Part shown: one piece after another, positions 1 to 64,000 of the stretch
How the letters are laid out: each line of letters starts with the position of its first letter
How positions within the stretch are numbered: the first letter of the stretch is position 1
Source: Sinorhizobium sojae CCBAU 05684
GTDB lineage: Bacteria; Pseudomonadota; Alphaproteobacteria; Rhizobiales; Rhizobiaceae
Assembly (NCBI RefSeq): GCF_002288525.1
Contig: NZ_CP023067.1
Span: 558,001 to 622,000 of the forward strand
Length of the DNA: 64,000 bases
Direction: 5' to 3'
Position numbers and translations under genes: made by a program
The notes under the pieces: model-generated
What the model was told of the DNA's origin: nothing
Seen by the model: only the letters and a program-made list of their open reading frames with translations
Databases searched by the model: none

Positions 1-2
1 GT

Positions 3-136
3 CTACCCTACCAGACAGGGAACGCCGACCCACTGCCCGCTGTCGAACAGGAGCGCCGTCTTCGCGCGGGCCACGGAGTCCGCCGGGGCGCGTTCAATCT
101 CTGCGCCATCATGCGCCCGCGGCGCGTGAGCGGTCA
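3..136 (-). other. possible C-terminal remnant, hydantoinase-like
   Basis: The minus strand holds an open frame of about 44 codons ending in TAG at 5-3. Its tail, RAKTALLFDSGQWVGVPCLVG, loosely recalls the C-terminal region of N-methylhydantoinase A proteins (an FDxGxW-PV pattern). There is no convincing start. It lies just after the stop of the next minus-strand gene and may be a degraded fragment or chance. Very uncertain. Confidence 0.15.
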
Positions 137-147
137 ATCTGCGCGAA

Positions 148-537
148 TCAAATCCGCTCGAGCACGCCGACAAAGGCTTCGGCGAAGTTCTTGAGACCGG
201 CGGTCCGTTCCCCCGGCTGCTCCGCGCGAACCGTGCTTCCGTCCGCGTCGAGACAGACGAAAAGGATCGCCGGGGGTTTGTCTCCGTCGGCGCCGAGACG
301 CAGGACGGCGATGCTCAGGCAATCATCGACGAGGCCCGAGGCGGGAAGCGCAAAGAGGAACTCGCCGCCAACGTCCTTGGCGACCGTGCGGACGAAACCA
401 TCGAAATCGTTCTTGTCGCCGGAGAAGCGATCAAGCGAAAGCTCGAGCTCGAGCAGCGCCATGGGAATAGCCGCTTCAGCGGTCTGGGGCGCGGCGACGG
501 GGCGGGTGATCTCCATGCTTGTCTCCGATGCGGCCAT
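148..537 (-). CDS. hypothetical protein, 129 aa
   Basis: I do not recognise this acidic, apparently cytosolic protein; it has no signal peptide or membrane segment. The N-terminal 25 residues are Ala/Thr/Pro-rich and low in complexity, followed by a compact region with LELELSLDRF and AILFVCLDADG strands. The ATG at 537 follows GGAGAGACATC, a good ribosome binding site; an internal ATG at 516 has none. The gene is divergent from the DUF1499 gene, with about 250 bp between them that would carry both promoters. Coding-like composition and the ribosome binding site support a real gene; the function is unknown. Confidence 0.6.
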   Translation of the reverse strand: MAASETSMEITRPVAAPQTAEAAIPMALLELELSLDRFSGDKNDFDGFVRTVAKDVGGEFLFALPASGLVDDCLSIAVLRLGADGDKPPAILFVCLDADGSTVRAEQPGERTAGLKNFAEAFVGVLERI

Positions 538-785
538 GATGTCTCTCCGTGCATTGCCGCGCCGTTCGGCAGGCGCTGGCCGTCGCCTCCAGGTCTCGCT
601 TCCCGGCGAAGAATGCCGCCGGTACAGAGTCTCGTAAATAACTGGTTAACGAGAATGGCGAATTTGCGGCAGTGGCACAACTACAGCGCTCACACTCCGT
701 CAAGCGCGCGCCAAACCGGTTTCCAGTGCAACGCCCATCGGTTAAGAAGACGGGTCTGTTCCGTTGCTGGGAATGATTCCGTTTC

Positions 786-1697
786 ATGGTTGTTCGCTAC
801 GAGCGTCCCTATTCCTATGCCGCCCATTGGGGGCGCCGGCTTGCCCGCATAGGTTTTCTCGTCTTCATACTTTCGCTTGCCGCGCATCGCTTCGGCCCGC
901 TGACGACGCCGCATTTTCTCGCCCTGGCATTCGCCGCCGCCGCCTGGGCCGCCGTCAGCGTGCTGCTCGCGGCGGTCGGGCTCGCGCGCCTGTGGCAGGT
1001 GGCGGCAGTGGGCGGCAAGGCGTCCGTTTCAGCGCTCATTTATGCGGCGCTTCCGCTTGCATTCTTTGGGTATGGCGCTGCGCAGTACCTGATGCGCCCC
1101 GCGATCTATGATATCAGCACCGATACGGTGATGCCGCCGCCATGGATCGAGGCACCCCAGGCCGAGGAGAATTGGCTGAAGCGCAATCCAATCGTGACGC
1201 CCGAAGACCGGGAGGCGCAGATCGTCGCCTATCCCGGGCTCACCGGCCGGCGATACGAGGGTGCTCTCGACCGGGTGTTCCAGGGCGTACGCAAGGTGAT
1301 CGACGAAACGCGCATAAGCCCCACCGCCGAGCTAGGGGTCGAAAACGCGCGGGCGGACCTCGAGGATCTGGCCGTCCGCCCGGACGCCGGCGTGGACACA
1401 AGCACGGATCCGCAAGTCATTCCGGTTCCGGCCGTGCGGCCGGCCCCACTAGGCGTGGATGGCGGCGTACCGGGGCGGCGCCCCGGCGATGTGGTGCTGC
1501 AGGGAGAGTGGCGCACTTTGGCCGTCGGCTTCCGCTTCGACGTGCTGGTCCGCCTGCGCGAGGAGGCGGAGACCACATTCGTCGACCTGCGCGTCGCCTC
1601 GCGCTATGGTCCGCACGACCTCGGCATGGGTGCCGCCTTCGCCGAGGAGTTCCTGCGCGCGCTCGATGCCGAACTCCTGGGGATTGCGGGGGATTAA
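786..1697 (+). CDS. DUF1499 family membrane protein
   Basis: The 303-residue protein has about three hydrophobic segments in the first 105 residues (around 20-36, 42-66 and 78-97). A soluble domain then opens with IYDISTDTVMPPPW, the signature with which DUF1499 domains begin. The C-terminal part contains the WRTLAVGFRFDVLVRLR strand pair and VDLRVASRYGPHDLGMG, also typical of the family. Family function is not established. The soluble part probably faces the periplasm, by inference. A Pro/Val/Asp-rich linker (about 195-235) separates two halves. The ATG at 786 has only a weak upstream purine tract. Apparently monocistronic. Confidence 0.85.
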   Translation: MVVRYERPYSYAAHWGRRLARIGFLVFILSLAAHRFGPLTTPHFLALAFAAAAWAAVSVLLAAVGLARLWQVAAVGGKASVSALIYAALPLAFFGYGAAQYLMRPAIYDISTDTVMPPPWIEAPQAEENWLKRNPIVTPEDREAQIVAYPGLTGRRYEGALDRVFQGVRKVIDETRISPTAELGVENARADLEDLAVRPDAGVDTSTDPQVIPVPAVRPAPLGVDGGVPGRRPGDVVLQGEWRTLAVGFRFDVLVRLREEAETTFVDLRVASRYGPHDLGMGAAFAEEFLRALDAELLGIAGD

Positions 1698-1772
1698 CAG
1701 CCTGGTGGCACCCTATTTAGCCGCTTGTTGCCCTGCCTCGGCAAAGGAATAGGCCAGCACAAGCAGAGGGCC

Positions 1773-2681
1773 TCACGTCAGCCGATATTCCCCATACAGC
1801 GAGGGCGGGCCTTCGGTTTCGATGCGGCCGTGCTCTATCAGGTCCTCGATATGGGCGAGCACCGAAAGTGCCGCCGCGCCGTGCAGGCGGGGATCGGTCG
1901 AAGCGTAGATCACCTTCACCATGTCCGGGATCGTCCGGTCGCCGGCGCGCAGCCGTTCGAGGACGGCGCGCTCGCGCATCTTCCTGTGCGCCTTCAACGC
2001 CCGGACGAAGGAGGCGGGTTCGGTGACGGGGCCGCCATGGCCGGGCAGGTAGAGCCCGTCCTGGCGGTCAAGCAGCTTGTTGAGCGAGACCATATAGTCG
2101 GCCATCGCACCGTCCGGCGGCGCGACGATACTCGTCGCCCACGCCATGACGTGATCTGCGGAGAAAAGGATGCCCGTGCCCTCGAGCGCGAAAGCCATGT
2201 GGTTGGCGGTGTGTCCCGGCGTAGCAACCGCGGTCAGGCTCCAGCCGTCACCCTCGACACCCGCGCCATCGGCAAGCGCGATGTCGGGCGCGAAGTCCAT
2301 GTCGGAGCTTTCGGCAAAAGGATTGGTCTCACCTTCGTGCAGGGGCCGCGCCGCCCGATGGGGCCCTTCGCCGACGATAGTGGCGCCGGTCGCCTCCTTG
2401 AGCCGACGGGCGAGGGGGGAATGGTCGCGATGGGTGTGGCTGACGGCGATATGCGTCACTTCTCGGCCTTTGAGCGCCGCCATCAGCGCCTGGAAATGCG
2501 CCTCGTTCTCCGGCCCAGGATCGATCACCGCGACCGAGCCGCGGCCAACTATATAGGTATTGGTGCCGTGGAAGGTGAAGGGGCCGGGATTGTTCACGGT
2601 GATCCGCTGCACGTCGTCGGCCACCGGCACCGCCTCGCCATGGGCAGGCTTGAAATCGAGGTCGAAGTCCGGGCCCTGCAT
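1773..2681 (-). CDS. MBL-fold metallo-hydrolase (LACTB2-like)
   Basis: This 302-residue metallo-beta-lactamase-fold hydrolase carries the zinc motif HTHRDH (in ITHIAVSHTHRDHSPLA), the GHTANHM histidine and the LFSADHVM aspartate. LPGHGGP and a C-terminal winged-helix-like region (RAGDRTIPDMVKVIY) resemble LACTB2 and related RNase/glyoxalase-II-like proteins. The substrate cannot be read from sequence. I place the start at ATG 2681 because GGGAGG lies 8 bases before it; the frame is open further upstream, but that part translates a palindromic repeat and is not coding-like. It faces away from the tRNA-Gln gene. Confidence 0.85.
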   Translation of the reverse strand: MQGPDFDLDFKPAHGEAVPVADDVQRITVNNPGPFTFHGTNTYIVGRGSVAVIDPGPENEAHFQALMAALKGREVTHIAVSHTHRDHSPLARRLKEATGATIVGEGPHRAARPLHEGETNPFAESSDMDFAPDIALADGAGVEGDGWSLTAVATPGHTANHMAFALEGTGILFSADHVMAWATSIVAPPDGAMADYMVSLNKLLDRQDGLYLPGHGGPVTEPASFVRALKAHRKMRERAVLERLRAGDRTIPDMVKVIYASTDPRLHGAAALSVLAHIEDLIEHGRIETEGPPSLYGEYRLT

Positions 2682-2721
2682 GCGTCTTGCCTCCCATTCC
2701 TGTTGGCGCGATGAAAGGTTC

Positions 2722-2826
2722 CCCCTCGCCCTACGCCCTAGCTCTCTCACGGCTCGCGGGGTGAGGGGACTTGAGCGGGCACGGCAACCCTTCTCCCCGC
2801 CTGCGGAGAGAGAGAGAGAGAAGTGA
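2722..2826. repeat. RIME-like palindromic intergenic repeat
   Basis: The region contains paired motifs of the type CCCTCGCCCTA...GGGTGAGGGG and CCTTCTCCCCGCCTGCGGAGAGAG. These match the style of Rhizobium-specific intergenic mosaic elements seen at four other places in this window. It ends in a short GA dinucleotide run. The rest of the 2682-3077 gap holds nothing else I can support except the tRNA-Gln promoter region. Confidence 0.6.
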
Positions 2827-3077
2827 TGGACAGGCGGATGAGGGGCAATCCGGCTCATCGCGATCACCGTTGCGTGCGACAATAGGCGAAACGGCGGCTG
2901 CAGAAAACGGGCTCCCCTCCGTTTCGTTGCAATCTGCTCTTGCTCTCGGGCGGGCATAGGGAATACGCAGCCCGCCAAGAAAAACTACGGCCAAAACAAA
3001 GTTAAGCATTGTGAGCGCGCACGAGCTTTGCTAATCAGGCGCTCGATTTGGCGCGGCAATATCGCGCCAGCCTAAGT

Positions 3078-3152
3078 TGGGGCGTAGCCAAGCGGTAAGG
3101 CAGCGGTTTTTGGTACCGCCATTCCCTGGTTCGAATCCAGGCGCCCCAGCCA
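3078..3152 (+). tRNA. tRNA-Gln (anticodon TTG)
   Basis: A complete cloverleaf is present. The acceptor arms TGGGGCG and CGCCCCA pair perfectly. The anticodon stem GCGGT/ACCGC encloses loop TTTTGGT with anticodon TTG. The T arm CCTGG-TTCGAAT-CCAGG is canonical and the CCA end is encoded (3150-3152). Confidence 0.97.
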
Positions 3153-3387
3153 TAACTATACCGGAGATCAACAATTTGAAGCTGGCCGGAACGATGTTCC
3201 GGGGCATATTTGCGCGTCCTGCCATCATTTGCAGCTGGTCCATTTCGCGTTTCGGGCTGGAGAGGCAAATGGCCCAGAAATTCGATATCTCAAAGACCAG
3301 ATCGGTGATTTCGTGTTCGCTTCAGATACAACAGTGAAGTGACGGTTGCTTCGGAAGGCTGTTCAAACAGGGCTAGTGCCCGGTAGG

Positions 3388-3471
3388 CTATCGCCTCGAA
3401 AGCCCAGTTGAGGCGATAGTCGAGTAGCCAGAATTCATAGGATTGCCCGCCGATGTTGACCGGCGGGCAAT
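3388..3471. other. two strong stem-loops in the 3153-3496 gap
   Basis: Two perfect inverted repeats lie between tRNA-Gln and the lipoprotein gene. The first is CTATCGCCTC (3388-3397) with GAGGCGATAG (3410-3419). The second is ATTGCCCGCCG (3442-3452) with CGGCGGGCAAT (3461-3471). The second sits 26 bases past the lipoprotein stop and may end that transcript, though no clear T tract follows. Nothing else is visible in this 344-base gap. Confidence 0.55.
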
Positions 3472-3496
3472 TGCACCTCGATCGCTGGTCGCGCCG

Positions 3497-3910
3497 TTAC
3501 TCCGCCTTCGCGCCCCCCAGGAACTCCTCGCACCAGCTCGGGCCGCCTTCGCGCTTGCGGTCGCCGATGATGCGGATCGAGCGGATGACGTAATCGGATG
3601 AGACGGTGAGCTGGACGGAGCAGCTCAAATATTGATTGCGCGCAGCGGAGATGCGCTTGCCGCGCTTGCCGTCGGCGGTCTTTTCGTACTGAGCCGGGAC
3701 CTTGCGCGTTTTGTAGCCGCCCTTCCAGCTATAGACGGTATCGCTGCCGGACTCGACATCGGACATCGGAGGGCCGAACTCGGCGAAGAAGGGGCCGGCC
3801 GATTGGCCGAGCCAGCGTTTCTCGACTGCATTTCTTGCCACGCCTGTCGTCGTCGTGCAGCCGGCAATGACCAGCGCGAGGCCGGCCGTCGTCACCAAGC
3901 GGAAATTCAT
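3497..3910 (-). CDS. small lipoprotein, hypothetical
   Basis: The 137-residue protein begins with a lipoprotein signal peptide, MNFRLVTTAGLALVIAGC, with lipobox VIAGC; Cys18 would be the acylated residue after signal peptidase II cleavage. The mature part contains VYSWKGGYKTRK, an SCSVQLTVSSDYVIRSIRIIGD strand pair and two further cysteines (SCS, WCEEF). This arrangement is common in small rhizobial outer-membrane-associated lipoproteins of unknown role. The start at 3910 follows GGGACAGAAAC. Function unknown; membrane anchoring is inferred from the lipobox. Confidence 0.8.
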   Translation of the reverse strand: MNFRLVTTAGLALVIAGCTTTTGVARNAVEKRWLGQSAGPFFAEFGPPMSDVESGSDTVYSWKGGYKTRKVPAQYEKTADGKRGKRISAARNQYLSCSVQLTVSSDYVIRSIRIIGDRKREGGPSWCEEFLGGAKAE

Positions 3911-4188
3911 GTTTCTGTCCCTTTGACCTGTTCTGAAGCTCGCGGCGCGGAAGGTCCGAATCCCCCGGGTTTCCCCGCCTTTCGCCGAGGCTCTAGCGCC
4001 AAAGCCGGCGAAAGAAAATCGGCCGGAACTCGGCGGATAAAGGAAAATCCAAAACGTTGCAGAAACGCCCTATTTTGGTCGTGCGTCGGGTTTTCCACCG
4101 GTCCGATTTTTTTGGCGAAGCGGCTTTCTTTTTTGAGTCCGCCGCTTGTGCAATCGAGAAGGCTGTTCTATAGAGGCGCCGCTGGTCA

Positions 4189-4265
4189 CGGAGTGTAGCG
4201 CAGTCTGGTAGCGCACCACGTTCGGGACGTGGGGGTCGCAAGTTCGAATCTTGCCACTCCGACCA
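4189..4265 (+). tRNA. tRNA-Pro (anticodon CGG)
   Basis: The acceptor stem CGGAGTG/CACTCCG pairs perfectly. The anticodon stem CCACG/CGTGG encloses TTCGGGA with anticodon CGG. The T arm GCAAG-TTCGAAT-CTTGC is canonical, and CCA is encoded at the end. Confidence 0.97.
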
Positions 4266-4339
4266 GCCTACTCCCGCTTGTCTTTCGGATTTCTTTGGGG
4301 TTGTGGGCTCGCGGGACGCGCGGGTGAGGACTTCCGCCG

Positions 4340-4555
4340 CTATCCGCCGTGGAACAGGCGTGCTGCATCCAGCAGCGAATCCTCGTCGCGGACGCCGCGC
4401 CGAAGTTCCTTCACCAGGAAGCGGGCGAGATGTTCTGTCTGCTCACCTTGCGTGGCAATCTTGTATTCGGTGCATAGTCTGCCGAAGACGGTCCGAAGCA
4501 GATCGATTTCGTCTTCCTGTAGTTCCGCCACTATGTGGCTAGACAAGGCGTCCAT
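4340..4555 (-). CDS. small hypothetical protein, 71 aa
   Basis: An acidic helical small protein with no signal peptide and no recognisable domain. It contains LRTVFGRLCTEYKIATQ and ARFLVKELRRGVRDEDSLLDAARLFHG, the latter giving an amphipathic helix. I choose ATG 4555 because GGAAGAG lies 6 bases upstream; a TTG seven codons earlier is too close to its purine tract. The reading frame runs convergently to tRNA-Pro. Short acidic proteins of this style are common in rhizobia; function unknown. Confidence 0.55.
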   Translation of the reverse strand: MDALSSHIVAELQEDEIDLLRTVFGRLCTEYKIATQGEQTEHLARFLVKELRRGVRDEDSLLDAARLFHGG

Positions 4556-5045
4556 GTTGGCTCTTCCGACCGACAATCCTCTGTTGTGCTAATTTGGAAC
4601 CGAGTCAAAGTTCCAGGTACGATGACGACTTTGGACGTCGCGCGTCGCATGCGGCACTGGTGGATGATGTCGGCAACCCGCGCGTGCTCGATTCCGGCGA
4701 TCACCATCAGTTTCCGGGCAATGTGGATTAAGGGCCGCGAGCAAGGATATCACGAGCGGCCATCGAATAACAAAGTCAATCGACCTGGTCTGGTATCCCT
4801 TCGTTTCCGAATGGGATTTCACGGACCTTCCCCGTCCTCGGCATCATCCTTCGCAGGAAAAACCTCGGCCATTTGTGGCGGCTATGCTCTGGATTGGTGG
4901 CCTTGCTGCAATGCCAAGCTGAGGCAGCATGCGAATTGACGCGGCGGCGGAGGCACGCGCCGCATCGGATCCCTTAGATCAATGGTATGATGAGGATCAA
5001 TGGTATGATGAGGTTCACGCTGCCTCCGGAACGCGAAATTAGGCC
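4556..5045. other. intergenic stretch, no supported gene
   Basis: About 490 bases between the 71-residue gene and rpsU. Plus-strand frames here lack ribosome binding sites and coding-like composition. The only structure I see is an 18-base tandem duplication at 4977-5012. Confidence 0.5.
4977..5012. repeat. exact 18-bp tandem duplication
   Basis: GATCAATGGTATGATGAG occurs twice, head to tail, at 4977-4994 and 4995-5012, just past the 3' end of rpsU. It looks like a recent slippage duplication. Confidence 0.85.
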
Positions 5046-5294
5046 CTATCTAGGGCGCGCCGCCTTCCTGGGGCTCGGCAGCAGGCCTTCGCGCTGCAGC
5101 CTTTTCCGAGCAAGTTTCCGCTGCCGGCGCACGGCCTCGGCCTTCTCACGTGTCCGTTTCTCGGAAGGCTTCTCATAGCTCCTCCGGGCCCGCATTTCGC
5201 GAAAGATCCCCTCGCGCTGCATCTTCTTCTTCAATACGCGAAGGGCCTGCTCGACGTTGTTGTCTCGAACCGTAACTTGCAAAAATACCTCCAT
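5046..5294 (-). CDS. rpsU: 30S ribosomal protein S21
   Basis: Translates to 82 residues beginning [21 protein letters not shown] and containing [13 protein letters not shown] and [18 protein letters not shown], the core of bacterial S21. S21 sits on the 30S platform near the anti-Shine-Dalgarno region. The arginine/lysine-rich C-terminus is as expected. The N-terminus differs from the usual MQVLVRDNN by a short insertion and no good ribosome binding site precedes ATG 5294; the frame is open 26 codons upstream. Rhizobia often carry two S21 genes, and this one, with the odd N-terminus, may be the paralogue expressed under particular conditions (inference). Confidence 0.9.
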
Positions 5295-5335
5295 GGTTTG
5301 GCACCGGCGGGTGCCTGGCTTCAGATCGCTGAAAT

Positions 5336-5620
5336 CTACCGTTTGATGGTTGTGGCGAGCGGCGTCAGCCACGCGCTCCTGCCGGGCCTATCGCCCCCGC
5401 CTCCCTTTGGAGCGCTGCGAGAAGACCTCTCGAAGTCTATGTCGGACTCGGCAATGCACCGCTCGAAGTTCTCGCTCTCGAAGCGAACACGGTACTGGGG
5501 TCCATTATATGATGCCGGCAGCACGGCGACAATGCGGCACGGTCCTTTATGGCTCACAAACCGGACCGGTGCCTCGTTGAGGACGATCCAGTCGCCGACC
5601 TTGTATCGATGTGTGCTCAT
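5336..5620 (-). CDS. conserved small protein, function unknown
   Basis: A 94-residue cytosolic protein starting [18 protein letters not shown]. The first 65 residues ([45 protein letters not shown]) read like a small beta-barrel resembling SH3-like or KOW-type domains; the C-terminal 25 residues are basic and disordered. GGAGAG precedes ATG 5620 at good spacing. It is 41 bases upstream of rpsU on the same strand, so the two may be cotranscribed. A link to translation is inferred only from that neighbourhood. Confidence 0.7.
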
Positions 5621-5696
5621 AGGCTCTCCAGTTCGCGCAAAGGTCGAGCCAAGCTTTGGGACCGCCAAAGGTCCAAAGTCGTCCTGGTCCGCTTGA

Positions 5697-5725
5697 AATA
5701 AAAAAGGCCGGGAGAACCCGACCTT
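5697..5725 (-). terminator. Rho-independent terminator of the cold-shock gene
   Basis: Read on the minus strand: AAGGTCGGG-TTCT-CCCGGCCTT followed by TTTT. The 9-bp stem, tetraloop and T tract make it a clear intrinsic terminator. It lies 74 bases past the csp stop and separates it from the two downstream genes. Confidence 0.85.
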
Positions 5726-5798
5726 CCTATCGCCTCACCTGACCGGTGCCAGTACATCCGTGGTCAAAAGTCGGGAGACGACAAAATACGCCGCTCGA

Positions 5799-6008
5799 TC
5801 AGAGGGCTCGGAGATTTTCTGCAGACGTCTTGCCCGTGCGGCGGTCCTGGGTAAGCTCGAAGCTGACCTTCTGACCTTCCTTGAGGGTAGACATGCCGGC
5901 GCGCTCGACGGCGGAGATGTGCACGAACACGTCAGCCGCGCCGTCCTCCGGCTCAATGAAGCCAAATCCCTTCGTGGCGTTGAACCACTTTACTGTTCCA
6001 GAATTCAC
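5799..6008 (-). CDS. cold-shock protein (CspA family)
   Basis: The 69-residue OB-fold nucleic-acid-binding protein contains RNP1 (KGFGFIEP) and RNP2 (VFVHISAV), plus [14 protein letters not shown] near the N-terminus. Such proteins melt RNA secondary structure. I place the start at GTG 6008 (VNSGTVKW), with AAAGGGAT upstream; the frame opens earlier at a TTG without a ribosome binding site. The AT-richer stretch from 6009 to about 6180 is probably the long 5' untranslated leader common in csp genes. Which csp paralogue this is cannot be told from sequence alone. Confidence 0.92.
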
Positions 6009-6415
6009 GATGATCCCTTTCAATCGCAGGGGAAAATAAACGTCGCCCAGAGGCGATGTAGTAGACCGATCTTGTGAGGATTTTCGTGACGATGCGCCAA
6101 GCGCGGAAACAAATATCGTCGTCCAATATCGATGGAGCTTATATAGGACGGACCCCTGTTATTTACAAGAATTATTTTTCCCGCCCTTGTTAATGGCATT
6201 GTTGCCGTCGCCGCTGCGTACAGTCGCGAGGGAAATTTCTTCGTTTTCCGGTCATGCCGGGTTTCCTGCCTCGGCGCTCGCCACGCTTCGATCGCGATGA
6301 TGCGGCCATGAGAGGCGGGCTCAGGATCTCCTGCCCGTCGCCGCCGAGCATGTCGCTCCTCCTTTGCAACTGATGCGGAAGGGCCGGGACGTTGTTAGCG
6401 CGAAGGGCAGGCACC
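6009..6415. other. cold-shock leader/promoter and intergenic DNA
   Basis: 6009-6180 is AT-rich for this genome (for example ACAAGAATTATTTTTCCCGC near 6167) and probably holds the csp promoter and 5' leader. From 6190 to 6415 I see no supported gene; the minus-strand frame there is Arg/Ser-rich and not coding-like. Confidence 0.45.
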
Positions 6416-6437
6416 AAAAAGGGGCCACGAAGGCCCC
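6416..6437 (-). terminator. Rho-independent terminator of cysHDN
   Basis: On the minus strand GGGGCC-TTCGT-GGCCCC is followed by TTTTTGG, 22 bases beyond the cysN stop. It is a classic intrinsic terminator ending the sulfate-assimilation operon. Confidence 0.88.
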
Positions 6438-6458
6438 CTGTCGCTGGTGATCTGTTTG

Positions 6459-7955
6459 TTAATCATCGATGGCGTCGATCACCTCGATCGCCTTGGCGGC
6501 GTTGACGCGGCGGATATCGACGTCCTCGCGGCGGTTGGCGAAGATTTCCGTAGCCATCAGCTGGTCGGCGAGGTCGGCCGGCAGAGACATAATGACACGG
6601 TGTTCCTCGGCATGGATGCCGCCGATCGTCGCGCGCCTTGCGGTGATCATGCCGCCGGCCACCGTATTGTTGGTGTCCGGGTCGATCAGGATGAAGGCAC
6701 CGGTCGTGCGGTTCTGCTCGTAGGTGTCGAAGATCGCCTGTTCGTCGAACGTCAGGTGCACCTTGCCGATCGCGTTCATCGGCAACTCATCGGCGTGGTT
6801 CCACTTGCCGGACTTGAGCTCGAGCTGGCTCACCGGCTGCACCTGCACCCGCTGGCGGCGGCTGCCGGATTTCAGCCAATAGCGCTTGCCCGGCTGGATA
6901 CCCTCGGGCTGCAGCGCCACGAGCTGGGCGTCGAAGGCAAGCCCGGTCATCGGCTGACTGTCAATCGCGACGATCATGTCGCCGCGCGAGACGTCGACCT
7001 GCCGGTCGAGCACGAGCGTAATCGCGTCACCGGCGACGGCTGCGTTGCGCACGAGATCGAAGGTTACGATCTTGGTGACGTTGGCGACCATGCCGGACGG
7101 CAGGATGACGACCGAATCGCCGGGCTTCACCGAGCCGCCGGCCACCGTGCCCTGATAGCCGCGAAAGCTTTCGCCCGGGCGTGACACGCGCTGCACCGGC
7201 AGGCGGAAGCCGACGGTCTGGGCCGAGCGGGTCGTCGCCAGTTCCAGCACCTGGATCAGCGTCGGGCCGTCATACCAGGGCATCGAGGTGCGGCCGTCAT
7301 AGACGACGTTCTCGCCCTTCAGCGCCGAAACGGGGATCGCCGTCACCTGGCGCACGCCGAGCGACAGCGCCAACTCCTTGAACTCGTGCGAGATCTGCTC
7401 GAAACGGGACCGGTCGTAGTTCGTCAGGTCGACCTTGTTGACGGCGAGCACGAACTGGCGGATGCCCATCAGCGTCGCGATCGTCGCGTGCCGGCGGGTT
7501 TGCTCGAGCAGGCCGACGCGTGCATCGACGAGCAGCACGGCGAGGTCGGCCGTCGAGGCGCCGGTCGCCATGTTGCGGGTATATTGCTCGTGGCCGGGCG
7601 TATCGGCCACGATGAAGGAGCGCTTGTCGGTCGAGAAATAGCGATAGGCGACGTCGATGGTGATGCCCTGTTCGCGCTCGGCCTGCAGCCCATCGAGCAG
7701 GAGCGCGAAATCGGGCAGGCCGAGATCGTTCTGCTTGCCGCTGGAATCGCGCTGAAGGCTTGCCGCCTGGTCTTCCTTGACCGCCTTGGTGTCCCAAAGC
7801 AGGCGGCCGATCAGCGTCGACTTGCCGTCGTCCACGCTACCGCAAGTAATGAGGCGCAGCGGCCGGGAATCGCGCGCGACTCGCGCCGGCTCCTGCGAGG
7901 GGAGGGCAACGGCGGTTTCGTCCAGGGCTGCGTTTGCTACTGCCGGTGCGGTCAT
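6459..7955 (-). CDS. cysN: sulfate adenylyltransferase subunit 1 (GTPase)
   Basis: CysN is the GTPase subunit of ATP sulfurylase, which couples GTP hydrolysis to activation of sulfate to APS. The 498-residue protein has P-loop GSVDDGKS, switch II DTPGHEQY and the guanine motif NKVD (AVNKVDLTNYD), followed by two EF-Tu-like beta-barrel domains. It stops where CysN proteins stop, with no fused APS kinase domain as in NodQ or CysNC, so PAPS synthesis, if needed, depends on another gene. Its ATG overlaps the cysD stop (TGATG), implying translational coupling. The first 30 residues are a variable extension. Confidence 0.97.
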   Translation of the reverse strand: MTAPAVANAALDETAVALPSQEPARVARDSRPLRLITCGSVDDGKSTLIGRLLWDTKAVKEDQAASLQRDSSGKQNDLGLPDFALLLDGLQAEREQGITIDVAYRYFSTDKRSFIVADTPGHEQYTRNMATGASTADLAVLLVDARVGLLEQTRRHATIATLMGIRQFVLAVNKVDLTNYDRSRFEQISHEFKELALSLGVRQVTAIPVSALKGENVVYDGRTSMPWYDGPTLIQVLELATTRSAQTVGFRLPVQRVSRPGESFRGYQGTVAGGSVKPGDSVVILPSGMVANVTKIVTFDLVRNAAVAGDAITLVLDRQVDVSRGDMIVAIDSQPMTGLAFDAQLVALQPEGIQPGKRYWLKSGSRRQRVQVQPVSQLELKSGKWNHADELPMNAIGKVHLTFDEQAIFDTYEQNRTTGAFILIDPDTNNTVAGGMITARRATIGGIHAEEHRVIMSLPADLADQLMATEIFANRREDVDIRRVNAAKAIEVIDAIDD

Positions 7956-8908
7956 CAGAAATATCCTTCGCGTTTCTTCTTTTCCATCGAGCCGGCCTGG
8001 TCGCGGTCGATCGCGCGGCCCTGGCGTTCGGAGACGGTCGCGGTTTCAAGTTCGGAAATGATGTCGTCGAGCGTCGTCGCGCTGGAGCGGATCGCGCCCG
8101 TGAGCGGGAAGCAGCCGAGCGTGCGGAAGCGGATGACCTCTTCGCGCTTGGCCTCGCCCGGAAGCAGTTCGAGGCGCGGATCCTCGGCGAGGATCATCAT
8201 GCCGTCACGCTCGACGATCGGCCGCTTCTCGGCGAAATAAAGCGGCACGATCGGGATTTCTTCCGCCTGGATGTAGCGCCAGATGTCGACCTCGGTCCAG
8301 TTGGAGAGCGGAAAGGCGCGCACGCTCTCGCCCCGGCGGATCATGCCGTTATAGAGGTTCCAGAGTTCCGGGCGCTGGTTGCGAGGATCCCAGCGGTGGT
8401 CCGGTGTGCGGAAGGAATAGATGCGCTCCTTGGCGCGGCTTGCTTCCTCGTCGCGGCGCGCGCCACCAAAGGCGGCGTCATACTGGCCGGCATCGAGTGC
8501 CTGGCGTAGGGCCTCGGTCTTCATGATGTCGGTATAGAGCGCCGAACCATGCGTGAACGGCGTGATGTTCTCCGCCGCTCCGCGCGGATTCGTGTGGACG
8601 ACGAGGTCGAGGTCGTACTTCTCCACCATCGCGTCGCGGAACGCGATCATCTCGCGGAACTTCCAGCCGGTGTCGACATGCAGCAGCGGGAAGGGCACGC
8701 GGCCGGGATAGAAGGCCTTGCGCGCCAGGTGCAGGAGCACGGAAGAATCCTTGCCGATCGAATAGAGCATCACCGGGCGCTCGAATTCGGCGGCGACCTC
8801 ACGGAAGATGTGGATCGCTTCGTTTTCCAGCGCCTTCAGATGTGGGTCGAGCGGCGGCTTGGTGCTCTGAGGGTTGTGCAATTCCGTTTCCGGATGGGTA
8901 TGGGGCAT
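7955..8908 (-). CDS. cysD: sulfate adenylyltransferase subunit 2
   Basis: CysD carries the adenylyl-transfer site of ATP sulfurylase. The 317-residue protein shows the PP-loop signature in [19 protein letters not shown], followed by [19 protein letters not shown] and [17 protein letters not shown], all diagnostic. The C-terminal [21 protein letters not shown] is conserved in the family. It lies 48 bp after cysH and overlaps cysN by one base, so cysH-cysD-cysN form one operon making and reducing APS. Confidence 0.97.
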
Positions 8909-8956
8909 TTCGAACTCCGGGGAGGATATTTGTCTTCTTGGTGCGGTGCCTGTCGC

Positions 8957-9712
8957 TCAGGCGGCACCGCTTGCATTCGGGATTATGGATGAAGCCGCGT
9001 CCGCGACGTGCAGCCCGCATTCGCGCTTCTCGTCGTTTTCCCACCACCAGCGGCCGGCGCGCTCAGGCTCTCCGGGTTTGATGGCGCGCGTGCAGGGCTC
9101 GCAGCCGATCGACGGATAGCCGCGGTTGTGCAGCGGGTTGACCGGAATGGCCTCGGCCGCGACATGGGCGTGGATCGCCTCGATGTCCCAGTCGGCGAGC
9201 GGGTTGATCTTGATCAGGCCGCGCTCGAGGTCAGCCTCGGCAAAGGGCGTGGTGGCGCGGTTGCCCGATTGGCCGCGGCGGAGCCCCGTGATCCAGTAGC
9301 TTGCCTCTTCGAGCGCGCGCGCAAGCGGCTTCAACTTGCGCACGCCGCAACAGGCATGCCGGGCTTCGACGCTCTCGTAGAAGCCGTTCATGCCGTATTG
9401 CGCCACATAGGCCTCAATGTCGGCCTTTTCCGGATGGAAGCGCCTGATCGCGATGCCGTAGGTTTCCTCGGTTTCGTCGATGAGCGCGACCGTCTCGTTG
9501 AAGAGGCGGCCGGTCGCGAGGGTGACGACATCGATGTCGAGGCGATTGGTGCCGATGGCGGCGGTAATGACCTGGTCCTCGATGCCGAGCGAGGTCGTGA
9601 AGACGGCACGGCCGTCGAGGCCGGCGATATGCGCAAGCCGCCCGGCAAGATCCAGGGCTTCCAGCTCTTCATTCAACGCTTGCGCTTTGGCTTCGAGGGA
9701 TTGCGTGGTCAT
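8957..9712 (-). CDS. cysH: APS reductase (assimilatory)
   Basis: This 251-residue enzyme reduces adenylyl sulfate to sulfite. It has the substrate P-loop-like region TSLGIEDQVI, the cysteine pair HACCGVRK and the second pair GCEPCTRA. Together these CC and CxxC motifs ligate a [4Fe-4S] cluster and mark APS rather than PAPS specificity, as known for rhizobial CysH. The C-terminal ECGLH supplies the catalytic cysteine. ATG 9712 follows AGGATCGAG; the frame opens earlier at an unsupported TTG. First gene of cysHDN. The promoter should lie within 9713-9866. Confidence 0.95.
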   Translation of the reverse strand: MTTQSLEAKAQALNEELEALDLAGRLAHIAGLDGRAVFTTSLGIEDQVITAAIGTNRLDIDVVTLATGRLFNETVALIDETEETYGIAIRRFHPEKADIEAYVAQYGMNGFYESVEARHACCGVRKLKPLARALEEASYWITGLRRGQSGNRATTPFAEADLERGLIKINPLADWDIEAIHAHVAAEAIPVNPLHNRGYPSIGCEPCTRAIKPGEPERAGRWWWENDEKRECGLHVADAASSIIPNASGAA

Positions 9713-9866
9713 GGCTCGATCCTGTTGCAATGTGCACGGAATATCGCAGCCGTTCGTGACAAAGGACAGAAATAGCGGTTTCTAATGCCCCGCTATCGGA
9801 GCAAATATCTCTCTGATCCCCAGGAGCCTTGAAAAAGGCCACCGGCGGCCGGCAAGCGCGCTGGGC

Positions 9867-11219
9867 TTATTGCGCGGCGGACTCGCTCCCGGCGCTACTC
9901 CGGCGCAAGAGAATGCTCTGGGCGACGAAGGTTCTGGAAAGGCCGTGATAGAGAGGCTCGGGCGAAATCAGCCGCGCGGTGACATAGCCGAGCATCGAAG
10001 CGGCCATCAGCGGGATGACGCCCTGATGATTGCCCGTCATTTCCATGATGATGACGAAGGCCGTCATGGGAGCCTGAACGGTTCCGGCGAAGTAGCCGGC
10101 CATTCCGAGCACGGCTCCGAGCGCGATGCTGGTACCGAGGAGCGAACTCAAGCTGCTGCCGAGGCCGGCGCCGATGGCGAGGGAAGGTGCGAAAATGCCG
10201 CCGGGAATTCCGGAGATCATCGCCGCGAAACCTGCGAGCAATTTGCCGAGGAAGAAGAAGAAAGGCAGGGGCTCGCCGCCAACGGCGGCATGGGCCTGCT
10301 CGTAGCCCGTCCCGAAGGTCGCGCCGCCCGAAACGACGCCGATCACGGCGGTGACAAGGCCGCAGCCGCCGGCGAGCATCAGCATGCGTTTCAGCGGCTC
10401 CGGCTGGGTCCAGCGGCGGATGCGCCGCGTCAGCCGGAGGCTTGCCACGCTGAAGCCGGCGCCGAGCAAGCCGCCGCCAACGCCGCAGGCGACGATGAGC
10501 AAAAAGTCCCGGGCGCCGCTTGCCGTCACAGAGGCGGTGCCGAAATAGGTATAGTTTCCCGAGAGGCCCAGCGCTGCGAGGCCCGACAGGATGACGGCCG
10601 TCAGCACGAGCCCGTTGGCGCGGGACTCGTAGGTCCGGCTCATTTCCTCGATCGCGAAGACGATGCCGGCAAGCGGCGTGTTGAACGCGGCCGCGATGCC
10701 TGCGGCGGAACCGGCAAGGATCAGTCCGCGCGCCTGCGCCATGCCGCCCCAGCGGGCGGCCTGCAGCATGATCGACGCGCCGACCTGGACGGTCGGTCCT
10801 TCGCGCCCGATCGAGGCCCCACCGAAAAGACCGAGCACCGTAAGCAGGATTTTCCCGAAGGCAAGCCGCAGCGACAGGAGCCTCGCACGGTCCTGCGCCC
10901 CCTGCAGCTTGCGCGCTGCGATCGCCTGCGGGATGCCGCTGCCTTGCGCATTCGGAAAAAAACGGATGGCGAGCCAGGCCGAGAGCACGAAGACTGCCGG
11001 CGTCATCAGAAGCGGCAGCAGGAAGCCCCATCTGCCGCTCTCCGTCAGCCCGTGAAACGCGTGCTGCGCCCAATCGGCGAATTCGGCGAAGGCGACGCTG
11101 ATGATCCCGATTGCGATGGCCCCCGCCCAGAAGACGAGCCTCGGCCGCCAGACGTCATAGGAACCCCAAAAGACCTTGGAACGGCGGAGCAGCTTGGATT
11201 TCATGTAGGCAGAAGGCAT
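9867..11219 (-). CDS. CLC-family chloride channel/antiporter
   Basis: A 450-residue polytopic membrane protein with the CLC selectivity signatures GSGIPQ (about 99-104) and GREGPTVQVG, the latter carrying the gating glutamate that in exchangers blocks and moves with protons. AGSAAGIAAAFNTPLAGIVFAIEE follows, with its conserved Asn-Thr-Pro. IPGGIFAPSLAIGAGLG matches the third conserved region. No C-terminal CBS domains are present, as in EriC/ClcA-like bacterial forms. Likely role: Cl-/H+ exchange in acid or osmotic stress. The start at 11219 has AAGAAGG just upstream. Confidence 0.93.
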   Translation of the reverse strand: MPSAYMKSKLLRRSKVFWGSYDVWRPRLVFWAGAIAIGIISVAFAEFADWAQHAFHGLTESGRWGFLLPLLMTPAVFVLSAWLAIRFFPNAQGSGIPQAIAARKLQGAQDRARLLSLRLAFGKILLTVLGLFGGASIGREGPTVQVGASIMLQAARWGGMAQARGLILAGSAAGIAAAFNTPLAGIVFAIEEMSRTYESRANGLVLTAVILSGLAALGLSGNYTYFGTASVTASGARDFLLIVACGVGGGLLGAGFSVASLRLTRRIRRWTQPEPLKRMLMLAGGCGLVTAVIGVVSGGATFGTGYEQAHAAVGGEPLPFFFFLGKLLAGFAAMISGIPGGIFAPSLAIGAGLGSSLSSLLGTSIALGAVLGMAGYFAGTVQAPMTAFVIIMEMTGNHQGVIPLMAASMLGYVTARLISPEPLYHGLSRTFVAQSILLRRSSAGSESAAQ

Positions 11220-11425
11220 GTCGCCTTCTTAACGGCGATCTTCGCCAGGCACAAATCCGAGAAGCCGAATTCGGCCGGTGAGGGCGATTGGCTGGGAGGC
11301 GTGGCGCATCGCCCACACCTCTGTCTGCTCGGAACGGATCGCCGTTCAACAAACGGTGAGCGTGCTGTTCTTCCCTCCGCCGCGCTCCAAGTTCAGGAAA
11401 TCAATCTGGAAAGGAAGGAAAGACA

Positions 11426-11803
11426 ATGTTGTCCTCACGCATTCCCATGGCCGGCCTGCTTGGCCTGCTCTTCGTTTCGGGAGCCTATGCGCATCATGGT
11501 TGGTCCTGGGCAGAGGCCGACCAAGTCGAACTTTCCGGCATGATCCGGGAAATTTCCATGGCGCCGCCTCATCCGACGCTGCAGGTGGAGACGCAAAATG
11601 ATGGCGTATGGCGAGTCGAACTCGGCAATCCGCGGCTCACCCAACGCTCCGGCTTCGTCGAAGGTGTCGCCAAGGTCGGCGATCCGATCGTGGTGCTCGG
11701 CAATCGCTCGCTCGACCCGAACGAAAAACGGATGAAGGCGGTGCGGATCACCGTGGCCGGAAAGGTCTACGACATCTATCCGGATCGGATACAGACGAAC
11801 TGA
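11426..11803 (+). CDS. DUF6152-like secreted protein
   Basis: The 125-residue protein has a Sec signal peptide (MLSSRIPMAGLLGLLFVSGAYA) followed at once by HHGWSWAE, the histidine-rich start of mature DUF6152 proteins. The rest is a small beta domain (VELSGMIREISMAPPHPTLQVE, VYDIYPDRI). Metal binding by the N-terminal His pair is plausible but not shown. A strong ribosome binding site (AAAGGAAGG) precedes ATG 11426. The stop overlaps the next start (TGATG), so it is translated together with the downstream membrane protein. Confidence 0.85.
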   Translation: MLSSRIPMAGLLGLLFVSGAYAHHGWSWAEADQVELSGMIREISMAPPHPTLQVETQNDGVWRVELGNPRLTQRSGFVEGVAKVGDPIVVLGNRSLDPNEKRMKAVRITVAGKVYDIYPDRIQTN

Positions 11804-12288
11804 TGGATGCGGTGGCGGTATTCGAGTGGATCGAAGGGTTGCCGTTCGCCGTGGCGATCCGGCGCTCTGCAACGCTCTATATCTTCGTGAACGCCGCCCA
11901 TATCCTGTCGATCGGAATCATCATCGGCTCGATCCTGCCGCTGGACCTGAGGCTGATCGGTCTCTTCAAGACAGTTCCGGTGGAGGTGATCGGGCCGTTT
12001 CTCTCGCGCGCGGCGGTAACCGGCATTGTTCTGACGATCATCACCGGCTTCTGCCTCTTCAGCGTCCGCCCACTCGAATATGCCGGCAATGCCGCGTTTC
12101 TGGCCAAGATGACGCTGCTCGCCCTCGGGGTGGCCAACGCAACTCTGTTGCACCTGACGCCAGAGTGGCGCACCGCCGTGAAGGGCGGTCCGCTTTCCTT
12201 GCGGGTCCGCCTTTCGGGCTTGCTTTCGCTGCTGGTCTGGACCGGAGCGCTCCTTGCCGGCCGTTGGATCGGTTTTGTCCTGGAATAG
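11803..12288 (+). CDS. polytopic membrane protein (DUF2214/DUF6644-like)
   Basis: A 161-residue protein with four predicted membrane helices (about 22-47, 63-84, 91-113 and 137-157). It contains RRSATLYIFVNAAHILSIG and FLAKMTLLALGVANATLLH; the histidines inside the helices recall small haem-binding or YbaN-like membrane proteins, but I cannot assign a reaction. The start codon ATG 11803 overlaps the stop of the DUF6152 gene by one base. This pairing of a small periplasmic His-containing protein with a four-helix protein suggests a joint role in metal or copper handling (inference). Confidence 0.8.
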   Translation: MDAVAVFEWIEGLPFAVAIRRSATLYIFVNAAHILSIGIIIGSILPLDLRLIGLFKTVPVEVIGPFLSRAAVTGIVLTIITGFCLFSVRPLEYAGNAAFLAKMTLLALGVANATLLHLTPEWRTAVKGGPLSLRVRLSGLLSLLVWTGALLAGRWIGFVLE

Positions 12289-12290
12289 AA

Positions 12291-13940
12291 TTACCGGTCG
12301 CTGAGCGCCCAGCGCGGATTGATCCAAGGCTCCTGGTTGGAGCGGGCTAGCGGCTGCTTGCCGAGGATATGGTCGGCGGCCTTCTCGCCGGTCATGATGG
12401 AGGGGCCGTTGAGATTGCCATAGGTGATGTGCGGGAAGACCGAGGAATCGGCGACGCGCAATCCGTCGACGCCGATCACCCGCGTTTCCGGATCGACGAC
12501 GGCCATCGGATCGTCCTTCGAACCCATCTTGCAGGTGCCGCACGGATGATAGGCGCTTTCCAGGTGCTCGCGCAGGAAGGCGTCGATCTCCTCGTCCGTT
12601 TGCACATTTTCGCCCGGTTGGATTTCCGGTCCGCGATAGAGGTCGAAGGCCTTCTGACTGAAGATCTCGCGCGTGAGCCGCACGCAGTGGCGGAATTTCT
12701 CCCAGTCCTCGGGGTGGCTCATATAGTTGAAGCGGATCACCGGGTCCGCTTTGGCCTCGGAGGAGCGCAGCGTTACACTGCCGCGCGACTTCGACAGGTT
12801 GTAGCCGACGTGCACCTGGAAGCCGTGCGTGTTCGCCGCCGCCTTGCCGTCATAGCTGATCGCCACCGGCAGGAAGTGGTACTGGATGTCGGGCTGCCTG
12901 ACGCCGGGCGCCGAGCGCAGGAAGGCGCAGGCTTCGAACTGGTTGGAAATGCCGAGACCGGACTTGAAGAACATCCATTGCGCACCGGCGACCCCCTGCC
13001 AGAACCAAGGGAGCCAGGAATAGAGCGAGACCGGCTTGGTGCTGATCTGCTGGAAATAAAATTCCATGTGGTCCTGCAGGTTCTGTCCCACGCCCGGGCG
13101 ATCGAGCTTCACCTCGATGCCCATCTCCTTCAGATGTTCGGCCGGGCCGATGCCGGAGAGCATCAAGAGCTTCGGTGAATTGAAAGAGGAGGCGGAAACG
13201 ATCACCTCGCGATTGGCCCTGACCACTTCGATGCGACCCCCGCGCTCGATCTCGACGCCGGTGGCGCGGCCATTCTCGATGACGACCCTGCGGGCGAAGC
13301 AGCGGACGAGCTCGACATTCGGGCGCTTCAGCGCCGGCTTCAGATAGGCGGAAGCCGCCGACCAGCGCCGGCCTTTCCACGTCGTCTGCTCCATCAGACC
13401 GAAGCCTTCCTGCTTCGAGCCATTGTAATCCTGCGTCGGTTCGAACCCGGCCTGCTTTCCCGCTTCGATGAAGGCGTGGAAGAGCGGGTTCTTGACCGGG
13501 CCGCGCTGGATATGCAGCGGACCGTCGGTCCCGCGCCAGCCCTCCTCGCCGCCATGCGAGTTCTCCATCCGCTTGAAATAGGGCAGCACATCCGCATAGG
13601 CCCAGCCCTTGGCGCCGAGTTCTTCCCAGCGGTTGAAGTCCTCCGCGTGTCCGCGCACATAGACCATGCCGTTGATCGAGGAGGAGCCGCCGATCACCTT
13701 GCCGCGGGGCGCGGTGATGCGCCGGTTGTTGAGCTGCGGCTCCGGCTCCGAAAGATAGCCCCAATTATAGCGGTTCATGCTCATCGGCCAGGCAAGTGCT
13801 GCCGGCATCTGGATGAAGGGACCGATATCCGTGCCGCCGAACTCCAGCACGATGACTGAATGCTTGCCGTCTTCCGACAGACGATAGGCGAGCGCCGAGC
13901 CTGCCGAACCGGAACCGACGATGATGAAATCTGCCTGCAT
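12291..13940 (-). CDS. betA: choline dehydrogenase
   Basis: BetA is a membrane-associated FAD enzyme of the GMC family that oxidises choline to betaine aldehyde. The 549-residue protein starts with the FAD-binding [17 protein letters not shown]. It has the GMC signature [18 protein letters not shown], the second signature [20 protein letters not shown] and the C-terminal active-site region [10 protein letters not shown]...[15 protein letters not shown]. Length matches the family. It is the last gene of betI-betB-betA, 144 bp after betB with a palindromic repeat between, and ends two bases from the convergent membrane protein gene. Confidence 0.96.
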
Positions 13941-13965
13941 GCGAATTTCTCTCTTGTATTTGGAT

Positions 13966-14070
13966 GCCCCTCATCCGGCTGCCACCACCTTCTCCCCGCT
14001 TGCCGGGAGAAGGGGTATGCCGCCCCCTCCAGTCCTCTCCCCGCGAGCAGGGAGAGGACTGGAGGGGGAG
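13966..14070. repeat. RIME-like repeat with two hairpins between betB and betA
   Basis: A double palindrome: CCTTCTCCC...GGGAGAAGG (about 13988-14013) and a perfect 18-bp stem whose arms lie at 14023-14040 and 14051-14068 with a 10-base loop. It starts GCCCCTCATCCGGCT, shared with the copy after betI. In the bet mRNA these would form strong hairpins that could stabilise the upstream message or lower betA expression. Confidence 0.8.
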
Positions 14071-14084
14071 GGCAAGTCAACGCA

Positions 14085-15548
14085 TCAATACGGCGCCTCG
14101 ACCGGACCCATGCCGACATAGACGGTCTTGAGCTCGGTATAGTGGTTGAGCGCCGCGACCGAATTCTCCCGTCCGAAGCCGGATTGCTTCGATCCGCCGA
14201 AGGGGATCTCGACCGGGCAGAGATTATAGGTGTTGATCCAGAGCGTGCCGGCCTCGAGCCGATCAACGACGCGGTGGGCGCGCGTGAGGTCGGCGGTGAA
14301 GACGCCGGCGGAAAGGCCGAATTCGGTCGCGTTCGCCCGGGCGACGACCTCCGCCTCGTCGTCGAAATCGAGCACGCACATGACCGGACCGAAGATTTCC
14401 TCGCGCGCGATCGTCATCTCGTCGGTGACGTCTGCAAAGACTGTCGGCTGGATATAGGTGCCTTCGCCGCTCACATGGTTCGGAATGCCGCCGCCGGTGA
14501 CGAGCCGCGCGCCCTCCGCCTTGCCCTTCTCGGTATAGGAAAGCACCTTGTCGCGTTGCGCCTTGGAGACCATCGGCCCGAGCTGCGTCGCTTCGTCCAT
14601 CGGGTCGCCGATGACGATCGCCTCGGTGCGCTCCTTCAGCCGCGCCAGGAAGGCTTCCTTGATCTTCTTCTGAACGAACACGCGGGTGCCGTTCGAGCAG
14701 ACCTGGCCGGTCGAATAGAAGTTGCCGAGCATGGCGCCGCCGATGGCGCTTTCGAGGTCCGCATCGTCGAAGACGATCAGCGGCGACTTGCCGCCAAGCT
14801 CCATCGTCACGTGGCGAAGTCCGGCCGCGGCCGCCTCGTAGACCTTGCGGCCGGTCGGCACCGAACCCGTCAGCGACACCTTGGCGACGTCCTTATGATT
14901 GACGAGCAATGGCCCGGTCGATCGGTCGCCCTGGATGACGTTGAAGAGCCCCTTGGGCAGGCCCGCTTCGATCAAGATTTCGGCGATCTTCAGCGCACCG
15001 AGCGGTGTGTTTTCCGACGGCTTGAAGACCATGGCATTGCCGGCGACAAGCGCAGGCGCGCCCTTCCAGCAGGCGATCTGCTGCGGATAGTTCCAGGCGC
15101 CGATGCCGACACAAACGCCGAGCGGCACGCGCTTGGTATAGGCAAAATCGCCACCGAGCGGGATATAGTCGCCGTTGAGCGCCGCTGCCGCGACGCCGCC
15201 GAAAAATTCGAGGCTGTCTGCGCCGGACGTGGGGTCGGCGACGATCGTCTCCTGGATAGGCTTGCCGGTGTCGAGCGTCTCGAGCTCGGAAAGCTCGCGG
15301 TTGCGCTCGCGCATGATGTCGGCGGCACGCTTGAGAATGCGGCCGCGCGCCGTCGGGCTCATCGCCGCCCATTCCGGCTGCGCCCGCCTGGCGGCGGCGA
15401 TTGCCCTTTCGACGATCGCCGGCGTCGCGGCATGCAGCCGCGCGATCACTTCGCCGGTCGCCGGATAGATGCTCTCGATCACCGTGCCGGCGGCGTCCTC
15501 GACATATTCCCCGTCGATGAAGTGCGAGGCTTTGGGTTGGGCTCTCAT
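14085..15548 (-). CDS. betB: betaine aldehyde dehydrogenase
   Basis: This 487-residue NAD(P)+-dependent aldehyde dehydrogenase converts betaine aldehyde to glycine betaine, an osmoprotectant that rhizobia can also catabolise. Landmarks are the cofactor/oxyanion region [15 protein letters not shown], the catalytic Glu in [13 protein letters not shown], the nucleophilic Cys in [13 protein letters not shown] and the C-terminal [19 protein letters not shown]. Length is standard. GGGGAG precedes ATG 15548 by 6 bases. It lies directly after betI; the choline sulfatase gene betC found between betI and betB in S. meliloti is not here. Confidence 0.97.
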
Positions 15549-15631
15549 ATCATTCTCCCCGCGGATAGCGTTTGGATTCGAATTTGTGTTTCAGCTTCTC
15601 TGTTTTTGCGCCTCACAAGGCCGAGGCGATG

Positions 15632-15693
15632 GCCCCTCATCCGGCTACCGCCACCCTCTCCCCGCGCGCGGAGAGAGGGCTAGGGTGAGGGGC
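15632..15693. repeat. RIME-like repeat forming the end of betI
   Basis: Outer arms GCCCCTCA/TGAGGGGC and inner CCCTCTCC/GGAGAGAGGG give a 62-base palindrome. The repeat overlaps the 3' end of betI: the last residues (CPSP) and the TAG stop of BetI are read from its outer arm. Confidence 0.75.
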
Positions 15694-16285
15694 AATCTTC
15701 GCGGTCGCTCGCCCGTAAATGCGCGTTCACGTAATCCTCCGTCAGCGCGATCGAAGCCTCTATGCTGATCGGCGCCGACTTCAGGCTTTGCCGGATGTAA
15801 AGCCCGTCGATCATGGCAGCCGTCCCTTCGGCAATGCGCTCCGCGTCGTTTGCCGGGCAAAGCGCCCTCAGGCTTGCCAGGAGATTGGAGCGCAGCCGCC
15901 GCGCGTAGACGACGAGCAGTCGGCGAACGTCTTCGGAGCGCTGCGCCTCTGAATAGAAGGCGAGCCAGGCGGCCACCGTTTCCGGCGCGAACTGATCGGC
16001 CCGGAAGCTGACGCGGATGAGCGCGCTCACCTTTTCTCGCGGCGTTCGCGCCGCCTTGAGTGCCGCGACGGCGTCCTGGCGCAACTGACCAAGCAGGCTG
16101 CGGATCGTTGCGATCAGCAATTGCTCCTTGCTGCCGAAATAGTGATGCGCGAGCGCCGGCGAGACGCCCGCCGTCCGGGCGATCTCGGACATGGTCACGG
16201 CCAGCGTGCCCTGACCGCCGATCACGCGAAGCGCCGCATCGACCAGCGCCTTTCGGCGCACCGGCTCCATCCCCACCTTCGGCAT
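15680..16285 (-). CDS. betI: TetR-family repressor of the bet operon
   Basis: BetI represses choline-to-betaine genes and is relieved by choline. The 201-residue protein starts MPKVGMEPVRRKALVDAALRVIG, with helix-turn-helix residues MSEIARTAGVSPALAHHYFGSKEQLL, near identical to known BetI. The C-terminal ligand domain includes TAAMIDGLYIRQSLK. AGGAGG precedes ATG 16285. A perfect palindrome 33-53 bp upstream is the likely self-binding operator. The last four residues come from a palindromic repeat, so the native C-terminus may have been altered. First gene of the operon. Confidence 0.95.
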   Translation of the reverse strand: MPKVGMEPVRRKALVDAALRVIGGQGTLAVTMSEIARTAGVSPALAHHYFGSKEQLLIATIRSLLGQLRQDAVAALKAARTPREKVSALIRVSFRADQFAPETVAAWLAFYSEAQRSEDVRRLLVVYARRLRSNLLASLRALCPANDAERIAEGTAAMIDGLYIRQSLKSAPISIEASIALTEDYVNAHLRASDREDCPSP

Positions 16286-16318
16286 CCCAGGCCTCCTTTG
16301 ACGATCATCAGTCTATTT

Positions 16319-16338
16319 TTGATTGACTCATCAATCAA
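16319..16338. promoter_or_regulatory. probable BetI operator
   Basis: TTGATTGA (16319-16326) and TCAATCAA (16331-16338) form a perfect 8-bp inverted repeat with spacer CTCA, upstream of betI. TTGATTGA-N4-TCAATCAA resembles the BetI sites described in other bacteria. It also lies about 100 bp before the divergent HdeD-like gene. Confidence 0.75.
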
Positions 16339-16432
16339 CAAAAATCTTTGCGCCTTTCCGCTTTCTTTTTGCCGGGAAATCCGGCTCAATCATGGGATAG
16401 CGCGCGCGCAACTGCGGGACTGGAGGTTGAAG

Positions 16433-16984
16433 ATGGCGACCAACAGGTTCGAAGCTGGCAACGGAGACGCCGTTGCAGGAAAATGGGCATGGTTCGTCGC
16501 GCTCGGTGTGCTTCTGATCATGGCCGGCGGTATTGCCTTCGGTAATCTGCTGATGGCGACGGTTGCCTCCGTCTATTACGTCGGCGTCATCATGCTCATC
16601 GGCGGCCTGCTCAATCTCGGCCAGGCCTTTCGCGTCAAGGACTGGGGAGGCTTTATCTACTGGATGCTGAGCGGCGCCTTCTACGCGGCGGCTGGACTCT
16701 TCACATTCGTCAACCCGCTGCTCGCTTCCTCGGTGCTCACTCTCCTGCTGGCGATAGCGTTGATCGCCGCCGGCGCGTTCCGCGTCTGGGTCGGCTTCCG
16801 GCTGAGCCCCCTTGCAGGCTGGGGCTGGATCCTTATCGGCGGCCTGTTCACCCTCGTGGCCGGTCTGGTCATCGCCGCCGGCTGGCCGGTCGACAGCCTC
16901 TGGATTCTGGGGCTGCTGCTGTCGGTCGATCTCGTCATGCAGGGACTGGCGCTGATCGCTTTCGGTGTCCTCGTGAAAAGCTAG
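16433..16984 (+). CDS. HdeD-family membrane protein
   Basis: A 183-residue protein with six predicted membrane helices in three hairpins. It contains GVLLIMAGGIAFGNLLMATVASVYYVGVIMLIGGLLNLGQAF, a typical HdeD half, then a second, similar half (GWGWILIGGLFTLVAGLVIAAGWPVDSLWILGLLLSVDL). HdeD is linked to acid resistance in enterobacteria; the mechanism is unknown. GGAGG lies 6 bases before ATG 16433, which fixes the start. It is divergent from betI and may share the regulatory region, though a functional link to betaine is only a guess. Confidence 0.88.
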   Translation: MATNRFEAGNGDAVAGKWAWFVALGVLLIMAGGIAFGNLLMATVASVYYVGVIMLIGGLLNLGQAFRVKDWGGFIYWMLSGAFYAAAGLFTFVNPLLASSVLTLLLAIALIAAGAFRVWVGFRLSPLAGWGWILIGGLFTLVAGLVIAAGWPVDSLWILGLLLSVDLVMQGLALIAFGVLVKS

Positions 16985-17190
16985 TCTCAGATGGGGGCGC
17001 AATGATTGACGGCGGTTGGCGGGCCTGCCCACCGTCTGACGCTTCAAGCAGGCGATCCTCGACGGCGACCAGACGCGCTACTTCTGCTATTGCCTTTCGA
17101 CGACCAATGAGAGACGCACGAAAGACGCCCTTTCCGGAGTGACGAGCGGGCTATAGGTAATAGGCTGACTGTTGTTGCGAGGATGCCGTC

Positions 17191-18207
17191 ATGAGCCTGC
17201 CGACCGAAATGCTCCCGACCGAAATGACCTATGTGGACCTCCGGAGTCCCGGCGGCGCTGAGAATATGGTGCTGGCGCGCGGTCGGCTGCCGCAGGTCGA
17301 TCCCGGCGACATTCTCATCCGCGTCGAGGCGTTCGGCGTCAACCGGCCGGACGTTCTGCAGCGCAAGGGCGATTATCCGCCACCACCCGGCGCAAGCCCC
17401 ATCCTCGGCCTTGAAGTGGCCGGCGAGGTCGTTGCGCTCGGAGACGGCGCCACGGGTTTCTCGGTCGGCGACAGGGTCTGCGCACTCGCCAATGGCGGCG
17501 GCTATGCCGAGTATTGTGTCGTGCCGGCGACGCAGGCGCTGCCCTTGCCGAAGGGCTACGACGCGGTGAAGGCGGCGGCCCTGCCGGAGACCTTCTTCAC
17601 CGTCTGGGCCAACGTCTTCGACATGGCCGGCCTGAAACGGGGCGAGTCGATCCTCGTCCACGGCGGGTCGAGCGGCATCGGCACCACCGCGATCCAGCTT
17701 GCCAGAGCCTTCGGCGCCGAGGTGTTCGCCACAGCCGGCAGCGCCGCGAAATGCACGGCCTGCGAAACGCTCGGGGCGAAGCGGGCGATCAATTACCGTG
17801 AGGAGGACTTCAAGGATGTCGTGCTGGATGAAACCGGCAGGCGCGGCGTTGACGTCATCCTCGACATGGTCGGCGGGCGTTATTTCGGCCGCAATCTCGC
17901 GACCCTTGCCAAAGACGGCCGTCTGTCGATCATCGGTTTACTCGGCGGCGCGCGGGTCGAAGACGCCAATATAGCCGCGATCCTGACGAAGCGGCTGCAT
18001 GTGATGGGCTCGGCCCTGAGGCCCCGTAGCGCAGCGGAAAAACAGGCGATCCGCGATCGGCTCGCCGAAAGGGTCTGGCCGCTTCTGGAGGCGGGCGAGG
18101 TGGCGCCCGTCATCCACGCCCTCATGCCCTTCGAGGAAATCGCCGACGCCCATCGCCTGATGGAGGAGGGCGGGCATATCGGCAAGATCGTGATGCGGAT
18201 AGCCTGA
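17191..18207 (+). CDS. NAD(P)H quinone oxidoreductase, PIG3/Qor type
   Basis: A 338-residue zinc-free medium-chain dehydrogenase/reductase. It has the family motif [19 protein letters not shown] typical of PIG3-like quinone reductases, GLEVAGEV, the nucleotide-binding [19 protein letters not shown] and [14 protein letters not shown]. It lacks the cysteine ligands of zinc alcohol dehydrogenases. Expected reaction: one-electron reduction of quinones with NADPH. Two in-frame ATGs near the start (17191, 17206) leave the N-terminus uncertain by a few residues. Stands alone, 206 bp after the HdeD gene. Confidence 0.9.
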
Positions 18208-18338
18208 AGGCGAAATGCGGAAGACTTGCGCGCCGCCGGTTTGAGGCTTCAGGATATTATACGATAGTATCCCTTGTATCGCGGCACAATCCGCATACCT
18301 TGAATCCATCGGCAACAAATAGAAAGGAAGGTGATCCA

Positions 18339-18410
18339 ATGTCTAGTGAGATTTCGGTCTTCGTGACAGGCAGGGGAGAGGTGAAGGAGTCGAGGCAGCC
18401 CTCGCTCTGA
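18339..18410 (+). CDS. 23-codon ORF in a short terminated transcript
   Basis: MSSEISVFVTGRGEVKESRQPSL starts 7 bases after AAGGAAGG, an almost ideal ribosome binding site. Just after the stop the RNA carries CCTTCCTT (18417-18424), perfectly complementary to that site (18324-18331). Two hairpins (GGGCCGTTCGGCCC and CATGAG-N7-CTCATG) and a terminator follow. There is no downstream gene in this direction, so it is a stand-alone unit: a microprotein, a dual-function small RNA or a sponge. I do not recognise it. The upstream region has GATATTATACGATAGTATCCC, a GntR-operator-like palindrome. Confidence 0.5.
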   Translation: MSSEISVFVTGRGEVKESRQPSL

Positions 18411-18464
18411 CCGCCGCCTTCCTTGGGGCCGTTCGGCCCGCCATCATGAGGCCAAAACTCATGG

Positions 18465-18496
18465 AAGGGTCGCCTAGCGCGGCCCTTTTCCTTTTC
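18465..18496 (+). terminator. Rho-independent terminator of the small transcript
   Basis: AAGGGTCGC-CTAGC-GCGGCCCTT forms a 9-bp stem with one wobble, followed by TTCCTTTTC. It defines the 3' end of the transcript containing the 23-codon ORF. Confidence 0.75.
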
Positions 18497-18509
18497 ATGA
18501 CGCCGTTAC

Positions 18510-19247
18510 TCACATGCCCAGGCGACCCACCGCCGGTATCTTGATCCCCGGCCGTGCAATATCAATGCCGGCCACCAGCCCCATGAAATGCAGTTCCAGG
18601 CCGCTGCGCCAGCCGGCTGAGATGCCGGCAAGGCCATAGAGCGTCGCATGCAGATCGCGGCCATCGGCATCGATCTGGAAGAATTCGCCTTCCGGCAGGT
18701 AATCGCGCCCGACGGCGTCGGGCGGAAGCACTGCCCCGAGTTCTGGCACCGAGCGCAGAACATGCGCGACGAAGGTGTTGGAGTTCGGTCCCGGCCACAG
18801 GCGGTAGGCGCCGGGCGCGGAATAGGGATAGGCCGCAATCGCCTGCTCGACCTTCGGCATCAGGCGCTGGGCGTCCTCGCCCGTGATGGCTACGACGATG
18901 CGCGGCTCGTTCGAATACCAGCGGCCATCGGCCTGATAGGCATTCTTGCGGATCGGCTTGCCCCAGCCGACCTTTTCGTAGCGGTCATAGGAGGACGCGC
19001 CCTCGCTCTTGGTCACGATCCAGGCATGGCTTGCGACCGCACCCTTCATGCCGCCGGTCGTCGCCGAAAGAACGTATATCGCCGCGTCCGGGCTCTCTGT
19101 CGCTTGCGGCAGCACGCCGGCAGAGGACCAGTCCGCATCGCGCCAGCTCTGTGGCCGCTCCTTGAAATACCAAAGGCCCGCGGCCGAAAGCGTCGGAAGC
19201 AGGTAGATGGTGGCAAAGGCGAACAGGAGGCGGCGAAGTATTTTCAT
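18510..19247 (-). CDS. DUF3750 family protein
   Basis: The 245-residue protein has an N-terminal membrane anchor or signal (MKILRRLLFAFATIYLLPTLSAAGLWYF). The DUF3750 domain then contains YVLSATTGGMKGAVASHAWIVTK, NSNTFVAHVLRSVPELGAVLPPDAVGRDY and a C-terminal GLELHFMGLVAGIDIARPGIKIPAVGRLGM. The conserved His (SHAW), Asn and Cys/His-like positions recall papain-like or NlpC/P60-type folds, but no activity is established. I take ATG 19247; the frame runs on upstream into the asparaginase gene without coding character. Probably periplasmic. Confidence 0.82.
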   Translation of the reverse strand: MKILRRLLFAFATIYLLPTLSAAGLWYFKERPQSWRDADWSSAGVLPQATESPDAAIYVLSATTGGMKGAVASHAWIVTKSEGASSYDRYEKVGWGKPIRKNAYQADGRWYSNEPRIVVAITGEDAQRLMPKVEQAIAAYPYSAPGAYRLWPGPNSNTFVAHVLRSVPELGAVLPPDAVGRDYLPEGEFFQIDADGRDLHATLYGLAGISAGWRSGLELHFMGLVAGIDIARPGIKIPAVGRLGM

Positions 19248-19314
19248 GGATGTCTTTGTTGCTATGGAATAGCTGATAGAAGCATAGCCGATCATGGAAA
19301 TTTGAGGGCAGAAC

Positions 19315-20322
19315 ATGTCGAATCCCGTTTTGGTTGAAGTTACGCGTGGAGATTTGCTCGAAAGCCGCCACCGTGGTGCCGTCGTTGCCGTCGATGGCGA
19401 CGGCAGGACCCTCTTCGCCGTCGGGGAGATGGAAGCGCCCGTGTTTCCGCGTTCGGCCTGCAAGGCGATGCAGGCCCTGCCGCTCGTGGAAAGCGGTGCC
19501 GCCGACGCCTACGGCTTCGGTGCCGAGGCACTGGCGCTTGCCTGTGCCTCCCATTCGGGCGAGCCGGAGCACGTGGCGCTCGCGTCCGAGATGTTGGCGG
19601 CGGCCGGCCGCGACGTCGGTGCGCTCGAATGCGGCGCGCATTGGTCGAACAACCAGGCGACACTGATCGAACAGGCGCGCACGCTGGAAAAGCCAAACGC
19701 GCTCTACAACAATTGCTCGGGCAAGCATGCGGGCTTCATCTGTGCCTGCTGCCATTCCGGTAACGACCCTGCCGGCTATGTCGGCTATGATCATCCGATA
19801 CAGCGGGAGATCCGCAGCGTGATATCGCATCTGACCGGCGCCATTTTGGGCCGCGACAATTGCGGAATAGACGGTTGCTCGATCCCGACCTATGCGGTGC
19901 CGCTCAAGGGGCTGGCCCGCGGCTTCGCCAAAATGGCGACGGGAATCGGCCTCGAGCCACTGAGGGCCAGCGCTTCGAAGCGCCTGATCGACGCCTGCAT
20001 GGCTGAACCGTTCTACGTGGCCGGCACCAAGCGCGCCTGCACGCGGCTGATGAAAACGGCGCCAGGCCGGATATTCGCCAAGACCGGTGCCGAGGGCGTC
20101 TTCTGCGCCGCGGTCCCGGAAAAGGGCATAGGCATCGCGCTCAAATGCGAGGACGGAGCGACCCGCGCCGCCGAGGCAATGGTGGCGGCAACGCTCGCGC
20201 GCTTCTTCGCGGACGAGCCGGAGATCCATGCGGCATTGATGGCGCAGGCCAACCGCCCGCTGCGCAACTGGAACGGCATGCATGTCGGCGACGTGCGGGT
20301 GTCGGCGCCTTTTACCGCGTGA
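19315..20322 (+). CDS. L-asparaginase, ReAV (AnsA-II) type
   Basis: The 335-residue protein belongs to the thermolabile Rhizobium etli ReAV class, unrelated to E. coli-type asparaginases. It hydrolyses L-asparagine to aspartate and ammonia. The serine-lysine tandem is visible as S47-A-C-K50, with a second serine in CASHSGEPEH (S79 or S81) and a lysine in FAKTGAEG. Zinc-site residues correspond to C134 and K137 (NNCSGKHAG) and C188 (DNCGIDGCS). ATG 19315 is 67 bp from the divergent DUF3750 gene. It converges on the DeoR gene and is not obviously in an operon. Confidence 0.92.
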   Translation: MSNPVLVEVTRGDLLESRHRGAVVAVDGDGRTLFAVGEMEAPVFPRSACKAMQALPLVESGAADAYGFGAEALALACASHSGEPEHVALASEMLAAAGRDVGALECGAHWSNNQATLIEQARTLEKPNALYNNCSGKHAGFICACCHSGNDPAGYVGYDHPIQREIRSVISHLTGAILGRDNCGIDGCSIPTYAVPLKGLARGFAKMATGIGLEPLRASASKRLIDACMAEPFYVAGTKRACTRLMKTAPGRIFAKTGAEGVFCAAVPEKGIGIALKCEDGATRAAEAMVAATLARFFADEPEIHAALMAQANRPLRNWNGMHVGDVRVSAPFTA

Positions 20323-20345
20323 GCCCCAAGCAAGCCCTTTTGCCG

Positions 20346-21095
20346 CTACGCAAAGAAAAGCGTCGTCGCGTCGCGACAGGGCGACAGGACCTCGTTTTCA
20401 ATGTCTGCGGGCACGACGAGCGCCGCTAGATCATTCACGCTCATGATACGATGGGGTGAGGCTGCGCCGAATTTCTCTGCAGTGGCGAGCACGTAGGTTT
20501 CCGCCGATTGTCGGGCGATCGCCCGCTTGATCGTCGCCTCCTCATAGTCTCCCGTCGAAAGACCGTACGCCGGATGAATGGCGGTGACGCCCAGAAAGAA
20601 GACATCCACGCGGATCTGTTCGATGGCCGCAACCGCCGCTGCGCCGACTGCCACCATTGAATGCTTGTAGAGCCTGCCGCCGATCAGGATCACCTCGGCG
20701 TTGTGTTGTTCGAGTTCAGCGGCGATCGTCGGACTGTGCGTGACGATGGTCGCGCGCAGGTCACGGGGCAGGGCGCGAGCGATTTCCGCATTGGTCGTGC
20801 CGCCATCGAGAAAGATGGTTTGACCTGATTGAACAAGGCCTGCGGCCCGGCGGCCGAGCATGCGTTTGACGCCGCTCGCGATCGCCTGGCGGGCGGCGAA
20901 ATCGGGAAGTGGTGGTGTGAGCGGCAGGGCACCCCCGTGAACGCGTTTCAACAGGCCTTCGGTCGCCATTTCCCTTAAGTCGCGGCGGATCGTGTCTTCC
21001 GAAAGGCCGAGTTCGTCGGCGAGCGCCTTGGCGACGATCTGTCCGTCGCGCGCGAGCCTTTCCGAAATCATCACCCGTCTCCGCGTCGTCAGCAT
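20346..21095 (-). CDS. DeoR-family transcriptional regulator
   Basis: A 249-residue repressor with the DeoR helix-turn-helix VAKALADELGLSEDTIRRDLREMATEGLLKRVHGGA. A sugar-phosphate-isomerase-like effector domain follows, with the phosphate loop IFLDGGTTNAEIAR and VILIGGRLYKHSMVAVG. The effector is probably a phosphorylated sugar or nucleoside. AAGGAGG precedes ATG 21095. It faces the DUF4406 gene across 88 bp containing tandem TTCACGATATC repeats, so it most likely represses itself and that gene. Confidence 0.92.
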   Translation of the reverse strand: MLTTRRRVMISERLARDGQIVAKALADELGLSEDTIRRDLREMATEGLLKRVHGGALPLTPPLPDFAARQAIASGVKRMLGRRAAGLVQSGQTIFLDGGTTNAEIARALPRDLRATIVTHSPTIAAELEQHNAEVILIGGRLYKHSMVAVGAAAVAAIEQIRVDVFFLGVTAIHPAYGLSTGDYEEATIKRAIARQSAETYVLATAEKFGAASPHRIMSVNDLAALVVPADIENEVLSPCRDATTLFFA

Positions 21096-21112
21096 GGAAT
21101 CCTCCTTGACTC

Positions 21113-21142
21113 TTCACGATATCGCATGGATTTTCACGATAT
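21113..21142. promoter_or_regulatory. tandem DeoR operator
   Basis: TTCACGATATC occurs twice in direct orientation (21113-21123 and 21132-21142), 19 bp apart. A further GGGATATC and an inverted CGTGAAAA follow near 21150-21171. This sits in the divergent deoR/DUF4406 promoter and fits the tandem operators used by DeoR-type repressors. Confidence 0.7.
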
Positions 21143-21183
21143 CCAAGGGATATCAGGAGACTTCGTGAAAACAGGAGATGCAC

Positions 21184-21555
21184 ATGCTCATTCTCATTGC
21201 TGGTCCTTACCGCTCGGGTACCGGAGACGACCCGTCGAAGATGGCTGCAAACCTCAAGCGTCTGGAGGAGCCGTCCTATGCGCTTTTCAAGGCCGGCCAC
21301 GTGCCCATGATCGGTGAGTGGGTGGCCCTGCCCGTGTGGCATGCGGCGGGCGGAAGCCATGTTGGCGACGATCTCTATGAGAAGATTTTTCATCCGGTCG
21401 CCGGCAGGCTGCTTGGACTTTGCGACGCGGTGCTGCGGCTGCCGGGCGAATCCAAGGGGGCGGACAATGACGTGCGCCTTGCCCGTGAGCGCGGCATTCC
21501 GGTATATTACCGTCTTGGGGACGTGCCCGGCTGCGACCAGTTCCCGCCTGCATGA
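21184..21555 (+). CDS. DUF4406 protein (nucleoside deoxyribosyltransferase-like)
   Basis: The 123-residue protein starts MLILIAGPYRSGTGDDPSKMAANL; the GPYR motif followed by N and the later GESKGADNDVRLARERGIPVYY match DUF4406 and the nucleoside 2-deoxyribosyltransferase fold. A nucleotide or sugar-base substrate is therefore plausible. ATG 21184 is six bases after GGAG; an ATG at 21178 is too close. Its promoter overlaps the proposed DeoR operators, suggesting induction by the ligand of that regulator. Downstream the GST gene begins 95 bp later on the same strand. Confidence 0.82.
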   Translation: MLILIAGPYRSGTGDDPSKMAANLKRLEEPSYALFKAGHVPMIGEWVALPVWHAAGGSHVGDDLYEKIFHPVAGRLLGLCDAVLRLPGESKGADNDVRLARERGIPVYYRLGDVPGCDQFPPA

Positions 21556-21650
21556 TCGCAAGGCCCGGCGGATTGCCGCCGGACCTTTTTCGCCTTGTCA
21601 ACCGCTGCGATTTCTTCTCTTCTGCTGTCAGATCAGCGGGAGGCACGATG

Positions 21651-22271
21651 ATGCTGAAACTCTATTACGCGCCCGGTACTTGTTCACTCGCATCGCATAT
21701 CGCGCTTGAGGAAACGGGTGCAGCCTATGAAGCTCAGCGGATCGACTTTTCCAAGGCCGAGCAGACCAAGCCCGAATATCTCGCCGTCAATCCCAAAGGT
21801 CGCGTCCCGGCGCTGGTAACCGATCGCGGGACGCTGACAGAAACGCCGGCGATCCTCACCTACATAGCGCAGAGCTTCCCCGAAGCCGGTCTCGCGCCGC
21901 TCGACGATCCGTTCGAATTCGCGCGGCTGCAATCCTTCCTGAGTTATCTCTGCTCGACGGTGCACGTGGCGCACGCCCATGCCCGCCGGGGCGCCCGCTG
22001 GGCGGACGATTCGGCCGCGCAGGAGGCGATGAAGGCGAAGGTGCCGCAGAACATGGCGGATTGCTTCTCCTTGATCGAGAGCCTGATGTTCACCGGCCCG
22101 TTTGTCATGGGCGAGACCTACACGATCGCCGATCCCTATCTCTTCACCATTGCTGGGTGGCTGGAGGGGGATGGTGTCGATCCGTCGCAATTTCCAAGAG
22201 TACTCGACCACCGTAACCAAATGGCCGAGCGTCCGGCGGTCGCCAAGGTGCTGACCGCCTTAGAAAGCTGA
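21651..22271 (+). CDS. glutathione S-transferase (beta-class-like)
   Basis: The 206-residue protein has an N-terminal thioredoxin-like domain, MLKLYYAPGTCSLASHIALEETG, with the Cys of PGTCS typical of bacterial beta-class GSTs. VNPKGRVPALVTDRG and TETPAILTYIA form the glutathione site. The C-terminal helical domain contains the N-capping motif TIADPYLF. It probably conjugates or reduces electrophiles with glutathione. GGGAGG precedes two adjacent ATGs (21648 and 21651); I use the second. A dispersed palindromic repeat follows the stop. Confidence 0.92.
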   Translation: MLKLYYAPGTCSLASHIALEETGAAYEAQRIDFSKAEQTKPEYLAVNPKGRVPALVTDRGTLTETPAILTYIAQSFPEAGLAPLDDPFEFARLQSFLSYLCSTVHVAHAHARRGARWADDSAAQEAMKAKVPQNMADCFSLIESLMFTGPFVMGETYTIADPYLFTIAGWLEGDGVDPSQFPRVLDHRNQMAERPAVAKVLTALES

Positions 22272-22285
22272 CGCTATCGGCCGCG

Positions 22286-22329
22286 CTACAGCGCTGAGCG
22301 TCCCTTTCGGGCGCACAAGGGCGCCGTAG
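22286..22329 (+). repeat. dispersed palindrome, copy 1 (divergent)
   Basis: CTACAGCGCTGAGCGTCCC...GGGCGCACAAGGGCGCCGTAG follows the plan of the repeat family seen at 31360, 40467, 53206, 62264 and 62369: an outer TACAGCG/CGCTGTA arm and an inner GCGTC/GACGC-like arm. Confidence 0.6.
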
Positions 22330-22348
22330 GCGGGAACCATGGCCGCGA

Positions 22349-22546
22349 TTAGCGACAGTTGCAAGCGCTGTCGGCCGCGGCGCGCGGCCATGGCCAGCCG
22401 GGAAATGGCAGGTCGGCGAGTTCACGTTCCTTCATCCTCGCTAGGTCCGGATACTGCAGCGGATCGAGCAACCAATCCGCCGCCTCTTGGCAAGCGCCGC
22501 CGGACGGGTCGCTTGCGGGCTTTTGTATGGAGAAAAACTTAAACAT
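22349..22546 (-). CDS. microprotein paired with a LysR regulator
   Basis: A 65-residue protein starting MFKFFSIQKPASDPSGGACQ. Its second half, DPLQYPDLARMKERELADLPFPGW, resembles the RxxRELADLGI-type core of DUF1127-like rhizobial small proteins. AAAGAG lies 8 bases before ATG 22546. It is divergent from a GcvA-type LysR gene 151 bp away, an arrangement that suggests control by that regulator. Function unknown; DUF1127 proteins have been tied to RNA turnover and to phosphate and central metabolism, but the match here is partial. Confidence 0.6.
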   Translation of the reverse strand: MFKFFSIQKPASDPSGGACQEAADWLLDPLQYPDLARMKERELADLPFPGWPWPRAAADSACNCR

Positions 22547-22697
22547 GACGGCCACTCTTTCGATGCTGCCTGGCTTCTCGTTTGTATGGTGAAAGCCTGC
22601 GACTGTCGCGATGACCACAGGGTATCGAGGGAGATAATCCACCCGGCTGGAGGGGATTGCAATTGAGTTTGCTGGTTGTTTGGTTTAGGAAAACTAT

Positions 22698-23633
22698 ATG
22701 AGAGAGATCAACACGGTTCATCTGAACGGATTGCGCGCGGTCGAGGCTGTCGGCCGACTGGGCTCGCTTGCGGCAGCCGCGGACGAACTCGGCGTTACGC
22801 CCGGCGCGGTCAGTCAGCAGCTTGTGAAGACGGAAGCGCAGCTTGGGCGCGTGCTCTTCGAACGCTCGCCGCGCGGGCTCGCCGTCACGGAGGCCGGCCG
22901 GCCAATTCTGGCGCGCCTTTCACGGGCCTTTGCGGAGCTTGCGCAAGCGGTCGGCGAGGCACGCCGCCGCGACGAGTCGGTGCTGACGGTTTCTGTCGCG
23001 CCGATCTTTGCCGCCCGCTGGCTTGTCTATCGGTTGAACGGCTTTGCCGAGCGCCATCCGGACGTCCGGCTGAGGATCGATGCGACCACGAGGCTTGTCA
23101 GCCTTGATGCCTCGGACGTCGATCTCGGCATTCGCGTTGGCGCGGGGCGTTGGCCGGGAGTGCGTTCGGAACTGCTCCTGGAGCAGGAGGTCTTTCCGGT
23201 TTGCTCGCCGGCACTTGCCGCGGAACTACGCGAGCCGGCGGACATCCTGAAGCTGCCCGTGGTCGTCGACGAACATGCGATGTTTTCCTGGGATGTGTGG
23301 CTGAAATCCGTCGGGCTCGCTGGCGCCGAGATGAGCGTGCGCCACAGCTTCAACGACGCCTCGCTTGCGCTCGATGCCGCTATCGCCGGGCAGGGGGTCA
23401 TGCTCGCCTGGCAAACACTGGCCGGCTACGCGGTGATGAAGGGCAGTCTGGTCGCGCCCTTCGGCATGCGCGCCAAGACCGGCTTTGGACATTATTTCGT
23501 GACCGCCACCTCTCGGCGTGAAAGCAAGGCGGCGCTCGCCTTCAAGCAATGGGTGCGCGAGGAGGTGGAGGAGGGAATGCGGCAGCTTGCGGCTATTCCG
23601 GCTCCTTCAGCCGCTCCTCCATCATCGCCTTGA
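22698..23633 (+). CDS. LysR-family regulator (GcvA-like)
   Basis: The 311-residue regulator has the LysR helix-turn-helix [47 protein letters not shown]. The effector domain carries [21 protein letters not shown] and [16 protein letters not shown], phrases typical of GcvA-like regulators. The ligand is unknown. Its 3' end overlaps the 3' end of the convergent GST gene by 41 bp. Divergent to the 65-residue microprotein gene, its probable target. Confidence 0.92.
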
Positions 23634-24252
23634 AGGCAGGACGCGATTGACAGCGCGCGAGCCAGACCTTGACGCGTGGGTGCTTGTCGAAGAGCGCTGT
23701 CTGGCTCATGGCATAGCGGAAGACCTCGGCGAGGTTGAGATCGGCAACGGTGAAGCGATCGCCGATCACGTAATCGCGATCCTCAAGATGCGCCTCGAGA
23801 ACGGCAAAGGCTTTCTCGAGCGACTGCGCGCAATTGGCGATGCACTCGCGCCCCTCCGGCGTTTCTTCGATGCCGCCATCATAGGCGAGCACGATCTGGA
23901 CCGCGTGCGGTTCGACTTCGGTTGCCGCCCACATGGTCCAATTGCCGATCAGGCCTTCCTCGACGATGTCGGCCGGTGCCAGCGGGCCGCCATATTTGCG
24001 GGCGAGATAAAGGTTGTTGGCAAGCGACTCCGTCAGGATCAGCCCGCCGTCGTCGATCGCCGGGATGAGCCCCATGGGATTGACGGCGAGGAAGCTGGGT
24101 GAGCGGGTGTTGAGCGGCGCATCGGCAGCTAGCGGATCGGCGAGACGGCGTGCCTGGATCACTGGCACGGATGTGAAGGGGATGCCGAGTTCGCGTGCCA
24201 TCCAGTAGTTACGCGACGCGCGCGATCGATAGACGCCATAAATCGTCAGCAT
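23593..24252 (-). CDS. glutathione S-transferase family protein
   Basis: A 219-residue two-domain GST. The N-terminal [26 protein letters not shown] has Ser at the usual catalytic loop, and [32 protein letters not shown] forms the glutathione-binding part. The C-terminal helical domain has [27 protein letters not shown] precedes ATG 24252; a TTG one codon before is less likely. It overlaps the LysR 3' end tail to tail, so the two transcripts share about 40 complementary bases. The substrate is unknown. Confidence 0.9.
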
Positions 24253-24539
24253 CAACGATCCTCCTCTAAAGAGCGGCGGGCCTCTTCAAACGCGCCCATC
24301 ATCCAACAGCGACCACCTGTCATAGGCCGTCGCCGCTGCTCTCGAAAGCCGCCGCCATTGATAGGCTCATGAAATCTTTTGATGTGAGTGGGATACGCTG
24401 CCGGACAAAGGGCCGGTTGTGTTCTTCGTGCATTCGCTCGCAACTACTGGACGATTTTTGCTGGTGAAATTTAGAGAAGTCTAACCTCTCTCCGTTAGAC
24501 CAAGCTCGAAAACCAGATATGCTCCATCGGAGGCTTGGC

Positions 24540-26867
24540 TTGGCGAAAAAAATGTCCCGTAACAGCCGGTATGTCGAGCTTGATGCCGACCGCAACTCCG
24601 AGACGCGTCGCCTGATTGATGCCGGCAACCGGTTGGCGAAGGAAGTCGCACGTCTGTTCCCCTCCGAACCCGACCTCGCCGATCGCCATTACTGGCTCGA
24701 GACGATGATCAATCATGTCCCCGACTACATCTATGCCAAGGATGCCGAGGGGCGATTTCTTATCGCCAACGAGGCGACCGTCGCGGATAATGGTTTCAAC
24801 GATCTGCAGGAATTGGTCGGCAAGACGGACTTCGACCTGCACCCGCCCGAATTTGCCGAGACCGTCTCCGAGACGGAGCGACGGGTGATCGAGACCGGTG
24901 AACCGATCTTCGGCATCGAGGAACGGGCGATCGTCACGAAAGGCTACGATCGCTGGCTGATGACCTCAAAGGTGCCTTTGCGCAACAAGCGCGGCAAGAT
25001 CGTCGGCGTAGTCGGCATCTCGCGCGACATCTCCGAGCGGAAGGCGGCCGAACGTCTGCTCGAAGGGCAGGCGCGCTTGCTGGAAATGGTTGCGCGGGGC
25101 GAGCCGCTCGAGACGTTCTTCCACGAACTCGTCCGGCTGATCGAGCGGCTCATGTCGGGTATCAAGGGCTCGATCCTGCTACTTTCGGAGGATGGCCGGT
25201 ATCTTCTGCAAGGGGCCGCACCCAGTCTTGACGAGACGTATTGTGCAGTCGTTCACGGCCTCGAGATCGGTCCGAATTCCGGCCCCTGTGGGACGGCTGC
25301 CTGGCGCGGTCAGCAGGTGATTGTCAGCGATATCCTCGCCGATCCGCTGTGGGAGGGCTGTGCCCATGTCGTGGAGCCCTTTGGCTTTCGCGCCTGTTGG
25401 TCGACGCCGATCTTCTCGCGCGGACGCAAGGTGCTCGGCACATTCGCGCTCTATTCGGGAGAGGCAGGCGCTCCAAACGATCAGCAGCAGGAACTGATCG
25501 CAATGGCTGCCCATCTCGCCGGCATTGCCATTGAGCGCAAGCGGGCCGAGGACAGGATCAGCTTCATGGCCCACCACGACGCCGTGACGGGGCTGCCCAA
25601 CCGCGCCCTTTTCGAGGCGGAGGTTTCCGGCATGCTCGAGTCCATTCGCGGACGCGAACAATGGGCTGCCCTGGCTTTTCTCGACCTGGATAATTTCAAG
25701 CTGATCAATGACAATCTCGGCCACGCTGCGGGCGACGTCCTCCTGAAGGCCGTCGCCGGACGGATGCGTGCCGCCGTGCGCAAGACCGATGTGGTGGTCC
25801 GCGTCGGCGGCGACGAATTCATCATTCTCCTGAACGGCGTTCCAACCGACCGCGATCTCGTCCTGTCGCGGCTCGAGGATATTCGTACCGCGATCGCTCT
25901 GCCGGTCCAGCTTCAGGGCCGCAGTCTACAGGTCACTTGCAGCATGGGTGTCGCCTGCTATCCGAGTCATGGCCGGACGGCCAGCGAATTGCTCGCCAAT
26001 GCCGATCTCGCCATGTACCGGGCAAAGGAGTTCGGCCGCAACAATCTCCAGGTCTTCACTGCGGAAATGGCGGCAAAGGCCCATGAAAAGCTACAATTGC
26101 AGGAAGCGCTGCGCGAGGCGATCGCGCGCGACGAATTCATCCTGCATTTCCAGCCGCAGATGAGCCTCGCCAGCGGTCGCATCTTCGCCGCCGAGGCGCT
26201 TCTGCGCTGGCAGCATCCGCAGCGCGGCTTGATCTCGCCGGCGACGTTCATTCCACTCGCCGAGGAGACCGGGCTCATCGTCCCCATCGGCGACTGGGTT
26301 CTCAGAGCCGCTTGCCGGCAGGCGAAGGCTTGGCAGGAGGCGGGCTTGCCGCCGCTGATCGTCAGCGTCAATGTCTCCGCGCGGCAATTTCGCGAACGCA
26401 ACTGGGCCGCGCGCGTGGCGGCCGTGCTGGCGGAAACCGGCCTCCATGCGCGCTATCTGGAGCTCGAGTTGACCGAGAGTCTGATCATGCAGGACCTAGC
26501 TGGAGCGATCGCGACGATGCATGAGCTCGAGGCTATTGGTGTCCATCTCGCCATTGACGATTTCGGTACGGGATATTCGAGCCTCAGTGCACTCAAGCGC
26601 TTTCCCGTGAGCCGACTGAAGATCGATCGTTCCTTCGTCGAGGACATTCCTTCGGATCCCGATGACGAGGCGATCACGGCCGGGATCATCTCGCTCGCGC
26701 AGAAGCTTGGGCTGCGCGTGATCGCCGAAGGCGTCGAAACCGAGGCTCAGGTCGAATTCCTGCAGAAAAGCGGCTGCGACGAGATACAGGGTTATTTCTT
26801 GAGCCCGCCTCTGTCCTCCCGGGACTTCCAGGCGCTCTTGCAGGGCTGCGACGCCGACGGTGTCTGA
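24540..26867 (+). CDS. PAS-GAF-GGDEF-EAL cyclic-di-GMP protein
   Basis: A protein of about 775 residues with a PAS domain (YWLETMINHVPDYIYAKDAEG through GISRDISERKAAERL), a GAF domain (GIKGSILLLSEDGRYLLQG...GPCGTAAWRG) and then both cyclic-di-GMP domains. The cyclase motif GGDEF is intact, with the inhibitory site RKTD five residues before it. The EAL domain keeps EALLRW, NVSARQF, DDFGTGYSSL and EGVETEAQ, so both activities look possible. No membrane segment is visible; it is a cytosolic sensor. GGAGG lies 6 bases before TTG 24540, a better start than ATG 24519 or 24552. Confidence 0.93.
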   Translation: MAKKMSRNSRYVELDADRNSETRRLIDAGNRLAKEVARLFPSEPDLADRHYWLETMINHVPDYIYAKDAEGRFLIANEATVADNGFNDLQELVGKTDFDLHPPEFAETVSETERRVIETGEPIFGIEERAIVTKGYDRWLMTSKVPLRNKRGKIVGVVGISRDISERKAAERLLEGQARLLEMVARGEPLETFFHELVRLIERLMSGIKGSILLLSEDGRYLLQGAAPSLDETYCAVVHGLEIGPNSGPCGTAAWRGQQVIVSDILADPLWEGCAHVVEPFGFRACWSTPIFSRGRKVLGTFALYSGEAGAPNDQQQELIAMAAHLAGIAIERKRAEDRISFMAHHDAVTGLPNRALFEAEVSGMLESIRGREQWAALAFLDLDNFKLINDNLGHAAGDVLLKAVAGRMRAAVRKTDVVVRVGGDEFIILLNGVPTDRDLVLSRLEDIRTAIALPVQLQGRSLQVTCSMGVACYPSHGRTASELLANADLAMYRAKEFGRNNLQVFTAEMAAKAHEKLQLQEALREAIARDEFILHFQPQMSLASGRIFAAEALLRWQHPQRGLISPATFIPLAEETGLIVPIGDWVLRAACRQAKAWQEAGLPPLIVSVNVSARQFRERNWAARVAAVLAETGLHARYLELELTESLIMQDLAGAIATMHELEAIGVHLAIDDFGTGYSSLSALKRFPVSRLKIDRSFVEDIPSDPDDEAITAGIISLAQKLGLRVIAEGVETEAQVEFLQKSGCDEIQGYFLSPPLSSRDFQALLQGCDADGV

Positions 26868-27203
26868 CGTTCATCGGCTTCTACTCGCGTGTCTCCGCTT
26901 TGAGGACAAGGAATTCAAAGGGCTACGGCGACCTTTTCGAGCCTGAAAGAAGCGCGGCGCTGCAGGACGGTGTCGTGATCGTGATCGCGATTTTTACTGA
27001 CACAGGCCCAGTTGCAGCCGTAAATGCAAGTGTGGAGCGAGATTGGGGTTCAAGCGCTCCGCGTTCCGCCTGTCGATTGGATCGCGGTTTGGAATTGTTT
27101 CGAGGCAAGGCCATCGTGATCTGGTAGCAAGGAACGGGACGACGCGAATCATCACATTGTTCCGCACCTTCTTTTTTTGCTGCACCCAAACCGATAGAGT
27201 TCG
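26868..27203. other. intergenic stretch, nothing supported
   Basis: 336 bases between the cyclic-di-GMP gene and the L,D-transpeptidase. Open frames here lack ribosome binding sites. I see no strong hairpin or repeat. Confidence 0.5.
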
Positions 27204-27974
27204 ATGTCATCGCTGCCTTTGTTTTCTCGCCGCCACTTCCTGCGCACCTCCGGGCTCGCAATCGCCTCCGCCGGGCTCGCAGGCTGCACGTCCTCCATGA
27301 ATACCGACCGTTTTCGCCAGGAAACGATGCCCGTTTTCCGCAATCCTGCGCTTGAGCAGCACTGGGTCGAACCCGGCGGCGCTGTGCTCGAGGGGCCGGT
27401 GCCCACCGGCCTGCCGCCGCAGGATGGCTACTATGCGGAGGTCTACGCGGCGAGGGAGGATGGCGGATTTCTGATTCCGGCCGTACCCTATCGCCAGATC
27501 GACCCGCGTTTCTATCGTCAGGAGGTCAATGATCCTTTCGGCGAGGCTCCCGGGACGATCGTCGTCGACACGGCCGACCGTTATCTCTACCACGTCCAGC
27601 CGGGCGGCCGCGCGACGCGCTATGGGGTTGGTCTCGGGCGCGAGGGTTTCGCCTGGTCGGGACGCGGCGTGATACAGTGGAAGCAGAGATGGCCGAAATG
27701 GACGCCGCCTGGATCGATGATCGCCCGTCAGCCGGTTCTCGCAAAATATTCGGCCGATAATGGCGGCATGCCGGGGGGGCTCGACAACCCGCTCGGATCA
27801 CGCGCCCTTTACATCTTCCAGAACGGCCAGGACACGCTGTATCGGGTACACGGCACGCCGGAATGGCAATCGATCGGCAAGGCCGTTTCCTCCGGTTGCG
27901 TACGCATGCTCAATCAGGACGTCATCGATCTTTATGATCGGGTGCGCGGCAGGGCGCCGATCCTCGTCGTCTGA
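27204..27974 (+). CDS. L,D-transpeptidase (YkuD domain)
   Basis: The 256-residue protein crosslinks peptidoglycan 3-3 or attaches lipoproteins. The N-terminus is a Tat-like signal, SRRHFLRTSGLAIASAGLAGC, that also ends in a lipobox (LAGC), so it may be exported folded and lipidated. The YkuD domain runs from about 110 to 255, with HGTPEWQSIGKAVSSGCVRM holding the catalytic His and Cys. The preceding PPGSMIARQPVLAKYS and GLDNPLGSRALYIF are typical of rhizobial family members. The stop lies 19 bp from the convergent ohrR stop. Confidence 0.93.
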   Translation: MSSLPLFSRRHFLRTSGLAIASAGLAGCTSSMNTDRFRQETMPVFRNPALEQHWVEPGGAVLEGPVPTGLPPQDGYYAEVYAAREDGGFLIPAVPYRQIDPRFYRQEVNDPFGEAPGTIVVDTADRYLYHVQPGGRATRYGVGLGREGFAWSGRGVIQWKQRWPKWTPPGSMIARQPVLAKYSADNGGMPGGLDNPLGSRALYIFQNGQDTLYRVHGTPEWQSIGKAVSSGCVRMLNQDVIDLYDRVRGRAPILVV

Positions 27975-27993
27975 TAACCACGCGCGGAAATCG

Positions 27994-28470
27994 TCAGTCT
28001 CCGCTGCGGCTGTCAGCGAGCCGCTGTGTCAATCGGTGCAGCGCTCCGCGCAGTTCGCCCACTTCCTCCAGGCTACAGCCGGTTGCTTTGCCGATCTCTG
28101 CGAGGATACTGAAGGCCTCGGTCTTCAAGGCTCGGCCCTTTTCCGTAAGGCCGACAATGACTTGGCGCTCGTCGGCAGGGTCGCGCAGGCGGCGGACGTA
28201 GCCGGCCGCCTCCAGCCGCTTGAGGAGGGGCGAAAGCGTGCCCGAATCGAGACCCAACTCCTCGCCGATCCGCTTCACCGTCATGTCGTCCTGTTGCCAG
28301 AGGGCCAGCAGCACGAGATATTGGGGATAGGTAAGACCAAAGCGGTCGAGCAAAGGCTTGTAGGCGCGATTGAAGGCATGGGCGGCCGAATAGACGGCAA
28401 AGCAGAGCTGCTGGCCAAGCGCCAGCGCCTCGTCGGGCAAAGCATCGGATTTGGCCGTTTCGGTCTTCAT
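27994..28470 (-). CDS. ohrR: organic-hydroperoxide repressor, MarR family
   Basis: A 158-residue MarR protein with the OhrR redox cysteine at C23 (LCFAVYSAAHAFNRAYKPLL) and a second cysteine near the C-terminus (KATGCSLEEV), so it fits the two-cysteine subclass that forms an intersubunit disulfide. The winged helix is MTVKRIGEELGLDSGTLSPLLKRLEAAGYVRR and DERQVIVGLTEKG. Oxidation by organic peroxides releases DNA. It is divergent from ohr, with an AT-rich inverted repeat between, as known in S. meliloti. Confidence 0.95.
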   Translation of the reverse strand: MKTETAKSDALPDEALALGQQLCFAVYSAAHAFNRAYKPLLDRFGLTYPQYLVLLALWQQDDMTVKRIGEELGLDSGTLSPLLKRLEAAGYVRRLRDPADERQVIVGLTEKGRALKTEAFSILAEIGKATGCSLEEVGELRGALHRLTQRLADSRSGD

Positions 28471-28508
28471 TTTGTCATTGTCTCAAATTCGACGGGGCAA
28501 CGCAATTT

Positions 28509-28540
28509 GCAAAATTAATTTGCGCGCGATTTAATTTTGC
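28509..28540. promoter_or_regulatory. probable OhrR operator
   Basis: GCAAAATTAA (28509-28518) and TTAATTTTGC (28531-28540) form a perfect 10-bp inverted repeat in the ohrR-ohr intergenic region, with further AATTAATTTGCG and GATATTAATC elements around it. It overlaps where both promoters must lie. Confidence 0.75.
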
Positions 28541-28585
28541 GATATTAATCTGCCATTCAGCCACCTAACCAGGAAGGAGAATGCA

Positions 28586-29008
28586 ATGCCCATCCTTTAC
28601 CGCACCACCGCATCCGCTACCGGCGGCCGTGCCGGCCACGCCAAGAGCGCCGACGGCGTTCTTGATGTCACCCTCACCGTACCGAAGGAACTCGGCGGCG
28701 ATGGGGCACACGGCACCAATCCGGAGCAGCTGTTCGCTGCCGGCTATTCCGCCTGCTTCCTGGGCGCACTGAAATTCGTTGCCGGCAAGGAGAAGGTAAA
28801 GCTTTCGGAAGACACGAAGGTGACGGGTACCGTCGGCATTGGCCCGCGCGAAGACGGTACGGGCTTCTTCATCGATGCCGCGCTCGAAGTTTCTTCGCCG
28901 GACGTCGACAAGGCCGTTCTCGAGGATCTGGTCCAGAAGGCGCATATCGTTTGCCCCTACAGCCACGCAACGCGAGGCAATATCGACGTGAAGCTGTCGG
29001 TGGCCTGA
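28586..29008 (+). CDS. ohr: organic hydroperoxide resistance protein
   Basis: Ohr is a thiol peroxidase that reduces organic and fatty-acid hydroperoxides, with lipoylated proteins as electron donors. The 140-residue protein has the catalytic cysteine in [17 protein letters not shown] and the resolving cysteine in [19 protein letters not shown], plus [14 protein letters not shown] with its conserved Glu. AAGGAGAATGC gives the ribosome binding site for ATG 28586. Controlled by the divergent OhrR; a strong terminator follows. Confidence 0.97.
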
Positions 29009-29032
29009 TAGCTGTAAGGCCTTGAACACTGA

Positions 29033-29064
29033 AGCCCGCAATGTGACTGCGGGCTTCTTTTTTT
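29033..29064 (+). terminator. Rho-independent terminator of ohr
   Basis: AGCCCGCA-ATGTGAC-TGCGGGCT followed by TCTTTTTTT: an 8-bp perfect stem and T tract, 25 bases after the ohr stop. Confidence 0.92.
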
Positions 29065-29121
29065 GCACTTGGATATCAGCCGTATCGGCCCTCTTGAGAA
29101 ACCCGGTGCGCAGCAACAGCC

Positions 29122-30675
29122 CTATCGCTTCAGGCTGCCCAGAATGCCGCGGACGATCGCCCGGCCGACCTGGGTCGCGACCGTGCGGGCGACTGATTTC
29201 AGCGCGGCTTCCATGATCGTTTCCCGCTGGTAGCCGGAGGAACGTGGCCGGGTGCGGCGTCCCGATGACTCCTCGTTCTCGTCGTCGCCGAAACCGGGCA
29301 GGGTCCAGCGGCTGCGGCCGGACTGCTCTTCGTCGGCCTGTTCTCCCGCCCGCCGCGATGCCTCGGCTGCCTGGGCCGTCCGTTCGGCAAGAATCTCATA
29401 GGCCGATTTCCGGTCGAAATCCTCGTCATAGAGCCCGCGCACCGGGCTGACATTCATCGTATTCTGCCGCTCGGTCTCCGTCAGCGGCCCGAGGCGCGAG
29501 GACGGCGGGCGGATCAGCGTCCGCTCGACCACCGATGGCGAACCCTTGCCTTCGAGCGTGGAGACCAGCGCTTCGCCGGTACCGAGCGTGGTGATCACCG
29601 CGGCGCAGTCGAAGTCCGGGTTGGGGCGGAACGTCTCGGCCGCCGTCTTCACCGCCTTCTGCTCGCGAGGGGTGTAGGCGCGCAGTGCATGCTGCACGCG
29701 ATTGCCGAGCTGGGCGAGCACGGTTTCCGGCACGTCGAGCGGGTTCTGCGTGACGAAATAGACGCCGACGCCCTTGGAGCGGATCAGGCGAACCACCTGT
29801 TCGACGCGTTCGACGAGCACCTTCGGCGCGTCGTTGAAGAGCAGATGCGCCTCGTCGAAGAAGAAGACCAGCCGCGGTTTCTCCGGATCGCCCACCTCCG
29901 GCAGTTCCTCGAAGAGCTCGGACAGGAGCCAGAGCAGGAACGTCGCGTAGAGCCTCGGATTCATCATCAGCGTGTCGGCGGCAAGCACCGAGATCGCGCC
30001 GCGTCCGTCATTGGTCGTGCGCATGATGTCGGTGATCTTCAATGCGGGCTCGCCGAAGAAGTGATCGGCACCCTGCTGCTCCAGGATCAACAGCTCGCGC
30101 TGGATCGAGCCCACGGAGGACTTGGAGATGAAGCCGAACTGGTTCGAAAGCTCGCTTGCATTCTCGCCCATATATTTGAGAAGCGTCTGCAAGTCCTTGA
30201 GGTCGAGCAGCGGAAGACCACCTTCATCGGCGATCTTGAAGGCGATGTTCAATACCCCTTCCTGGGCGTCGGTGGCGTTCATCAGGCGCGAGAGCAAGAG
30301 CGGCCCCATCTCCGACATCGTCGTACGGACCCGGTGGCCCTTCTCGCCATAGAGATCCCAGAAGATCACTGGGAACTCCTGGAAGTCGTAGGGATCGAGG
30401 CCGATCTGTTCGGCGCGCTTCAAAAGAAAGTCCTTCGGCTCGCCGATCGCGCCGATCCCTGAGAGATCGCCCTTGACGTCGGCACAAAAGACGGGAACGC
30501 CGGCATTCGAGAAGCTCTCGGCCAGGATCTGCAGCGTCACGGTCTTGCCGGTGCCGGTCGCCCCGGTGATCAGACCGTGGCGATTGCCGAATTTGAGTTC
30601 GAGATACTCGCCCTTGTTGATCGAATCGTCCGGCTTGCGGCTGGTGCCGATATACAGCTTGCCTTCCTGCAGCAT
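29122..30675 (-). CDS. HerA-like ATPase (DUF853)
   Basis: A 517-residue FtsK/HerA-superfamily P-loop ATPase. Walker A is GLITGATGTGKTVTLQIL, Walker B is RLVFFFDEAHLLF, and VYFVTQNPLDVPETVLAQLGNRVQHALRAYTPREQKAVK gives the sensor and arginine finger region of DUF853. The last 100 residues are charged and disordered, followed by an amphipathic helix (MEAALKSVARTVATQVGRAIVRGILGSLKR) that may bind membrane. The biological role in bacteria is unknown. No NurA-like nuclease lies nearby. I use ATG 30675 with GGAG upstream; the frame extends further without support. Confidence 0.88.
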   Translation of the reverse strand: MLQEGKLYIGTSRKPDDSINKGEYLELKFGNRHGLITGATGTGKTVTLQILAESFSNAGVPVFCADVKGDLSGIGAIGEPKDFLLKRAEQIGLDPYDFQEFPVIFWDLYGEKGHRVRTTMSEMGPLLLSRLMNATDAQEGVLNIAFKIADEGGLPLLDLKDLQTLLKYMGENASELSNQFGFISKSSVGSIQRELLILEQQGADHFFGEPALKITDIMRTTNDGRGAISVLAADTLMMNPRLYATFLLWLLSELFEELPEVGDPEKPRLVFFFDEAHLLFNDAPKVLVERVEQVVRLIRSKGVGVYFVTQNPLDVPETVLAQLGNRVQHALRAYTPREQKAVKTAAETFRPNPDFDCAAVITTLGTGEALVSTLEGKGSPSVVERTLIRPPSSRLGPLTETERQNTMNVSPVRGLYDEDFDRKSAYEILAERTAQAAEASRRAGEQADEEQSGRSRWTLPGFGDDENEESSGRRTRPRSSGYQRETIMEAALKSVARTVATQVGRAIVRGILGSLKR

Positions 30676-30929
30676 GGGAGTCTCATCTCCATTTATCAAT
30701 TTTGCCAATGGAAGCGGACATTTGCCGCCCGATCGCCATCGAAATGTCGTTGGTTTTGTTATAGGAGGTGAGCCTCTGCCCGGCAACAAGAGTTGCGCGG
30801 ACCGGAAGACTTGCGGACAGGGCTCCGATGCCATTGTCGGGTGATGCCGGCCATTCGGGTGCTATTGTCATTTCGAAGTCGATCATTTACCTTGACGTTC
30901 ACGTCAAAAAACAGAGCGAGGAGATTTCC

Positions 30930-31319
30930 ATGAGTGAACTGGTCACGCGGGTGGCGGAGAATGTCGGCATCGAGCCCGCGACGGCCGAAAAGGCGGTTGG
31001 GATGATTCTCGGCTTCCTGCAGCGCGAAGCGGCGGACGGGCCGGTCGCCCGAATGATCGAGGCAATTCCCGGAGCGCCGGAACTGGTCGCACAATATAGC
31101 GGAGAGGGCGGCAATGGGGGGCTGCTCGGCGGGCTGATGTCGGCCATGGGCGGCGGCGGCGTCATGGCGCTCGGCCAGCAGCTGATGAGCCAGGGCCTTG
31201 GCATGGGCGAGATCACGGCGCTTGCGAGGGAGACCATCGCCTACGCCAAGGAAAGGGCTGGCGACGAAGTCGTCGACGAGGTCGTCGCCTCGGTGCCGGG
31301 CCTCAGCCAATTCGTTTGA
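30930..31319 (+). CDS. small helical protein (DUF2780/DUF2267-like)
   Basis: The 129-residue protein starts MSELVTRVAENVGIEPATAEKAVGMILGFLQREA, a paired-helix motif seen in DUF2267/DUF2780-type proteins. A Gly-rich loop (GGNGGLLGGLMSAMGGGGVMALG) and a helix resembling a second repeat (GLGMGEITALARETIAYAKERAGDEVVDEVVASVP) follow. GAGGAG precedes ATG 30930. No signal peptide. It is divergent from the HerA-like gene. Function unknown; the family assignment is tentative. Confidence 0.72.
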   Translation: MSELVTRVAENVGIEPATAEKAVGMILGFLQREAADGPVARMIEAIPGAPELVAQYSGEGGNGGLLGGLMSAMGGGGVMALGQQLMSQGLGMGEITALARETIAYAKERAGDEVVDEVVASVPGLSQFV

Positions 31320-31359
31320 GGGTATAGCAAATTCTCTGGTCTGCCGGCTATTTCCCCTG

Positions 31360-31403
31360 CTACAGCGACCTTTGCGCGTCTGATCAGACGTGCGGCGCTG
31401 CAG
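31360..31403 (-). repeat. dispersed palindrome, copy 2
   Basis: CTACAGCGACCTTTGCGCGTCTGATCAGACGTGCGGCGCTGCAG: outer TACAGCG/CGCTGCA and inner GCGTCTGATCAGACG palindromes. It lies 40 bp after the 129-residue gene in the reverse orientation relative to copies at 40467 and 62264. Confidence 0.8.
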
Positions 31404-31445
31404 CTGGGCAGATGGCCGGCAGGCCAGGAGGGATAGCGCTCGCGC

Positions 31446-32273
31446 TTACGCGTCCCATTCGGGAGCCAATCCCGCCGGGCTGACGATCCGGCCGTCCGGC
31501 TTTGCAAGGCCGCGGATCGCTGCCATGTCTTCCCTGGTCAGCGCGAAATCGAAGATTGCGAAATTCTCCTTGAGCCGCGCCTCCGTCGCCGTTTTCGAGA
31601 GGGCGACGACGTCCTGCTGCTGCACCAGCCATCGAAGCGCCACCTGCGCGGCGGTCCTGCCATGGCGCGCGCCGATCTCGGCCAGCAGCGGGTCGGACGG
31701 TGTGCGGCCATTGGCCATGGCGTAATAGGCGGTGAGCGACATGCCGTGCCGGCGGGCAGCGTGCAGAAGCTTCGTCTGGTCGAGATAGGGGTGATACTCG
31801 ACCTGGTTGGTTGCGATCGGCGCCTCGCTGAGCCGCACCGCTTCCTCCATCTGCGCCATGTTGAAGTTGCTGACGCCGATATGGCGCACCTTGCCGGCTT
31901 TCAGCACCGCGTTAAGCGCGCCGATCCGCTCCGCCATCGGCACATCGCTCCCCGGCCAGTGCAGGAGCAGGAGGTCGACATAGTCGGTCCCGAGCTTCCT
32001 GAGGCTTTCCTCGACCGAGGCGACAAAGGCGTCCTGCCGATAATTGTCGACCCAGACCTTTGTCGTCAGGAAGACATCCGGGCGCGGAATGCCGGACATG
32101 CGCATGGCTTCCCCGACTTCCGCCTCGTTGCCGTAGATCTGCGCCGTGTCCACATGGCGAAAGCCGATCTTCAGGGCTTGCGGCAGAATGCGCAGCACCT
32201 CGTCTCCGGACATGCGGAAGGTGCCGAAGCCGAGGGCGGGAATATTGGCGCCGTTGGAATTGACTGCATGCAT
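31446..32273 (-). CDS. aldo/keto reductase
   Basis: A 275-residue NADPH-dependent carbonyl reductase of the AKR5/2,5-diketogluconate reductase group. The catalytic tetrad is visible: D43 and Y48 (GFRHVDTAQIYGNEAEVG), the Lys in LTTKVWVDNY and the His in LLLLHWPG. VRHIGVSNFNMAQMEEAV and ATNQVEYHPYLDQ continue the barrel. The C-terminal NADPH site has ALSKTATEARLKENFAIFDF. GAGGAG precedes ATG 32273. Same strand as, but 77 bp after, tam; the substrate is unknown. Confidence 0.93.
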   Translation of the reverse strand: MHAVNSNGANIPALGFGTFRMSGDEVLRILPQALKIGFRHVDTAQIYGNEAEVGEAMRMSGIPRPDVFLTTKVWVDNYRQDAFVASVEESLRKLGTDYVDLLLLHWPGSDVPMAERIGALNAVLKAGKVRHIGVSNFNMAQMEEAVRLSEAPIATNQVEYHPYLDQTKLLHAARRHGMSLTAYYAMANGRTPSDPLLAEIGARHGRTAAQVALRWLVQQQDVVALSKTATEARLKENFAIFDFALTREDMAAIRGLAKPDGRIVSPAGLAPEWDA

Positions 32274-32350
32274 GGAGGGCTCCTCGAGCGACGAAAAGGA
32301 CGCCCCTATACTCGTCGCCCCGCGACGAAGGTTCAAGCCGGTTCCGGAAT

Positions 32351-33124
32351 TCAGCCGCCCTTCGTTGTTACGATGAAGAGGCGGGGGAAGCGCAACAGCA
32401 CGCGTCCATCGGCCATCGGCGGATAGGCCTTCCGGATCTTCTCGGCATAGGCGGCGAGGTATTCCGTTCTCCGCTCGGCCGGCAGGGCATCGAGATAGGG
32501 GCGCAATCCCGTCCCCTTCACCCACTCTACGATAGCATTCGCATTGGCGAGCTGGTGATAATAGACCGTGTGCCAGACCTCGATCCGCGCCGCCTTGGCG
32601 GCAAGCTTCTCGACATAGGTCTTCGGCGCGGGGAGTGGGATGCGCGGCACTATGCGGTCGTGGAACGCCTGTTCGAAAGCGCGCTCTTCGGCCGTCTCCT
32701 GCATCAGGGCGTGTGATGGCTCGTCGAGATTGTCCGGCATCTGCACCGCGAGCGTGCCGCCGGGCGCGAGCGCCGCGAGCAGCCGCTCGAGGAGGTCGAT
32801 GTGTTTCGGCAGCCACTGGAATACCGCATTGGCGAACAAGAGTGCAGGGGTCGCCGGCGGCGCCCAGCCGGCGAGATCGACCTTCTCGAAGCGTAGATCC
32901 GGTAGGCGCTGACGGGCGGCGGTCAGCATGTTGTCGTCATTGTCGATGCCGACGAGGTCGTTGTCCGGAAAACGGGCGCGGATCAGTTCCGTCGAGTTGC
33001 CCGGCCCGCAGCCGAGGTCGAAAGCGGTGCCGGCCGGCAGGTTCGGAACCTGGGCCAAGAGGTCTCGCGCCGGCCGCGTCCTTTCCTCCTCGAACTTCAC
33101 GTATTGCGCTGCCGACCACGCCAT
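32351..33124 (-). CDS. tam: trans-aconitate 2-methyltransferase
   Basis: A 257-residue SAM-dependent methyltransferase that methyl-esterifies trans-aconitate, a spontaneous product that inhibits aconitase. It begins MAWSAAQYVKFEEERTRPARDLL, characteristic of Tam. The SAM motif is FDLGCGPGNSTELI with acidic LVGIDNDDNML, and FANAVFQWLPKH and GTLAVQMPDNLDEPSH are typical of the family. GAGGAGCATCAG gives the ribosome binding site. It starts 10 bp after the haloacid dehalogenase stop, so the two are cotranscribed. Confidence 0.93.
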   Translation of the reverse strand: MAWSAAQYVKFEEERTRPARDLLAQVPNLPAGTAFDLGCGPGNSTELIRARFPDNDLVGIDNDDNMLTAARQRLPDLRFEKVDLAGWAPPATPALLFANAVFQWLPKHIDLLERLLAALAPGGTLAVQMPDNLDEPSHALMQETAEERAFEQAFHDRIVPRIPLPAPKTYVEKLAAKAARIEVWHTVYYHQLANANAIVEWVKGTGLRPYLDALPAERRTEYLAAYAEKIRKAYPPMADGRVLLRFPRLFIVTTKGG

Positions 33125-33134
33125 CTGATGCTCC

Positions 33135-33797
33135 TCATATGCCGAATTGCAGGCTTTCGAGCGAAGGGAGGATGAGCGACGGCCCAAAGTCCCTGTATTC
33201 GTCCGGCATGTCTGCGCGATTGATCCAGACCGTGCGGAAGCCGAATTTGGTCGCACCCGCAATGTCCCAGCGGTTCGACGACTGGAACGAAACGGCACGC
33301 GGATAGAGCCGGTACCGCGTCGTTACGAGATCGTAGACGGCGGGGGCTGTCTTGAACGTAACGACGCTATCGACCGAGAACACGTCGTCGATGACGATGT
33401 CGAGCGCCGCGTTCTTCACGGCGGAGGCAAGCATCGCCGGCGAGCCGTTCGAGAGGATGGCGATGCGGGCGCCGCGCTCCTTCAATCCCCGTAGCACCGC
33501 CGGCACCTCCGGATAGCAGTCGAGCGTCCAATAGGCGTCGAGCAATTTTTTCTTGAGCTTGGGATCGGCGGAAGGAAAGCGCTGAAACGCGAAATCCAGC
33601 GATTGCTCCGTCAATTGCCAGAAATCGACATAGGCGCCCATCAGCGCGCGCACCCAGGAATATTCGAGCTGCTTGGCGCGCCAGAGCTCGGAAAAGGCCT
33701 GCCCGTCCGGACCGATCGCGTCGGCGTGCCGGCGCACCGCCGCGTGCACGTCGAAAAGCGTGCCGTAGGCGTCAAAGACATAGGCCGCGTAAGACAT
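33135..33797 (-). CDS. haloacid dehalogenase, type II
   Basis: The 220-residue L-2-haloacid dehalogenase-like HAD enzyme has nucleophile motif FDAYGTLFD (Asp9), the Arg/Trp substrate region (ELWRAKQLEYSWVRALMG), motif II ILSNGSP, motif III Lys (TFKTAPAVYDLV) and SFQSSNRWDIAGATKFGFRTVWINR with the diagnostic S-x-N-x-x-D. All catalytic residues appear present. Reaction: hydrolytic removal of halide from 2-haloacids, though natural substrates may differ. GGGAG precedes ATG 33797. First gene of a two-gene unit with tam. Confidence 0.92.
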   Translation of the reverse strand: MSYAAYVFDAYGTLFDVHAAVRRHADAIGPDGQAFSELWRAKQLEYSWVRALMGAYVDFWQLTEQSLDFAFQRFPSADPKLKKKLLDAYWTLDCYPEVPAVLRGLKERGARIAILSNGSPAMLASAVKNAALDIVIDDVFSVDSVVTFKTAPAVYDLVTTRYRLYPRAVSFQSSNRWDIAGATKFGFRTVWINRADMPDEYRDFGPSLILPSLESLQFGI

Positions 33798-33957
33798 CGA
33801 ATTCTCCCGTCTTTCCCCGCTCGGCTGAAGCTCCAGGAGCGACCTTCCGGACGAGCGGATATTGCGACGAACAACGCGCCGCTTCTCCATTTGTTTTGGA
33901 GAGATCATGTCAAATTTTTGTGCGCTGCACAACGGCGACAATCGCGGCGGCGATGTG

Positions 33958-34509
33958 TCAGCCTTTCCAGACCTTTGCCGGAAAGCGAAGCGCCTGTTTG
34001 GCAAGCTTGCCCTTGAGCCCGAGCGCCGCGTCGCAGAGGCCGACCACAAGGCGGTTCGGCTTGGCCTCGGGGCGAAGCGCGTGCAAAGCCGCTGCTGCTT
34101 CCTCGGGCGCCATGTAGCGCGCCAGGATGCCGAGCGTCAGCGCCGTCGAGCGGCCGATACCTCTGAGGCAGTGGATCAGAAGATGCGCGTCCTCCGGCAG
34201 CCCGTCGATGAAGGCGAAGGTCGCCTCGATCGCCTCGGCGGGTGCCGCATCCGGCGCTTGCGCATCAATGGCATCGCCGAAATAGAGTTCCAGATGCCGC
34301 TCCGGCGGCAGTTCTATCATCGACAGAAGCCGGGTTGCCGGCGCCCGGATCGAGATCAGATGCGTCGGCGCCCAAAGCGCCCGATTGTGCCGCGCCTCCG
34401 TCTGCGAAGCGACGATCACGCGCACCGGCCAGCCATTCGGATGCATCGGATTGCCGTCGAGAAGGGGCCGGTAAAGCTCGCCTTCGCAGGCCTGGGCCGC
34501 AAGCGCCAT
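33958..34509 (-). CDS. tyrosine/dual-specificity phosphatase family protein
   Basis: A 183-residue protein with the cysteine phosphatase loop LIHCLRGIGRSTALTLGILA (HC-x5-RS), preceded by an acidic stretch (DAAPAEAIEATFAFIDGLPEDAHLL). N-terminal features such as NRALWAPTHLISIRAPA recall small bacterial DSP-like phosphatases whose gene neighbours vary widely. The substrate is unknown. GAGG lies 8 bases before ATG 34509; an ATG at 34539 (MSKTNQ) lacks a ribosome binding site. It lies 160 bp upstream of the HAD gene on the same strand. Confidence 0.85.
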   Translation of the reverse strand: MALAAQACEGELYRPLLDGNPMHPNGWPVRVIVASQTEARHNRALWAPTHLISIRAPATRLLSMIELPPERHLELYFGDAIDAQAPDAAPAEAIEATFAFIDGLPEDAHLLIHCLRGIGRSTALTLGILARYMAPEEAAAALHALRPEAKPNRLVVGLCDAALGLKGKLAKQALRFPAKVWKG

Positions 34510-34620
34510 GACGGGACCTCGCTGATTCGTCTTGCTCATCGGGAGGATAGCAGTGCAATGACGGCATCGGAATCCCCTTGAGCTTGGGCGGTGCGATCGG
34601 GCAGGGCACTTCCTCAAGTG

Positions 34621-34671
34621 CAAGACCCCCGACCCCTCCCACCCGTGGGGAGGGTTGGGGAGGGGGTCTTG
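34621..34671. repeat. 51-bp palindromic intergenic element
   Basis: CAAGACCCCC (34621-34630) and GGGGGTCTTG (34662-34671) bracket an inner CCCTCCCACC/GGGGAGGG palindrome. It is RIME-like in style but differs in sequence from the copies near betA. Confidence 0.8.
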
Positions 34672-34713
34672 GAACGGCGCTGTGGACGGCGCGGCTCGCC
34701 CCGTTATAATGCG

Positions 34714-35752
34714 CTAAAGCCGCGTAATCACACTGATGCCGAGGTCAGTCGCCCGGTCCATCGCCACCAGTGCCGGCACCGCCTCTTCCAGCGAAATCTC
34801 GCGGCCGATCAGATGCGTGGGATCGAGCTTGCCGGCCGTAATCATCGCCAGCATGGCATCGTAGCGCCAGGCCTGCATGCCGTGGCAGCCATAGATTTCG
34901 AGTTCGTGGCCGATCACCTGGGCCATCGGAATTTGAGGCGTGGCGTGTTCGGCCAGCATCAGGCCCACCTGGACGTGGCGGCCGCGGCGGCGCAGATTCT
35001 TGATTGAATTGAAGCAGGTGACGGGGGAGCCGAGCGCATCGATCGACACATGCGCGCCGTTGGGTGATCTCCTTGACGGCGGCGGCTACGTCATCGGTCT
35101 CGCGAGCATTGATCGCCGCAACGGCACCGACTTGCTGGGCAAAGGCCAGCTTCTCGGCGGAAATGTCGATGGCGATGGGATGGGCGCCGAGCGCGGCGGC
35201 GATCATGATCGCCGAGAGGCCGACGCCGCCGCAGCCGTGCACCGCCACCCATTCGCCACCCTTGACGCGCGCCTGGTCGGCGACGGCCCGGAAGGAGGTG
35301 GCGAAGCGGCAGCCGAGGCTGGCGGCGGTCGCAAAATCCATGCTCTCCGGCAAATGGACGAGGTTTTGGTCGGCGAAATCGATCGCCACATACTCGGCGA
35401 ACGAGCCCCAATGGGTGAAGCCCGGCTGGAACTGTGCTTCACAGACCTGTTGGTTGCCGGAGCGGCATTCGCCGCAACGGCCGCAGCCGGAAACGAAAGG
35501 CACGGTCACGCGGTCGCCGACCTTGTAGCGCATGACCGCGCGGCCAGCGGCGGCGATCGTCCCCGCCAATTCGTGGCCCGGAACATGCGGCAGGCGAATG
35601 TCCGGGTCGTGCCCCATCCAGCCATGCCAATCGCTCCGGCAGAGCCCGGTGGCCTCGACCTTGATGACGACGCCGTTCTCCGTCGGTGACGGATCGGGCA
35701 GCACCCTGATCTCCGGCGTCTTTTCGAAGGCGTCGTAATACATTGCTCTCAT
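34714..35752 (-). pseudogene. zinc alcohol dehydrogenase, frameshifted
   Basis: The minus strand encodes a zinc-dependent medium-chain alcohol dehydrogenase: catalytic-zinc [13 protein letters not shown] and PGHELAG, structural-zinc cysteines [15 protein letters not shown], and cofactor loop [19 protein letters not shown]. The frame breaks at about 35057-35063, after AAVKEITQ. The rest ([20 protein letters not shown]...LGISVITRL) continues in another frame to 34714. The length, 1039 bases, is one more than a multiple of three, so one inserted base (probably a C) explains it; removal gives an ordinary 345-residue enzyme. Either a recent pseudogene or a sequence error. Confidence 0.85.
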
Positions 35753-35909
35753 TGGCGCGAACTCCCATTCAGCCCCTGTGGTTTTTGGCGTGCCTAACAC
35801 GCTGCTCCAGAATGGAGCTCATGACAATTTTTGATGTACTCATTTACCCTAGTGCTGCTTTTTCCCGTTACATCGGGATGATGCCCGACGAGACGAGAAG
35901 GAGACGCCG

Positions 35910-36791
35910 ATGGCCGTCGATACATCCCCCCGCTCCACCACCTGGACCTATGTCGACGGCGAATGGCTTCCCGGCAACCCGCCGCTGATCGGACCGACAT
36001 CCCATGCGATGTGGCTCGGCTCGACGGTGTTCGACGGCGCGCGCTGGTTCGACGGCATCGCGCCGGATCTCGACCTGCATTGCCGGCGCGTCAACCGCTC
36101 GGCGGAAGCGCTCGGACTGAAGCCGGTCATGGCCGCCGAAGAGATCGAGGCGCTCACCTGGGAGGGCGTGAAGAAATTCGACGGCAAGACGGCGATCTAT
36201 GTAAAGCCGATGTATTGGGGCGAGCACGGCTCCTGGAGCGTGGTGGCGGTCGATCCGGAATCGACCCGTTTCGCCCTCTGCCTGTTCGAGGCTCCCATGG
36301 GCAATGCCCATGCGGGTTCGGCGCTGACGCTTTCGCCCTTCCGCCGGCCGACCCTCGAATGCATGCCCACCGATGCCAAGGCCGGCTGCCTGTATCCCAA
36401 CAATGCCCGCATCCTCGGGGAGGCGCGCTCGCGCGGCTTCGACAACGCGCTGGTGCGCGATATGCTCGGCAACATTGCCGAGACCGGCTCTTCCAACGTC
36501 TTCATGGTGAAGGACGGCGTCGTTTTCACGCCGGCCGCCAACCGGACCTTCCTCGCCGGCATTACCCGCTCTCGTGTCATGAGTCTTCTGCGCGAAGCCG
36601 GTTTCGAGGTGGTCGAAACGACGCTGAACATGGCCGATTTCGAGGCGGCCGATGAGATCTTCACCACCGGCAACTATTCGAAGGTCGTGCCGGTGACCCG
36701 GCTCGAGGAGCGCGACCTGCAGACTGGCCCGATCACCGCCGCGGCGCGCGACCTCTATATGGATTGGGCACATTCGAGCAGGAACGTTTAA
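35910..36791 (+). CDS. branched-chain amino acid aminotransferase (class IV)
   Basis: A 293-residue PLP enzyme of fold type IV that interconverts Leu, Ile or Val with their keto acids. VFDGARWFDG, the PLP-lysine region TDAKAGCLYPNNARILGEA, MLGNIAETGSSNVFMVKDG and FLAGITRSRVMSLL are BCAT signatures. GAGAAGGAGACGCCG precedes ATG 35910. Divergent from the frameshifted alcohol dehydrogenase. Rhizobia have several BCAT paralogues, and the specificity of this one (ilvE versus D-amino acid or aminodeoxychorismate-type) is not certain. Confidence 0.92.
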   Translation: MAVDTSPRSTTWTYVDGEWLPGNPPLIGPTSHAMWLGSTVFDGARWFDGIAPDLDLHCRRVNRSAEALGLKPVMAAEEIEALTWEGVKKFDGKTAIYVKPMYWGEHGSWSVVAVDPESTRFALCLFEAPMGNAHAGSALTLSPFRRPTLECMPTDAKAGCLYPNNARILGEARSRGFDNALVRDMLGNIAETGSSNVFMVKDGVVFTPAANRTFLAGITRSRVMSLLREAGFEVVETTLNMADFEAADEIFTTGNYSKVVPVTRLEERDLQTGPITAAARDLYMDWAHSSRNV

Positions 36792-36800
36792 CGGCGGCGA

Positions 36801-36897
36801 GGTGTCCCTCATCCGCCTGCCCGTCCTCGGCAGAGGCGCATGGCGCATTCTCTCTGTCCCCTCTCCCCGCGTGCGGGGAGAGGGTTAGGGTTAGGTG
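36801..36897. repeat. RIME-like repeat
   Basis: GGTGTCCCTCATCCGCCTGCC... then CCCTCTCCCCGCGTGCGGGGAGAGGG, a 12-bp stem, between the convergent aminotransferase and VOC genes. Same architecture as the copies around betB. Confidence 0.75.
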
Positions 36898-36911
36898 CTT
36901 TCAAAACATGC

Positions 36912-37322
36912 TCAATCCTCGATCGGCCTGACGAGCACGTCGGCGGAGGATCGTGTCGTCGGCCCGTGATGGACCGCTTCGATATTGTTGCCGTCCGGAT
37001 CGAGCAGAAAGGCGGCGTAGTAGCCCGGGTGGTAGGGACGCTCGCCGGGTCCGCCATTATCCAAACCGCCGTTTGCGAGGCCGGCATGGTGGAAGCGCTT
37101 CACTGAGTCGCGGTCGGCCGCCTGGAAGGCGAGATGCACGCGGCTCTGATAGTCATCCGCCTTATCTACGAACAATTCGTCGAAGGCGAAAAATGCCTCG
37201 GTCTCATAGGTCGGCTGATGGCCGAGCGCGCCGAGGACCGCAACGTAGAAGCGCTTGCTGACGGCGAGATCCTGCACGCGAAGGTGCACGTGGTCGATGA
37301 GACGTCCCTGGTGAAACTCCAT
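36912..37322 (-). CDS. VOC/glyoxalase-like protein
   Basis: The 136-residue single-domain vicinal-oxygen-chelate protein contains LIDHVHLRVQDLAVSKRFYVAVLGALG, with a metal-ligand His, RVHLAFQAADRDSVKRFHHAGLANGG, and the C-terminal YYAAFLLDPDGNNIEAVHHG with a ligand Glu. It resembles small lactoylglutathione-lyase-like proteins of unknown substrate. GGAG precedes ATG 37322. It is divergent from the superoxide dismutase gene. Confidence 0.88.
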   Translation of the reverse strand: MEFHQGRLIDHVHLRVQDLAVSKRFYVAVLGALGHQPTYETEAFFAFDELFVDKADDYQSRVHLAFQAADRDSVKRFHHAGLANGGLDNGGPGERPYHPGYYAAFLLDPDGNNIEAVHHGPTTRSSADVLVRPIED

Positions 37323-37556
37323 CCTGGTCTCCTGCAGCTCCTGTGCGGCGGAGGCGACGCAATTATGTAACGAAGCTGCACCAGGAAAGTTGCGTATCGC
37401 CTTCTCCAAGGACCGATCGTTGCGTCCGCAAAGGAAGTATTTTTCGTGACTTAGGGAAATTTTGGCACCGCATTGGTTGCCTCGCGCGAAGGCGGTGCCT
37501 ATGTTCCCGGTCACAGATTTCCCTCACGAAATCCCATGCCAAGAGGAGATGCCACA

Positions 37557-38159
37557 ATGGCTTTCGAATTGCCGAACCTTCCCTATGACTATGATGCGCT
37601 GGCGCCATACATGTCGCGCGAAACGCTCGAATACCATCACGACAAGCATCACCTCGCCTATGTGACCAACGGCAATAAGCTTGCCGAAGAAGCCGGTCTT
37701 TCCGATCTGTCGGTGGAGGAAATCGTCAAGAAGTCCTACGGCACGAACCAGCCGCTGTTCAACAATGCCGGCCAGCATTACAACCATATCCACTTCTGGA
37801 AGTGGATGAAGAAGGGCGGCGGCGGCACCAGCCTGCCAGGCAAGCTAGACGCAGCGATCAAGTCCGATCTCGGCGGCTACGACAAGTTCCGCGCCGATTT
37901 CATTCAGGCCGGCACCGCCCAGTTCGGCTCCGGCTGGGCCTGGCTCGCGGTCAAGAATGGCAAGCTCGAAATTTCGAAGACCCCGAACGGCGAAAATCCG
38001 CTGGTTCATGGCGCATCGCCGATCCTCGGCGTCGATGTCTGGGAGCACTCCTACTACATCGACTACCGCAACGCCCGCCCGAAATATCTCGAGGCCTTCG
38101 TCGATAGCCTGATCAACTGGGACTACGTGCTCGAAATGTACGAGGCGGCGACGAAGTAA
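37557..38159 (+). CDS. sodB: superoxide dismutase (Fe/Mn family)
   Basis: The 200-residue cytosolic enzyme dismutates superoxide. Metal ligands are visible: the His in LEYHHDKHHLAYV, the His in NNAGQHYNHIHFWKWM, and Asp/His in DVWEHSYYIDYRNARPKYLEAF. The Gln in NNAGQHYNH is placed as in Fe-type enzymes, while QFGSGWAWL is shared by both; the single Sod of S. meliloti is reported as active with either metal. AAGAGGAGATGCCACA gives the ribosome binding site. A terminator follows within 30 bases, so it is monocistronic. Confidence 0.96.
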   Translation: MAFELPNLPYDYDALAPYMSRETLEYHHDKHHLAYVTNGNKLAEEAGLSDLSVEEIVKKSYGTNQPLFNNAGQHYNHIHFWKWMKKGGGGTSLPGKLDAAIKSDLGGYDKFRADFIQAGTAQFGSGWAWLAVKNGKLEISKTPNGENPLVHGASPILGVDVWEHSYYIDYRNARPKYLEAFVDSLINWDYVLEMYEAATK

Positions 38160-38185
38160 GCGACCCTGTCGCGACGGAAATTCGG

Positions 38186-38210
38186 CCTGGCGCTCGCGCC
38201 GGGTCTTTTT
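38186..38210 (+). terminator. Rho-independent terminator of sodB
   Basis: CCTGGCGCTCGCGCCGGG followed by TCTTTTT: a GC-rich stem with one wobble and a T tract, 27 bases past the sodB stop. Confidence 0.82.
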
Positions 38211-38296
38211 GTTGGGAAGAAGCGGAGTGAAAAGGCGCTGCGGAAGCGGTGCTGCCGACAAATACAGGCGTTGCATTTCTCACGGCATCGCGTACG

Positions 38297-38995
38297 TCAA
38301 ACACCCGCACCCGCCGGCGTTTTCCATCCCGCCATCCATGCTTGCCGCATCCTGTCGCCCTCGCCGCGGAAGAAGGCTTCGACCGGCTCGCACTGCTCCA
38401 CCCTGTCAGCGCGGAAATTGCGGATCGCCTGGCGCAATTCGCACCAGGCGACCATCATCGCCTGCTCCGAATAATAAATCAGGGCCAGCGGCCTGACCGT
38501 GCGTTCCGTCACCCGACCGAGCTCGTCGCGATAGTCCATCGCGAGTTTCTGCTCGTCACGGATCGCGCGGCGAATGAGGGCGAGGTCGACCGCCGGCGGG
38601 GCTGCCGCGATCGATCCCCAGGCGTGAAGCGCCTGCGACTGAAACACTTGGCGCAGCGGCCCCGGCACGGCTCCGGTGATCTTCTCGCCTACACGCCGGG
38701 CGGCAACTTTAAGCTCCCCGTCGCCGGTGCGCTCGAGCAGAGCGAGGGCAAGCACGATCGCCTCCGTTTCATCGATGGAAAACATGAGCGGCGGCAGGTC
38801 GAAGCCGGGCCTCAATATATAGCCGATGCCGCGTCCGCCCTCGATCGGCACCCGCATGGATTGCAATGCAACGATGTCGCGATAGATCGATCGTGATGTC
38901 ACCTCCAGCCGTTCGGCCATTTCGGCCGCCGTCACCGGCTTTCGAGCAAGCCGCAGGATCTGGATGATCTCGAAAAGGCGTGATGCCTTGGGCAT
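38297..38995 (-). CDS. WYL-domain regulator (YafY-like)
   Basis: A 232-residue regulator with an N-terminal winged helix, MPKASRLFEIIQILRLARKPVTAAEMAERLEVTSRSIYRDIVALQ, and a ligand-sensing WYL domain (AIRDEQKLAMDYRDELGRVTERTVRPLALIYYSEQAMMVAWCELRQAIRNFRADRV). WYL domains often bind nucleic-acid or nucleotide ligands. GGAGGGAAACCG precedes ATG 38995; upstream in-frame codons are not coding-like. It is divergent from the LysE-type exporter 130 bp away and may control it. Confidence 0.9.
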   Translation of the reverse strand: MPKASRLFEIIQILRLARKPVTAAEMAERLEVTSRSIYRDIVALQSMRVPIEGGRGIGYILRPGFDLPPLMFSIDETEAIVLALALLERTGDGELKVAARRVGEKITGAVPGPLRQVFQSQALHAWGSIAAAPPAVDLALIRRAIRDEQKLAMDYRDELGRVTERTVRPLALIYYSEQAMMVAWCELRQAIRNFRADRVEQCEPVEAFFRGEGDRMRQAWMAGWKTPAGAGV

Positions 38996-39125
38996 CGGTT
39001 TCCCTCCATCGTCGCGAAGGCTCCTGACATGACCTGTCAGTTGGAGGTCGATATAGCATGCGGCAACGGATTGAAAAATCTGCAATCCGGTCCTTTGCCC
39101 CTCGAATTATCCACGAGCAACTGAC

Positions 39126-39761
39126 ATGACATACGCGGAAAACCTCTGGCTGTTCTTCACTCTCCTGTTCGGCATCATCATCGTCCCCGGCATGGACATG
39201 GTCTTCGTGCTGGCCAACGCGATCACCGGCGGACGCGCCTCCGGGCTCGCCGCGACCGCCGGCATCATGGCGGGCGGCGTCCTGCACACCCTTTATGCCG
39301 CACTCGGCGTCAGCGTGGTGCTGCATCTGATCCCCGAGCTCTTCAATATGCTCCTCCTTGCCGGCGCGGCCTATATCGCGTGGATCGGCTTCTCGCTCCT
39401 GCGCAGTTCCGTCACCATCGCCGGCATCGACGGCGGGATGACGCGATCGCGCTGGACGAGTTTCCGTCAGGGGGCGCTGACGAGCCTCATGAATCCCAAG
39501 GCCTACCTCTTCATGCTGGCGGTCTATCCGCAATTCCTGAGACCGCAATTCGGCCCCGTCTGGTCGCAGGCTGCCGTCATGGCAATGATGATCGCCTCGA
39601 CGCAGCTGGCGGTCTATGGCGGTCTGGCGCTTGCAGCCGGCCGCGGTCGCGATCTGCTGGTCGGCAGTCCCGCCGTGACGGTCGCAGCCGGCAAGGCCGC
39701 GGGTCTTGTCCTTGTATTGATCGCGGGTGTGACCATTTGGCAGGGGTGGAGCGATGTGTGA
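39126..39761 (+). CDS. LysE/RhtB-family amino acid exporter
   Basis: A 211-residue membrane protein with five to six predicted helices. It has the LysE signature FFTLLFGIIIVPGMDMVFVLANAITGGRASGLAATAGIMAGG and FRQGALTSLMNPKAYLFMLAVYPQF, with the conserved NPK. Such proteins export amino acids or homoserine-like compounds by proton exchange. Divergent to the WYL regulator. A perfect ATAACATG/CATGTTAT palindrome lies just after the stop. The substrate is unknown. Confidence 0.92.
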   Translation: MTYAENLWLFFTLLFGIIIVPGMDMVFVLANAITGGRASGLAATAGIMAGGVLHTLYAALGVSVVLHLIPELFNMLLLAGAAYIAWIGFSLLRSSVTIAGIDGGMTRSRWTSFRQGALTSLMNPKAYLFMLAVYPQFLRPQFGPVWSQAAVMAMMIASTQLAVYGGLALAAGRGRDLLVGSPAVTVAAGKAAGLVLVLIAGVTIWQGWSDV

Positions 39762-39767
39762 GCGGCT

Positions 39768-39794
39768 ATAACATGACTATACTGTTCATGTTAT
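39768..39794. promoter_or_regulatory. palindrome ATAACATG-N11-CATGTTAT
   Basis: A perfect 8-bp inverted repeat, AT-rich with an 11-base spacer containing ACTATACT. It resembles an operator more than a terminator and stands about 160 bp before the cytochrome c' gene. The cognate regulator is not known; the WYL regulator nearby is one candidate. Confidence 0.5.
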
Positions 39795-39950
39795 TCGCCT
39801 CGACCCGGAGATGAAGGTATTGCCGGCGAGTTGCCTTGCAGCGACAAGCACTTCAAAAAAATGTTACTTCCGTCGATAGGCCAAGATGCCATCATGCCCG
39901 CGCTTTCAACACGAAGCCGCACAAGCGGATTCGCATGACCGGAGATGATG

Positions 39951-40397
39951 ATGAAGATGAGAGCTTTTGCGCTTGCGGCCGCCCTTGCGGGGCTGTGTGT
40001 GACCGCCGTGACCGCTGCGGACGAGCCGCAGGAGGTGCGGCAGCAGCTGATGAAGAAGGTCGGGCAGGCTGCCGGTGCGCTCAGCGGGATAGCCAAGGGC
40101 GAAAAGCCGTATGACGCGGAAGTCATCAAGGCATCGCTGACGACGATCAGCGAGACCGTAAAGGTTTTTCCCAATCATTTCCCCGAGGGCTCGGAAACCG
40201 GCATGGAGACTGAAGCAAGCCCGAAAATCTGGGAGAATATGGAGGACTTCAAGGCGAAGGCCGCCAAGCTCGGCAGCGATGCGGAGATGTTTCTCGCCGA
40301 ATTGCCCTCTGACTCTGCCGGCGTCGGCGCCGCGCTGGGTGTCCTCGGGAAGGACTGCGGCAGCTGTCACGAGATCTACCGCCTGAAGAAAGACTGA
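39951..40397 (+). CDS. cytochrome c' (class II)
   Basis: A 148-residue periplasmic protein with a Sec signal peptide (MKMRAFALAAALAGLCVTAVTAADE). The mature four-helix bundle ends in the single haem motif CGSCH (GKDCGSCHEIYRLKKD), the C-terminal placement that defines class II cytochromes c'. Such proteins bind NO and can carry electrons. Several ATGs overlap GGAG; ATG 39951 has the best spacing. A diheme cytochrome c gene follows 132 bp later, so the two probably work together in periplasmic electron transfer. Confidence 0.92.
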   Translation: MKMRAFALAAALAGLCVTAVTAADEPQEVRQQLMKKVGQAAGALSGIAKGEKPYDAEVIKASLTTISETVKVFPNHFPEGSETGMETEASPKIWENMEDFKAKAAKLGSDAEMFLAELPSDSAGVGAALGVLGKDCGSCHEIYRLKKD

Positions 40398-40466
40398 CGA
40401 AGGTTCTTTTGTTTGCCCGGAATGCGTCGGACCGACCGGCGCATTCCTTTCTGCGTTAGAGGCCCG

Positions 40467-40518
40467 CAGCGCCGTCTGATCAGGCGCGAAAGTCGCCGTA
40501 GCACTTTGCACGCAGCAG
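40467..40518 (+). repeat. dispersed palindrome, copy 3
   Basis: CAGCGCCGTCTGATCAGGCGCGAAAGTCGCCGTAGCACTTTGCACGCAGCAG-like sequence between the two cytochrome genes. It has lost a few bases of the inner left arm but keeps the CGCCGTAGCACTTTG tail. Confidence 0.75.
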
Positions 40519-40529
40519 TAGGGGAGATC

Positions 40530-41444
40530 ATGAGGCGGCGCACAAATAGGCTTCTGTCCAGTCTGGTCCTGCTGATTCTCGCCAGCGCCAGCGTGCTCTG
40601 GTGGCTGACGAAGCCGAGTCCATGGGATGAGACGCAGTGGCAGGGGCTGGGTCAACCGGACATTGCCAATGGCGAACAGGTGTTCTGGGCCGGCGGCTGC
40701 ACCGGCTGCCACGCGGCTCCCGGCGCCGAGGATGACCGGCGGCTCGTGCTGGGGGGCGGCCGGCCGCTGAAAAGTCCGTTCGGCACTTTCCATGCGCCGA
40801 ATATCTCGCCGGACGAAACGGCTGGAATCGGCGGCTGGACGCTTGCCGAGTTCGGCAATGCGATGACGCGCGGCGTCGGCAAAGACGGCGAGCATCTTTA
40901 TCCGTCCTTTCCTTATGGCTCCTACGCGCGCATGACCGCCGAGGATATCAACGACCTTTGGGGCTTCCTGCAAACGCTGCCGAAAAGTAGTGATATTGCA
41001 CCGCCGCATGAACTGCCCTTTCCCTACAACATCCGTCTGGCGCTCGGCGGTTGGAAGCTCCTGTACTTGACCGATGATCCCAGGGTCGCCCTCGATACGG
41101 CCGATCCAAAGCTCGCCCGTGGACAATATCTCGTGGAAGGTCCCGGCCATTGCGGAGAGTGCCACACCCCCCGCGACGCGCTCGGCGGCTTCGAACCGGG
41201 CAGGTGGCTTGCCGGTGCGCCGAATCCGGAAGGGGAGGGTCGTATTCCCAATATCACGCCGGGCTCGAAGAGCATCGGCGGTTGGAGCGAATCCGACATC
41301 GCCTCCTATCTGGAGACCGGCTTCACGCCCGATTTTGACACTGTCGGCGGCTCGATGGTCGAGGTGCAGAAGAACATGGCGAAGCTTCCCGCAGCCGACC
41401 GCGAGGCGATAGCCGCCTATCTGAAGGCGCTGCCGCCGCTATGA
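40530..41444 (+). CDS. diheme cytochrome c, membrane anchored
   Basis: The 304-residue protein has one N-terminal membrane anchor (LLSSLVLLILASASVLWWL) and two class I cytochrome c domains with haem motifs GCTGCH (about 56-61) and HCGECH (about 210-215). Distal methionines lie in YARMTAEDI-like and GGSMVEVQKNMAKL contexts. It resembles the cytochrome subunit that partners alcohol, aldehyde or sorbosone dehydrogenases, but no dehydrogenase gene is next to it. GGGGAGATC precedes ATG 40530. Probable role: passing electrons from a periplasmic dehydrogenase to the terminal oxidase. Confidence 0.9.
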   Translation: MRRRTNRLLSSLVLLILASASVLWWLTKPSPWDETQWQGLGQPDIANGEQVFWAGGCTGCHAAPGAEDDRRLVLGGGRPLKSPFGTFHAPNISPDETAGIGGWTLAEFGNAMTRGVGKDGEHLYPSFPYGSYARMTAEDINDLWGFLQTLPKSSDIAPPHELPFPYNIRLALGGWKLLYLTDDPRVALDTADPKLARGQYLVEGPGHCGECHTPRDALGGFEPGRWLAGAPNPEGEGRIPNITPGSKSIGGWSESDIASYLETGFTPDFDTVGGSMVEVQKNMAKLPAADREAIAAYLKALPPL

Positions 41445-41499
41445 TGCATGTCGCCCAAGGCGTGCAGCGGGGACAAGGACATGCAAAAACCACGATCAT

Positions 41500-42069
41500 T
41501 CAGGCGAGCCGGTGCTCCTCGGCATAGAGCGCGAGATAGGCGTCGAGCGCCTCGGATCCGAGGCCGAGCGCGCGGAAGACTTCAGCCGCAAAGCTCACCG
41601 GAGCGGTGCCTGCGGCAGTCACCAGGCGACCGCTGCGCACCGCCTGCGGCTGGTCGCGATAGTGGCTCTGGCCTTGATAGCCGGGAACCGCCGCAAGGCT
41701 TTCGGCCGAGTTGCCGGTGTGATCGGCCCCATTGAGGATGCCGCTTGCGGCAAGCGCCAGCGTGGCGCCGCAGATTGCCGCGACCACGCGGTCTGCCGTA
41801 TGGAAGGCGCGGATCGTGTGTGACAGGTCCGGTGCCGCGGCGGTTTCCCAGATGGTGCCGCCGCAGAGCACGAGCCCGTCGAATTCCGCCGGTGCGAGCG
41901 TCTTCGCCGGCAGGTGCGGCGTGATGTGCAGGCCGCCCATCGAGCTCACCACCGTGCCGCCGGGGGAGGCAACGAGGAGATCCACCCCAAGCTCGGCGCG
42001 CGCCGTTGCCATCAACAGCGCGCATTCCCAGTCGGCAAAGCCTTCCGTCAGCACGATGGCAACGCGCAT
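41500..42069 (-). CDS. DJ-1/PfpI family protein
   Basis: The 189-residue protein has the DJ-1/PfpI flavodoxin-like fold: MRVAIVLTEGFADWE with the conserved Glu, LVLCGGTIWE, and the nucleophile elbow VVAAICGATLALAASGIL with Cys100. Family members act as glyoxalases, deglycases or chaperones; the exact role cannot be told. It ends 55 bp from the convergent diheme cytochrome. It follows the GNAT gene by 13 bp on the same strand, so the two form an operon under the attenuator described below. Confidence 0.9.
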   Translation of the reverse strand: MRVAIVLTEGFADWECALLMATARAELGVDLLVASPGGTVVSSMGGLHITPHLPAKTLAPAEFDGLVLCGGTIWETAAAPDLSHTIRAFHTADRVVAAICGATLALAASGILNGADHTGNSAESLAAVPGYQGQSHYRDQPQAVRSGRLVTAAGTAPVSFAAEVFRALGLGSEALDAYLALYAEEHRLA

Positions 42070-42082
42070 CGAGCCCTCCTCT

Positions 42083-42586
42083 TCAGCCTATGCTCTGAAT
42101 ATGGCGCATGCCGGTCACAGGGCGAGGCACGAAGCGCTCGGATTCGTAGAAGCGATGCGCCTGGAAATTGCCGGTCGCGGCGCTGACGGAGAGATAGTTG
42201 CAGCCCGCCATCTTTGCCTGTTCCCGCGCCTTGGCGACGAGGTGGCGCCCGATCCCGGTGCCACGATGACCTGGCCGGACGAAGAGGTGATGCAGCTCCA
42301 TGCCGCGTGCGCCCTCGGCCGCCCTGTACAGGGGGACCAGGATGGCGTAGCCGATCAACGAACCGCCGGCTTCGGCGACGAGAGCGGTAATCCAGGGCAT
42401 GCGGCCGAAAAGGTCGCGCTCGAGCTGTTCATTTGTGATCGGAGCGGCGTCGCCGTGATGGGCGGAAAGCTCGGCGATCATTTCGCGCAGTTCGGCGACA
42501 TCGCGCGGCTTGGCGCAGCGGATCGTCACCATGGGCGCTCTGGCCGATGGCACGGGATGAAGGCTAGGTATGGCGGTCTGCAGCAT
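42083..42586 (-). CDS. GNAT acetyltransferase
   Basis: A 167-residue N-acetyltransferase. Acetyl-CoA motif A is visible in LFVRPGHRGTGIGRHLVAKAREQA (R/Q-x-x-G-x-G/A), followed by AATGNFQAHRFYESERFVPR. EMIAELSAHHGDAAPITNEQL is common in eukaryotic spermidine/thialysine acetyltransferase-like GNATs, so a polyamine or thialysine-type amine is a possible substrate (weak inference). GGAG lies 6 bases before ATG 42586. The 5' region contains a leader peptide ORF and a terminator, suggesting transcription attenuation. It forms an operon with the PfpI gene. Confidence 0.9.
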   Translation of the reverse strand: MLQTAIPSLHPVPSARAPMVTIRCAKPRDVAELREMIAELSAHHGDAAPITNEQLERDLFGRMPWITALVAEAGGSLIGYAILVPLYRAAEGARGMELHHLFVRPGHRGTGIGRHLVAKAREQAKMAGCNYLSVSAATGNFQAHRFYESERFVPRPVTGMRHIQSIG

Positions 42587-42623
42587 TCTCGGCTCCTATG
42601 GTTCTGCCGCCATCAGGTGCCGT

Positions 42624-42650
42624 GAAAAACAAAAGCCGCCTGATGGCGGC
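42624..42650 (-). terminator. attenuator terminator before the GNAT gene
   Basis: On the minus strand GCCGCC-ATCA-GGCGGC is followed by TTTTGTTTTTC, 38 bases before the GNAT start. Its left arm can instead pair with GCGGCCT (42670-42676), which follows the leader stop codon: GCGGCCT with AGGCCGC (42646-42652), 7 bp. A third arm, CCTGATGGCGGC (42606-42617), can pair 12 bp with the same left arm after read-through. Competing folds of this kind are the mark of an attenuator. Confidence 0.75.
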
Positions 42651-42678
42651 CTTGTTGAATATGATCAGCAGGCCGCTC

Positions 42679-42729
42679 CTATCGGAACAGCCAAAAATAC
42701 GCGCGGCAAATGGGTGCGTTCTTGATCAT
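42679..42729 (-). CDS. 16-residue leader peptide, leaderless
   Basis: MIKNAPICRAYFWLFR ends TAG three bases before the antiterminator arm. The aromatic run YFWLF sits where ribosome stalling would free that arm. No ribosome binding site is needed if transcription starts at the ATG, as predicted from the promoter; S. meliloti trpL is known to be leaderless in the same way. Starvation for an aromatic amino acid, or a drug that stalls ribosomes, would then allow read-through into the GNAT gene. Confidence 0.65.
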   Translation of the reverse strand: MIKNAPICRAYFWLFR

Positions 42730-42734
42730 GCCCG

Positions 42735-42763
42735 TAGATTCTCCATTTCCGGGCTTTTGTCAA
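42735..42763 (-). promoter_or_regulatory. sigma-70-type promoter for the leader/GNAT operon
   Basis: Minus strand: TTGACA (42763-42758), a 17-base spacer, then AATCTA (42740-42735). Transcription should start about 7 bases on, at or next to the leader ATG (42729). Confidence 0.75.
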
Positions 42764-42799
42764 CGGAGATTCTTGGCGGAACTCATACCAACTGCGCCG

Positions 42800-42960
42800 G
42801 TATCGGCCGATTGCGTGGGGCCGACTGCGGGTGTCCGGTGTGGAGCACACCGTAGAGCGATGCTCATGCATCGGTCGAGGATTGCGAAGCGGCCGACAGA
42901 GGGTCCGCCCGAAGGGCCGGCCGCTTACGGTCTGCGGGCTGTGTCGAAAGCCCTCACCGA
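42800..42960. other. structured intergenic region, possible RNA
   Basis: Three hairpins in a row: CGGTGTG-GAG-CACACCG (about 42835-42851), CGATG-CTCATG-CATCG (about 42858-42873) and a long AAGCGGCC...GGCCGCTT element (about 42886-42926). No T tract follows on either strand. It lies between the MerR gene and the GNAT attenuator. I cannot assign it to a known RNA family. Confidence 0.3.
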
Positions 42961-43025
42961 ACCACGTGGCCCGGTTGCGGCTTCTCCTTGCTCCGACGCA
43001 ATCCGTCGATCGGTAGAGGTTGGTA

Positions 43026-43439
43026 TCAGTGCTCGCTTTCGCACAGCGAGTGGTCGGCAAGCGCGCGGATCACGTAGCAGTCGCCGATGGTATGGTTGCC
43101 ATGGCAGGCGACGATGCGCTCCAATTCCTGTTCCAGCTTCTTCAGCCACGCGATCCTCTCCCGCACGGAGGCGAGGTGTTCGCTCGCAATGCGATCCGCC
43201 TCGCCGCAAGGGCGCTCCGGATGCTCGCTCAGGGTCAGCAGGTCGCGGATGTCTTCGATCGAAAGCCCGAGCTCGCGCGCATGGCGGATGAAGGCGAGGC
43301 GCTCGAGTTGGCGCCTCTCGTAGCGCCGCTGGTTGCCTTCGGACCGCTCCGGTGCCGCAATCAGTCCCCTTTGTTCGTAATACCGGATCGTCGGAATCTT
43401 TACGCCCGTCCGCCGGGAGAGGTCGCCGATCGAATACAT
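43026..43439 (-). CDS. MerR-family metal regulator (CadR/PbrR/ZntR-like)
   Basis: A 137-residue MerR protein. The helix-turn-helix is MYSIGDLSRRTGVKIPTIRYYEQRGL with wing NQRRYERRQLERLAFIRHARELGLSIEDI. Metal-binding cysteines are C78 (HPERPCGEAD), C112 (VACHGNH) and C121 (GDCYVIR), with a C-terminal CESEH tail, a pattern of Cd/Pb/Zn sensors. No metal transporter lies next to it. A MerR-type operator, CTATAG-CTT-CTGGAG, lies 16-30 bp upstream on the divergent strand, where only a beta-lactamase remnant is found. Confidence 0.88.
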   Translation of the reverse strand: MYSIGDLSRRTGVKIPTIRYYEQRGLIAAPERSEGNQRRYERRQLERLAFIRHARELGLSIEDIRDLLTLSEHPERPCGEADRIASEHLASVRERIAWLKKLEQELERIVACHGNHTIGDCYVIRALADHSLCESEH

Positions 43440-43454
43440 ATGCGCGCTCCATAT

Positions 43455-43469
43455 CTATAGCTTCTGGAG
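43455..43469 (+). promoter_or_regulatory. MerR-type operator candidate
   Basis: CTATAGCTTCTGGAG followed by CTTTATG resembles the spacer dyads of PbrR/CadR-controlled promoters (CTATAGTAACTAGAG style). A second CTCCA upstream (43447-43451) extends the dyad. It points to the plus strand. Confidence 0.45.
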
Positions 43470-43504
43470 CTTTATGTGGGGCCCTGTGCGCGCCCATCAA
43501 GGTT

Positions 43505-43740
43505 GGGCCGTTTTTCCACCCATGCAATCTCTCGTGGCACGCTATGCGTCTCGACCGCATGGAACCCGAGCTCAACGAAGCCGAGTACGGCTATCCGCGC
43601 GATACGACGACGCCTGCCGCCATGAAGGAAACGCTTGGCAAGCAGGCCTTCGGTTCGGTGCTGTCGGAAACTTTACGCCAGCAGCTTATCGGCTGGATGG
43701 CCGCGAACGCCGCTATGGCTGGATGCTGTCGAGATGTTTC
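43505..43740 (+). pseudogene. class A beta-lactamase remnant
   Basis: The plus strand reads MRLDRMEPELNEAEYGYP, then RDTTTPAAMKETLGKQ and SETLRQQLIGWMAANA. This is the omega-loop region of class A beta-lactamases (RLDRxEPELN with Glu166 and Asn170), the RDTTTPAAM helix and RQQLxxWM. About 70 codons align; before and after, the match fades and frames shift. The Ser70-x-x-Lys, SDN and KTG motifs are missing, so it is non-functional. No transposon remains are visible beside it. Confidence 0.8.
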
Positions 43741-43785
43741 GCCGCACAAAGGCTATGGTAAGGCGCCGTTTCGCTGCGACCTGGG

Positions 43786-45291
43786 TCAAGTTCCGCAGAA
43801 GGTCTGCAGCACTTCTTCACCGGGCGTCGGGGGTTCCGCATAGGCGGCATGATGCGGCTGGTCTTCATAGGGCTTGGAGGTCACGTCGAGGAGGGCCTCA
43901 AAGAGCGAGAAATCCGCATCCTGGATTGCCGCATCGATCGCCTGCTCCACCCGATGATTGCGCGGAATGAACGACGGATTGACGGCCCGCATGGCGGCGG
44001 CACGCTCGCCCGCCTGCTGCGGTTCGCGCGCGAGCCGGCCCCGCCAGTCCGCGAGCCAGAGCGAAAGCGCCTCCGGGTTTTGGAACAGGCCGGCAAGCCG
44101 CGCGTCCGAAGCTTCGTCCTCGGCACAGGCCGCAAGGCGGCGGAAGGTGAGGGTGAAATCCGCATTGCCCTTGTGCATCAGGGTCAGGAGCGACTGTATC
44201 AGGTCGAGATCTCCGTCCTGCGCCGTCGCAAGCCCGACCTTTCTCCGCATGCCCTCGAGCCAGTGCTCCTGGAAGACGGACCCGTATCCGGTGAGGACCT
44301 CATTGGCGAGATCGACCGCCGTGTCGGCGACGGGGTCGAACAATGTCACGAGCGTCTCGGCGAGGCGTGCGAGGTTCCACTGCCCGATGGCCGGTTGATT
44401 CGCGTAGGCGTAGCGGCCGAACTGGTCGATCGAACTGAACACCTTCTTGGGATCGTAGGCATCCATGAAGGCGCAGGGGCCAAAGTCGATCGTTTCGCCG
44501 GAGACCGTCATATTGTCGGTGTTCATCACGCCGTGGATGAAGCCGACATGGAGCCAGCGCGCGATCAAGGCGGCCTGGCGCGCCGTGACCGTCCTGAAGA
44601 GCGCGAGATAGGGCCGTTCGTCGCCCTTGATCTCCGGATAGTGGCGATCGATCACGTAATCGGCGAGCGCCCTGACGGCTTCCATGTCCCCGCGCGCGGC
44701 GAAGAACTGGAAGGTGCCGACGCGAATGTGGCTTGCCGCGACGCGAGTGAAGACTGCGCCGGGCAGTATCTCCTCGCGATAGACGGGCTGGCCGGTGACG
44801 GTTGCGGCAAGCGCGCGCGTGGTCGGGACGCCGAGCGCATGCATCGCTTCGCTGACGATATATTCGCGCAAGACCGGCCCGAGCGCCGCACGCCCGTCGC
44901 CGCGGCGGGAAAAGGGCGTCTGGCCCGATCCCTTGAGCTGGATGTCGCGGCGCTTCCCGTTGCGGTCGATCACCTCACCAATCAGTATGGCGCGGCCGTC
45001 GCCGAGCTGAGGGACGAATGTGCCGAACTGGTGGCCCGCATAGGCCATGGCAAGCGGCTCCGCGCCCGGGGGGACGCGGTTGCCGGAGAAGATCGCTGCG
45101 CCGTCGCGCTCCAGCGTTTCGACGTCGAGCCGAAGCTCTTGGGCAAGCGGCCGATTGAGCTTGATCAGCCAGGGTTCGGCCACCGGCGTCGGCTCGACGC
45201 GCGCATAGAACTGTGCAGGCAGCCGCGCGTAGCTGTTGTCGAAACGGAACGGGCCGGTCTCAGAGGCCGTCGGGGGAGTGTAATCCATCAT
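43786..45291 (-). CDS. selO: protein adenylyltransferase SelO
   Basis: A 501-residue pseudokinase (formerly YdiU/UPF0061) that transfers AMP to Ser/Thr/Tyr of target proteins in redox stress. It has the glycine-rich FVPQLGDGRAILIGEV, LKGSGQTPFSRRGDGRAALGPVLREY, the catalytic HGVMNTDNMTVSGETIDFGPCAFMD with the metal-binding Asn and Asp, and FGRYAYANQP. The C-terminus ends QTFCGT, keeping a penultimate-region cysteine where animal SelO has selenocysteine. Length fits the family. Convergent with the beta-lactamase remnant. Confidence 0.95.
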   Translation of the reverse strand: MMDYTPPTASETGPFRFDNSYARLPAQFYARVEPTPVAEPWLIKLNRPLAQELRLDVETLERDGAAIFSGNRVPPGAEPLAMAYAGHQFGTFVPQLGDGRAILIGEVIDRNGKRRDIQLKGSGQTPFSRRGDGRAALGPVLREYIVSEAMHALGVPTTRALAATVTGQPVYREEILPGAVFTRVAASHIRVGTFQFFAARGDMEAVRALADYVIDRHYPEIKGDERPYLALFRTVTARQAALIARWLHVGFIHGVMNTDNMTVSGETIDFGPCAFMDAYDPKKVFSSIDQFGRYAYANQPAIGQWNLARLAETLVTLFDPVADTAVDLANEVLTGYGSVFQEHWLEGMRRKVGLATAQDGDLDLIQSLLTLMHKGNADFTLTFRRLAACAEDEASDARLAGLFQNPEALSLWLADWRGRLAREPQQAGERAAAMRAVNPSFIPRNHRVEQAIDAAIQDADFSLFEALLDVTSKPYEDQPHHAAYAEPPTPGEEVLQTFCGT

Positions 45292-45420
45292 GCTCCAGCG
45301 GCCACGACGCGACAGGCCGGCCGCCCTTTCCCGACGAGTCTACACGAGCCATCCGCTTTTCGCGAGGGGCGGCGCGGCGCCTACAGCGCCGTGCGGGCAC
45401 ATCCCGGGCGGGCAATCCGA

Positions 45421-46383
45421 TCAGGCGCTGAGCGCCGCCGGTGGCAGACAGGCTTCGCAGATCGCCGCGATGTGGCGATGATCGGTACCGCAGCAGCCGC
45501 CGAGAATGCGCAGATGCGGCATGCGCCCGGTCAGCGCACGGTAGCGCTGAGCGAGGTCGCGCACATCGCCGGCATCCAAGGTCTCGCTGTCGTCGAGTTC
45601 GGCGTGGCTCTTCGCCGAGGCATTGGCTCGGATGCCGCCGATCCGCCGGACCCAGGCGCGGTTCTGGTCGAGACTGCCCTCGAAATGGCTCGGATGTGCG
45701 CAGTTGATCATGTAATGGTGCGGATAGCCCTCGGTTGCCGCGTCCACGGTTTCGACCGCTTGCTGCAGCGAGCGGCCGGTGACGAGCCTGCCGTCAGTCT
45801 CCACCGTGAACGAGATGGCGCAGGGCATCTGGTGTTTGCGTGCGGCGCGGGCAATTCCGATCGCCTCGTCGATATTGGTCAGGGTGTAGGCGGCCACCAT
45901 GTCGGCTTCGCTGCCGGCAAAAGCCGCCACTTGCGCCGTGTGATAGTCTTCCGCTTCATCAGCCGACATCTGGCCGGCCTTGTAGCCGTCGCCGCGCGGG
46001 CCGATTGCGCCGCTGAGCACGATCGGCGCCTGCGGGCGCTCGTATTCCGCACGCAGTTCCCTCAGCAGGTGCACCGCGTCACGGTTGACCTGGTCGAGCG
46101 CCTCGGCAACATAGCCGAGTTTTGCGCCCCAGTCGGCATTGGCGCGCCAGGTGGCCGTATCGAGAATGAAGCCCGTCCCGTGGCTTCGGGCAATATCGAG
46201 ATAGCGCGTGTAGTAGCGAAGGAGTTGCCGGCGCCCTTCCGAGGACGACAGCAGGACGAAGGACGCGAAGTGCGGCAGCTCTATGCCGTCGTGAAAGATC
46301 AGAGTCGTTTCCAGGCCGCCGTCGCTCAAGAATGCGCCTCCGCGAGAGAACGGCAGGTCGTGTCGGTATTTGGCGGTTTCCAT
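45421..46383 (-). CDS. homocysteine S-methyltransferase
   Basis: The 320-residue enzyme makes methionine by transferring a methyl group to homocysteine, in the MmuM/betaine-homocysteine methyltransferase class. Zinc ligands are the Cys of MINCAHPSHF and the pair in LGGCCGTDHRHI. The N-terminal FLSDGGLETTLIF and the ETATW-like LDTATWRANADWG are family signatures. ATG 46383 follows AGGAGG at longer spacing. The methyl donor could be S-methylmethionine or glycine betaine; with betIBA in the window the latter is attractive but unproven. Confidence 0.92.
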   Translation of the reverse strand: METAKYRHDLPFSRGGAFLSDGGLETTLIFHDGIELPHFASFVLLSSSEGRRQLLRYYTRYLDIARSHGTGFILDTATWRANADWGAKLGYVAEALDQVNRDAVHLLRELRAEYERPQAPIVLSGAIGPRGDGYKAGQMSADEAEDYHTAQVAAFAGSEADMVAAYTLTNIDEAIGIARAARKHQMPCAISFTVETDGRLVTGRSLQQAVETVDAATEGYPHHYMINCAHPSHFEGSLDQNRAWVRRIGGIRANASAKSHAELDDSETLDAGDVRDLAQRYRALTGRMPHLRILGGCCGTDHRHIAAICEACLPPAALSA

Positions 46384-46826
46384 TTCCAACGTTTCCTCCT
46401 CTTGTTGCTGCAGACCACGCAGGGGAGGGTCGCTAGATGCTCCCTCATCCCGCTCCAAAGCTGGCGTCTCTGTCGACAGCTAAACTGGCGGTCTTGCGGC
46501 ATAGTATTGCCGGAATTGCCGCACATCGCTGTAACATCAGGAACGTGCTGCAGGGGTTTGGCGAGGGGAGATGGCTGCCGCCGTTTCTGCGAACAGAAAA
46601 CTGTACTGCGGCACAGGAGCGGCCGTGCGAAAGGGCGAGAAAGCCCAATGCCGGTCTACCATCCGCGCCGATGCCGATCAGCTCGCGATATGGTCTCGAC
46701 CGTTTTCGAAGACGGCACGTGCTGTCGAAGGCGCTGAGGGGCCCGAAGAGAGCCATCCAGATCAGCTCCTCGTCTTTCGCGGCTTCGTGCGGCTGCTGGT
46801 CCAGCCGAAAGACCGGTGACGACCGG
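46384..46826. other. intergenic stretch, no supported gene
   Basis: 443 bases upstream of the homocysteine methyltransferase. I looked for a SAM or SAH riboswitch and did not find a convincing one. An 82-codon plus-strand frame (46571-46819) has no ribosome binding site or recognisable domain. Confidence 0.45.
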
Positions 46827-47354
46827 TCAGGAGTTCTCATCCTCCAGGGCGGCGGCCAGTTCCGCAAGCTTTCGCACCGTATTGAGGTTGCGCGCCGTGC
46901 CGGCCTTCAATGCCGGAAGCTTGAGCTTCGAGCGGCCGGACCCGTTCGGATAGTGGATGAATATCTCCCGGACCCCGATCCTTACCTCCTCTCCGTCCGG
47001 CGCCACCAGTTCGTCGAGCGCATCCGCAGCAGGTGGTTCCGGCAGGAAGGTGACGAGCACGAAGTTCGGCTTGGCGTCGGGAAACGGTGCCATCGCCACG
47101 ACCTCTTCAAGCGCGCGCCGGCTGCGAAGGATCACACCCGGCGTCTTGCCCATCCTGGTAGCAAGCGCGTCTTCAAGCCTCTGCCGCACCTCAGTTTCGG
47201 AGAGCTTGGTGCGGAAGAGGACATTGCCGCTTTGAATGTAGGTCTTGACGGCGGTGAAGCCGAGGCTATCGCAGATGGCCCTCAGCTCCGCCATCGTTAT
47301 CGTGCTGGTGCCGCCGACATTGACTGCCCTCAACAAAGCGACGTAGACCGGCAC
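46827..47354 (-). CDS. DUF1697 protein
   Basis: The 175-residue cytosolic protein opens MPVYVALLRAVNVGGTSTITMAELRAICDSLGFTAVKTYIQSGNVLF, the DUF1697 hallmark (LLRGINVGG, YIQSGN). The later IFIHYPNGSGRSKLKLPAL corresponds to the family's second conserved block. No biochemical function is established. GGAGGTAATGCGG precedes ATG 47354. A short palindrome lies between it and oligopeptidase B. Confidence 0.92.
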   Translation of the reverse strand: MPVYVALLRAVNVGGTSTITMAELRAICDSLGFTAVKTYIQSGNVLFRTKLSETEVRQRLEDALATRMGKTPGVILRSRRALEEVVAMAPFPDAKPNFVLVTFLPEPPAADALDELVAPDGEEVRIGVREIFIHYPNGSGRSKLKLPALKAGTARNLNTVRKLAELAAALEDENS

Positions 47355-47365
47355 CGCATTACCTC

Positions 47366-47400
47366 CTAAAGCGCTTTGCAGTCAGGTGGAATTACCTGAC
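47366..47400. repeat. short palindromic repeat GTCAGGT-N6-ACCTGAC
   Basis: CTAAAGCGCTTTGCA followed by the perfect dyad GTCAGGT-GGAATT-ACCTGAC (47381-47400). The combination of AAAGCGCTTTG and a GTCAGGTG dyad is a short element I associate with rhizobial intergenic DNA. Confidence 0.5.
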
Positions 47401-47465
47401 GTCGCACAAACGCGGCAAAACGAACAGACAGAGAGCGGCAACGCAAAAGGGACAGCATCCCGCGC

Positions 47466-49574
47466 CTACGCCTTGCCAGCGACCTTGATGGCAAAGGCAT
47501 ATTCGAAGGCGATCTCCTCAAGGCGCTGGAAGCGCCCGGATGCGCCGCCATGGCCGGCATCCATGTTGGTCTTCAGAAGGATCGGTTCGTTGCCCGTCGT
47601 TTGCTCGCGCAGCTTCGCTACCCATTTCGCCGGCTCCCAATAGGTGACGCGCGGATCGGTCAGGCCGCCAAGCGCCAGGATCGCCGGATAGGGTTTCGCC
47701 TCCACATTGTCATAGGGCGAGTAGCCGGCGATGATGTTGTAGAACTCCGCGCTTTCGATCGGATTTCCCCATTCGGGCCATTCCGGAGGCGTCAGCGGCA
47801 AGGTGTCGTCGAGCATGGTGTTAAGCACGTCGACGAAGGGTACGGCGGCGATGATGCCGCGGAACTTTTCCGGCGCCATATTGGCAATCGCGCCCATCAG
47901 CATCCCGCCGGCCGAGCCGCCTTCGGCGATGATGTTCGAGTAGGAAGTGAACTTCTCCTGATTCAGATAGTCAGCCGCGGCGATAAAGTCTTTGAAGGTA
48001 TTGATCTTCTTCGCCATCTTTCCGTCTTCGTACCATTGGAAGCCCTTGTCCTTGCCGCCGCGGATATGGGCGATCGCATAGACGAAGCCGCGGTCGACGA
48101 GCGACAGGCAATTGGTGTTGAAGCCCGCCGGAATCGTGATGCCGTACGCCCCGTAGCCGTAGAGCAGGCACGGCGCCGAGCCGTCGAGCGGCGTGTCCTT
48201 GCGATAGAGGAGGGTAACCGGAACAGCGGCGCCGTCCGGAGCGGGTGCGAAGACGCGGCGGGTGACGTAGTCGTCCGGATTGTGCCCCGAGGGTACTTCC
48301 TGGGTCTTGAGCAGCGTCCGCTCGCGCGTCGCCATGTTATAGTCGAAAAGTTGCGAGGGCGTCGTCATCGAGGAGTAGGAGAAGCGGATGACGTCGGTGT
48401 CGTATTCGGCGGCACCCGAGAGCCCCAACGAGTAGGCTTCCTCGGCGAAGGCGATCGCGTGTTCCTCGCCAGACTTGCGGTCGCGGATGACGATTTCCGG
48501 CAGGCCCTCGCGCCGCTGCAACCAGACGAGATGGCGTGCATAGGCCATATGGCTGAGGATCAGAGTGCCCGGCCGGTGCGCAACCACCTCGCGCCAGTTT
48601 TCCTTCTGCGGCGCTTCGACAGGCGCTTCCATGATCTTGAAATCCTTGGCGCCCTCAGCATTGGTCAGGATATAGAAAACGTCGCCCCCTTCGGTCATGG
48701 AATATTCGAGACCGGTGACGCGTTCCGCCACGAGCTTCGGCTCGGCGTCGAGGTCCGTGGTCGGGATGATCCGGTACTCGCTGGTCTGGTGGTCGTGGAT
48801 GTCGATAAAGATGAAATCGTCGAGCAGTGAGCCGCCGACCGACATGAAGAAGCCCGGATTCTCTTCCTCATAGACCAGCCGGTCGTCCGACTGCGGCGTG
48901 CCGACGACGTGATGATAGATCTTCGACGGCCGATGGTTCTCGTCGAGCACGGTATAGAAGAAGCTCTTGCCGTCGGGCGCCCAGGCACCGCCGCCGCCGG
49001 TATTCTCGACGATGTCGGCAAGATCGGCACCCGTCGCGAGGTCGCGCACCTTCAGCGTGAAATATTCCGATCCCTTGTCGTCATAGCCCCAGATGCCGCG
49101 GGCATGGTCATTCGAATGATTGAGGCCAGCAATGCGAAAATAGGCCTTTCCCTGGGCCTCCTTGTCGCCATCGAGCAGCACCTGCCGGATTGTCTCGTCG
49201 TCGACCGCTCCCTCGCGCGGAATCCGGAAATACCGCGGATGTTCGCCGCCTTTCACGTAAAAGGTGCCGTAAGCGAAGCCGCCGTCCTTCATTGGGACGG
49301 AGGAATCGTCTTCCTTGATGCGGCCGCGCATTTCGGCAAACAGCGTCTTTTGCAGATCCTTCGTGTCCGCCATCGCGGCGTTCATATACTCGTTTTCCGC
49401 TTCGAGATGCCTGCGGATCTCCGGATTAAGAATCGACGGATCCTTGAACATGGCCTGCCAGTTCTCGGCCCTGAGCCAAGCGTAGTCGTCGGTCCGGACG
49501 ATGCCGTGTCGCGTGTCCGTCAGCGGCATTTTCGGAGCGACGGGTGCGGCGGGCAGGTTCTTGAAAACGGGCAA
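47466..49574 (-). CDS. ptrB: oligopeptidase B (S9 family)
   Basis: A 702-residue serine peptidase of the prolyl oligopeptidase family that cleaves short peptides after Arg or Lys. The N-terminal seven-bladed propeller (about 60-400) precedes the alpha/beta-hydrolase domain. The catalytic Ser is in IIAEGGSAGGMLMGAI, the Asp in LGGLTDPRVTYWEP and the His in MDAGHGGASGRF. I take TTG 49574 (MPVFKNLPAAP), with GGAG 7 bases before it; an ATG 17 codons earlier lacks a ribosome binding site. Cytosolic, no signal peptide. Confidence 0.94.
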   Translation of the reverse strand: MPVFKNLPAAPVAPKMPLTDTRHGIVRTDDYAWLRAENWQAMFKDPSILNPEIRRHLEAENEYMNAAMADTKDLQKTLFAEMRGRIKEDDSSVPMKDGGFAYGTFYVKGGEHPRYFRIPREGAVDDETIRQVLLDGDKEAQGKAYFRIAGLNHSNDHARGIWGYDDKGSEYFTLKVRDLATGADLADIVENTGGGGAWAPDGKSFFYTVLDENHRPSKIYHHVVGTPQSDDRLVYEEENPGFFMSVGGSLLDDFIFIDIHDHQTSEYRIIPTTDLDAEPKLVAERVTGLEYSMTEGGDVFYILTNAEGAKDFKIMEAPVEAPQKENWREVVAHRPGTLILSHMAYARHLVWLQRREGLPEIVIRDRKSGEEHAIAFAEEAYSLGLSGAAEYDTDVIRFSYSSMTTPSQLFDYNMATRERTLLKTQEVPSGHNPDDYVTRRVFAPAPDGAAVPVTLLYRKDTPLDGSAPCLLYGYGAYGITIPAGFNTNCLSLVDRGFVYAIAHIRGGKDKGFQWYEDGKMAKKINTFKDFIAAADYLNQEKFTSYSNIIAEGGSAGGMLMGAIANMAPEKFRGIIAAVPFVDVLNTMLDDTLPLTPPEWPEWGNPIESAEFYNIIAGYSPYDNVEAKPYPAILALGGLTDPRVTYWEPAKWVAKLREQTTGNEPILLKTNMDAGHGGASGRFQRLEEIAFEYAFAIKVAGKA

Positions 49575-49688
49575 GGCGGGTCTCCGGGTGCTGTTCTGCG
49601 GGAGACCATGAGATAGAGAGCGCATAAGCGGCGATCAAGCGGAAAGCACGGGAGCGCTGGCGGCGCCGCGCTTCCCGCCCTGCCACAT

Positions 49689-50528
49689 TCATGCCGCCAG
49701 CGCAGTTGCATGGTCTCTGGCATAGGTCTCGAACGTGCGAGGCTTTCTGCCGGTCAACCTCTCGACATCGTCGGTCACGATCGCCGCGCGGCCTTCCCGC
49801 ACCGACTGGAACCGGCGTGCGAGATATCGCGCGTAGTCGCCGGGAATACCGGCGTCGGCGAGAAGGCCGATGAAGGTCTCGTCATCGACCGGTGTATAGA
49901 CGATCGGCCGTCCGGCAGCCTGCGAGAGGATCGCTGCCGCCTCGCCATAGCTCAGCGCCTCCGGGCCGGTCAGATCGAAGACCTGGCCATTGAAGGCGTC
50001 GCCGGTCAGCGCCGAGGCTGCGCCCTCGGCGACGTCGCGCGCATCGATGAAGCTGGTCCTCCCGTCGGCCGCGGGCACGGCAATCGTGCCGTGCCGGACG
50101 CTTTCGAGCCACTGGCCGTGGAAGTTGTCGGCAAACCAGTTGGCGCGGATGATGACGAATTGCGCACCGGTCTTTTCTAGGAAGAGTTCCACCTCGCGGT
50201 GGGGAGGATCGTCGTCGCCCCCGACGCCGATCACGGACATCAGCACGGTCTTGATGCCGCGCGCGGCGGCGGCCTGGATGATCGGCTTTAGCAGCGCCAC
50301 GGGATCGAGATGCCCTTCCGGAGCAATGACGCAGATGCGGTCGACCCCGTCGAGCGCATGGCCGTAGGTCGAACAGTCGCGATAATCGAACATAACGACT
50401 TCCGCGTCGGCCACGGGTGTCCCCCTGCGACTTCCCGCCTTGACGCGTTCGCCTTTTTTGACAAGTGCGCGCAGCACCTCGATGCCCACGGTGCCGCTGG
50501 CCCCGAGAACCAAAACCTTGCCTGCCAT
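49689..50528 (-). CDS. NmrA-like NAD(P)-binding protein
   Basis: The 279-residue atypical short-chain dehydrogenase begins MAGKVLVLGASGTVGIEVLRALVKKG with the GxxGxxG cofactor loop. It continues IIRANWFADNF and TSFIDARDVAEGAASAL, typical of NmrA/QOR2-like proteins that act as redox sensors or quinone reductases. It lacks the usual Tyr-x-x-x-Lys of active SDRs in the expected place. GGGAGGCAAGGAA precedes ATG 50528. Next to a VOC gene on the same strand but 175 bp away. Confidence 0.9.
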   Translation of the reverse strand: MAGKVLVLGASGTVGIEVLRALVKKGERVKAGSRRGTPVADAEVVMFDYRDCSTYGHALDGVDRICVIAPEGHLDPVALLKPIIQAAAARGIKTVLMSVIGVGGDDDPPHREVELFLEKTGAQFVIIRANWFADNFHGQWLESVRHGTIAVPAADGRTSFIDARDVAEGAASALTGDAFNGQVFDLTGPEALSYGEAAAILSQAAGRPIVYTPVDDETFIGLLADAGIPGDYARYLARRFQSVREGRAAIVTDDVERLTGRKPRTFETYARDHATALAA

Positions 50529-50703
50529 TTCCTTGCCTCCCAGCTTATGATTATCCATCGTTTCTATGCCTGAAACTGGATGAAATTGGGGAGGTCTCCG
50601 GCAGGAAAGCGCGTTCGGAAGGGCCGAGGTCGCCGCGAGGCACTCGATCGGCTCCGGAAGCAACAGGCGCGGTGTGCGTAGCACGCCAGTGGAGGTGCCG
50701 AGC

Positions 50704-51594
50704 CTATGCCGAAAGCTGGAGGCCGATACCCCAGGGGTCCGTCAGACTGAAAACGCCGCCCTCCTCGCGCACCGCTATGTCCAGTTCCTCGAGCTTGCCG
50801 ATCGCGGCGGCGAGCCGCTCCGCTTCCCTGAACCGGATCGCGTAAGCTGAGAGGCCCGTCATCCGGTCCTGACGCTTCTCCGCCCCGCGCGAGTTCCAGA
50901 TATTGGCGGCGATGTGGTGGTGGTACTTGCCCGTGGCGAAGAAACTCGCCCCGGGACGGCTGGCCATGAGTTCGAGTCCCAGCATGTCGCGGAAGAACAC
51001 GTCCGCCTGCGGCAGATCAGAAACCTGAAGATGGATATGGCCGATCGTGCTGCCTTCGGCGAGTCCGCTCCACTCGTCTTGCCGTGCCTGTTCGTAGAGC
51101 GCCTGGAGGTCGAGCGGCAGCGTCTTCATCTCAACTGTGCCGTCCGGATGATAGGTCCACTCCTCGCGCGCGCGATCGCGGTAGACTTCGATGCCGTTTC
51201 CTTCCGGGTCGGCGAGATAGATCGCTTCGCTGACGAGGTGGTCGGACGCGCCCTGCAGGCGAATGCCATTGTCTACGGCATGCGCCAGCCAGCAGCCAAG
51301 TTCACGGCGATCCGGGACCAGGTAGGCGATATGAAAGAGACCGGGCGCGGTGCGCGGCGCCCTTGCGGCATTTCGTGCGCTGGTGAGGGTAAGCAGGGGC
51401 CGCCCGGCGACGCCGAGCACTGCTCCGCTCACGCTCGTCTCTAGCGGCGCAAGGCCCATGATCTGCTGATACCAGGCCAGGACCATCGGCAGGTCCTCCA
51501 CGACGAGATGCGCTCGCTCGATATGGGCCGGCATCGACACGGCGTGATCGGCAGGAAAGTCGGCCGCTGGGTTCGGGGTGGTCGGGTCTTTCAT
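50704..51594 (-). CDS. two-domain VOC protein (catechol dioxygenase-like)
   Basis: A 296-residue protein with two vicinal-oxygen-chelate repeats, one from about residue 26 (IERAHLVVEDLPMVLAWYQQIMGL...ADPEGNGIEVYRDR) and one from about 185 (IGHIHLQVSDLPQADVFFRDMLGL...YHHHIAANIW...DPWGIGLQLS). It resembles the YfiE/CatE group of catechol 2,3-dioxygenase-like proteins; the metal ligands His and Glu are present. The substrate is unknown. Of three consecutive ATGs, the last (51594) has the best spacing from AAAGG. A perfect 12-base palindrome lies 71 bp upstream. Confidence 0.88.
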   Translation of the reverse strand: MKDPTTPNPAADFPADHAVSMPAHIERAHLVVEDLPMVLAWYQQIMGLAPLETSVSGAVLGVAGRPLLTLTSARNAARAPRTAPGLFHIAYLVPDRRELGCWLAHAVDNGIRLQGASDHLVSEAIYLADPEGNGIEVYRDRAREEWTYHPDGTVEMKTLPLDLQALYEQARQDEWSGLAEGSTIGHIHLQVSDLPQADVFFRDMLGLELMASRPGASFFATGKYHHHIAANIWNSRGAEKRQDRMTGLSAYAIRFREAERLAAAIGKLEELDIAVREEGGVFSLTDPWGIGLQLSA

Positions 51595-51664
51595 CATCAT
51601 CCTTTCGGGCCGTGGCTGTCTGTCATTTGTCGCCGAAGCCCAGCCTTGAAGTTTAGCCCAATAT

Positions 51665-51676
51665 GATCACGTGATC
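51665..51676. promoter_or_regulatory. 12-bp palindrome upstream of the VOC gene
   Basis: GATCACGTGATC is a perfect palindrome about 71 bp before the VOC start, in the right place for an operator. Confidence 0.4.
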
Positions 51677-51787
51677 CCGTTCGAAAAAGCCATTATGTTC
51701 CTTGATGTTGTGTTCGATGAACGTTGACAGTCGTGGCTTTCGCCCTAACTCCTCATGAGGGCGACGCGGGCGTGAGGGGGTGGCTGA

Positions 51788-51801
51788 TTGATCTTAATCA
51801 A
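51788..51801. promoter_or_regulatory. FixK/FNR-type anaerobox
   Basis: TTGATCTTAATCAA matches the TTGAT-N4-ATCAA consensus of FixK/FnrN perfectly. If it is centred at -41.5, transcription would start near 51836, about 108 bases before the UspA gene. Confidence 0.8.
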
Positions 51802-51943
51802 TGCCGAAATCACCACTGCCGCTCAGTCTCGGCTCGGATGACGACGACGGGGGGAAGGCCCGTTTGCGTCCAATCCAGTCCCGAGCCATCGGCTCGGATT
51901 GGTGAGTCAGCGACCGGGAGCCCAACGGAAGGAGCGTGCCTGT

Positions 51944-52366
51944 ATGTACAAGAAGATCATCGTCCCGATCGCTATGGATCAACTGGAGCACGGCGAGTCC
52001 GTTCTCGGCATAGCAGAGAAGCTGGTCGACGAGGGCGGGGAAATCATCCTGCTCAACGTGGTCGAGGACCTGAATGCCTATGCTCAAGGCTACATGATCG
52101 TCGACTTTCCGTTGGAGATGATCGAGGAATCACGCAAGCACGCAGTCAAGACGCTCGAGGCGCTGAAGGCCAGGCATCGCATAAGGGGGCGCGTCGAAAT
52201 TCGCACTGGCGGGGCAGCCGGCACCATCAACGCCCTCGCAAGGGACGAGAACGCGGACCTCGTGATCATTGCGTCACATCGTCCTGGCCTGATCGACTAT
52301 TTCATCGGCTCGACTGCAAGCCGTGTGGTCAGCCATTGCCCATGTGCCGTTCTCGTCGATCGATAA
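51944..52366 (+). CDS. universal stress protein
   Basis: The 140-residue single Usp domain starts MYKKIIVPIAMDQLEHGESVL and ends VSHCPCAVLVDR. The nucleotide-binding loop region is IASHRPGLIDYFIGSTASRVV; it lacks the first glycine of the usual G-x2-G-x9-G(S/T) loop, so ATP binding may be altered. GGAAGGAG precedes ATG 51944. A perfect FixK/FNR box upstream suggests induction at low oxygen, as for other rhizobial Usp genes. The DksA-like gene follows by 63 bp on the same strand. Confidence 0.92.
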   Translation: MYKKIIVPIAMDQLEHGESVLGIAEKLVDEGGEIILLNVVEDLNAYAQGYMIVDFPLEMIEESRKHAVKTLEALKARHRIRGRVEIRTGGAAGTINALARDENADLVIIASHRPGLIDYFIGSTASRVVSHCPCAVLVDR

Positions 52367-52429
52367 CAGATAACAATAACAAGAAACGCGGCGTGGGTAC
52401 CGATACGCCGCAGCCTAGGGAGTTTGTAG

Positions 52430-52774
52430 ATGGACAAGTACTTGCTTGACGATTTTCGCGAACAGCTTCTAAGCCGCAAACGCGAACTCTATGGTCGGCT
52501 GGTGAAGATCGAGGAAGATCTCGAGCAGCCGATGAATGCCGACGTGCCGGATCGCGTCACGGAGCGCGAAAACGATGAGGTGCTGGAGGGGCTTGGTCTC
52601 GCCGGCCAGGGAGAGATCCGTGCGATCGATGCGGCGCTCGACCGCATTGCGGCCGGGACGTTCGGCATCTGCGTGCGCTGCGGCGACCCGATTTCACAGG
52701 AAAGGCTGAACGCGGTACCGCATGCGCCTCTCTGCCAGACCTGCGCCGCGGAGGTTTCCTCCCGAACACGCTAA
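52430..52774 (+). CDS. DksA/TraR-family zinc-finger protein
   Basis: A 114-residue short DksA/TraR-type protein. An N-terminal coiled coil (LLDDFREQLLSRKRELYGRLVKIEEDLEQ) and acidic tip precede the zinc finger CVRCGDPISQERLNAVPHAPLCQTC, with four Cys as CxxC...CxxC. Such proteins insert into the RNA polymerase secondary channel and tune the stringent response. Likely cotranscribed with the Usp gene, and so perhaps also under FixK control. Confidence 0.92.
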   Translation: MDKYLLDDFREQLLSRKRELYGRLVKIEEDLEQPMNADVPDRVTERENDEVLEGLGLAGQGEIRAIDAALDRIAAGTFGICVRCGDPISQERLNAVPHAPLCQTCAAEVSSRTR

Positions 52775-53308
52775 TGCAGGTTGCCGACAAGTGTTCAGCG
52801 GTTTTGCGGCAGCGACATGCGTCAGAACAAGGACCTAAAGCCGTCGCGCGAGTAGGTTTGGTGGCGACGCGCTTTCGAGTGGGCGATGCAACCCGCTCCA
52901 GGTTCGGACTTGATCCCCGCCATATCAGGCCGAGGGACCGGCGAGCCGCCGGCCCAGCGCGACATGATTGCTCGCATTGAGCGAATGTTGTCATACGTCT
53001 TAAAAATTGATTCGCCCCGGCTTGAACGGAAGCTTTGCCAGGTAAGGGCTTTATGGCAGGATAGTAGCAGAACGGGCGCTGTCGGTTCGGCGCTCTCCGT
53101 TCTCTGGGCCGCGAATGGTCGCTCGGGATATGTGCGCAGATGCGTGCGTTCATGAGCAGCGGCTTGCTGCACGTCTCCTTGAACCGGAGTCGATCCAAGG
53201 CCAGACATGCAGCAACTCAAAGTGCCGCCGCGACCTTGACGCGTCTGATAAGACGCGCGGCGCTGTAGGTGCCGATTTCGGCTGTGAAACGCGAGGTGGA
53301 GGAGCCCC
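52775..53308. other. intergenic stretch with one dispersed repeat
   Basis: 534 bases between the DksA-like and hemolysin III genes. Apart from the palindromic repeat at 53206-53269 I see no gene; the frames here have no ribosome binding sites. Confidence 0.5.
53206..53269 (-). repeat. dispersed palindrome, copy 4
   Basis: Reverse complement reads CCTACAGCGCCGCGCGTCTT...AGACGCGTCAAGGTCGCGGCGGCACTTTGAGTTGCTGCATG. It keeps the full plan including the CACTTTGA...TGCATG tail. Confidence 0.85.
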
Positions 53309-53971
53309 GTGGATTTCAGTGGCGTCAAATGGGACTACGACCGGGCTGAACTCATTGCCGACGGCATCGTCCACGGTATCGGCCTTTCCGCCGCACTTAT
53401 CGGCGTCACCGCGTTGATTTTCTACGCAACCGTCTGGAGCACATCGGGCCAACTCGCCGCAGCCTGCATCTACGGCATCGGACTGGTTCTCACCCTGTCC
53501 GTCTCGTTCCTCTACAATCTCTATCCGATCAGCCGTACGAAATTGTATCTACGCCGCGTGGACCATTCTGCGATATTCGTGCTGATAGCTGCGACCTATA
53601 CGCCGTTTCTTCAACGCGGATGGGACGATCCTTTCCTCTTTTCGATGCTGGTTGGTATCTGGACGGTCGCCTTTGCGGGTGTCGCCATGAAGTGTCTGCT
53701 TCCGGGGCGCTTCGATCGATTGGCGATCCTGCTCTACCTGGCCATGGGGTGGGGCGGTGTTCTTGCCGCCCGCTCGCTGTTCACGGCCTTGAGCACGACG
53801 ACGCTCGTTCTCATTGTCGTCGGCGGCGTCATCTATTCAGTCGGCATCGTTTTCCATGTTTGGGAGCGGCTGCGGTACCAGAATGCCATCTGGCACGGCT
53901 TTGTCGTTGCGGGATCGGCCGTACACTATTCGGCCGTCGTCACCTGCATCAGCGGTGCCGCGTCGTCCTGA
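53309..53971 (+). CDS. hemolysin III / PAQR-family membrane protein
   Basis: The 220-residue protein has seven predicted helices and the HlyIII/PAQR motifs: the His in ELIADGIVHGIGLSAALIG, LYLRRVDHSAIFVLIAATYTPF with its Asp and His, and FHVWERLRYQNAIWHGFVVAGSAVHYSAV. These Asp/His residues bind zinc in PAQR hydrolases, so a lipid amidase activity is plausible; hemolysis is a historic name. The start is GTG 53309 with GTGGAGGAG upstream. Confidence 0.9.
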   Translation: MDFSGVKWDYDRAELIADGIVHGIGLSAALIGVTALIFYATVWSTSGQLAAACIYGIGLVLTLSVSFLYNLYPISRTKLYLRRVDHSAIFVLIAATYTPFLQRGWDDPFLFSMLVGIWTVAFAGVAMKCLLPGRFDRLAILLYLAMGWGGVLAARSLFTALSTTTLVLIVVGGVIYSVGIVFHVWERLRYQNAIWHGFVVAGSAVHYSAVVTCISGAASS

Positions 53972-54000
53972 GCCGCAGCGGCGTTTCCCCGAATCAAGCG

Positions 54001-54495
54001 TCAATCGGGCGGCTGGCAGAGCTCGGAGGGCCTCAGCGCCGCTGCCATGCGCGAGATGACGCCGTCGAAACTCGTCAGCCTCGACTTGCGGTATTGGAGC
54101 CGAAAATACGCGGCGCTGCCGTCGCAGAGCGCGATGGCCCGTGCATAGAAGACTTCGCGGTTGCGCGCACTGGAGTAACTCGCCCAGGCAGGCGTGATGC
54201 GTGAAAAGAGTATTCTCCAGCGATCGTCTTTCTCGTATCCGATCCGTTCGGCGACGTCGATTTCAAAGTCTCCGCCCGGGGGGTGGGTGCCGAACACGAT
54301 CAAGGTTGCACCGTTGTCGTCGGCGTGAAAGCTCGCGCCGTCGCCTGTGTCGGCTTGCTGCTGCATCTCGAATCCGGGCGGAATCTCGACCGTATAGCCG
54401 AAGCGGGGATTGGCGTAGGGGTGCCAATCGTCTGCCGCGGCCGCGGGCAGGGCAAGCCCCGGCAGGAGAGCGATCGCGAATACGCCGAGGCGCAT
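54001..54495 (-). CDS. secreted hypothetical protein
   Basis: The 164-residue protein has a clear Sec signal peptide (MRLGVFAIALLPGLALPAAAADD). The mature part DDWHPYANPRFGYTVEIPPGFEMQQQADTGDGASF is a pattern common in small periplasmic proteins of rhizobia; there are two cysteines (ALCDGS, ELCQPP). AAGGA precedes ATG 54495; the frame extends upstream without coding character. Function unknown. Confidence 0.8.
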   Translation of the reverse strand: MRLGVFAIALLPGLALPAAAADDWHPYANPRFGYTVEIPPGFEMQQQADTGDGASFHADDNGATLIVFGTHPPGGDFEIDVAERIGYEKDDRWRILFSRITPAWASYSSARNREVFYARAIALCDGSAAYFRLQYRKSRLTSFDGVISRMAAALRPSELCQPPD

Positions 54496-54716
54496 GGGGA
54501 ATATCCTTCTGAGTTCGATCTGCCGTCCTTTATAGCGTCGCGCCTTTCTTCTGGTGCGTAAAGACGCCCTCACGATTTTGAGCTGCAGTACTTGCATGCT
54601 TCGTCGATCCGGGGTCTCTCTCTGCACATCGCGACCGATAGTCGGAGCGGACGCCTTCTGCTGTTCCGGGCGGAACAGCAGAAGCATCACGGTTCCACCT
54701 GTTTTCGCGACGTGTC

Positions 54717-55125
54717 TCAGTCCTCTTCGAAGGTCATTGCCGTGCCGTTGAGACAGTAGCGCAAGCCGGTCGGCGGCGGACCGTCAGGGAAGACATGGCC
54801 GAGATGGGCGTCGCAATCGGCGCAGCGGATTTCCGTTCTCACCATGAAATGCGGACCGGTCGACATGTTCGGCAATCGCATTTTCGTCGACCGGAGCGAA
54901 ATAGCTTGGCCAGCCACAGCCGGAATCGAACTTCGTGTCGGAGCGGAAGAGCGCCCGTCCGCAACAGACGCACCTGTAGGTTCCCTGTTGCTTGTTGTTG
55001 AGGAATGGCCCGGTGAAAGGGCGTTCAGTGCCCTGCTCGCGCGTGATGCGGTACTGCTCGGGCGTCAAGAGTGCCCGCCACTCCTCGTCCGCTTTCTGCA
55101 CTTTCCGCGTTTCGGCATCGGCCAT
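54717..55125 (-). pseudogene. msrB: peptide methionine-R-sulfoxide reductase, frameshifted
   Basis: MsrB reduces methionine-R-sulfoxide with thioredoxin. The minus strand encodes an N-terminal part ([41 protein letters not shown]) with the first zinc pair ([11 protein letters not shown]) and [24 protein letters not shown]. The frame then breaks at about 54851-54855, and [36 protein letters not shown], with the second zinc pair and the C-terminal active site, follows in another frame. One extra base, probably a G, explains it. GGAGG precedes ATG 55125. Without the shift it is a 135-residue MsrB. Confidence 0.88.
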
Positions 55126-55382
55126 CGTCAAAACCTCCGTGGATTGCCGCGATACTATAGGATGCCGAGTGGCCGCCACAAAAACTGGGTCGTGGTTGAA
55201 TATCGCCGCTGCCCTTCGCCGGAATATGGGGAACGAAAGGCGATCCTGTTGCAGCTTTACACAACATTACCCTCCCTTCGCTTCCTTTGCGGCCGATTTC
55301 TCTTGAGGCGAGCCGACTCATCTTCTATGTCCGGTAGCCAAACTGACCGGAGAACGAAGCAGCGACGGAGGATGGCAAGGCG

Positions 55383-57758
55383 ATGGACATCGCGGCCCTG
55401 ACATTTCTGGCCCTCGGTCTTCCCTTCATCGCGGCGATCATCGCGCCGGTGTTGGCGCGTCTGCTCGGCCACAACGCCGCGTGGGTCCTGGCGCTCGCCC
55501 CGGCAGCGGTTTTTGCGCATTTCCTGACCTTCGTCCCGGAAGTCGCAAATGGCGAAGTCGTCACCGGCGGCTATGCCTGGATACCGTCTTTCAATGTCAG
55601 TTTCTCGTGGCTGGTGGACGGACTGTCGCTGACTTTCCTGCTGCTGATTTCGGGGATTGGGGCGTTGATCGTGCTCTATTCCGGCGGCTATCTGAAGGGC
55701 CATCCCCACCAGGGCCGCTTCTTTTCCTTCATCCTGATGTTCATGGGATCGATGCAGGGTCTCGTCGCATCGGACAGTTTCCTGATGCTGTTCGTGTTCT
55801 GGGAGCTGACGTCGATCACGTCCTTCTTGTTGATCGGCTTCGATCATGGCCGCGAGGCGGCGCGCCGCGCCGCGCTTCAGGCTCTGGTCGTGACCGGGGG
55901 CGGCGGGCTGCTGCTGCTTGCAGGGCTGCTCATACTGTGGAACGTCAGCGGCGTTACCCAGATGTCGCTGCTCCTCTCCTTCGGCGCCGAGCTCAAGCAA
56001 AGCCCATTCTATCTGGCGGCGCTTCTTCTCGTGCTTGGCGGCGCCTTCACCAAATCGGCACAGTTTCCGTTTCACTTCTGGCTGCCGAACGCCATGGAGG
56101 CGCCGACGCCCGTTTCGGCCTATCTGCATTCGGCGACGATGGTGAAGGCTGGCGTTTATCTGTTGATGCGGCTCAATCCGGTTCTCGGCGGAACGCCGGA
56201 ATGGCAGGTGATCTTGCCGCTTTTCGGCGCCACCACGCTGGTCGCGGGCGCTTTGCTCGCCGTGCGCCAGACGGATCTGAAGCTGATGCTCGCCTATACG
56301 ACCATGTCGTCTCTGGGCCTCCTGGTCATGCTGACGGGTCTCGGTTTGCCGCACGCGATCGAGGCGGCGACTCTCTATCTGGTGGCGCACGCCCTGTTCA
56401 AGGGCGCCCTGTTCATGGTGGCCGGCATTATCGACCATGAGACCGGAACGCGCCATCTCACGCGGCTCGGCGGCCTTCGGTCGGCAATGCCGCTGACCTT
56501 CGCGATCGCGCTCGCTGCAGCGATCTCCATGGGAGGGCTGCCGCCCTTCTTCGGCTTTCTCGCGAAGGAGGAGATCTATGCGGCGCTGTCCGCCTTCGAG
56601 CTTCGCTCCGTCGCCTTTGCGGCGCTTACCATCCTCGGCAACGCGCTCATGTTCGCGGTTGCCTTCGCGATCGCGCTGATGCCGTTCCTGGGCCCAAAGG
56701 TCAGCACCCCGAAGCATGCCCACGAAGCGCCCGTACTTCTCTGGCTTGGGCCGGGCGTCCTCGCTCTGAGTGGGCTGTCGATTGCGCTGATGTCCGGCCT
56801 TGCACATCGAATGGTTTCTTCGCCGATGGCCTCGGCGATTGCCGGAAAGCCGACGCCCGTGGAGATCTCGCTCGTGCCGCATATCGGCGTGCCGCTCCTT
56901 CTTTCCGGCATTACGGTCGCCGCGGGTATCGCCTTTTACCTCAACCTCGTTCGGCTGCGGGGGGCAATGGCAACGGTTCTCGCCGATATCGGCTGGGGCC
57001 CGGACCGGGGCTTCGACCAGTTCATGCGCGGTCTGGTGCGCTCCGCCGTGATCGTTACCCGGCGGGTGCAGGGCGGTCGGCTCGACGTCTACATGACCCT
57101 GACCTTCCTGCTGGTCGCCTTCGTGCTTCTGGCCATTCCCTTCCTCTACGGCGAATTTCCGCGTGCGCCTTTCTTCGCCGCAGATGTTCCCCTGCACGAG
57201 CTTGCGATCATGACGATCGCCGTTGCCGGGCTCGTCGCGATCATGATTGCGCCGGACCGGCTGACCGCTATCGTTTCGCTCGGCATACAGGGTTTCGCCG
57301 TCGCCATGATCTTCCTGCTCTATGGCGCGCCGGATCTCTCCTTCACCCAGTTTATGATCGAGACCCTTTCTGTCGTCGTTCTCGCCCTGGTCATGACCCG
57401 GCTTCAGCTGTCACCGTCGGACCATAGGCCATGGCGCGAGAAAGTGCCTGACTTTGCGCTCGCGCTTGCCTGCGGCACTGGCTTCGCCCTTCTCCTGCTA
57501 CGCGTTACGGGCGTTCCCTTCGATGCGAGCCTGACAGCCTTCTTCAACGAATATTCGAAGGCGATCGCGCATGGGGCGAATGTCGTCAATGTCATCATCG
57601 TCGATTTCCGCGGCACCGATACGCTCGGCGAAATCACAGTCGTGATGATTGCCGGCCTGTCCATTCTTGGGCTCGTGCGGCTGAGAGCCGGTGCGCTCAA
57701 ACGGCCCGTCGTCGCCGCGGTCCTCGTCGAAGAAGAGGATGCGGAGGAACGGGTATGA
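55383..57758 (+). CDS. mrpA: Mrp antiporter subunit A
   Basis: A 791-residue polytopic protein, the largest subunit of the Mrp/Pha cation/proton antiporter and related to complex I NuoL. The proton channel carries the helix-5 Glu ([20 protein letters not shown]) and the Lys region [36 protein letters not shown]. The C-terminal domain (about 600-780) matches the MbhD/MbhE-like extension. S. meliloti has two such systems, one a K+ antiporter needed for nodule invasion (pha1); I cannot tell which this is. First of seven genes; its stop overlaps mrpB by 4 bases. Confidence 0.95.
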
Positions 57759-58174
57759 GGTCGGTGATCTTCCGCACGATGGCGCCGTTCCTGGCGAGCC
57801 TCATGATGCTTTTTTCCGTCTTTGTCTTGCTGCGCGGCCATAATGAACCGGGCGGCGGCTTCATCGGCGGGCTCATCGCCGTTTCTGCGCTCGCGATCTA
57901 CGGTATCGCCCACGGCGTCCAGACGGTGCGGCGCGCCATCTACTTTCATCCGATGGCGATCGCTGGCGCCGGTCTTTTTGTCGCGACGATTGCCGGTATC
58001 GTGTCCGTGGCCGCGGGCGTCCCTTTCATGACCGGACTGTGGGTTTACCCGTCCTTACTCGGCGTGGAGGTCCCGCTTTCCACGGTCATTCTGTTCGACA
58101 CCGGCGTCTATCTGGTGGTCGTCGGCGCCATCAGCTCGGTCGCGTTGTCGCTCGAAGAACGGGGAGGGGAGTGA
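57755..58174 (+). CDS. mrpB: Mrp antiporter subunit B
   Basis: A 139-residue membrane protein with four predicted helices. It has the MrpB signature [37 protein letters not shown] ([12 protein letters not shown] is diagnostic) and [24 protein letters not shown]. Required for antiporter assembly. Overlaps mrpA by 4 bases and mrpC by one (TGATG), so it is translated in coupling. Confidence 0.95.
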
Positions 58175-58551
58175 TGGAGGCCTGGTTTGCCCTGCTGGTC
58201 GGCATCTTTTTCACCGTTGCCGTCTACCTGATGCTTTCGAAGTTCATCATCCGCGTGCTTCTTGGCGTCGCGGTTCTCGGAAACGCCGTCAATCTGCTGA
58301 TTTTCACCGGCGGCCGTCTGACGCGCGAGGTGCCACCCGTCATTGCCGGTGATGCCGAAGTGCTGGCCGGACCCGCCGCGAATGCCTTGCCGCAGGCGCT
58401 GATCCTGACGGCCATCGTCATTTCCTTTTCCTTCTTCGCCTTCCTGCTCGTTCTTTCCTGGCGTGCCTACGACGATCTCAAGACCGACAATACGGATGAG
58501 ATGCGCGTTGCCGAGCCGGTGAACGAGCCGGCGCCGCCGCTGGGGTATTGA
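58174..58551 (+). CDS. mrpC: Mrp antiporter subunit C (NuoK-like)
   Basis: The 125-residue protein resembles complex I NuoK. It has three helices; RVLLGVAVLGNAVNLLIFTGGRL carries the conserved Asn and Gly, and DPLPQALILTAIVI-type sequence (here NALPQALILTAIVISFSFFAF) follows. The start overlaps the mrpB stop by one base. The C-terminal 25 residues are cytosolic and acidic. Confidence 0.94.
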   Translation: MEAWFALLVGIFFTVAVYLMLSKFIIRVLLGVAVLGNAVNLLIFTGGRLTREVPPVIAGDAEVLAGPAANALPQALILTAIVISFSFFAFLLVLSWRAYDDLKTDNTDEMRVAEPVNEPAPPLGY

Positions 58552-58558
58552 CTGCGAC

Positions 58559-60118
58559 ATGGCTGCTTCGACCTCTCCCCCCGTAGACCTTTCCGCCGCG
58601 CTGGTCCTTGCGCCACCGACTGCAGCCGAGTGGCTGGTGGTCCTGCCCGTCGCCTGGTGCCTGACCTTTGGCGCGCTCCTTGTGATGATGCGTCGCAGTA
58701 TCCGCCTTCATCCGACGATCACCATCGTCGGGCTGGCAGGGCTGGTGGGCATCGACGCGCTGCTCCTCCTCGAGATCATCCGGAACGGCCCCATGACCAT
58801 GGTTATGGGGCGCTGGCTGCCGCCCTTCGGCATTGCTTTCACGGCCGACCTGACGGGCGCGCTTTTTGCGTTCGTCGCCGCTCTGGTCGCACTAGCCGCC
58901 GGCATCTTCTCTATCGCCGATATCAACGACAGCGGCCGGCGCTACGGCTTCTACCCGTTGCTGCTGGTGCTGATGGCGGGCGTCTCGGGAGCCTTTTTGA
59001 CTGGGGACATCTTCAACCTCTATGTCTGGTTCGAAGTTCTGCTGATTTCCTCCTTCGGCCTTCTCGTCCTCGGTTCAGAACATGAGCAGATCGACGGAAC
59101 GGTGAAATACGGCTTCCTCAATCTCGTCGCGACGACGCTGTTCCTGGTTGCAACCGGCTATCTCTATGCAGTGTTCGGCACTCTCAACATGGCCGATATT
59201 GCGCGCAAGGCGGAGGGGCTGCGCAGCAACGCTCCGTTGATGACGCTGGCGGGGCTCTATACGCTGGCTTTCGGCATGAAGGCGGCGGCATTCCCCGTCA
59301 ATTTCTGGCTTCCCGCCTCCTATCACACGCCGCGCGTCGTCGTATCGGCGCTCTTCGCAGGCCTGCTTACAAAGGTCGGCATCTACGCGCTGATCCGCGT
59401 CATGGTCATGCTGTTCCCGGTCGAACGGGAGGAACTGAGCTTCGTACTTGCCATAGCCGGCTCATTGACGATGATCGTCGGCGTTCTCGGGGCGCTCGCC
59501 CAGTCTGATTTCCGCCGCCTGCTCGGCTTTCTCATCATCTCGGGCATCGGTTCGATCCTCGCCGGCATTGCCGTCGGCGGCCCAGGCGGCATCGGCGGCG
59601 CCATCTTCTACGCCCTGCATTCGATGCTCGTCATGACCGCGCTCTACTTTGCATCCGGCATCGCCATGCGTCTCGGTGCTAGTGCCTCGATCGTCACGCT
59701 CGCCGGTCTTTATCGCCGCCATGTCGGGTTTGCTGCACTCAGCCTGATGCTGTGCTTCGCCGTCTCCGGGCTGCCGCCCTTCTCCGGCTTCTGGCCGAAG
59801 GTCATGCTGGTGAAGGCGGCGCTCGATATCGGCGCCTGGTGGCTCGCGGCAGTCCTGCTCCTTGCCGGCTTCCTCACCACAATCGCCACCGGTCGTCTCT
59901 TCCTGCTGGCCTATTGGCGCGACGGAGCCGTAGCGATCGGCGAGACGCCGCCGCTGCCCGCAACGACGCTGGCACCGCTTGCTGCCCTCACTCTGCTGAC
60001 TTTGGTGCTCGGTCTTTATCCTGAGCCGCTGCTTGCGACGATTCAGGATGCGGCGGCGGGGCTTGCCGATCCGTCCGCCTACGGGGAATCGGTCTTTCCG
60101 GGAGGGTGGCCGCAATGA
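58559..60118 (+). CDS. mrpD: Mrp antiporter subunit D (NuoM/N-like)
   Basis: A 519-residue polytopic protein homologous to NuoM/NuoN. The channel Glu is in YVWFEVLLISSFGLLVLG and the Lys region is FGMKAAAFPVNFWLPASYHTPRVVVSALFAGLLTKVG. Helices span nearly the whole protein. It starts 7 bases after the mrpC stop and its own stop overlaps mrpE (ATGA). Confidence 0.96.
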   Translation: MAASTSPPVDLSAALVLAPPTAAEWLVVLPVAWCLTFGALLVMMRRSIRLHPTITIVGLAGLVGIDALLLLEIIRNGPMTMVMGRWLPPFGIAFTADLTGALFAFVAALVALAAGIFSIADINDSGRRYGFYPLLLVLMAGVSGAFLTGDIFNLYVWFEVLLISSFGLLVLGSEHEQIDGTVKYGFLNLVATTLFLVATGYLYAVFGTLNMADIARKAEGLRSNAPLMTLAGLYTLAFGMKAAAFPVNFWLPASYHTPRVVVSALFAGLLTKVGIYALIRVMVMLFPVEREELSFVLAIAGSLTMIVGVLGALAQSDFRRLLGFLIISGIGSILAGIAVGGPGGIGGAIFYALHSMLVMTALYFASGIAMRLGASASIVTLAGLYRRHVGFAALSLMLCFAVSGLPPFSGFWPKVMLVKAALDIGAWWLAAVLLLAGFLTTIATGRLFLLAYWRDGAVAIGETPPLPATTLAPLAALTLLTLVLGLYPEPLLATIQDAAAGLADPSAYGESVFPGGWPQ

Positions 60119-60591
60119 AGTTCCTGGCGATCAACCTGATCCTGACGGTCATCTGGGGCGCCATCAGCGCCAGTTTCACGCTTGCCAATCTCCTGCTCGG
60201 CTTTGCGGTGGGGGCATTGTCGCTCTGGCTGATTCGCCGTGAGCTGCAGCCCGTCACCTATCCGATCAGGCCCTTGCGGCTGGCGCTACTCCTTGCCCTG
60301 TTCTTCAAGGAACTCGCCGTGTCCGCGACCAAGGTCGCAATCCTGGTGACGCGCAAGAAGATGGCACTTAAGCCCGGCATTTTCGCCTATCCGCTCACGT
60401 TGAGGAGCGATTTCGAGATTTCCCTGCTCGCCAATCTCATCACACTTACGCCCGGCACGCTGTCCGTGGATGTCTCCGAGGACCGCAAGACGCTTTATGT
60501 CCATGCATTGGATTGCGCCGATCCGGGTGCGTTGCGACAGGATATTTCGCGCGGCTTCGAACGGCGCATTCGGGAGGCTTTCGAACGATGA
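60115..60591 (+). CDS. mrpE: Mrp antiporter subunit E
   Basis: The 158-residue protein has two or three N-terminal helices ([35 protein letters not shown]) and a cytosolic domain with [29 protein letters not shown], the MrpE hallmark. ATG overlaps the mrpD stop by 4 bases; its stop overlaps mrpF by 4. Confidence 0.95.
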
Positions 60592-60974
60592 TCTCCGATT
60601 GGATCTTGAAAGCCGCCACCAGCCTTTCCTTGGCCCTCCTGTCTGTTGCCCTGCTCGTGACGCTCGTGCGCATCGTCCGCGGACCGACGCTGCCGGACCG
60701 GGTACTTGGTCTCGACATGCTGGTGGCGATTGCCATCGGCTTCATCGCGGTGATCGCCATCAAGACTGGTTTCAGCCTCTATATAGATATCGCGATCGCC
60801 CTTGGACTTGTCGGCTTCCTGGCGACCATCGCGCTGGCACGTTTCGTCCTGACGCGCGGACTCGCGCCGGAGCGCGCCCCCAGGGTGGCGGCGACGACAG
60901 GGGGCGCAAAACCAGCTCCGAAGCAGATAAAAACAGGACGGCCGAACCGCCGCAAACGCAAGGGAGGGCGCTGA
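60588..60974 (+). CDS. mrpF: Mrp antiporter subunit F
   Basis: A 128-residue protein with three helices; [28 protein letters not shown] has the MrpF motif [12 protein letters not shown] with its conserved Asp. The tail of about 30 residues is unusually basic ([21 protein letters not shown]), which standard MrpF lacks. Overlaps mrpE by 4 bases and mrpG by one. Confidence 0.94.
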
Positions 60975-61333
60975 TGGGCGGACAGATCGACGCCATAGTC
61001 TCACTTCTTGTCGCACTCATCATGGTCGTGGGGGCCGGGTTTTCCCTGCTGGCCGCCCTCGGCATAATCCGGTTTCCCGATCTGTACACCCGCATGCATT
61101 CGGCGTCGAAGGCGGGAACCGTCGGTTCCGGCCTGCTGCTTTTCGCCGCCGGCGTGCATTCGCTCGACCCCGCGATCTTGGCGCGTGCGCTTGCAGCCTT
61201 CGTCTTCTTCGTGCTGACGGCGCCGATCTCGGCCCATCTACTGGCGAAGGCCGCGCATCAGGCAGGTTACAGGATGTCGAGACTGTCGGTGATAGATCAG
61301 ATGCCGGAAAAGGAAGAGGCGCGGGGCCAGTGA
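60974..61333 (+). CDS. mrpG: Mrp antiporter subunit G
   Basis: A 119-residue protein with three helices; [36 protein letters not shown] is the MrpG signature (GxxRFPDxYTRMHAATK). [22 protein letters not shown] completes it. Last of the operon; the start overlaps mrpF by one base. No terminator is evident before the 403-base gap to mucR. Confidence 0.95.
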
Positions 61334-61736
61334 GGCCGCCGTTTCTGACTCTTTATTTCCAAGCAATTGCGTGCGCTACGGCCAAATTAGTGGTTTTGAA
61401 TAGATTTGCTGGCCGTGGATGAAAATTATGTTTTGACATTTCCTAGATCAGTGTTAATCCACTAAATGAAAAGTGTCGTCGTGACAATTACTTTGAACTG
61501 AAATTCCAGCTTGGGTTGTGATTCTTCCCTGTTGCTTTGAGGCGCCGCCCAGCTCGTCACCTTGGTGACAGTTTCCCATCGCGACTCGGGCCCCGATGTT
61601 GCGGTGGAGCCCCGCTCCCCCGTAATGTCCGTCCAGTCAGTTCCAAGAGGCAAGTGAGTTCGGCGGCATTTTCTAGCATGTTTCCTCCTGAAACGTCGTT
61701 TCGGGATATGTTGCTGAGTTCCGATAGGAGAAGAAG
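61334..61736 (+). other. mucR leader and promoter region
   Basis: 403 bases, AT-rich for this genome between about 61375 and 61500 (T-A rich tracts such as GAAAATTATGTTTTGACATT), which fits the AT-rich sites bound by Ros/MucR proteins, known to repress their own genes. A GAAACG/CGTTTC hairpin lies at about 61690, and a 20-codon upstream ORF (61678-61740) overlaps the mucR start by ATGA but has no ribosome binding site. Confidence 0.5.
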
Positions 61737-62168
61737 ATGACAGAAACCACGCTCGGTGCGAGCAACGAACTCTTGGTAGAGCTGACGGCGGAAATTGTAG
61801 CCGCCTATGTCAGCAACCACGTGGTTCCGGTTGCCGAGCTTTCGACGCTTATCGCCGACGTTCATTCGGCGCTCAACAATACCACCGCACCTGCGCCGGT
61901 GGTTGCTCCCGTTGAGAAGCCGAAGCCGGCGGTCTCGGTCCGCAAGTCGGTGCAGGACGATCAGATCACCTGCCTCGAATGCGGCGGCACCTTCAAATCG
62001 CTGAAGCGCCACCTGATGACCCACCACAATCTGTCGCCGGAAGAATATCGCGAAAAGTGGGATCTGCCCGCGGACTACCCGATGGTCGCGCCCGCTTACG
62101 CGGAAGCCCGCTCGCGTCTGGCCAAGGAGATGGGCCTCGGCCAGCGTCGCAAGCGTCGCGGCAAGTAA
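61737..62168 (+). CDS. mucR: Ros/MucR-family zinc-finger regulator
   Basis: The 143-residue regulator controls exopolysaccharide and motility genes in rhizobia. A C2H2-type zinc finger, [47 protein letters not shown], occupies residues about 78-125, preceded by an Ala/Pro linker and an N-terminal oligomerisation region ([20 protein letters not shown]). The C-terminus is basic (RRKRRGK). AGGAGAAGAAG gives the ribosome binding site. A terminator follows. MucR acts on many promoters via AT-rich DNA and represses itself. Confidence 0.96.
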
Positions 62169-62234
62169 GTGCGTTATCGCATCGGCGGCAATCGCTGCCG
62201 GCGATCCCGTGAAGCTTGTTTTTGCAAGTTCAGG

Positions 62235-62263
62235 GCCGGGCTGCTTCAGTCCGGCTTTTTGTT
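62235..62263 (+). terminator. Rho-independent terminator of mucR
   Basis: GCCGGG-CTGCTTCAG-TCCGGC then TTTTTGTTT, 67 bases past the mucR stop. Confidence 0.85.
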
Positions 62264-62325
62264 TACAGCGCTGCGTGTCTTATCAGACGCACAAAGCTCG
62301 CTGTGGCACTTTGAATTACTGCATG
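62264..62325 (+). repeat. dispersed palindrome, copy 5
   Basis: TACAGCGCTGCGTGTCTT...AGACGCACAAAGCTCGCTGTGGCACTTTGAATTACTGCATG, directly after the mucR terminator, with the full hairpin and CACTTTGAATTACTGCATG tail. Confidence 0.85.
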
Positions 62326-62368
62326 TCCCTGTCCTTAAAATCGAGGTCGGCTTAAGGGAGACATGCAT

Positions 62369-62430
62369 TACAGCGCCGCGCGTCTTTTCAGACACGCAGA
62401 GGTCGCTGTAACTCTTTGAATCTGCGCATC
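62369..62430 (+). repeat. dispersed palindrome, copy 6
   Basis: TACAGCGCCGCGCGTCTTTTCAGACACGCAGAGGTCGCTGTAACTCTTTGAATCTGCGCATCG: same orientation as copy 5 and about 43 bp from it, so two copies stand in tandem in the mucR-sufE gap. Bases between hold no gene. Confidence 0.85.
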
Positions 62431-62485
62431 GAGCTTTCCAAAAATCGGGTACGATTTTCGGGCCGATGCACTAGGTGGAACGGCA

Positions 62486-62908
62486 TTATGCCGGCAGGCG
62501 CGTCTCGGCCTCACTCTTGATCCGCCGGACCATAGAGCGCAAACCATTGGCGCGCTGGGCCGATAGATGTTCGATGAGACCGATCTTGCCGAAGGTCTCG
62601 AGAGCATCGATTTTTGCGATTTCGGAGGCGTGCTTGCCGGAAAAGATGGCGAGGGCGATCGCCACGAGCCCGCGGACGATGTGGGCGTCCGATTCTCCGT
62701 GAAAAGTAAGGACCGGGTCTTCGGGATCACCCGCCGTCTCGGTCACCAGCCAAACCTGGCTTGCGCAGCCCTGCACCTTGTTCTCGTTCGTTCTCAAGAC
62801 CTCCGGCATAGCCGGCAGTCCCTTGCCCAACTCGATCACATAGCGGTAGCGGTCCTCCCAATCGTCCAGGAAGGCAAAATCATCGATGATCTGGTCAAGG
62901 GAAGTCAT
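62486..62908 (-). CDS. sufE: cysteine desulfuration protein SufE
   Basis: SufE accepts sulfur from the desulfurase SufS for iron-sulfur assembly. The 140-residue protein has IIDDFAFLDDWEDRYRYVIELGKGLP and the active-site Cys in NKVQGCASQVWLV (C48-50 region), then DAHIVRGLVAIALAIFSGKHASEI. ATG 62908 opens MTSLDQIID; an upstream extension of the frame is not coding-like. It stands away from any suf operon here. Confidence 0.95.
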   Translation of the reverse strand: MTSLDQIIDDFAFLDDWEDRYRYVIELGKGLPAMPEVLRTNENKVQGCASQVWLVTETAGDPEDPVLTFHGESDAHIVRGLVAIALAIFSGKHASEIAKIDALETFGKIGLIEHLSAQRANGLRSMVRRIKSEAETRLPA

Positions 62909-63109
62909 GGGCCGTCCGATATTGGCGTTCTGCTGGCGCCGAAGGATGCGATTCCTTTCGATCCTTCGGCTGTTCGCCGGGGATCCATCACTCATATAGG
63001 GGATGCTGGCCGCAAAGAGAACAGCCAATGATTATTCGGTTATCCACGTCGACTGCCAGCGCGGGTCCATCGCGCCGACGGGCGCGACATCGCCTACCGT
63101 AGCGGGGCG

Positions 63110-63547
63110 TTACCTGGCGCCCGCTGCCTTGGGTTCGAGACGCGGTTCCGGGACCGGTGTGCGCTTGAAGCCGGGCATTGCGTCATGCCCTGTCTTCGCG
63201 GTTGCGTCGTCTTCGACCGGGCCTACCGTGCCGGTCATGACCATGGCGTCGGGTGCCGCCGCATGCGTCCCGGCAAACTGGCTGTCCAGGAATTCATAGG
63301 CGATCCGCGCGCCTTCGCGGGCGCGGTGACCGAGCGCGACGAAGGTTTCCGTACCCTTCGCGCAAACATCGGGCTTCTCGGCGCAAATCGCGCTAACATA
63401 CTGGATCGCCTCATTGGCTGCGGAGAAGGTGTCTCCGATCTCGATCGTCGGGCCCTGATCGAGCTTTGCGCTGCTCGAGGGATCGAGAAAGGGCAGCAGT
63501 ACCAGCACCAGCGAAAACCAGAACGTCGCCTTTACGAGAAACCACAT
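63110..63547 (-). CDS. DUF5330 protein
   Basis: A 145-residue protein with an N-terminal membrane anchor (MWFLVKATFWFSLVLVLLPFL). A soluble domain follows: FSAANEAIQYVSAICAEKPDVCAKGTETFVALGHRAREGARIAYEFLD, where two cysteines (SAIC, DVC) are conserved in DUF5330. The C-terminal 45 residues are disordered and Pro/Ala/Glu-rich. Likely periplasmic; function unknown. ATG 63547 has only a weak upstream signal. Confidence 0.85.
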   Translation of the reverse strand: MWFLVKATFWFSLVLVLLPFLDPSSSAKLDQGPTIEIGDTFSAANEAIQYVSAICAEKPDVCAKGTETFVALGHRAREGARIAYEFLDSQFAGTHAAAPDAMVMTGTVGPVEDDATAKTGHDAMPGFKRTPVPEPRLEPKAAGAR

Positions 63548-64000
63548 GGTCCGAACATCCTCTGTTCGCTTGTCGGAAATTGCCGCTTTGGGCGTCACCG
63601 ATCAAGCCGTCCTTGCGCCATGTCGAAGCCAACGGCATTTCCGCTCATGTCACGCAAACGACCGTAAAATGGGAATCACAAGGCCGCTTTTCAAAAACCG
63701 ATCGGATTTGCTTCGAATTTTAATGAATCGTGCAATTTTGGCGTGCGGTACAATCCAAAAAGGCTCGCAATTTAACGATTGCCCTTAAGCTTCGTGGCGT
63801 AACGAGTGAGGCAACCGTCGGCGCTGCGGGCATCGGCATCGTCATGTCTCGCCCAATTGGTTAACATGGACCGGAAAATCCACGAAAATCCGTCGCTTAC
63901 ACCCCGTTAACCACAACCGACAAAGCTCGGAGGAATTGCTTCAAATCGGGAATTTTCGGCCGTCTCCACGGGCCTTTCGGGATACCCGCTTATTCTTTCA
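63548..64000. other. intergenic stretch to the window end
   Basis: 453 bases without a supported gene. It contains two GTTAAC-type sequences (near 63859 and 63906) and TTAA-rich stretches that could be half sites for CtrA, but no complete TTAA-N7-TTAA pair. It may be the promoter region of a gene beyond the window. Confidence 0.35.

Follow-up and report, generated by a model that had tools for sequence, protein, structure and literature searches.

The GNAT acetyltransferase gene in the window, by which we mean the whole 64,000-nt stretch of Sinorhizobium sojae CCBAU 05684 DNA analysed here, is preceded on the minus strand by a conserved leader that probably works as a ribosome-mediated attenuator. 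From comparison of sequences, we put at about 0.8 the probability that this leader controls the GNAT, probably at two levels, in response to the supply of Tyr-, Phe- and Trp-tRNA. A preliminary description of this DNA had proposed a leader-peptide attenuator here, and the proposal holds up in relatives, where the ORF, its frame, the sensor position, the arms and the terminator are kept and three pairings covary. The parts it had named (-35 element, ORF, arm GCGGCCT, terminator, U-tract and GNAT start) each lie on the minus strand where it had placed them. It had passed over the 1:2 hairpin at the leader stop, a possible helix P1 and element 5 after the terminator, which are listed with the other features in Table 1.

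Table 1. Features of the leader, the GNAT gene and its neighbours (window positions).
Feature	Position	Strand	Basis or remark
-35 element TTGACA	42758..42763	-	read from sequence
-10 region GAATCTA	42735..42741	-	weak match to consensus
-10 hexamer AATCTA	42740-42735	-	17-nt spacing from -35
-10 hexamer GAATCT	42741-42736	-	16-nt spacing from -35
Putative transcription start, A of leader ATG (leaderless)	42729	-	inferred
Leader ORF MIKNAPICRAYFWLFR, 16 codons and stop TAG	42679..42729 (TAG 42681-42679)	-	
Sensor codons TAT TTT TGG (Tyr, Phe, Trp), -6, -5, -4 from stop	42691..42699	-	
Strand 1 GGCTGTTCC, pairs with strand 2	42684..42692	-	fold and covariation
Strand 2 in 1:2 hairpin GGAGCGGCC, stop codon at loop	42671..42679	-	fold and covariation
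Antiterminator arm (2) GCGGCCT	42670..42676	-	nearly invariant
TGATCAT, partner of leader-start ATGATCA (42729-42723) in helix P1	42661..42667	-	fold; weak covariation
3a AGGCCGC, complementary to antiterminator arm, overlaps terminator 5' side	42646..42652	-	
Terminator hairpin 3:4 GCCGCC-ATCA-GGCGGC	42635..42650	-	terminator scan and fold
3b GCCATCAGG, spans the terminator loop and the adjoining ends of both arms	42639..42647	-	alternative partner of element 5
U-tract TTTTGTTTTT	42625..42634	-	
Element 5 CCTGATGGC, pairs with 3b or, by its 5' side, with SD region	42609..42617	-	
6, AGGAGCC with GNAT Shine-Dalgarno, pairs with GGCACCT 42621-42615	42591..42597	-	covariation and fold
GNAT acetyltransferase, 167 aa, proposed regulated gene, ATG at 42586	42083..42586	-	PF00583
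DJ-1/PfpI family protein, adjoins GNAT downstream, possibly co-transcribed at this locus	41500..42069	-	
MerR-family regulator (CadR/CueR-like), upstream of leader	43026-43439	-	

In the proposed mechanism, transcription would start on the AUG of the 16-codon leader ORF. When charged tRNAs are ample, the ribosome would reach the stop codon and cover arm 2, so that terminator 3:4 would form, and in any RNA that is read through, element 5 would hide the Shine-Dalgarno (SD) sequence by the pairing 5:6. Without a ribosome, the 1:2 hairpin would lead to the same outcome. A ribosome waiting in the cell at the Tyr, Phe or Trp codon (-6, -5 and -4) would instead break 1:2 and let arm 2 pair with 3a; the terminator loop segment 3b would then pair with element 5 and the SD would be freed, with the result that the GNAT would be both transcribed and translated. 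The choice of element 5 between the terminator loop and the SD suggests that transcription and translation are controlled in a coupled manner.

The leader up to just past the U-tract folds better than its shuffles (z -3.9, with 0 of 200 shuffles equal), and three terminator hairpins were found against 1.6 (sd 1.3) expected over 2.2 kb on both strands, which is near chance. Since the parts of the single sequence, taken one by one, are near chance, the case rests on relatives. GNAT orthologues (E <= 1e-30) were found in 101 of 394 sampled genomes of the family, representing 23 of 109 genera, and the leader lies directly upstream of the gene in all 101. Outside the family, the 397 genomes of the order yielded one GNAT relative at E <= 1e-22 (L164, 39% identity). 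The nearest named GNAT is that of Ensifer sp. LCM 4579 (95%). We inspected 171 loci, namely 90 of the 101 family genomes, 80 named loci (the best 80 of 114) and L164. The preliminary description had let its proposal stand or fall by conservation of the ORF and the competing stems in relatives, and the leader proved readable in 171 of 171 loci, a count that holds under ORF search rules asking for aromatic sensor residues and with the leader of L075 assigned by hand rather than by rule.

A covariance model, R1, was built from 42 GNAT leaders and gave 106 matches at E <= 6.9e-9 in 388 family genomes. Directly before a GNAT lie 99 of them, as expected because R1 was trained on GNAT leaders; the seven located elsewhere were not expected. 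R1 lists no match for two GNAT genomes, G393 and G390, and their leaders were found by reading (L020 and L026). A second R1 match in the window genome (G000:C1:3115503) is a terminator with no aromatic leader.

The leader ORF has 16 codons in 135 and 17 codons in 36 of the 171 loci; as only these two lengths occur, leader length appears to shift by whole codons. The 171 loci encode 76 distinct leader peptides, and the sensor is nearly constant among them: in 128 of 130 distinct leader DNAs the sixth and fifth codons before the stop encode Tyr and Phe, and Trp adjoins Tyr-Phe in 127 of 130. Around the Tyr-Phe core of these 128, Trp stands at -4 in 102, Trp precedes and Thr follows in 25, and one has no Trp. 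The deviating sensors read Trp-Phe-Tyr-Tyr (L087) and Tyr-His (L164). Codon choice at the sensor is also nearly fixed, with TTT for Phe in 128 of 128 and TAT for Tyr in 126 of 128 distinct leader DNAs. In the GNAT genes (170 loci, redundancy kept), by comparison, TTT makes up 48 of the 896 codons for Phe and TAT 222 of the 812 for Tyr. Outside the sensor, 102 of 103 Phe and Tyr codons of the leaders read TTC or TAC, at sites that lie in or near strand 1 and are constrained by pairing. The sensor holds one codon per aromatic amino acid, which is few for a classical attenuator and counts against the attenuator reading.

The promoter had been described as a consensus one, and this is right for the -35 element, a perfect TTGACA at the window locus, and not for the -10 region. 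AATCTA agrees with TATAAT at two of six positions, and a promoter scan of the window sequence returned no sigma-70-type site at its threshold at the leader promoter. The alternative hexamer GAATCT carries the second-position A and the sixth-position T and would likewise put +1 on the A of the ATG. All 171 loci have TTGAC ahead of the leader, 34-37 nt before the ATG in 170 of them; its presence was part of the search rule for 81 loci (L164-L244) and not for the other 90. In 170 of 171 loci a C stands directly before the leader ATG. A transcript starting on the A of the ATG would fit both this C and the distance of the -35 element.

Covariation and folding were analysed in 42 leaders below 90% identity, drawn from 140 distinct ones, with the GNAT starts of L049 and L084 set by hand for the covariation test. 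One locus, L185, failed the segment rule (hairpin and GNAT start with SD) and is absent from the covariation test, the folds, the GNAT codon count and the U-tract count. The duplex energies of true pairs were set against 2000 permutations across the sequences and against a reversed-strand control; permutations keep the effects of shared descent, hence we give weight to the reversed-strand controls. The pairing 3b:5 reached -17.8 against -14.5 kcal/mol (0/2000 permutations, z -9.8, control -1.1), with compensating pairs such as ATCAGG/CCTGAT, GTCAGG/CCTGAC, GCAAGG/CCTTGC (L034) and TTCGGG/CCCGAA (L083). Similar results were obtained for 5:6 (0/2000, z -8.6; control -2.3, 30/2000) and 1:2 (0/2000, z -8.2; control -1.9, 53/2000), and P1 covaried weakly (z -2.4, 16/2000; control +0.5). 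The antiterminator 2:3 scored z -3.5 against -4.1 in the reversed control; its arms are nearly invariant, so the test is uninformative for it. The preliminary description had proposed to look for covariation of peptide, arms and terminator among relatives; the pairings in which it was seen are 1:2, 3b:5 and 5:6, with P1 weak.

The terminator hairpin was matched in 170 of 171 loci, and a U-rich tail (at least 6 T in 12 nt) follows it in 162 of 170 leaders. The eight leaders with fewer T comprise seven of genus g81 (L070, L073, L075-L078 and L081) and L164; termination in these would have to come about in some other way, a point against the attenuator reading. Five of these are in the test set and keep 3b:5 at -12.5 to -18.4 kcal/mol, as if control in the leaders without a U-tract were exerted at translation.

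Switching was modelled with equilibrium folds of the full leader in which the RNA under the ribosome was masked by a simple footprint rule. With the Tyr codon of the window leader in the A site, the best predicted fold contains 2:3 and 3b:5 and leaves the SD open; with the ribosome at the stop codon, 3:4 and 5:6 are predicted and the SD is closed; and the free RNA is predicted to carry P1, 1:2, 3:4 and 5:6. If the A site holds Phe or Trp instead, 2:3 is again predicted, yet the best fold keeps the SD paired, which counts against the attenuator reading as proposed. In the predicted ensemble of the window leader, the unpaired share of the SD region falls from 48% with the ribosome at Tyr to 27% when it is at Trp and 18% when it is at the stop. 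Across the 42 leaders, at least four of the six terminator pairs are predicted in 39 with the ribosome at the stop, in 40 as free RNA, in 23 at Tyr and in 22 at position -4, and 2:3 reaches four pairs in 0, 0, 5 and 9 leaders, respectively. The SD is predicted to be more open at Tyr than at the stop in 35 of 42 leaders, with a small mean gain of 0.07. Many relatives retain the terminator in their predicted equilibrium folds with a ribosome at the sensor, and this, like the scarcity of 2:3 and the small gain in SD opening, also counts against the attenuator reading.

The seven unexpected R1 matches in the family bear on what the leader may sense. Five lie before tyrS and have leaders ending in YYATSP (L122-L126; the gene is split in G379), and of the other two, L127 is followed by a tyrS remnant and L128 by no tyrS. 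Order-wide R1 matches before tyrS have leaders ending in YYATLP or YYATFP (L129-L131), those before tyrS in family f41 read VYFYYVTS and similar (L136, L137, L140, L141 and L150-L153), and those before a prephenate dehydrogenase gene end in YYRLSS, YYRPLT or YYRTNP (L132-L134). The Tyr-Tyr sensor stands at -6/-5 in L122-L134 and L270 and lies farther from the stop in the longer f41 tyrS leaders. Among weak R1 matches (E beyond roughly 1e-6), most of those we read looked like bare GC-rich terminators or unrelated stretches, as in L135, L138, L139, L145-L148, L154, L156 and L157. Weak matches, read in part only across the family and the order, were kept if leader and gene were readable, some with E as high as 0.009, and these are the f41 tyrS leaders, L149 and L155. 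L149 (G178:C12:31628-31753) is a trp leader, MNKTLNIANWWWAR, probably before trpE.

A further covariance model, R2, matched in 35 of 397 genomes of the order at E <= 5e-4. By reading, these comprised 10 GNAT leaders, 7 before tyrS (one leader unclear), 4 before prephenate dehydrogenase and 3 before DAHP synthase, together with 1 leader remnant, 5 terminators or unrelated sequences and 5 that were left unread. The DAHP synthase leaders contain SYFWYFSY or NYFWYFSY (L271, L273 and L278), and the one found via R1, L155, contains NYWYFSF; in all four the enzyme is of the AroG type, in large genomes of family f35. The downstream genes were identified by TIGR00234 above cut-off for tyrS (for example L126, L129 and L136), by TIGR00034 above cut-off for DAHP synthase (L155 and L271), and by PF02153 above cut-off, below NCBIfam cut-offs, for prephenate dehydrogenase (L132-L134 and L270). 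The tyrS and prephenate dehydrogenase leaders share with the GNAT leaders the order of parts, a Tyr-first sensor, the GCCGCC terminator and an element 5. Complementarity between that element and the terminator loop is seen in the tyrS leaders, is poorer in f41 and is weak in L132 and L134; the DAHP synthase leaders have the aromatic ORF and the terminator, and L271 and L273 show no convincing element 5.

Of 14 chosen genomes that were searched with this protein, nine have the leader-borne tyrS and another TyrRS gene as well (in G379 the leader-borne copy is split in two pieces). The other five are G202 with a tyrS remnant, G071 with a leader without tyrS and one TyrRS elsewhere, and G000, G045 and G270 with one TyrRS each. 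By this search, the tyrS under putative leader control is an accessory second copy. It looks as if this copy were being lost in places, as L127 holds a tyrS fragment and in L128 and L267 a leader was seen without tyrS. Second copies of TyrRS or TrpRS help under D-Tyr or drug stress (PMC9437257).

The GNAT itself matches PF00583 with 63.1 bits (gathering score 20.7, E 3.6e-17) and reaches none of the curated NCBIfam cut-offs. Against the NCBIfam aminoglycoside, streptothricin and arsinothricin resistance acetyltransferases it scores about 19-28 bits, with cut-offs of at least 125, and neither the GNAT nor PfpI has a match in PADLOC. A score of 56 bits to HaaN, a cyclophane RiPP GNAT with a cut-off of 250, was read as general GNAT similarity. 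The closest solved structures by sequence include thialysine acetyltransferase (E 7e-11) and diamine acetyltransferase (E 6.5e-10). Its leader suggests that the GNAT is probably part of a response to aromatic amino-acid shortage. It may detoxify an aromatic analogue, or, by analogy with MccE and RimL, which inactivate aminoacyl-adenylate-like inhibitors (PMC3817062), it may inactivate an inhibitor of that kind; by analogy with a GNAT-related enzyme cited for N-acylation of D-Phe, D-Tyr and D-Trp (PMC8762209), it may also acylate these D-amino acids.

Other explanations of the leader were weighed against aromatic attenuation. It might sense a ribosome-targeting antibiotic by nascent-peptide arrest of the erm or cat type, with the GNAT modifying the drug, which we consider improbable. 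Some GNATs are known to modify antibiotics. A Tyr-Phe core at a fixed distance from the stop would agree with arrest, and several ribosome-targeting antibiotics are sensed by the E. coli uORF toiL (PMC12121999); however, the remaining peptide is highly variable in its 76 versions, and the GNAT falls below every curated resistance-enzyme cut-off. The sister leaders moreover hold Tyr-Tyr at those positions before Tyr genes and an aromatic mix before DAHP synthase, which fits codon sensing. The preliminary description had offered both signals; because the leaders before tyrS, prephenate dehydrogenase and DAHP synthase carry fitting sensor codons, aromatic supply is favoured and the antibiotic is left without support. 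It is rather unlikely that control is mainly translational by SD masking, with termination minor or clade-specific, which would be a version of the attenuator reading and overlaps with it. The best-supported pairings, 5:6 and 3b:5 with 1:2, and the persistence of 3b:5 in leaders without a U-tract speak for such a version, whereas retention of the terminator with its U-rich tail in the great majority of leaders speaks against it.

The terminated leader RNA or its peptide might also act mainly in trans, like rnTrpL and peTrpL, leaving the link to the GNAT secondary. The putative leaderless layout is alike, and peTrpL of S. meliloti does act in trans (PMC7298713), but this alternative is very improbable given that the family sample contains no GNAT without the leader (101 of 101) and that a cis-acting leader would make sense of a pairing between element 5 and the SD region. 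Hardly credible is an unregulated arrangement in which a constitutive GNAT promoter follows a leftover terminator of the upstream MerR gene. A MerR match does occur upstream in the same orientation in 115 of 171 loci, but the 56 loci without a MerR match retain the leader, the ORF is intact and the pairings covary. The attenuator that reads aromatic codons remains the preferred explanation.

Ribosome-mediated attenuators are already known, among them that of trpRS1 of Streptomyces coelicolor. Examples before aminoacyl-tRNA synthetase and DAHP synthase genes have been predicted in print, namely uORFC-8-2 (cysS, Rhodobacterales) and uORFC-13-1 (aroF, Acholeplasma); these differ from the sister leaders in amino acids and lineages, and the available excerpt of the source describes no second SD switch for them (PMC8632094). 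The trpL attenuator of S. meliloti (rnTrpL/peTrpL) resembles the proposed GNAT attenuator in its ORF at the transcript start, its sensor codons and its choice between terminator and antiterminator (PMC7298713, PMC10117765), whereas it carries consecutive Trp codons and serves a biosynthetic gene, and the GNAT leader has one Tyr, Phe and Trp codon each and a putative SD-masking switch. Phe_leader (RF01859) shares the idea of a Phe-sensing attenuator, and the GNAT leader is not a member of it (16.5 bits against a gathering cut-off of 55); Rfam 15 gave no family at gathering score within 42500-42800. Like the auxiliary synthetases, such as the indolmycin-resistant TrpRS1 and Bacillus subtilis TyrZ (PMC9437257), the sister leaders concern a second TyrRS; the target here is instead a GNAT, and the window genome has one TyrRS gene with no R1 match before it. 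In toiL, before topAI-yjhQ, uORF stalling controls access to a downstream ribosome-binding site, as proposed for the GNAT leader; toiL senses ribosome-targeting drugs and works with Rho (PMC12121999), in contrast to the intrinsic terminator and aromatic sensor codons of the GNAT leader.

Among titles and the starts of abstracts in the open-licence PMC literature, we found no report of a GNAT under such a leader or of this attenuator family. New here would be the mixed aromatic sensor, the probable leaderless start, the acetyltransferase as target and a second switch, covarying with the terminator loop, that would mask the SD. The covarying element 5 suggests a design in which a single stalled ribosome governs termination as well as the ribosome-binding site. 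An RNA that reads codons tells which amino acids its gene answers to, and the leader thereby offers a clue to function (Tyr, Phe and Trp jointly) for a GNAT conserved in many Rhizobiaceae, grouping it with accessory TyrRS and aromatic-pathway genes. A wider and tentative reading, possible and on balance doubtful, is that the leaders form an unrecognised attenuator family of the order, one that would couple termination to ribosome access and would direct a response to aromatic stress, in which Tyr-Tyr leaders would serve accessory TyrRS and prephenate dehydrogenase and, in Rhizobiaceae, Tyr-Phe-Trp leaders a GNAT that N-acylates a compound starving all three aromatic tRNAs. The compound might then be a toxic aromatic analogue, an aminoacyl-adenylate-like synthetase inhibitor, or D-Phe, D-Tyr or D-Trp, and the purpose of the GNAT would be detoxification or a first salvage step to the L form. 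If so, the attenuator would name the substrate class of an orphan enzyme.

The neighbouring genes vary between loci, for MerR and PfpI alike, while the leader is constant. The acetyltransferase/PfpI pair of the preliminary description adjoins at the window locus and is not a constant arrangement: of the 170 loci with enough sequence, 79 have a downstream PfpI match in the same orientation. The MerR match upstream is within 450 nt of the leader in 92 of the 115 loci that have it. MerR-target promoters have a longer spacing than 16-17 nt. With that spacing at the leader promoter and MerR upstream in 115 of 171 loci only, MerR was rejected as the local regulator. Elsewhere in the window, the Rfam sRNA ar35 matches at 5697-5812 on the minus strand (59.9 bits).
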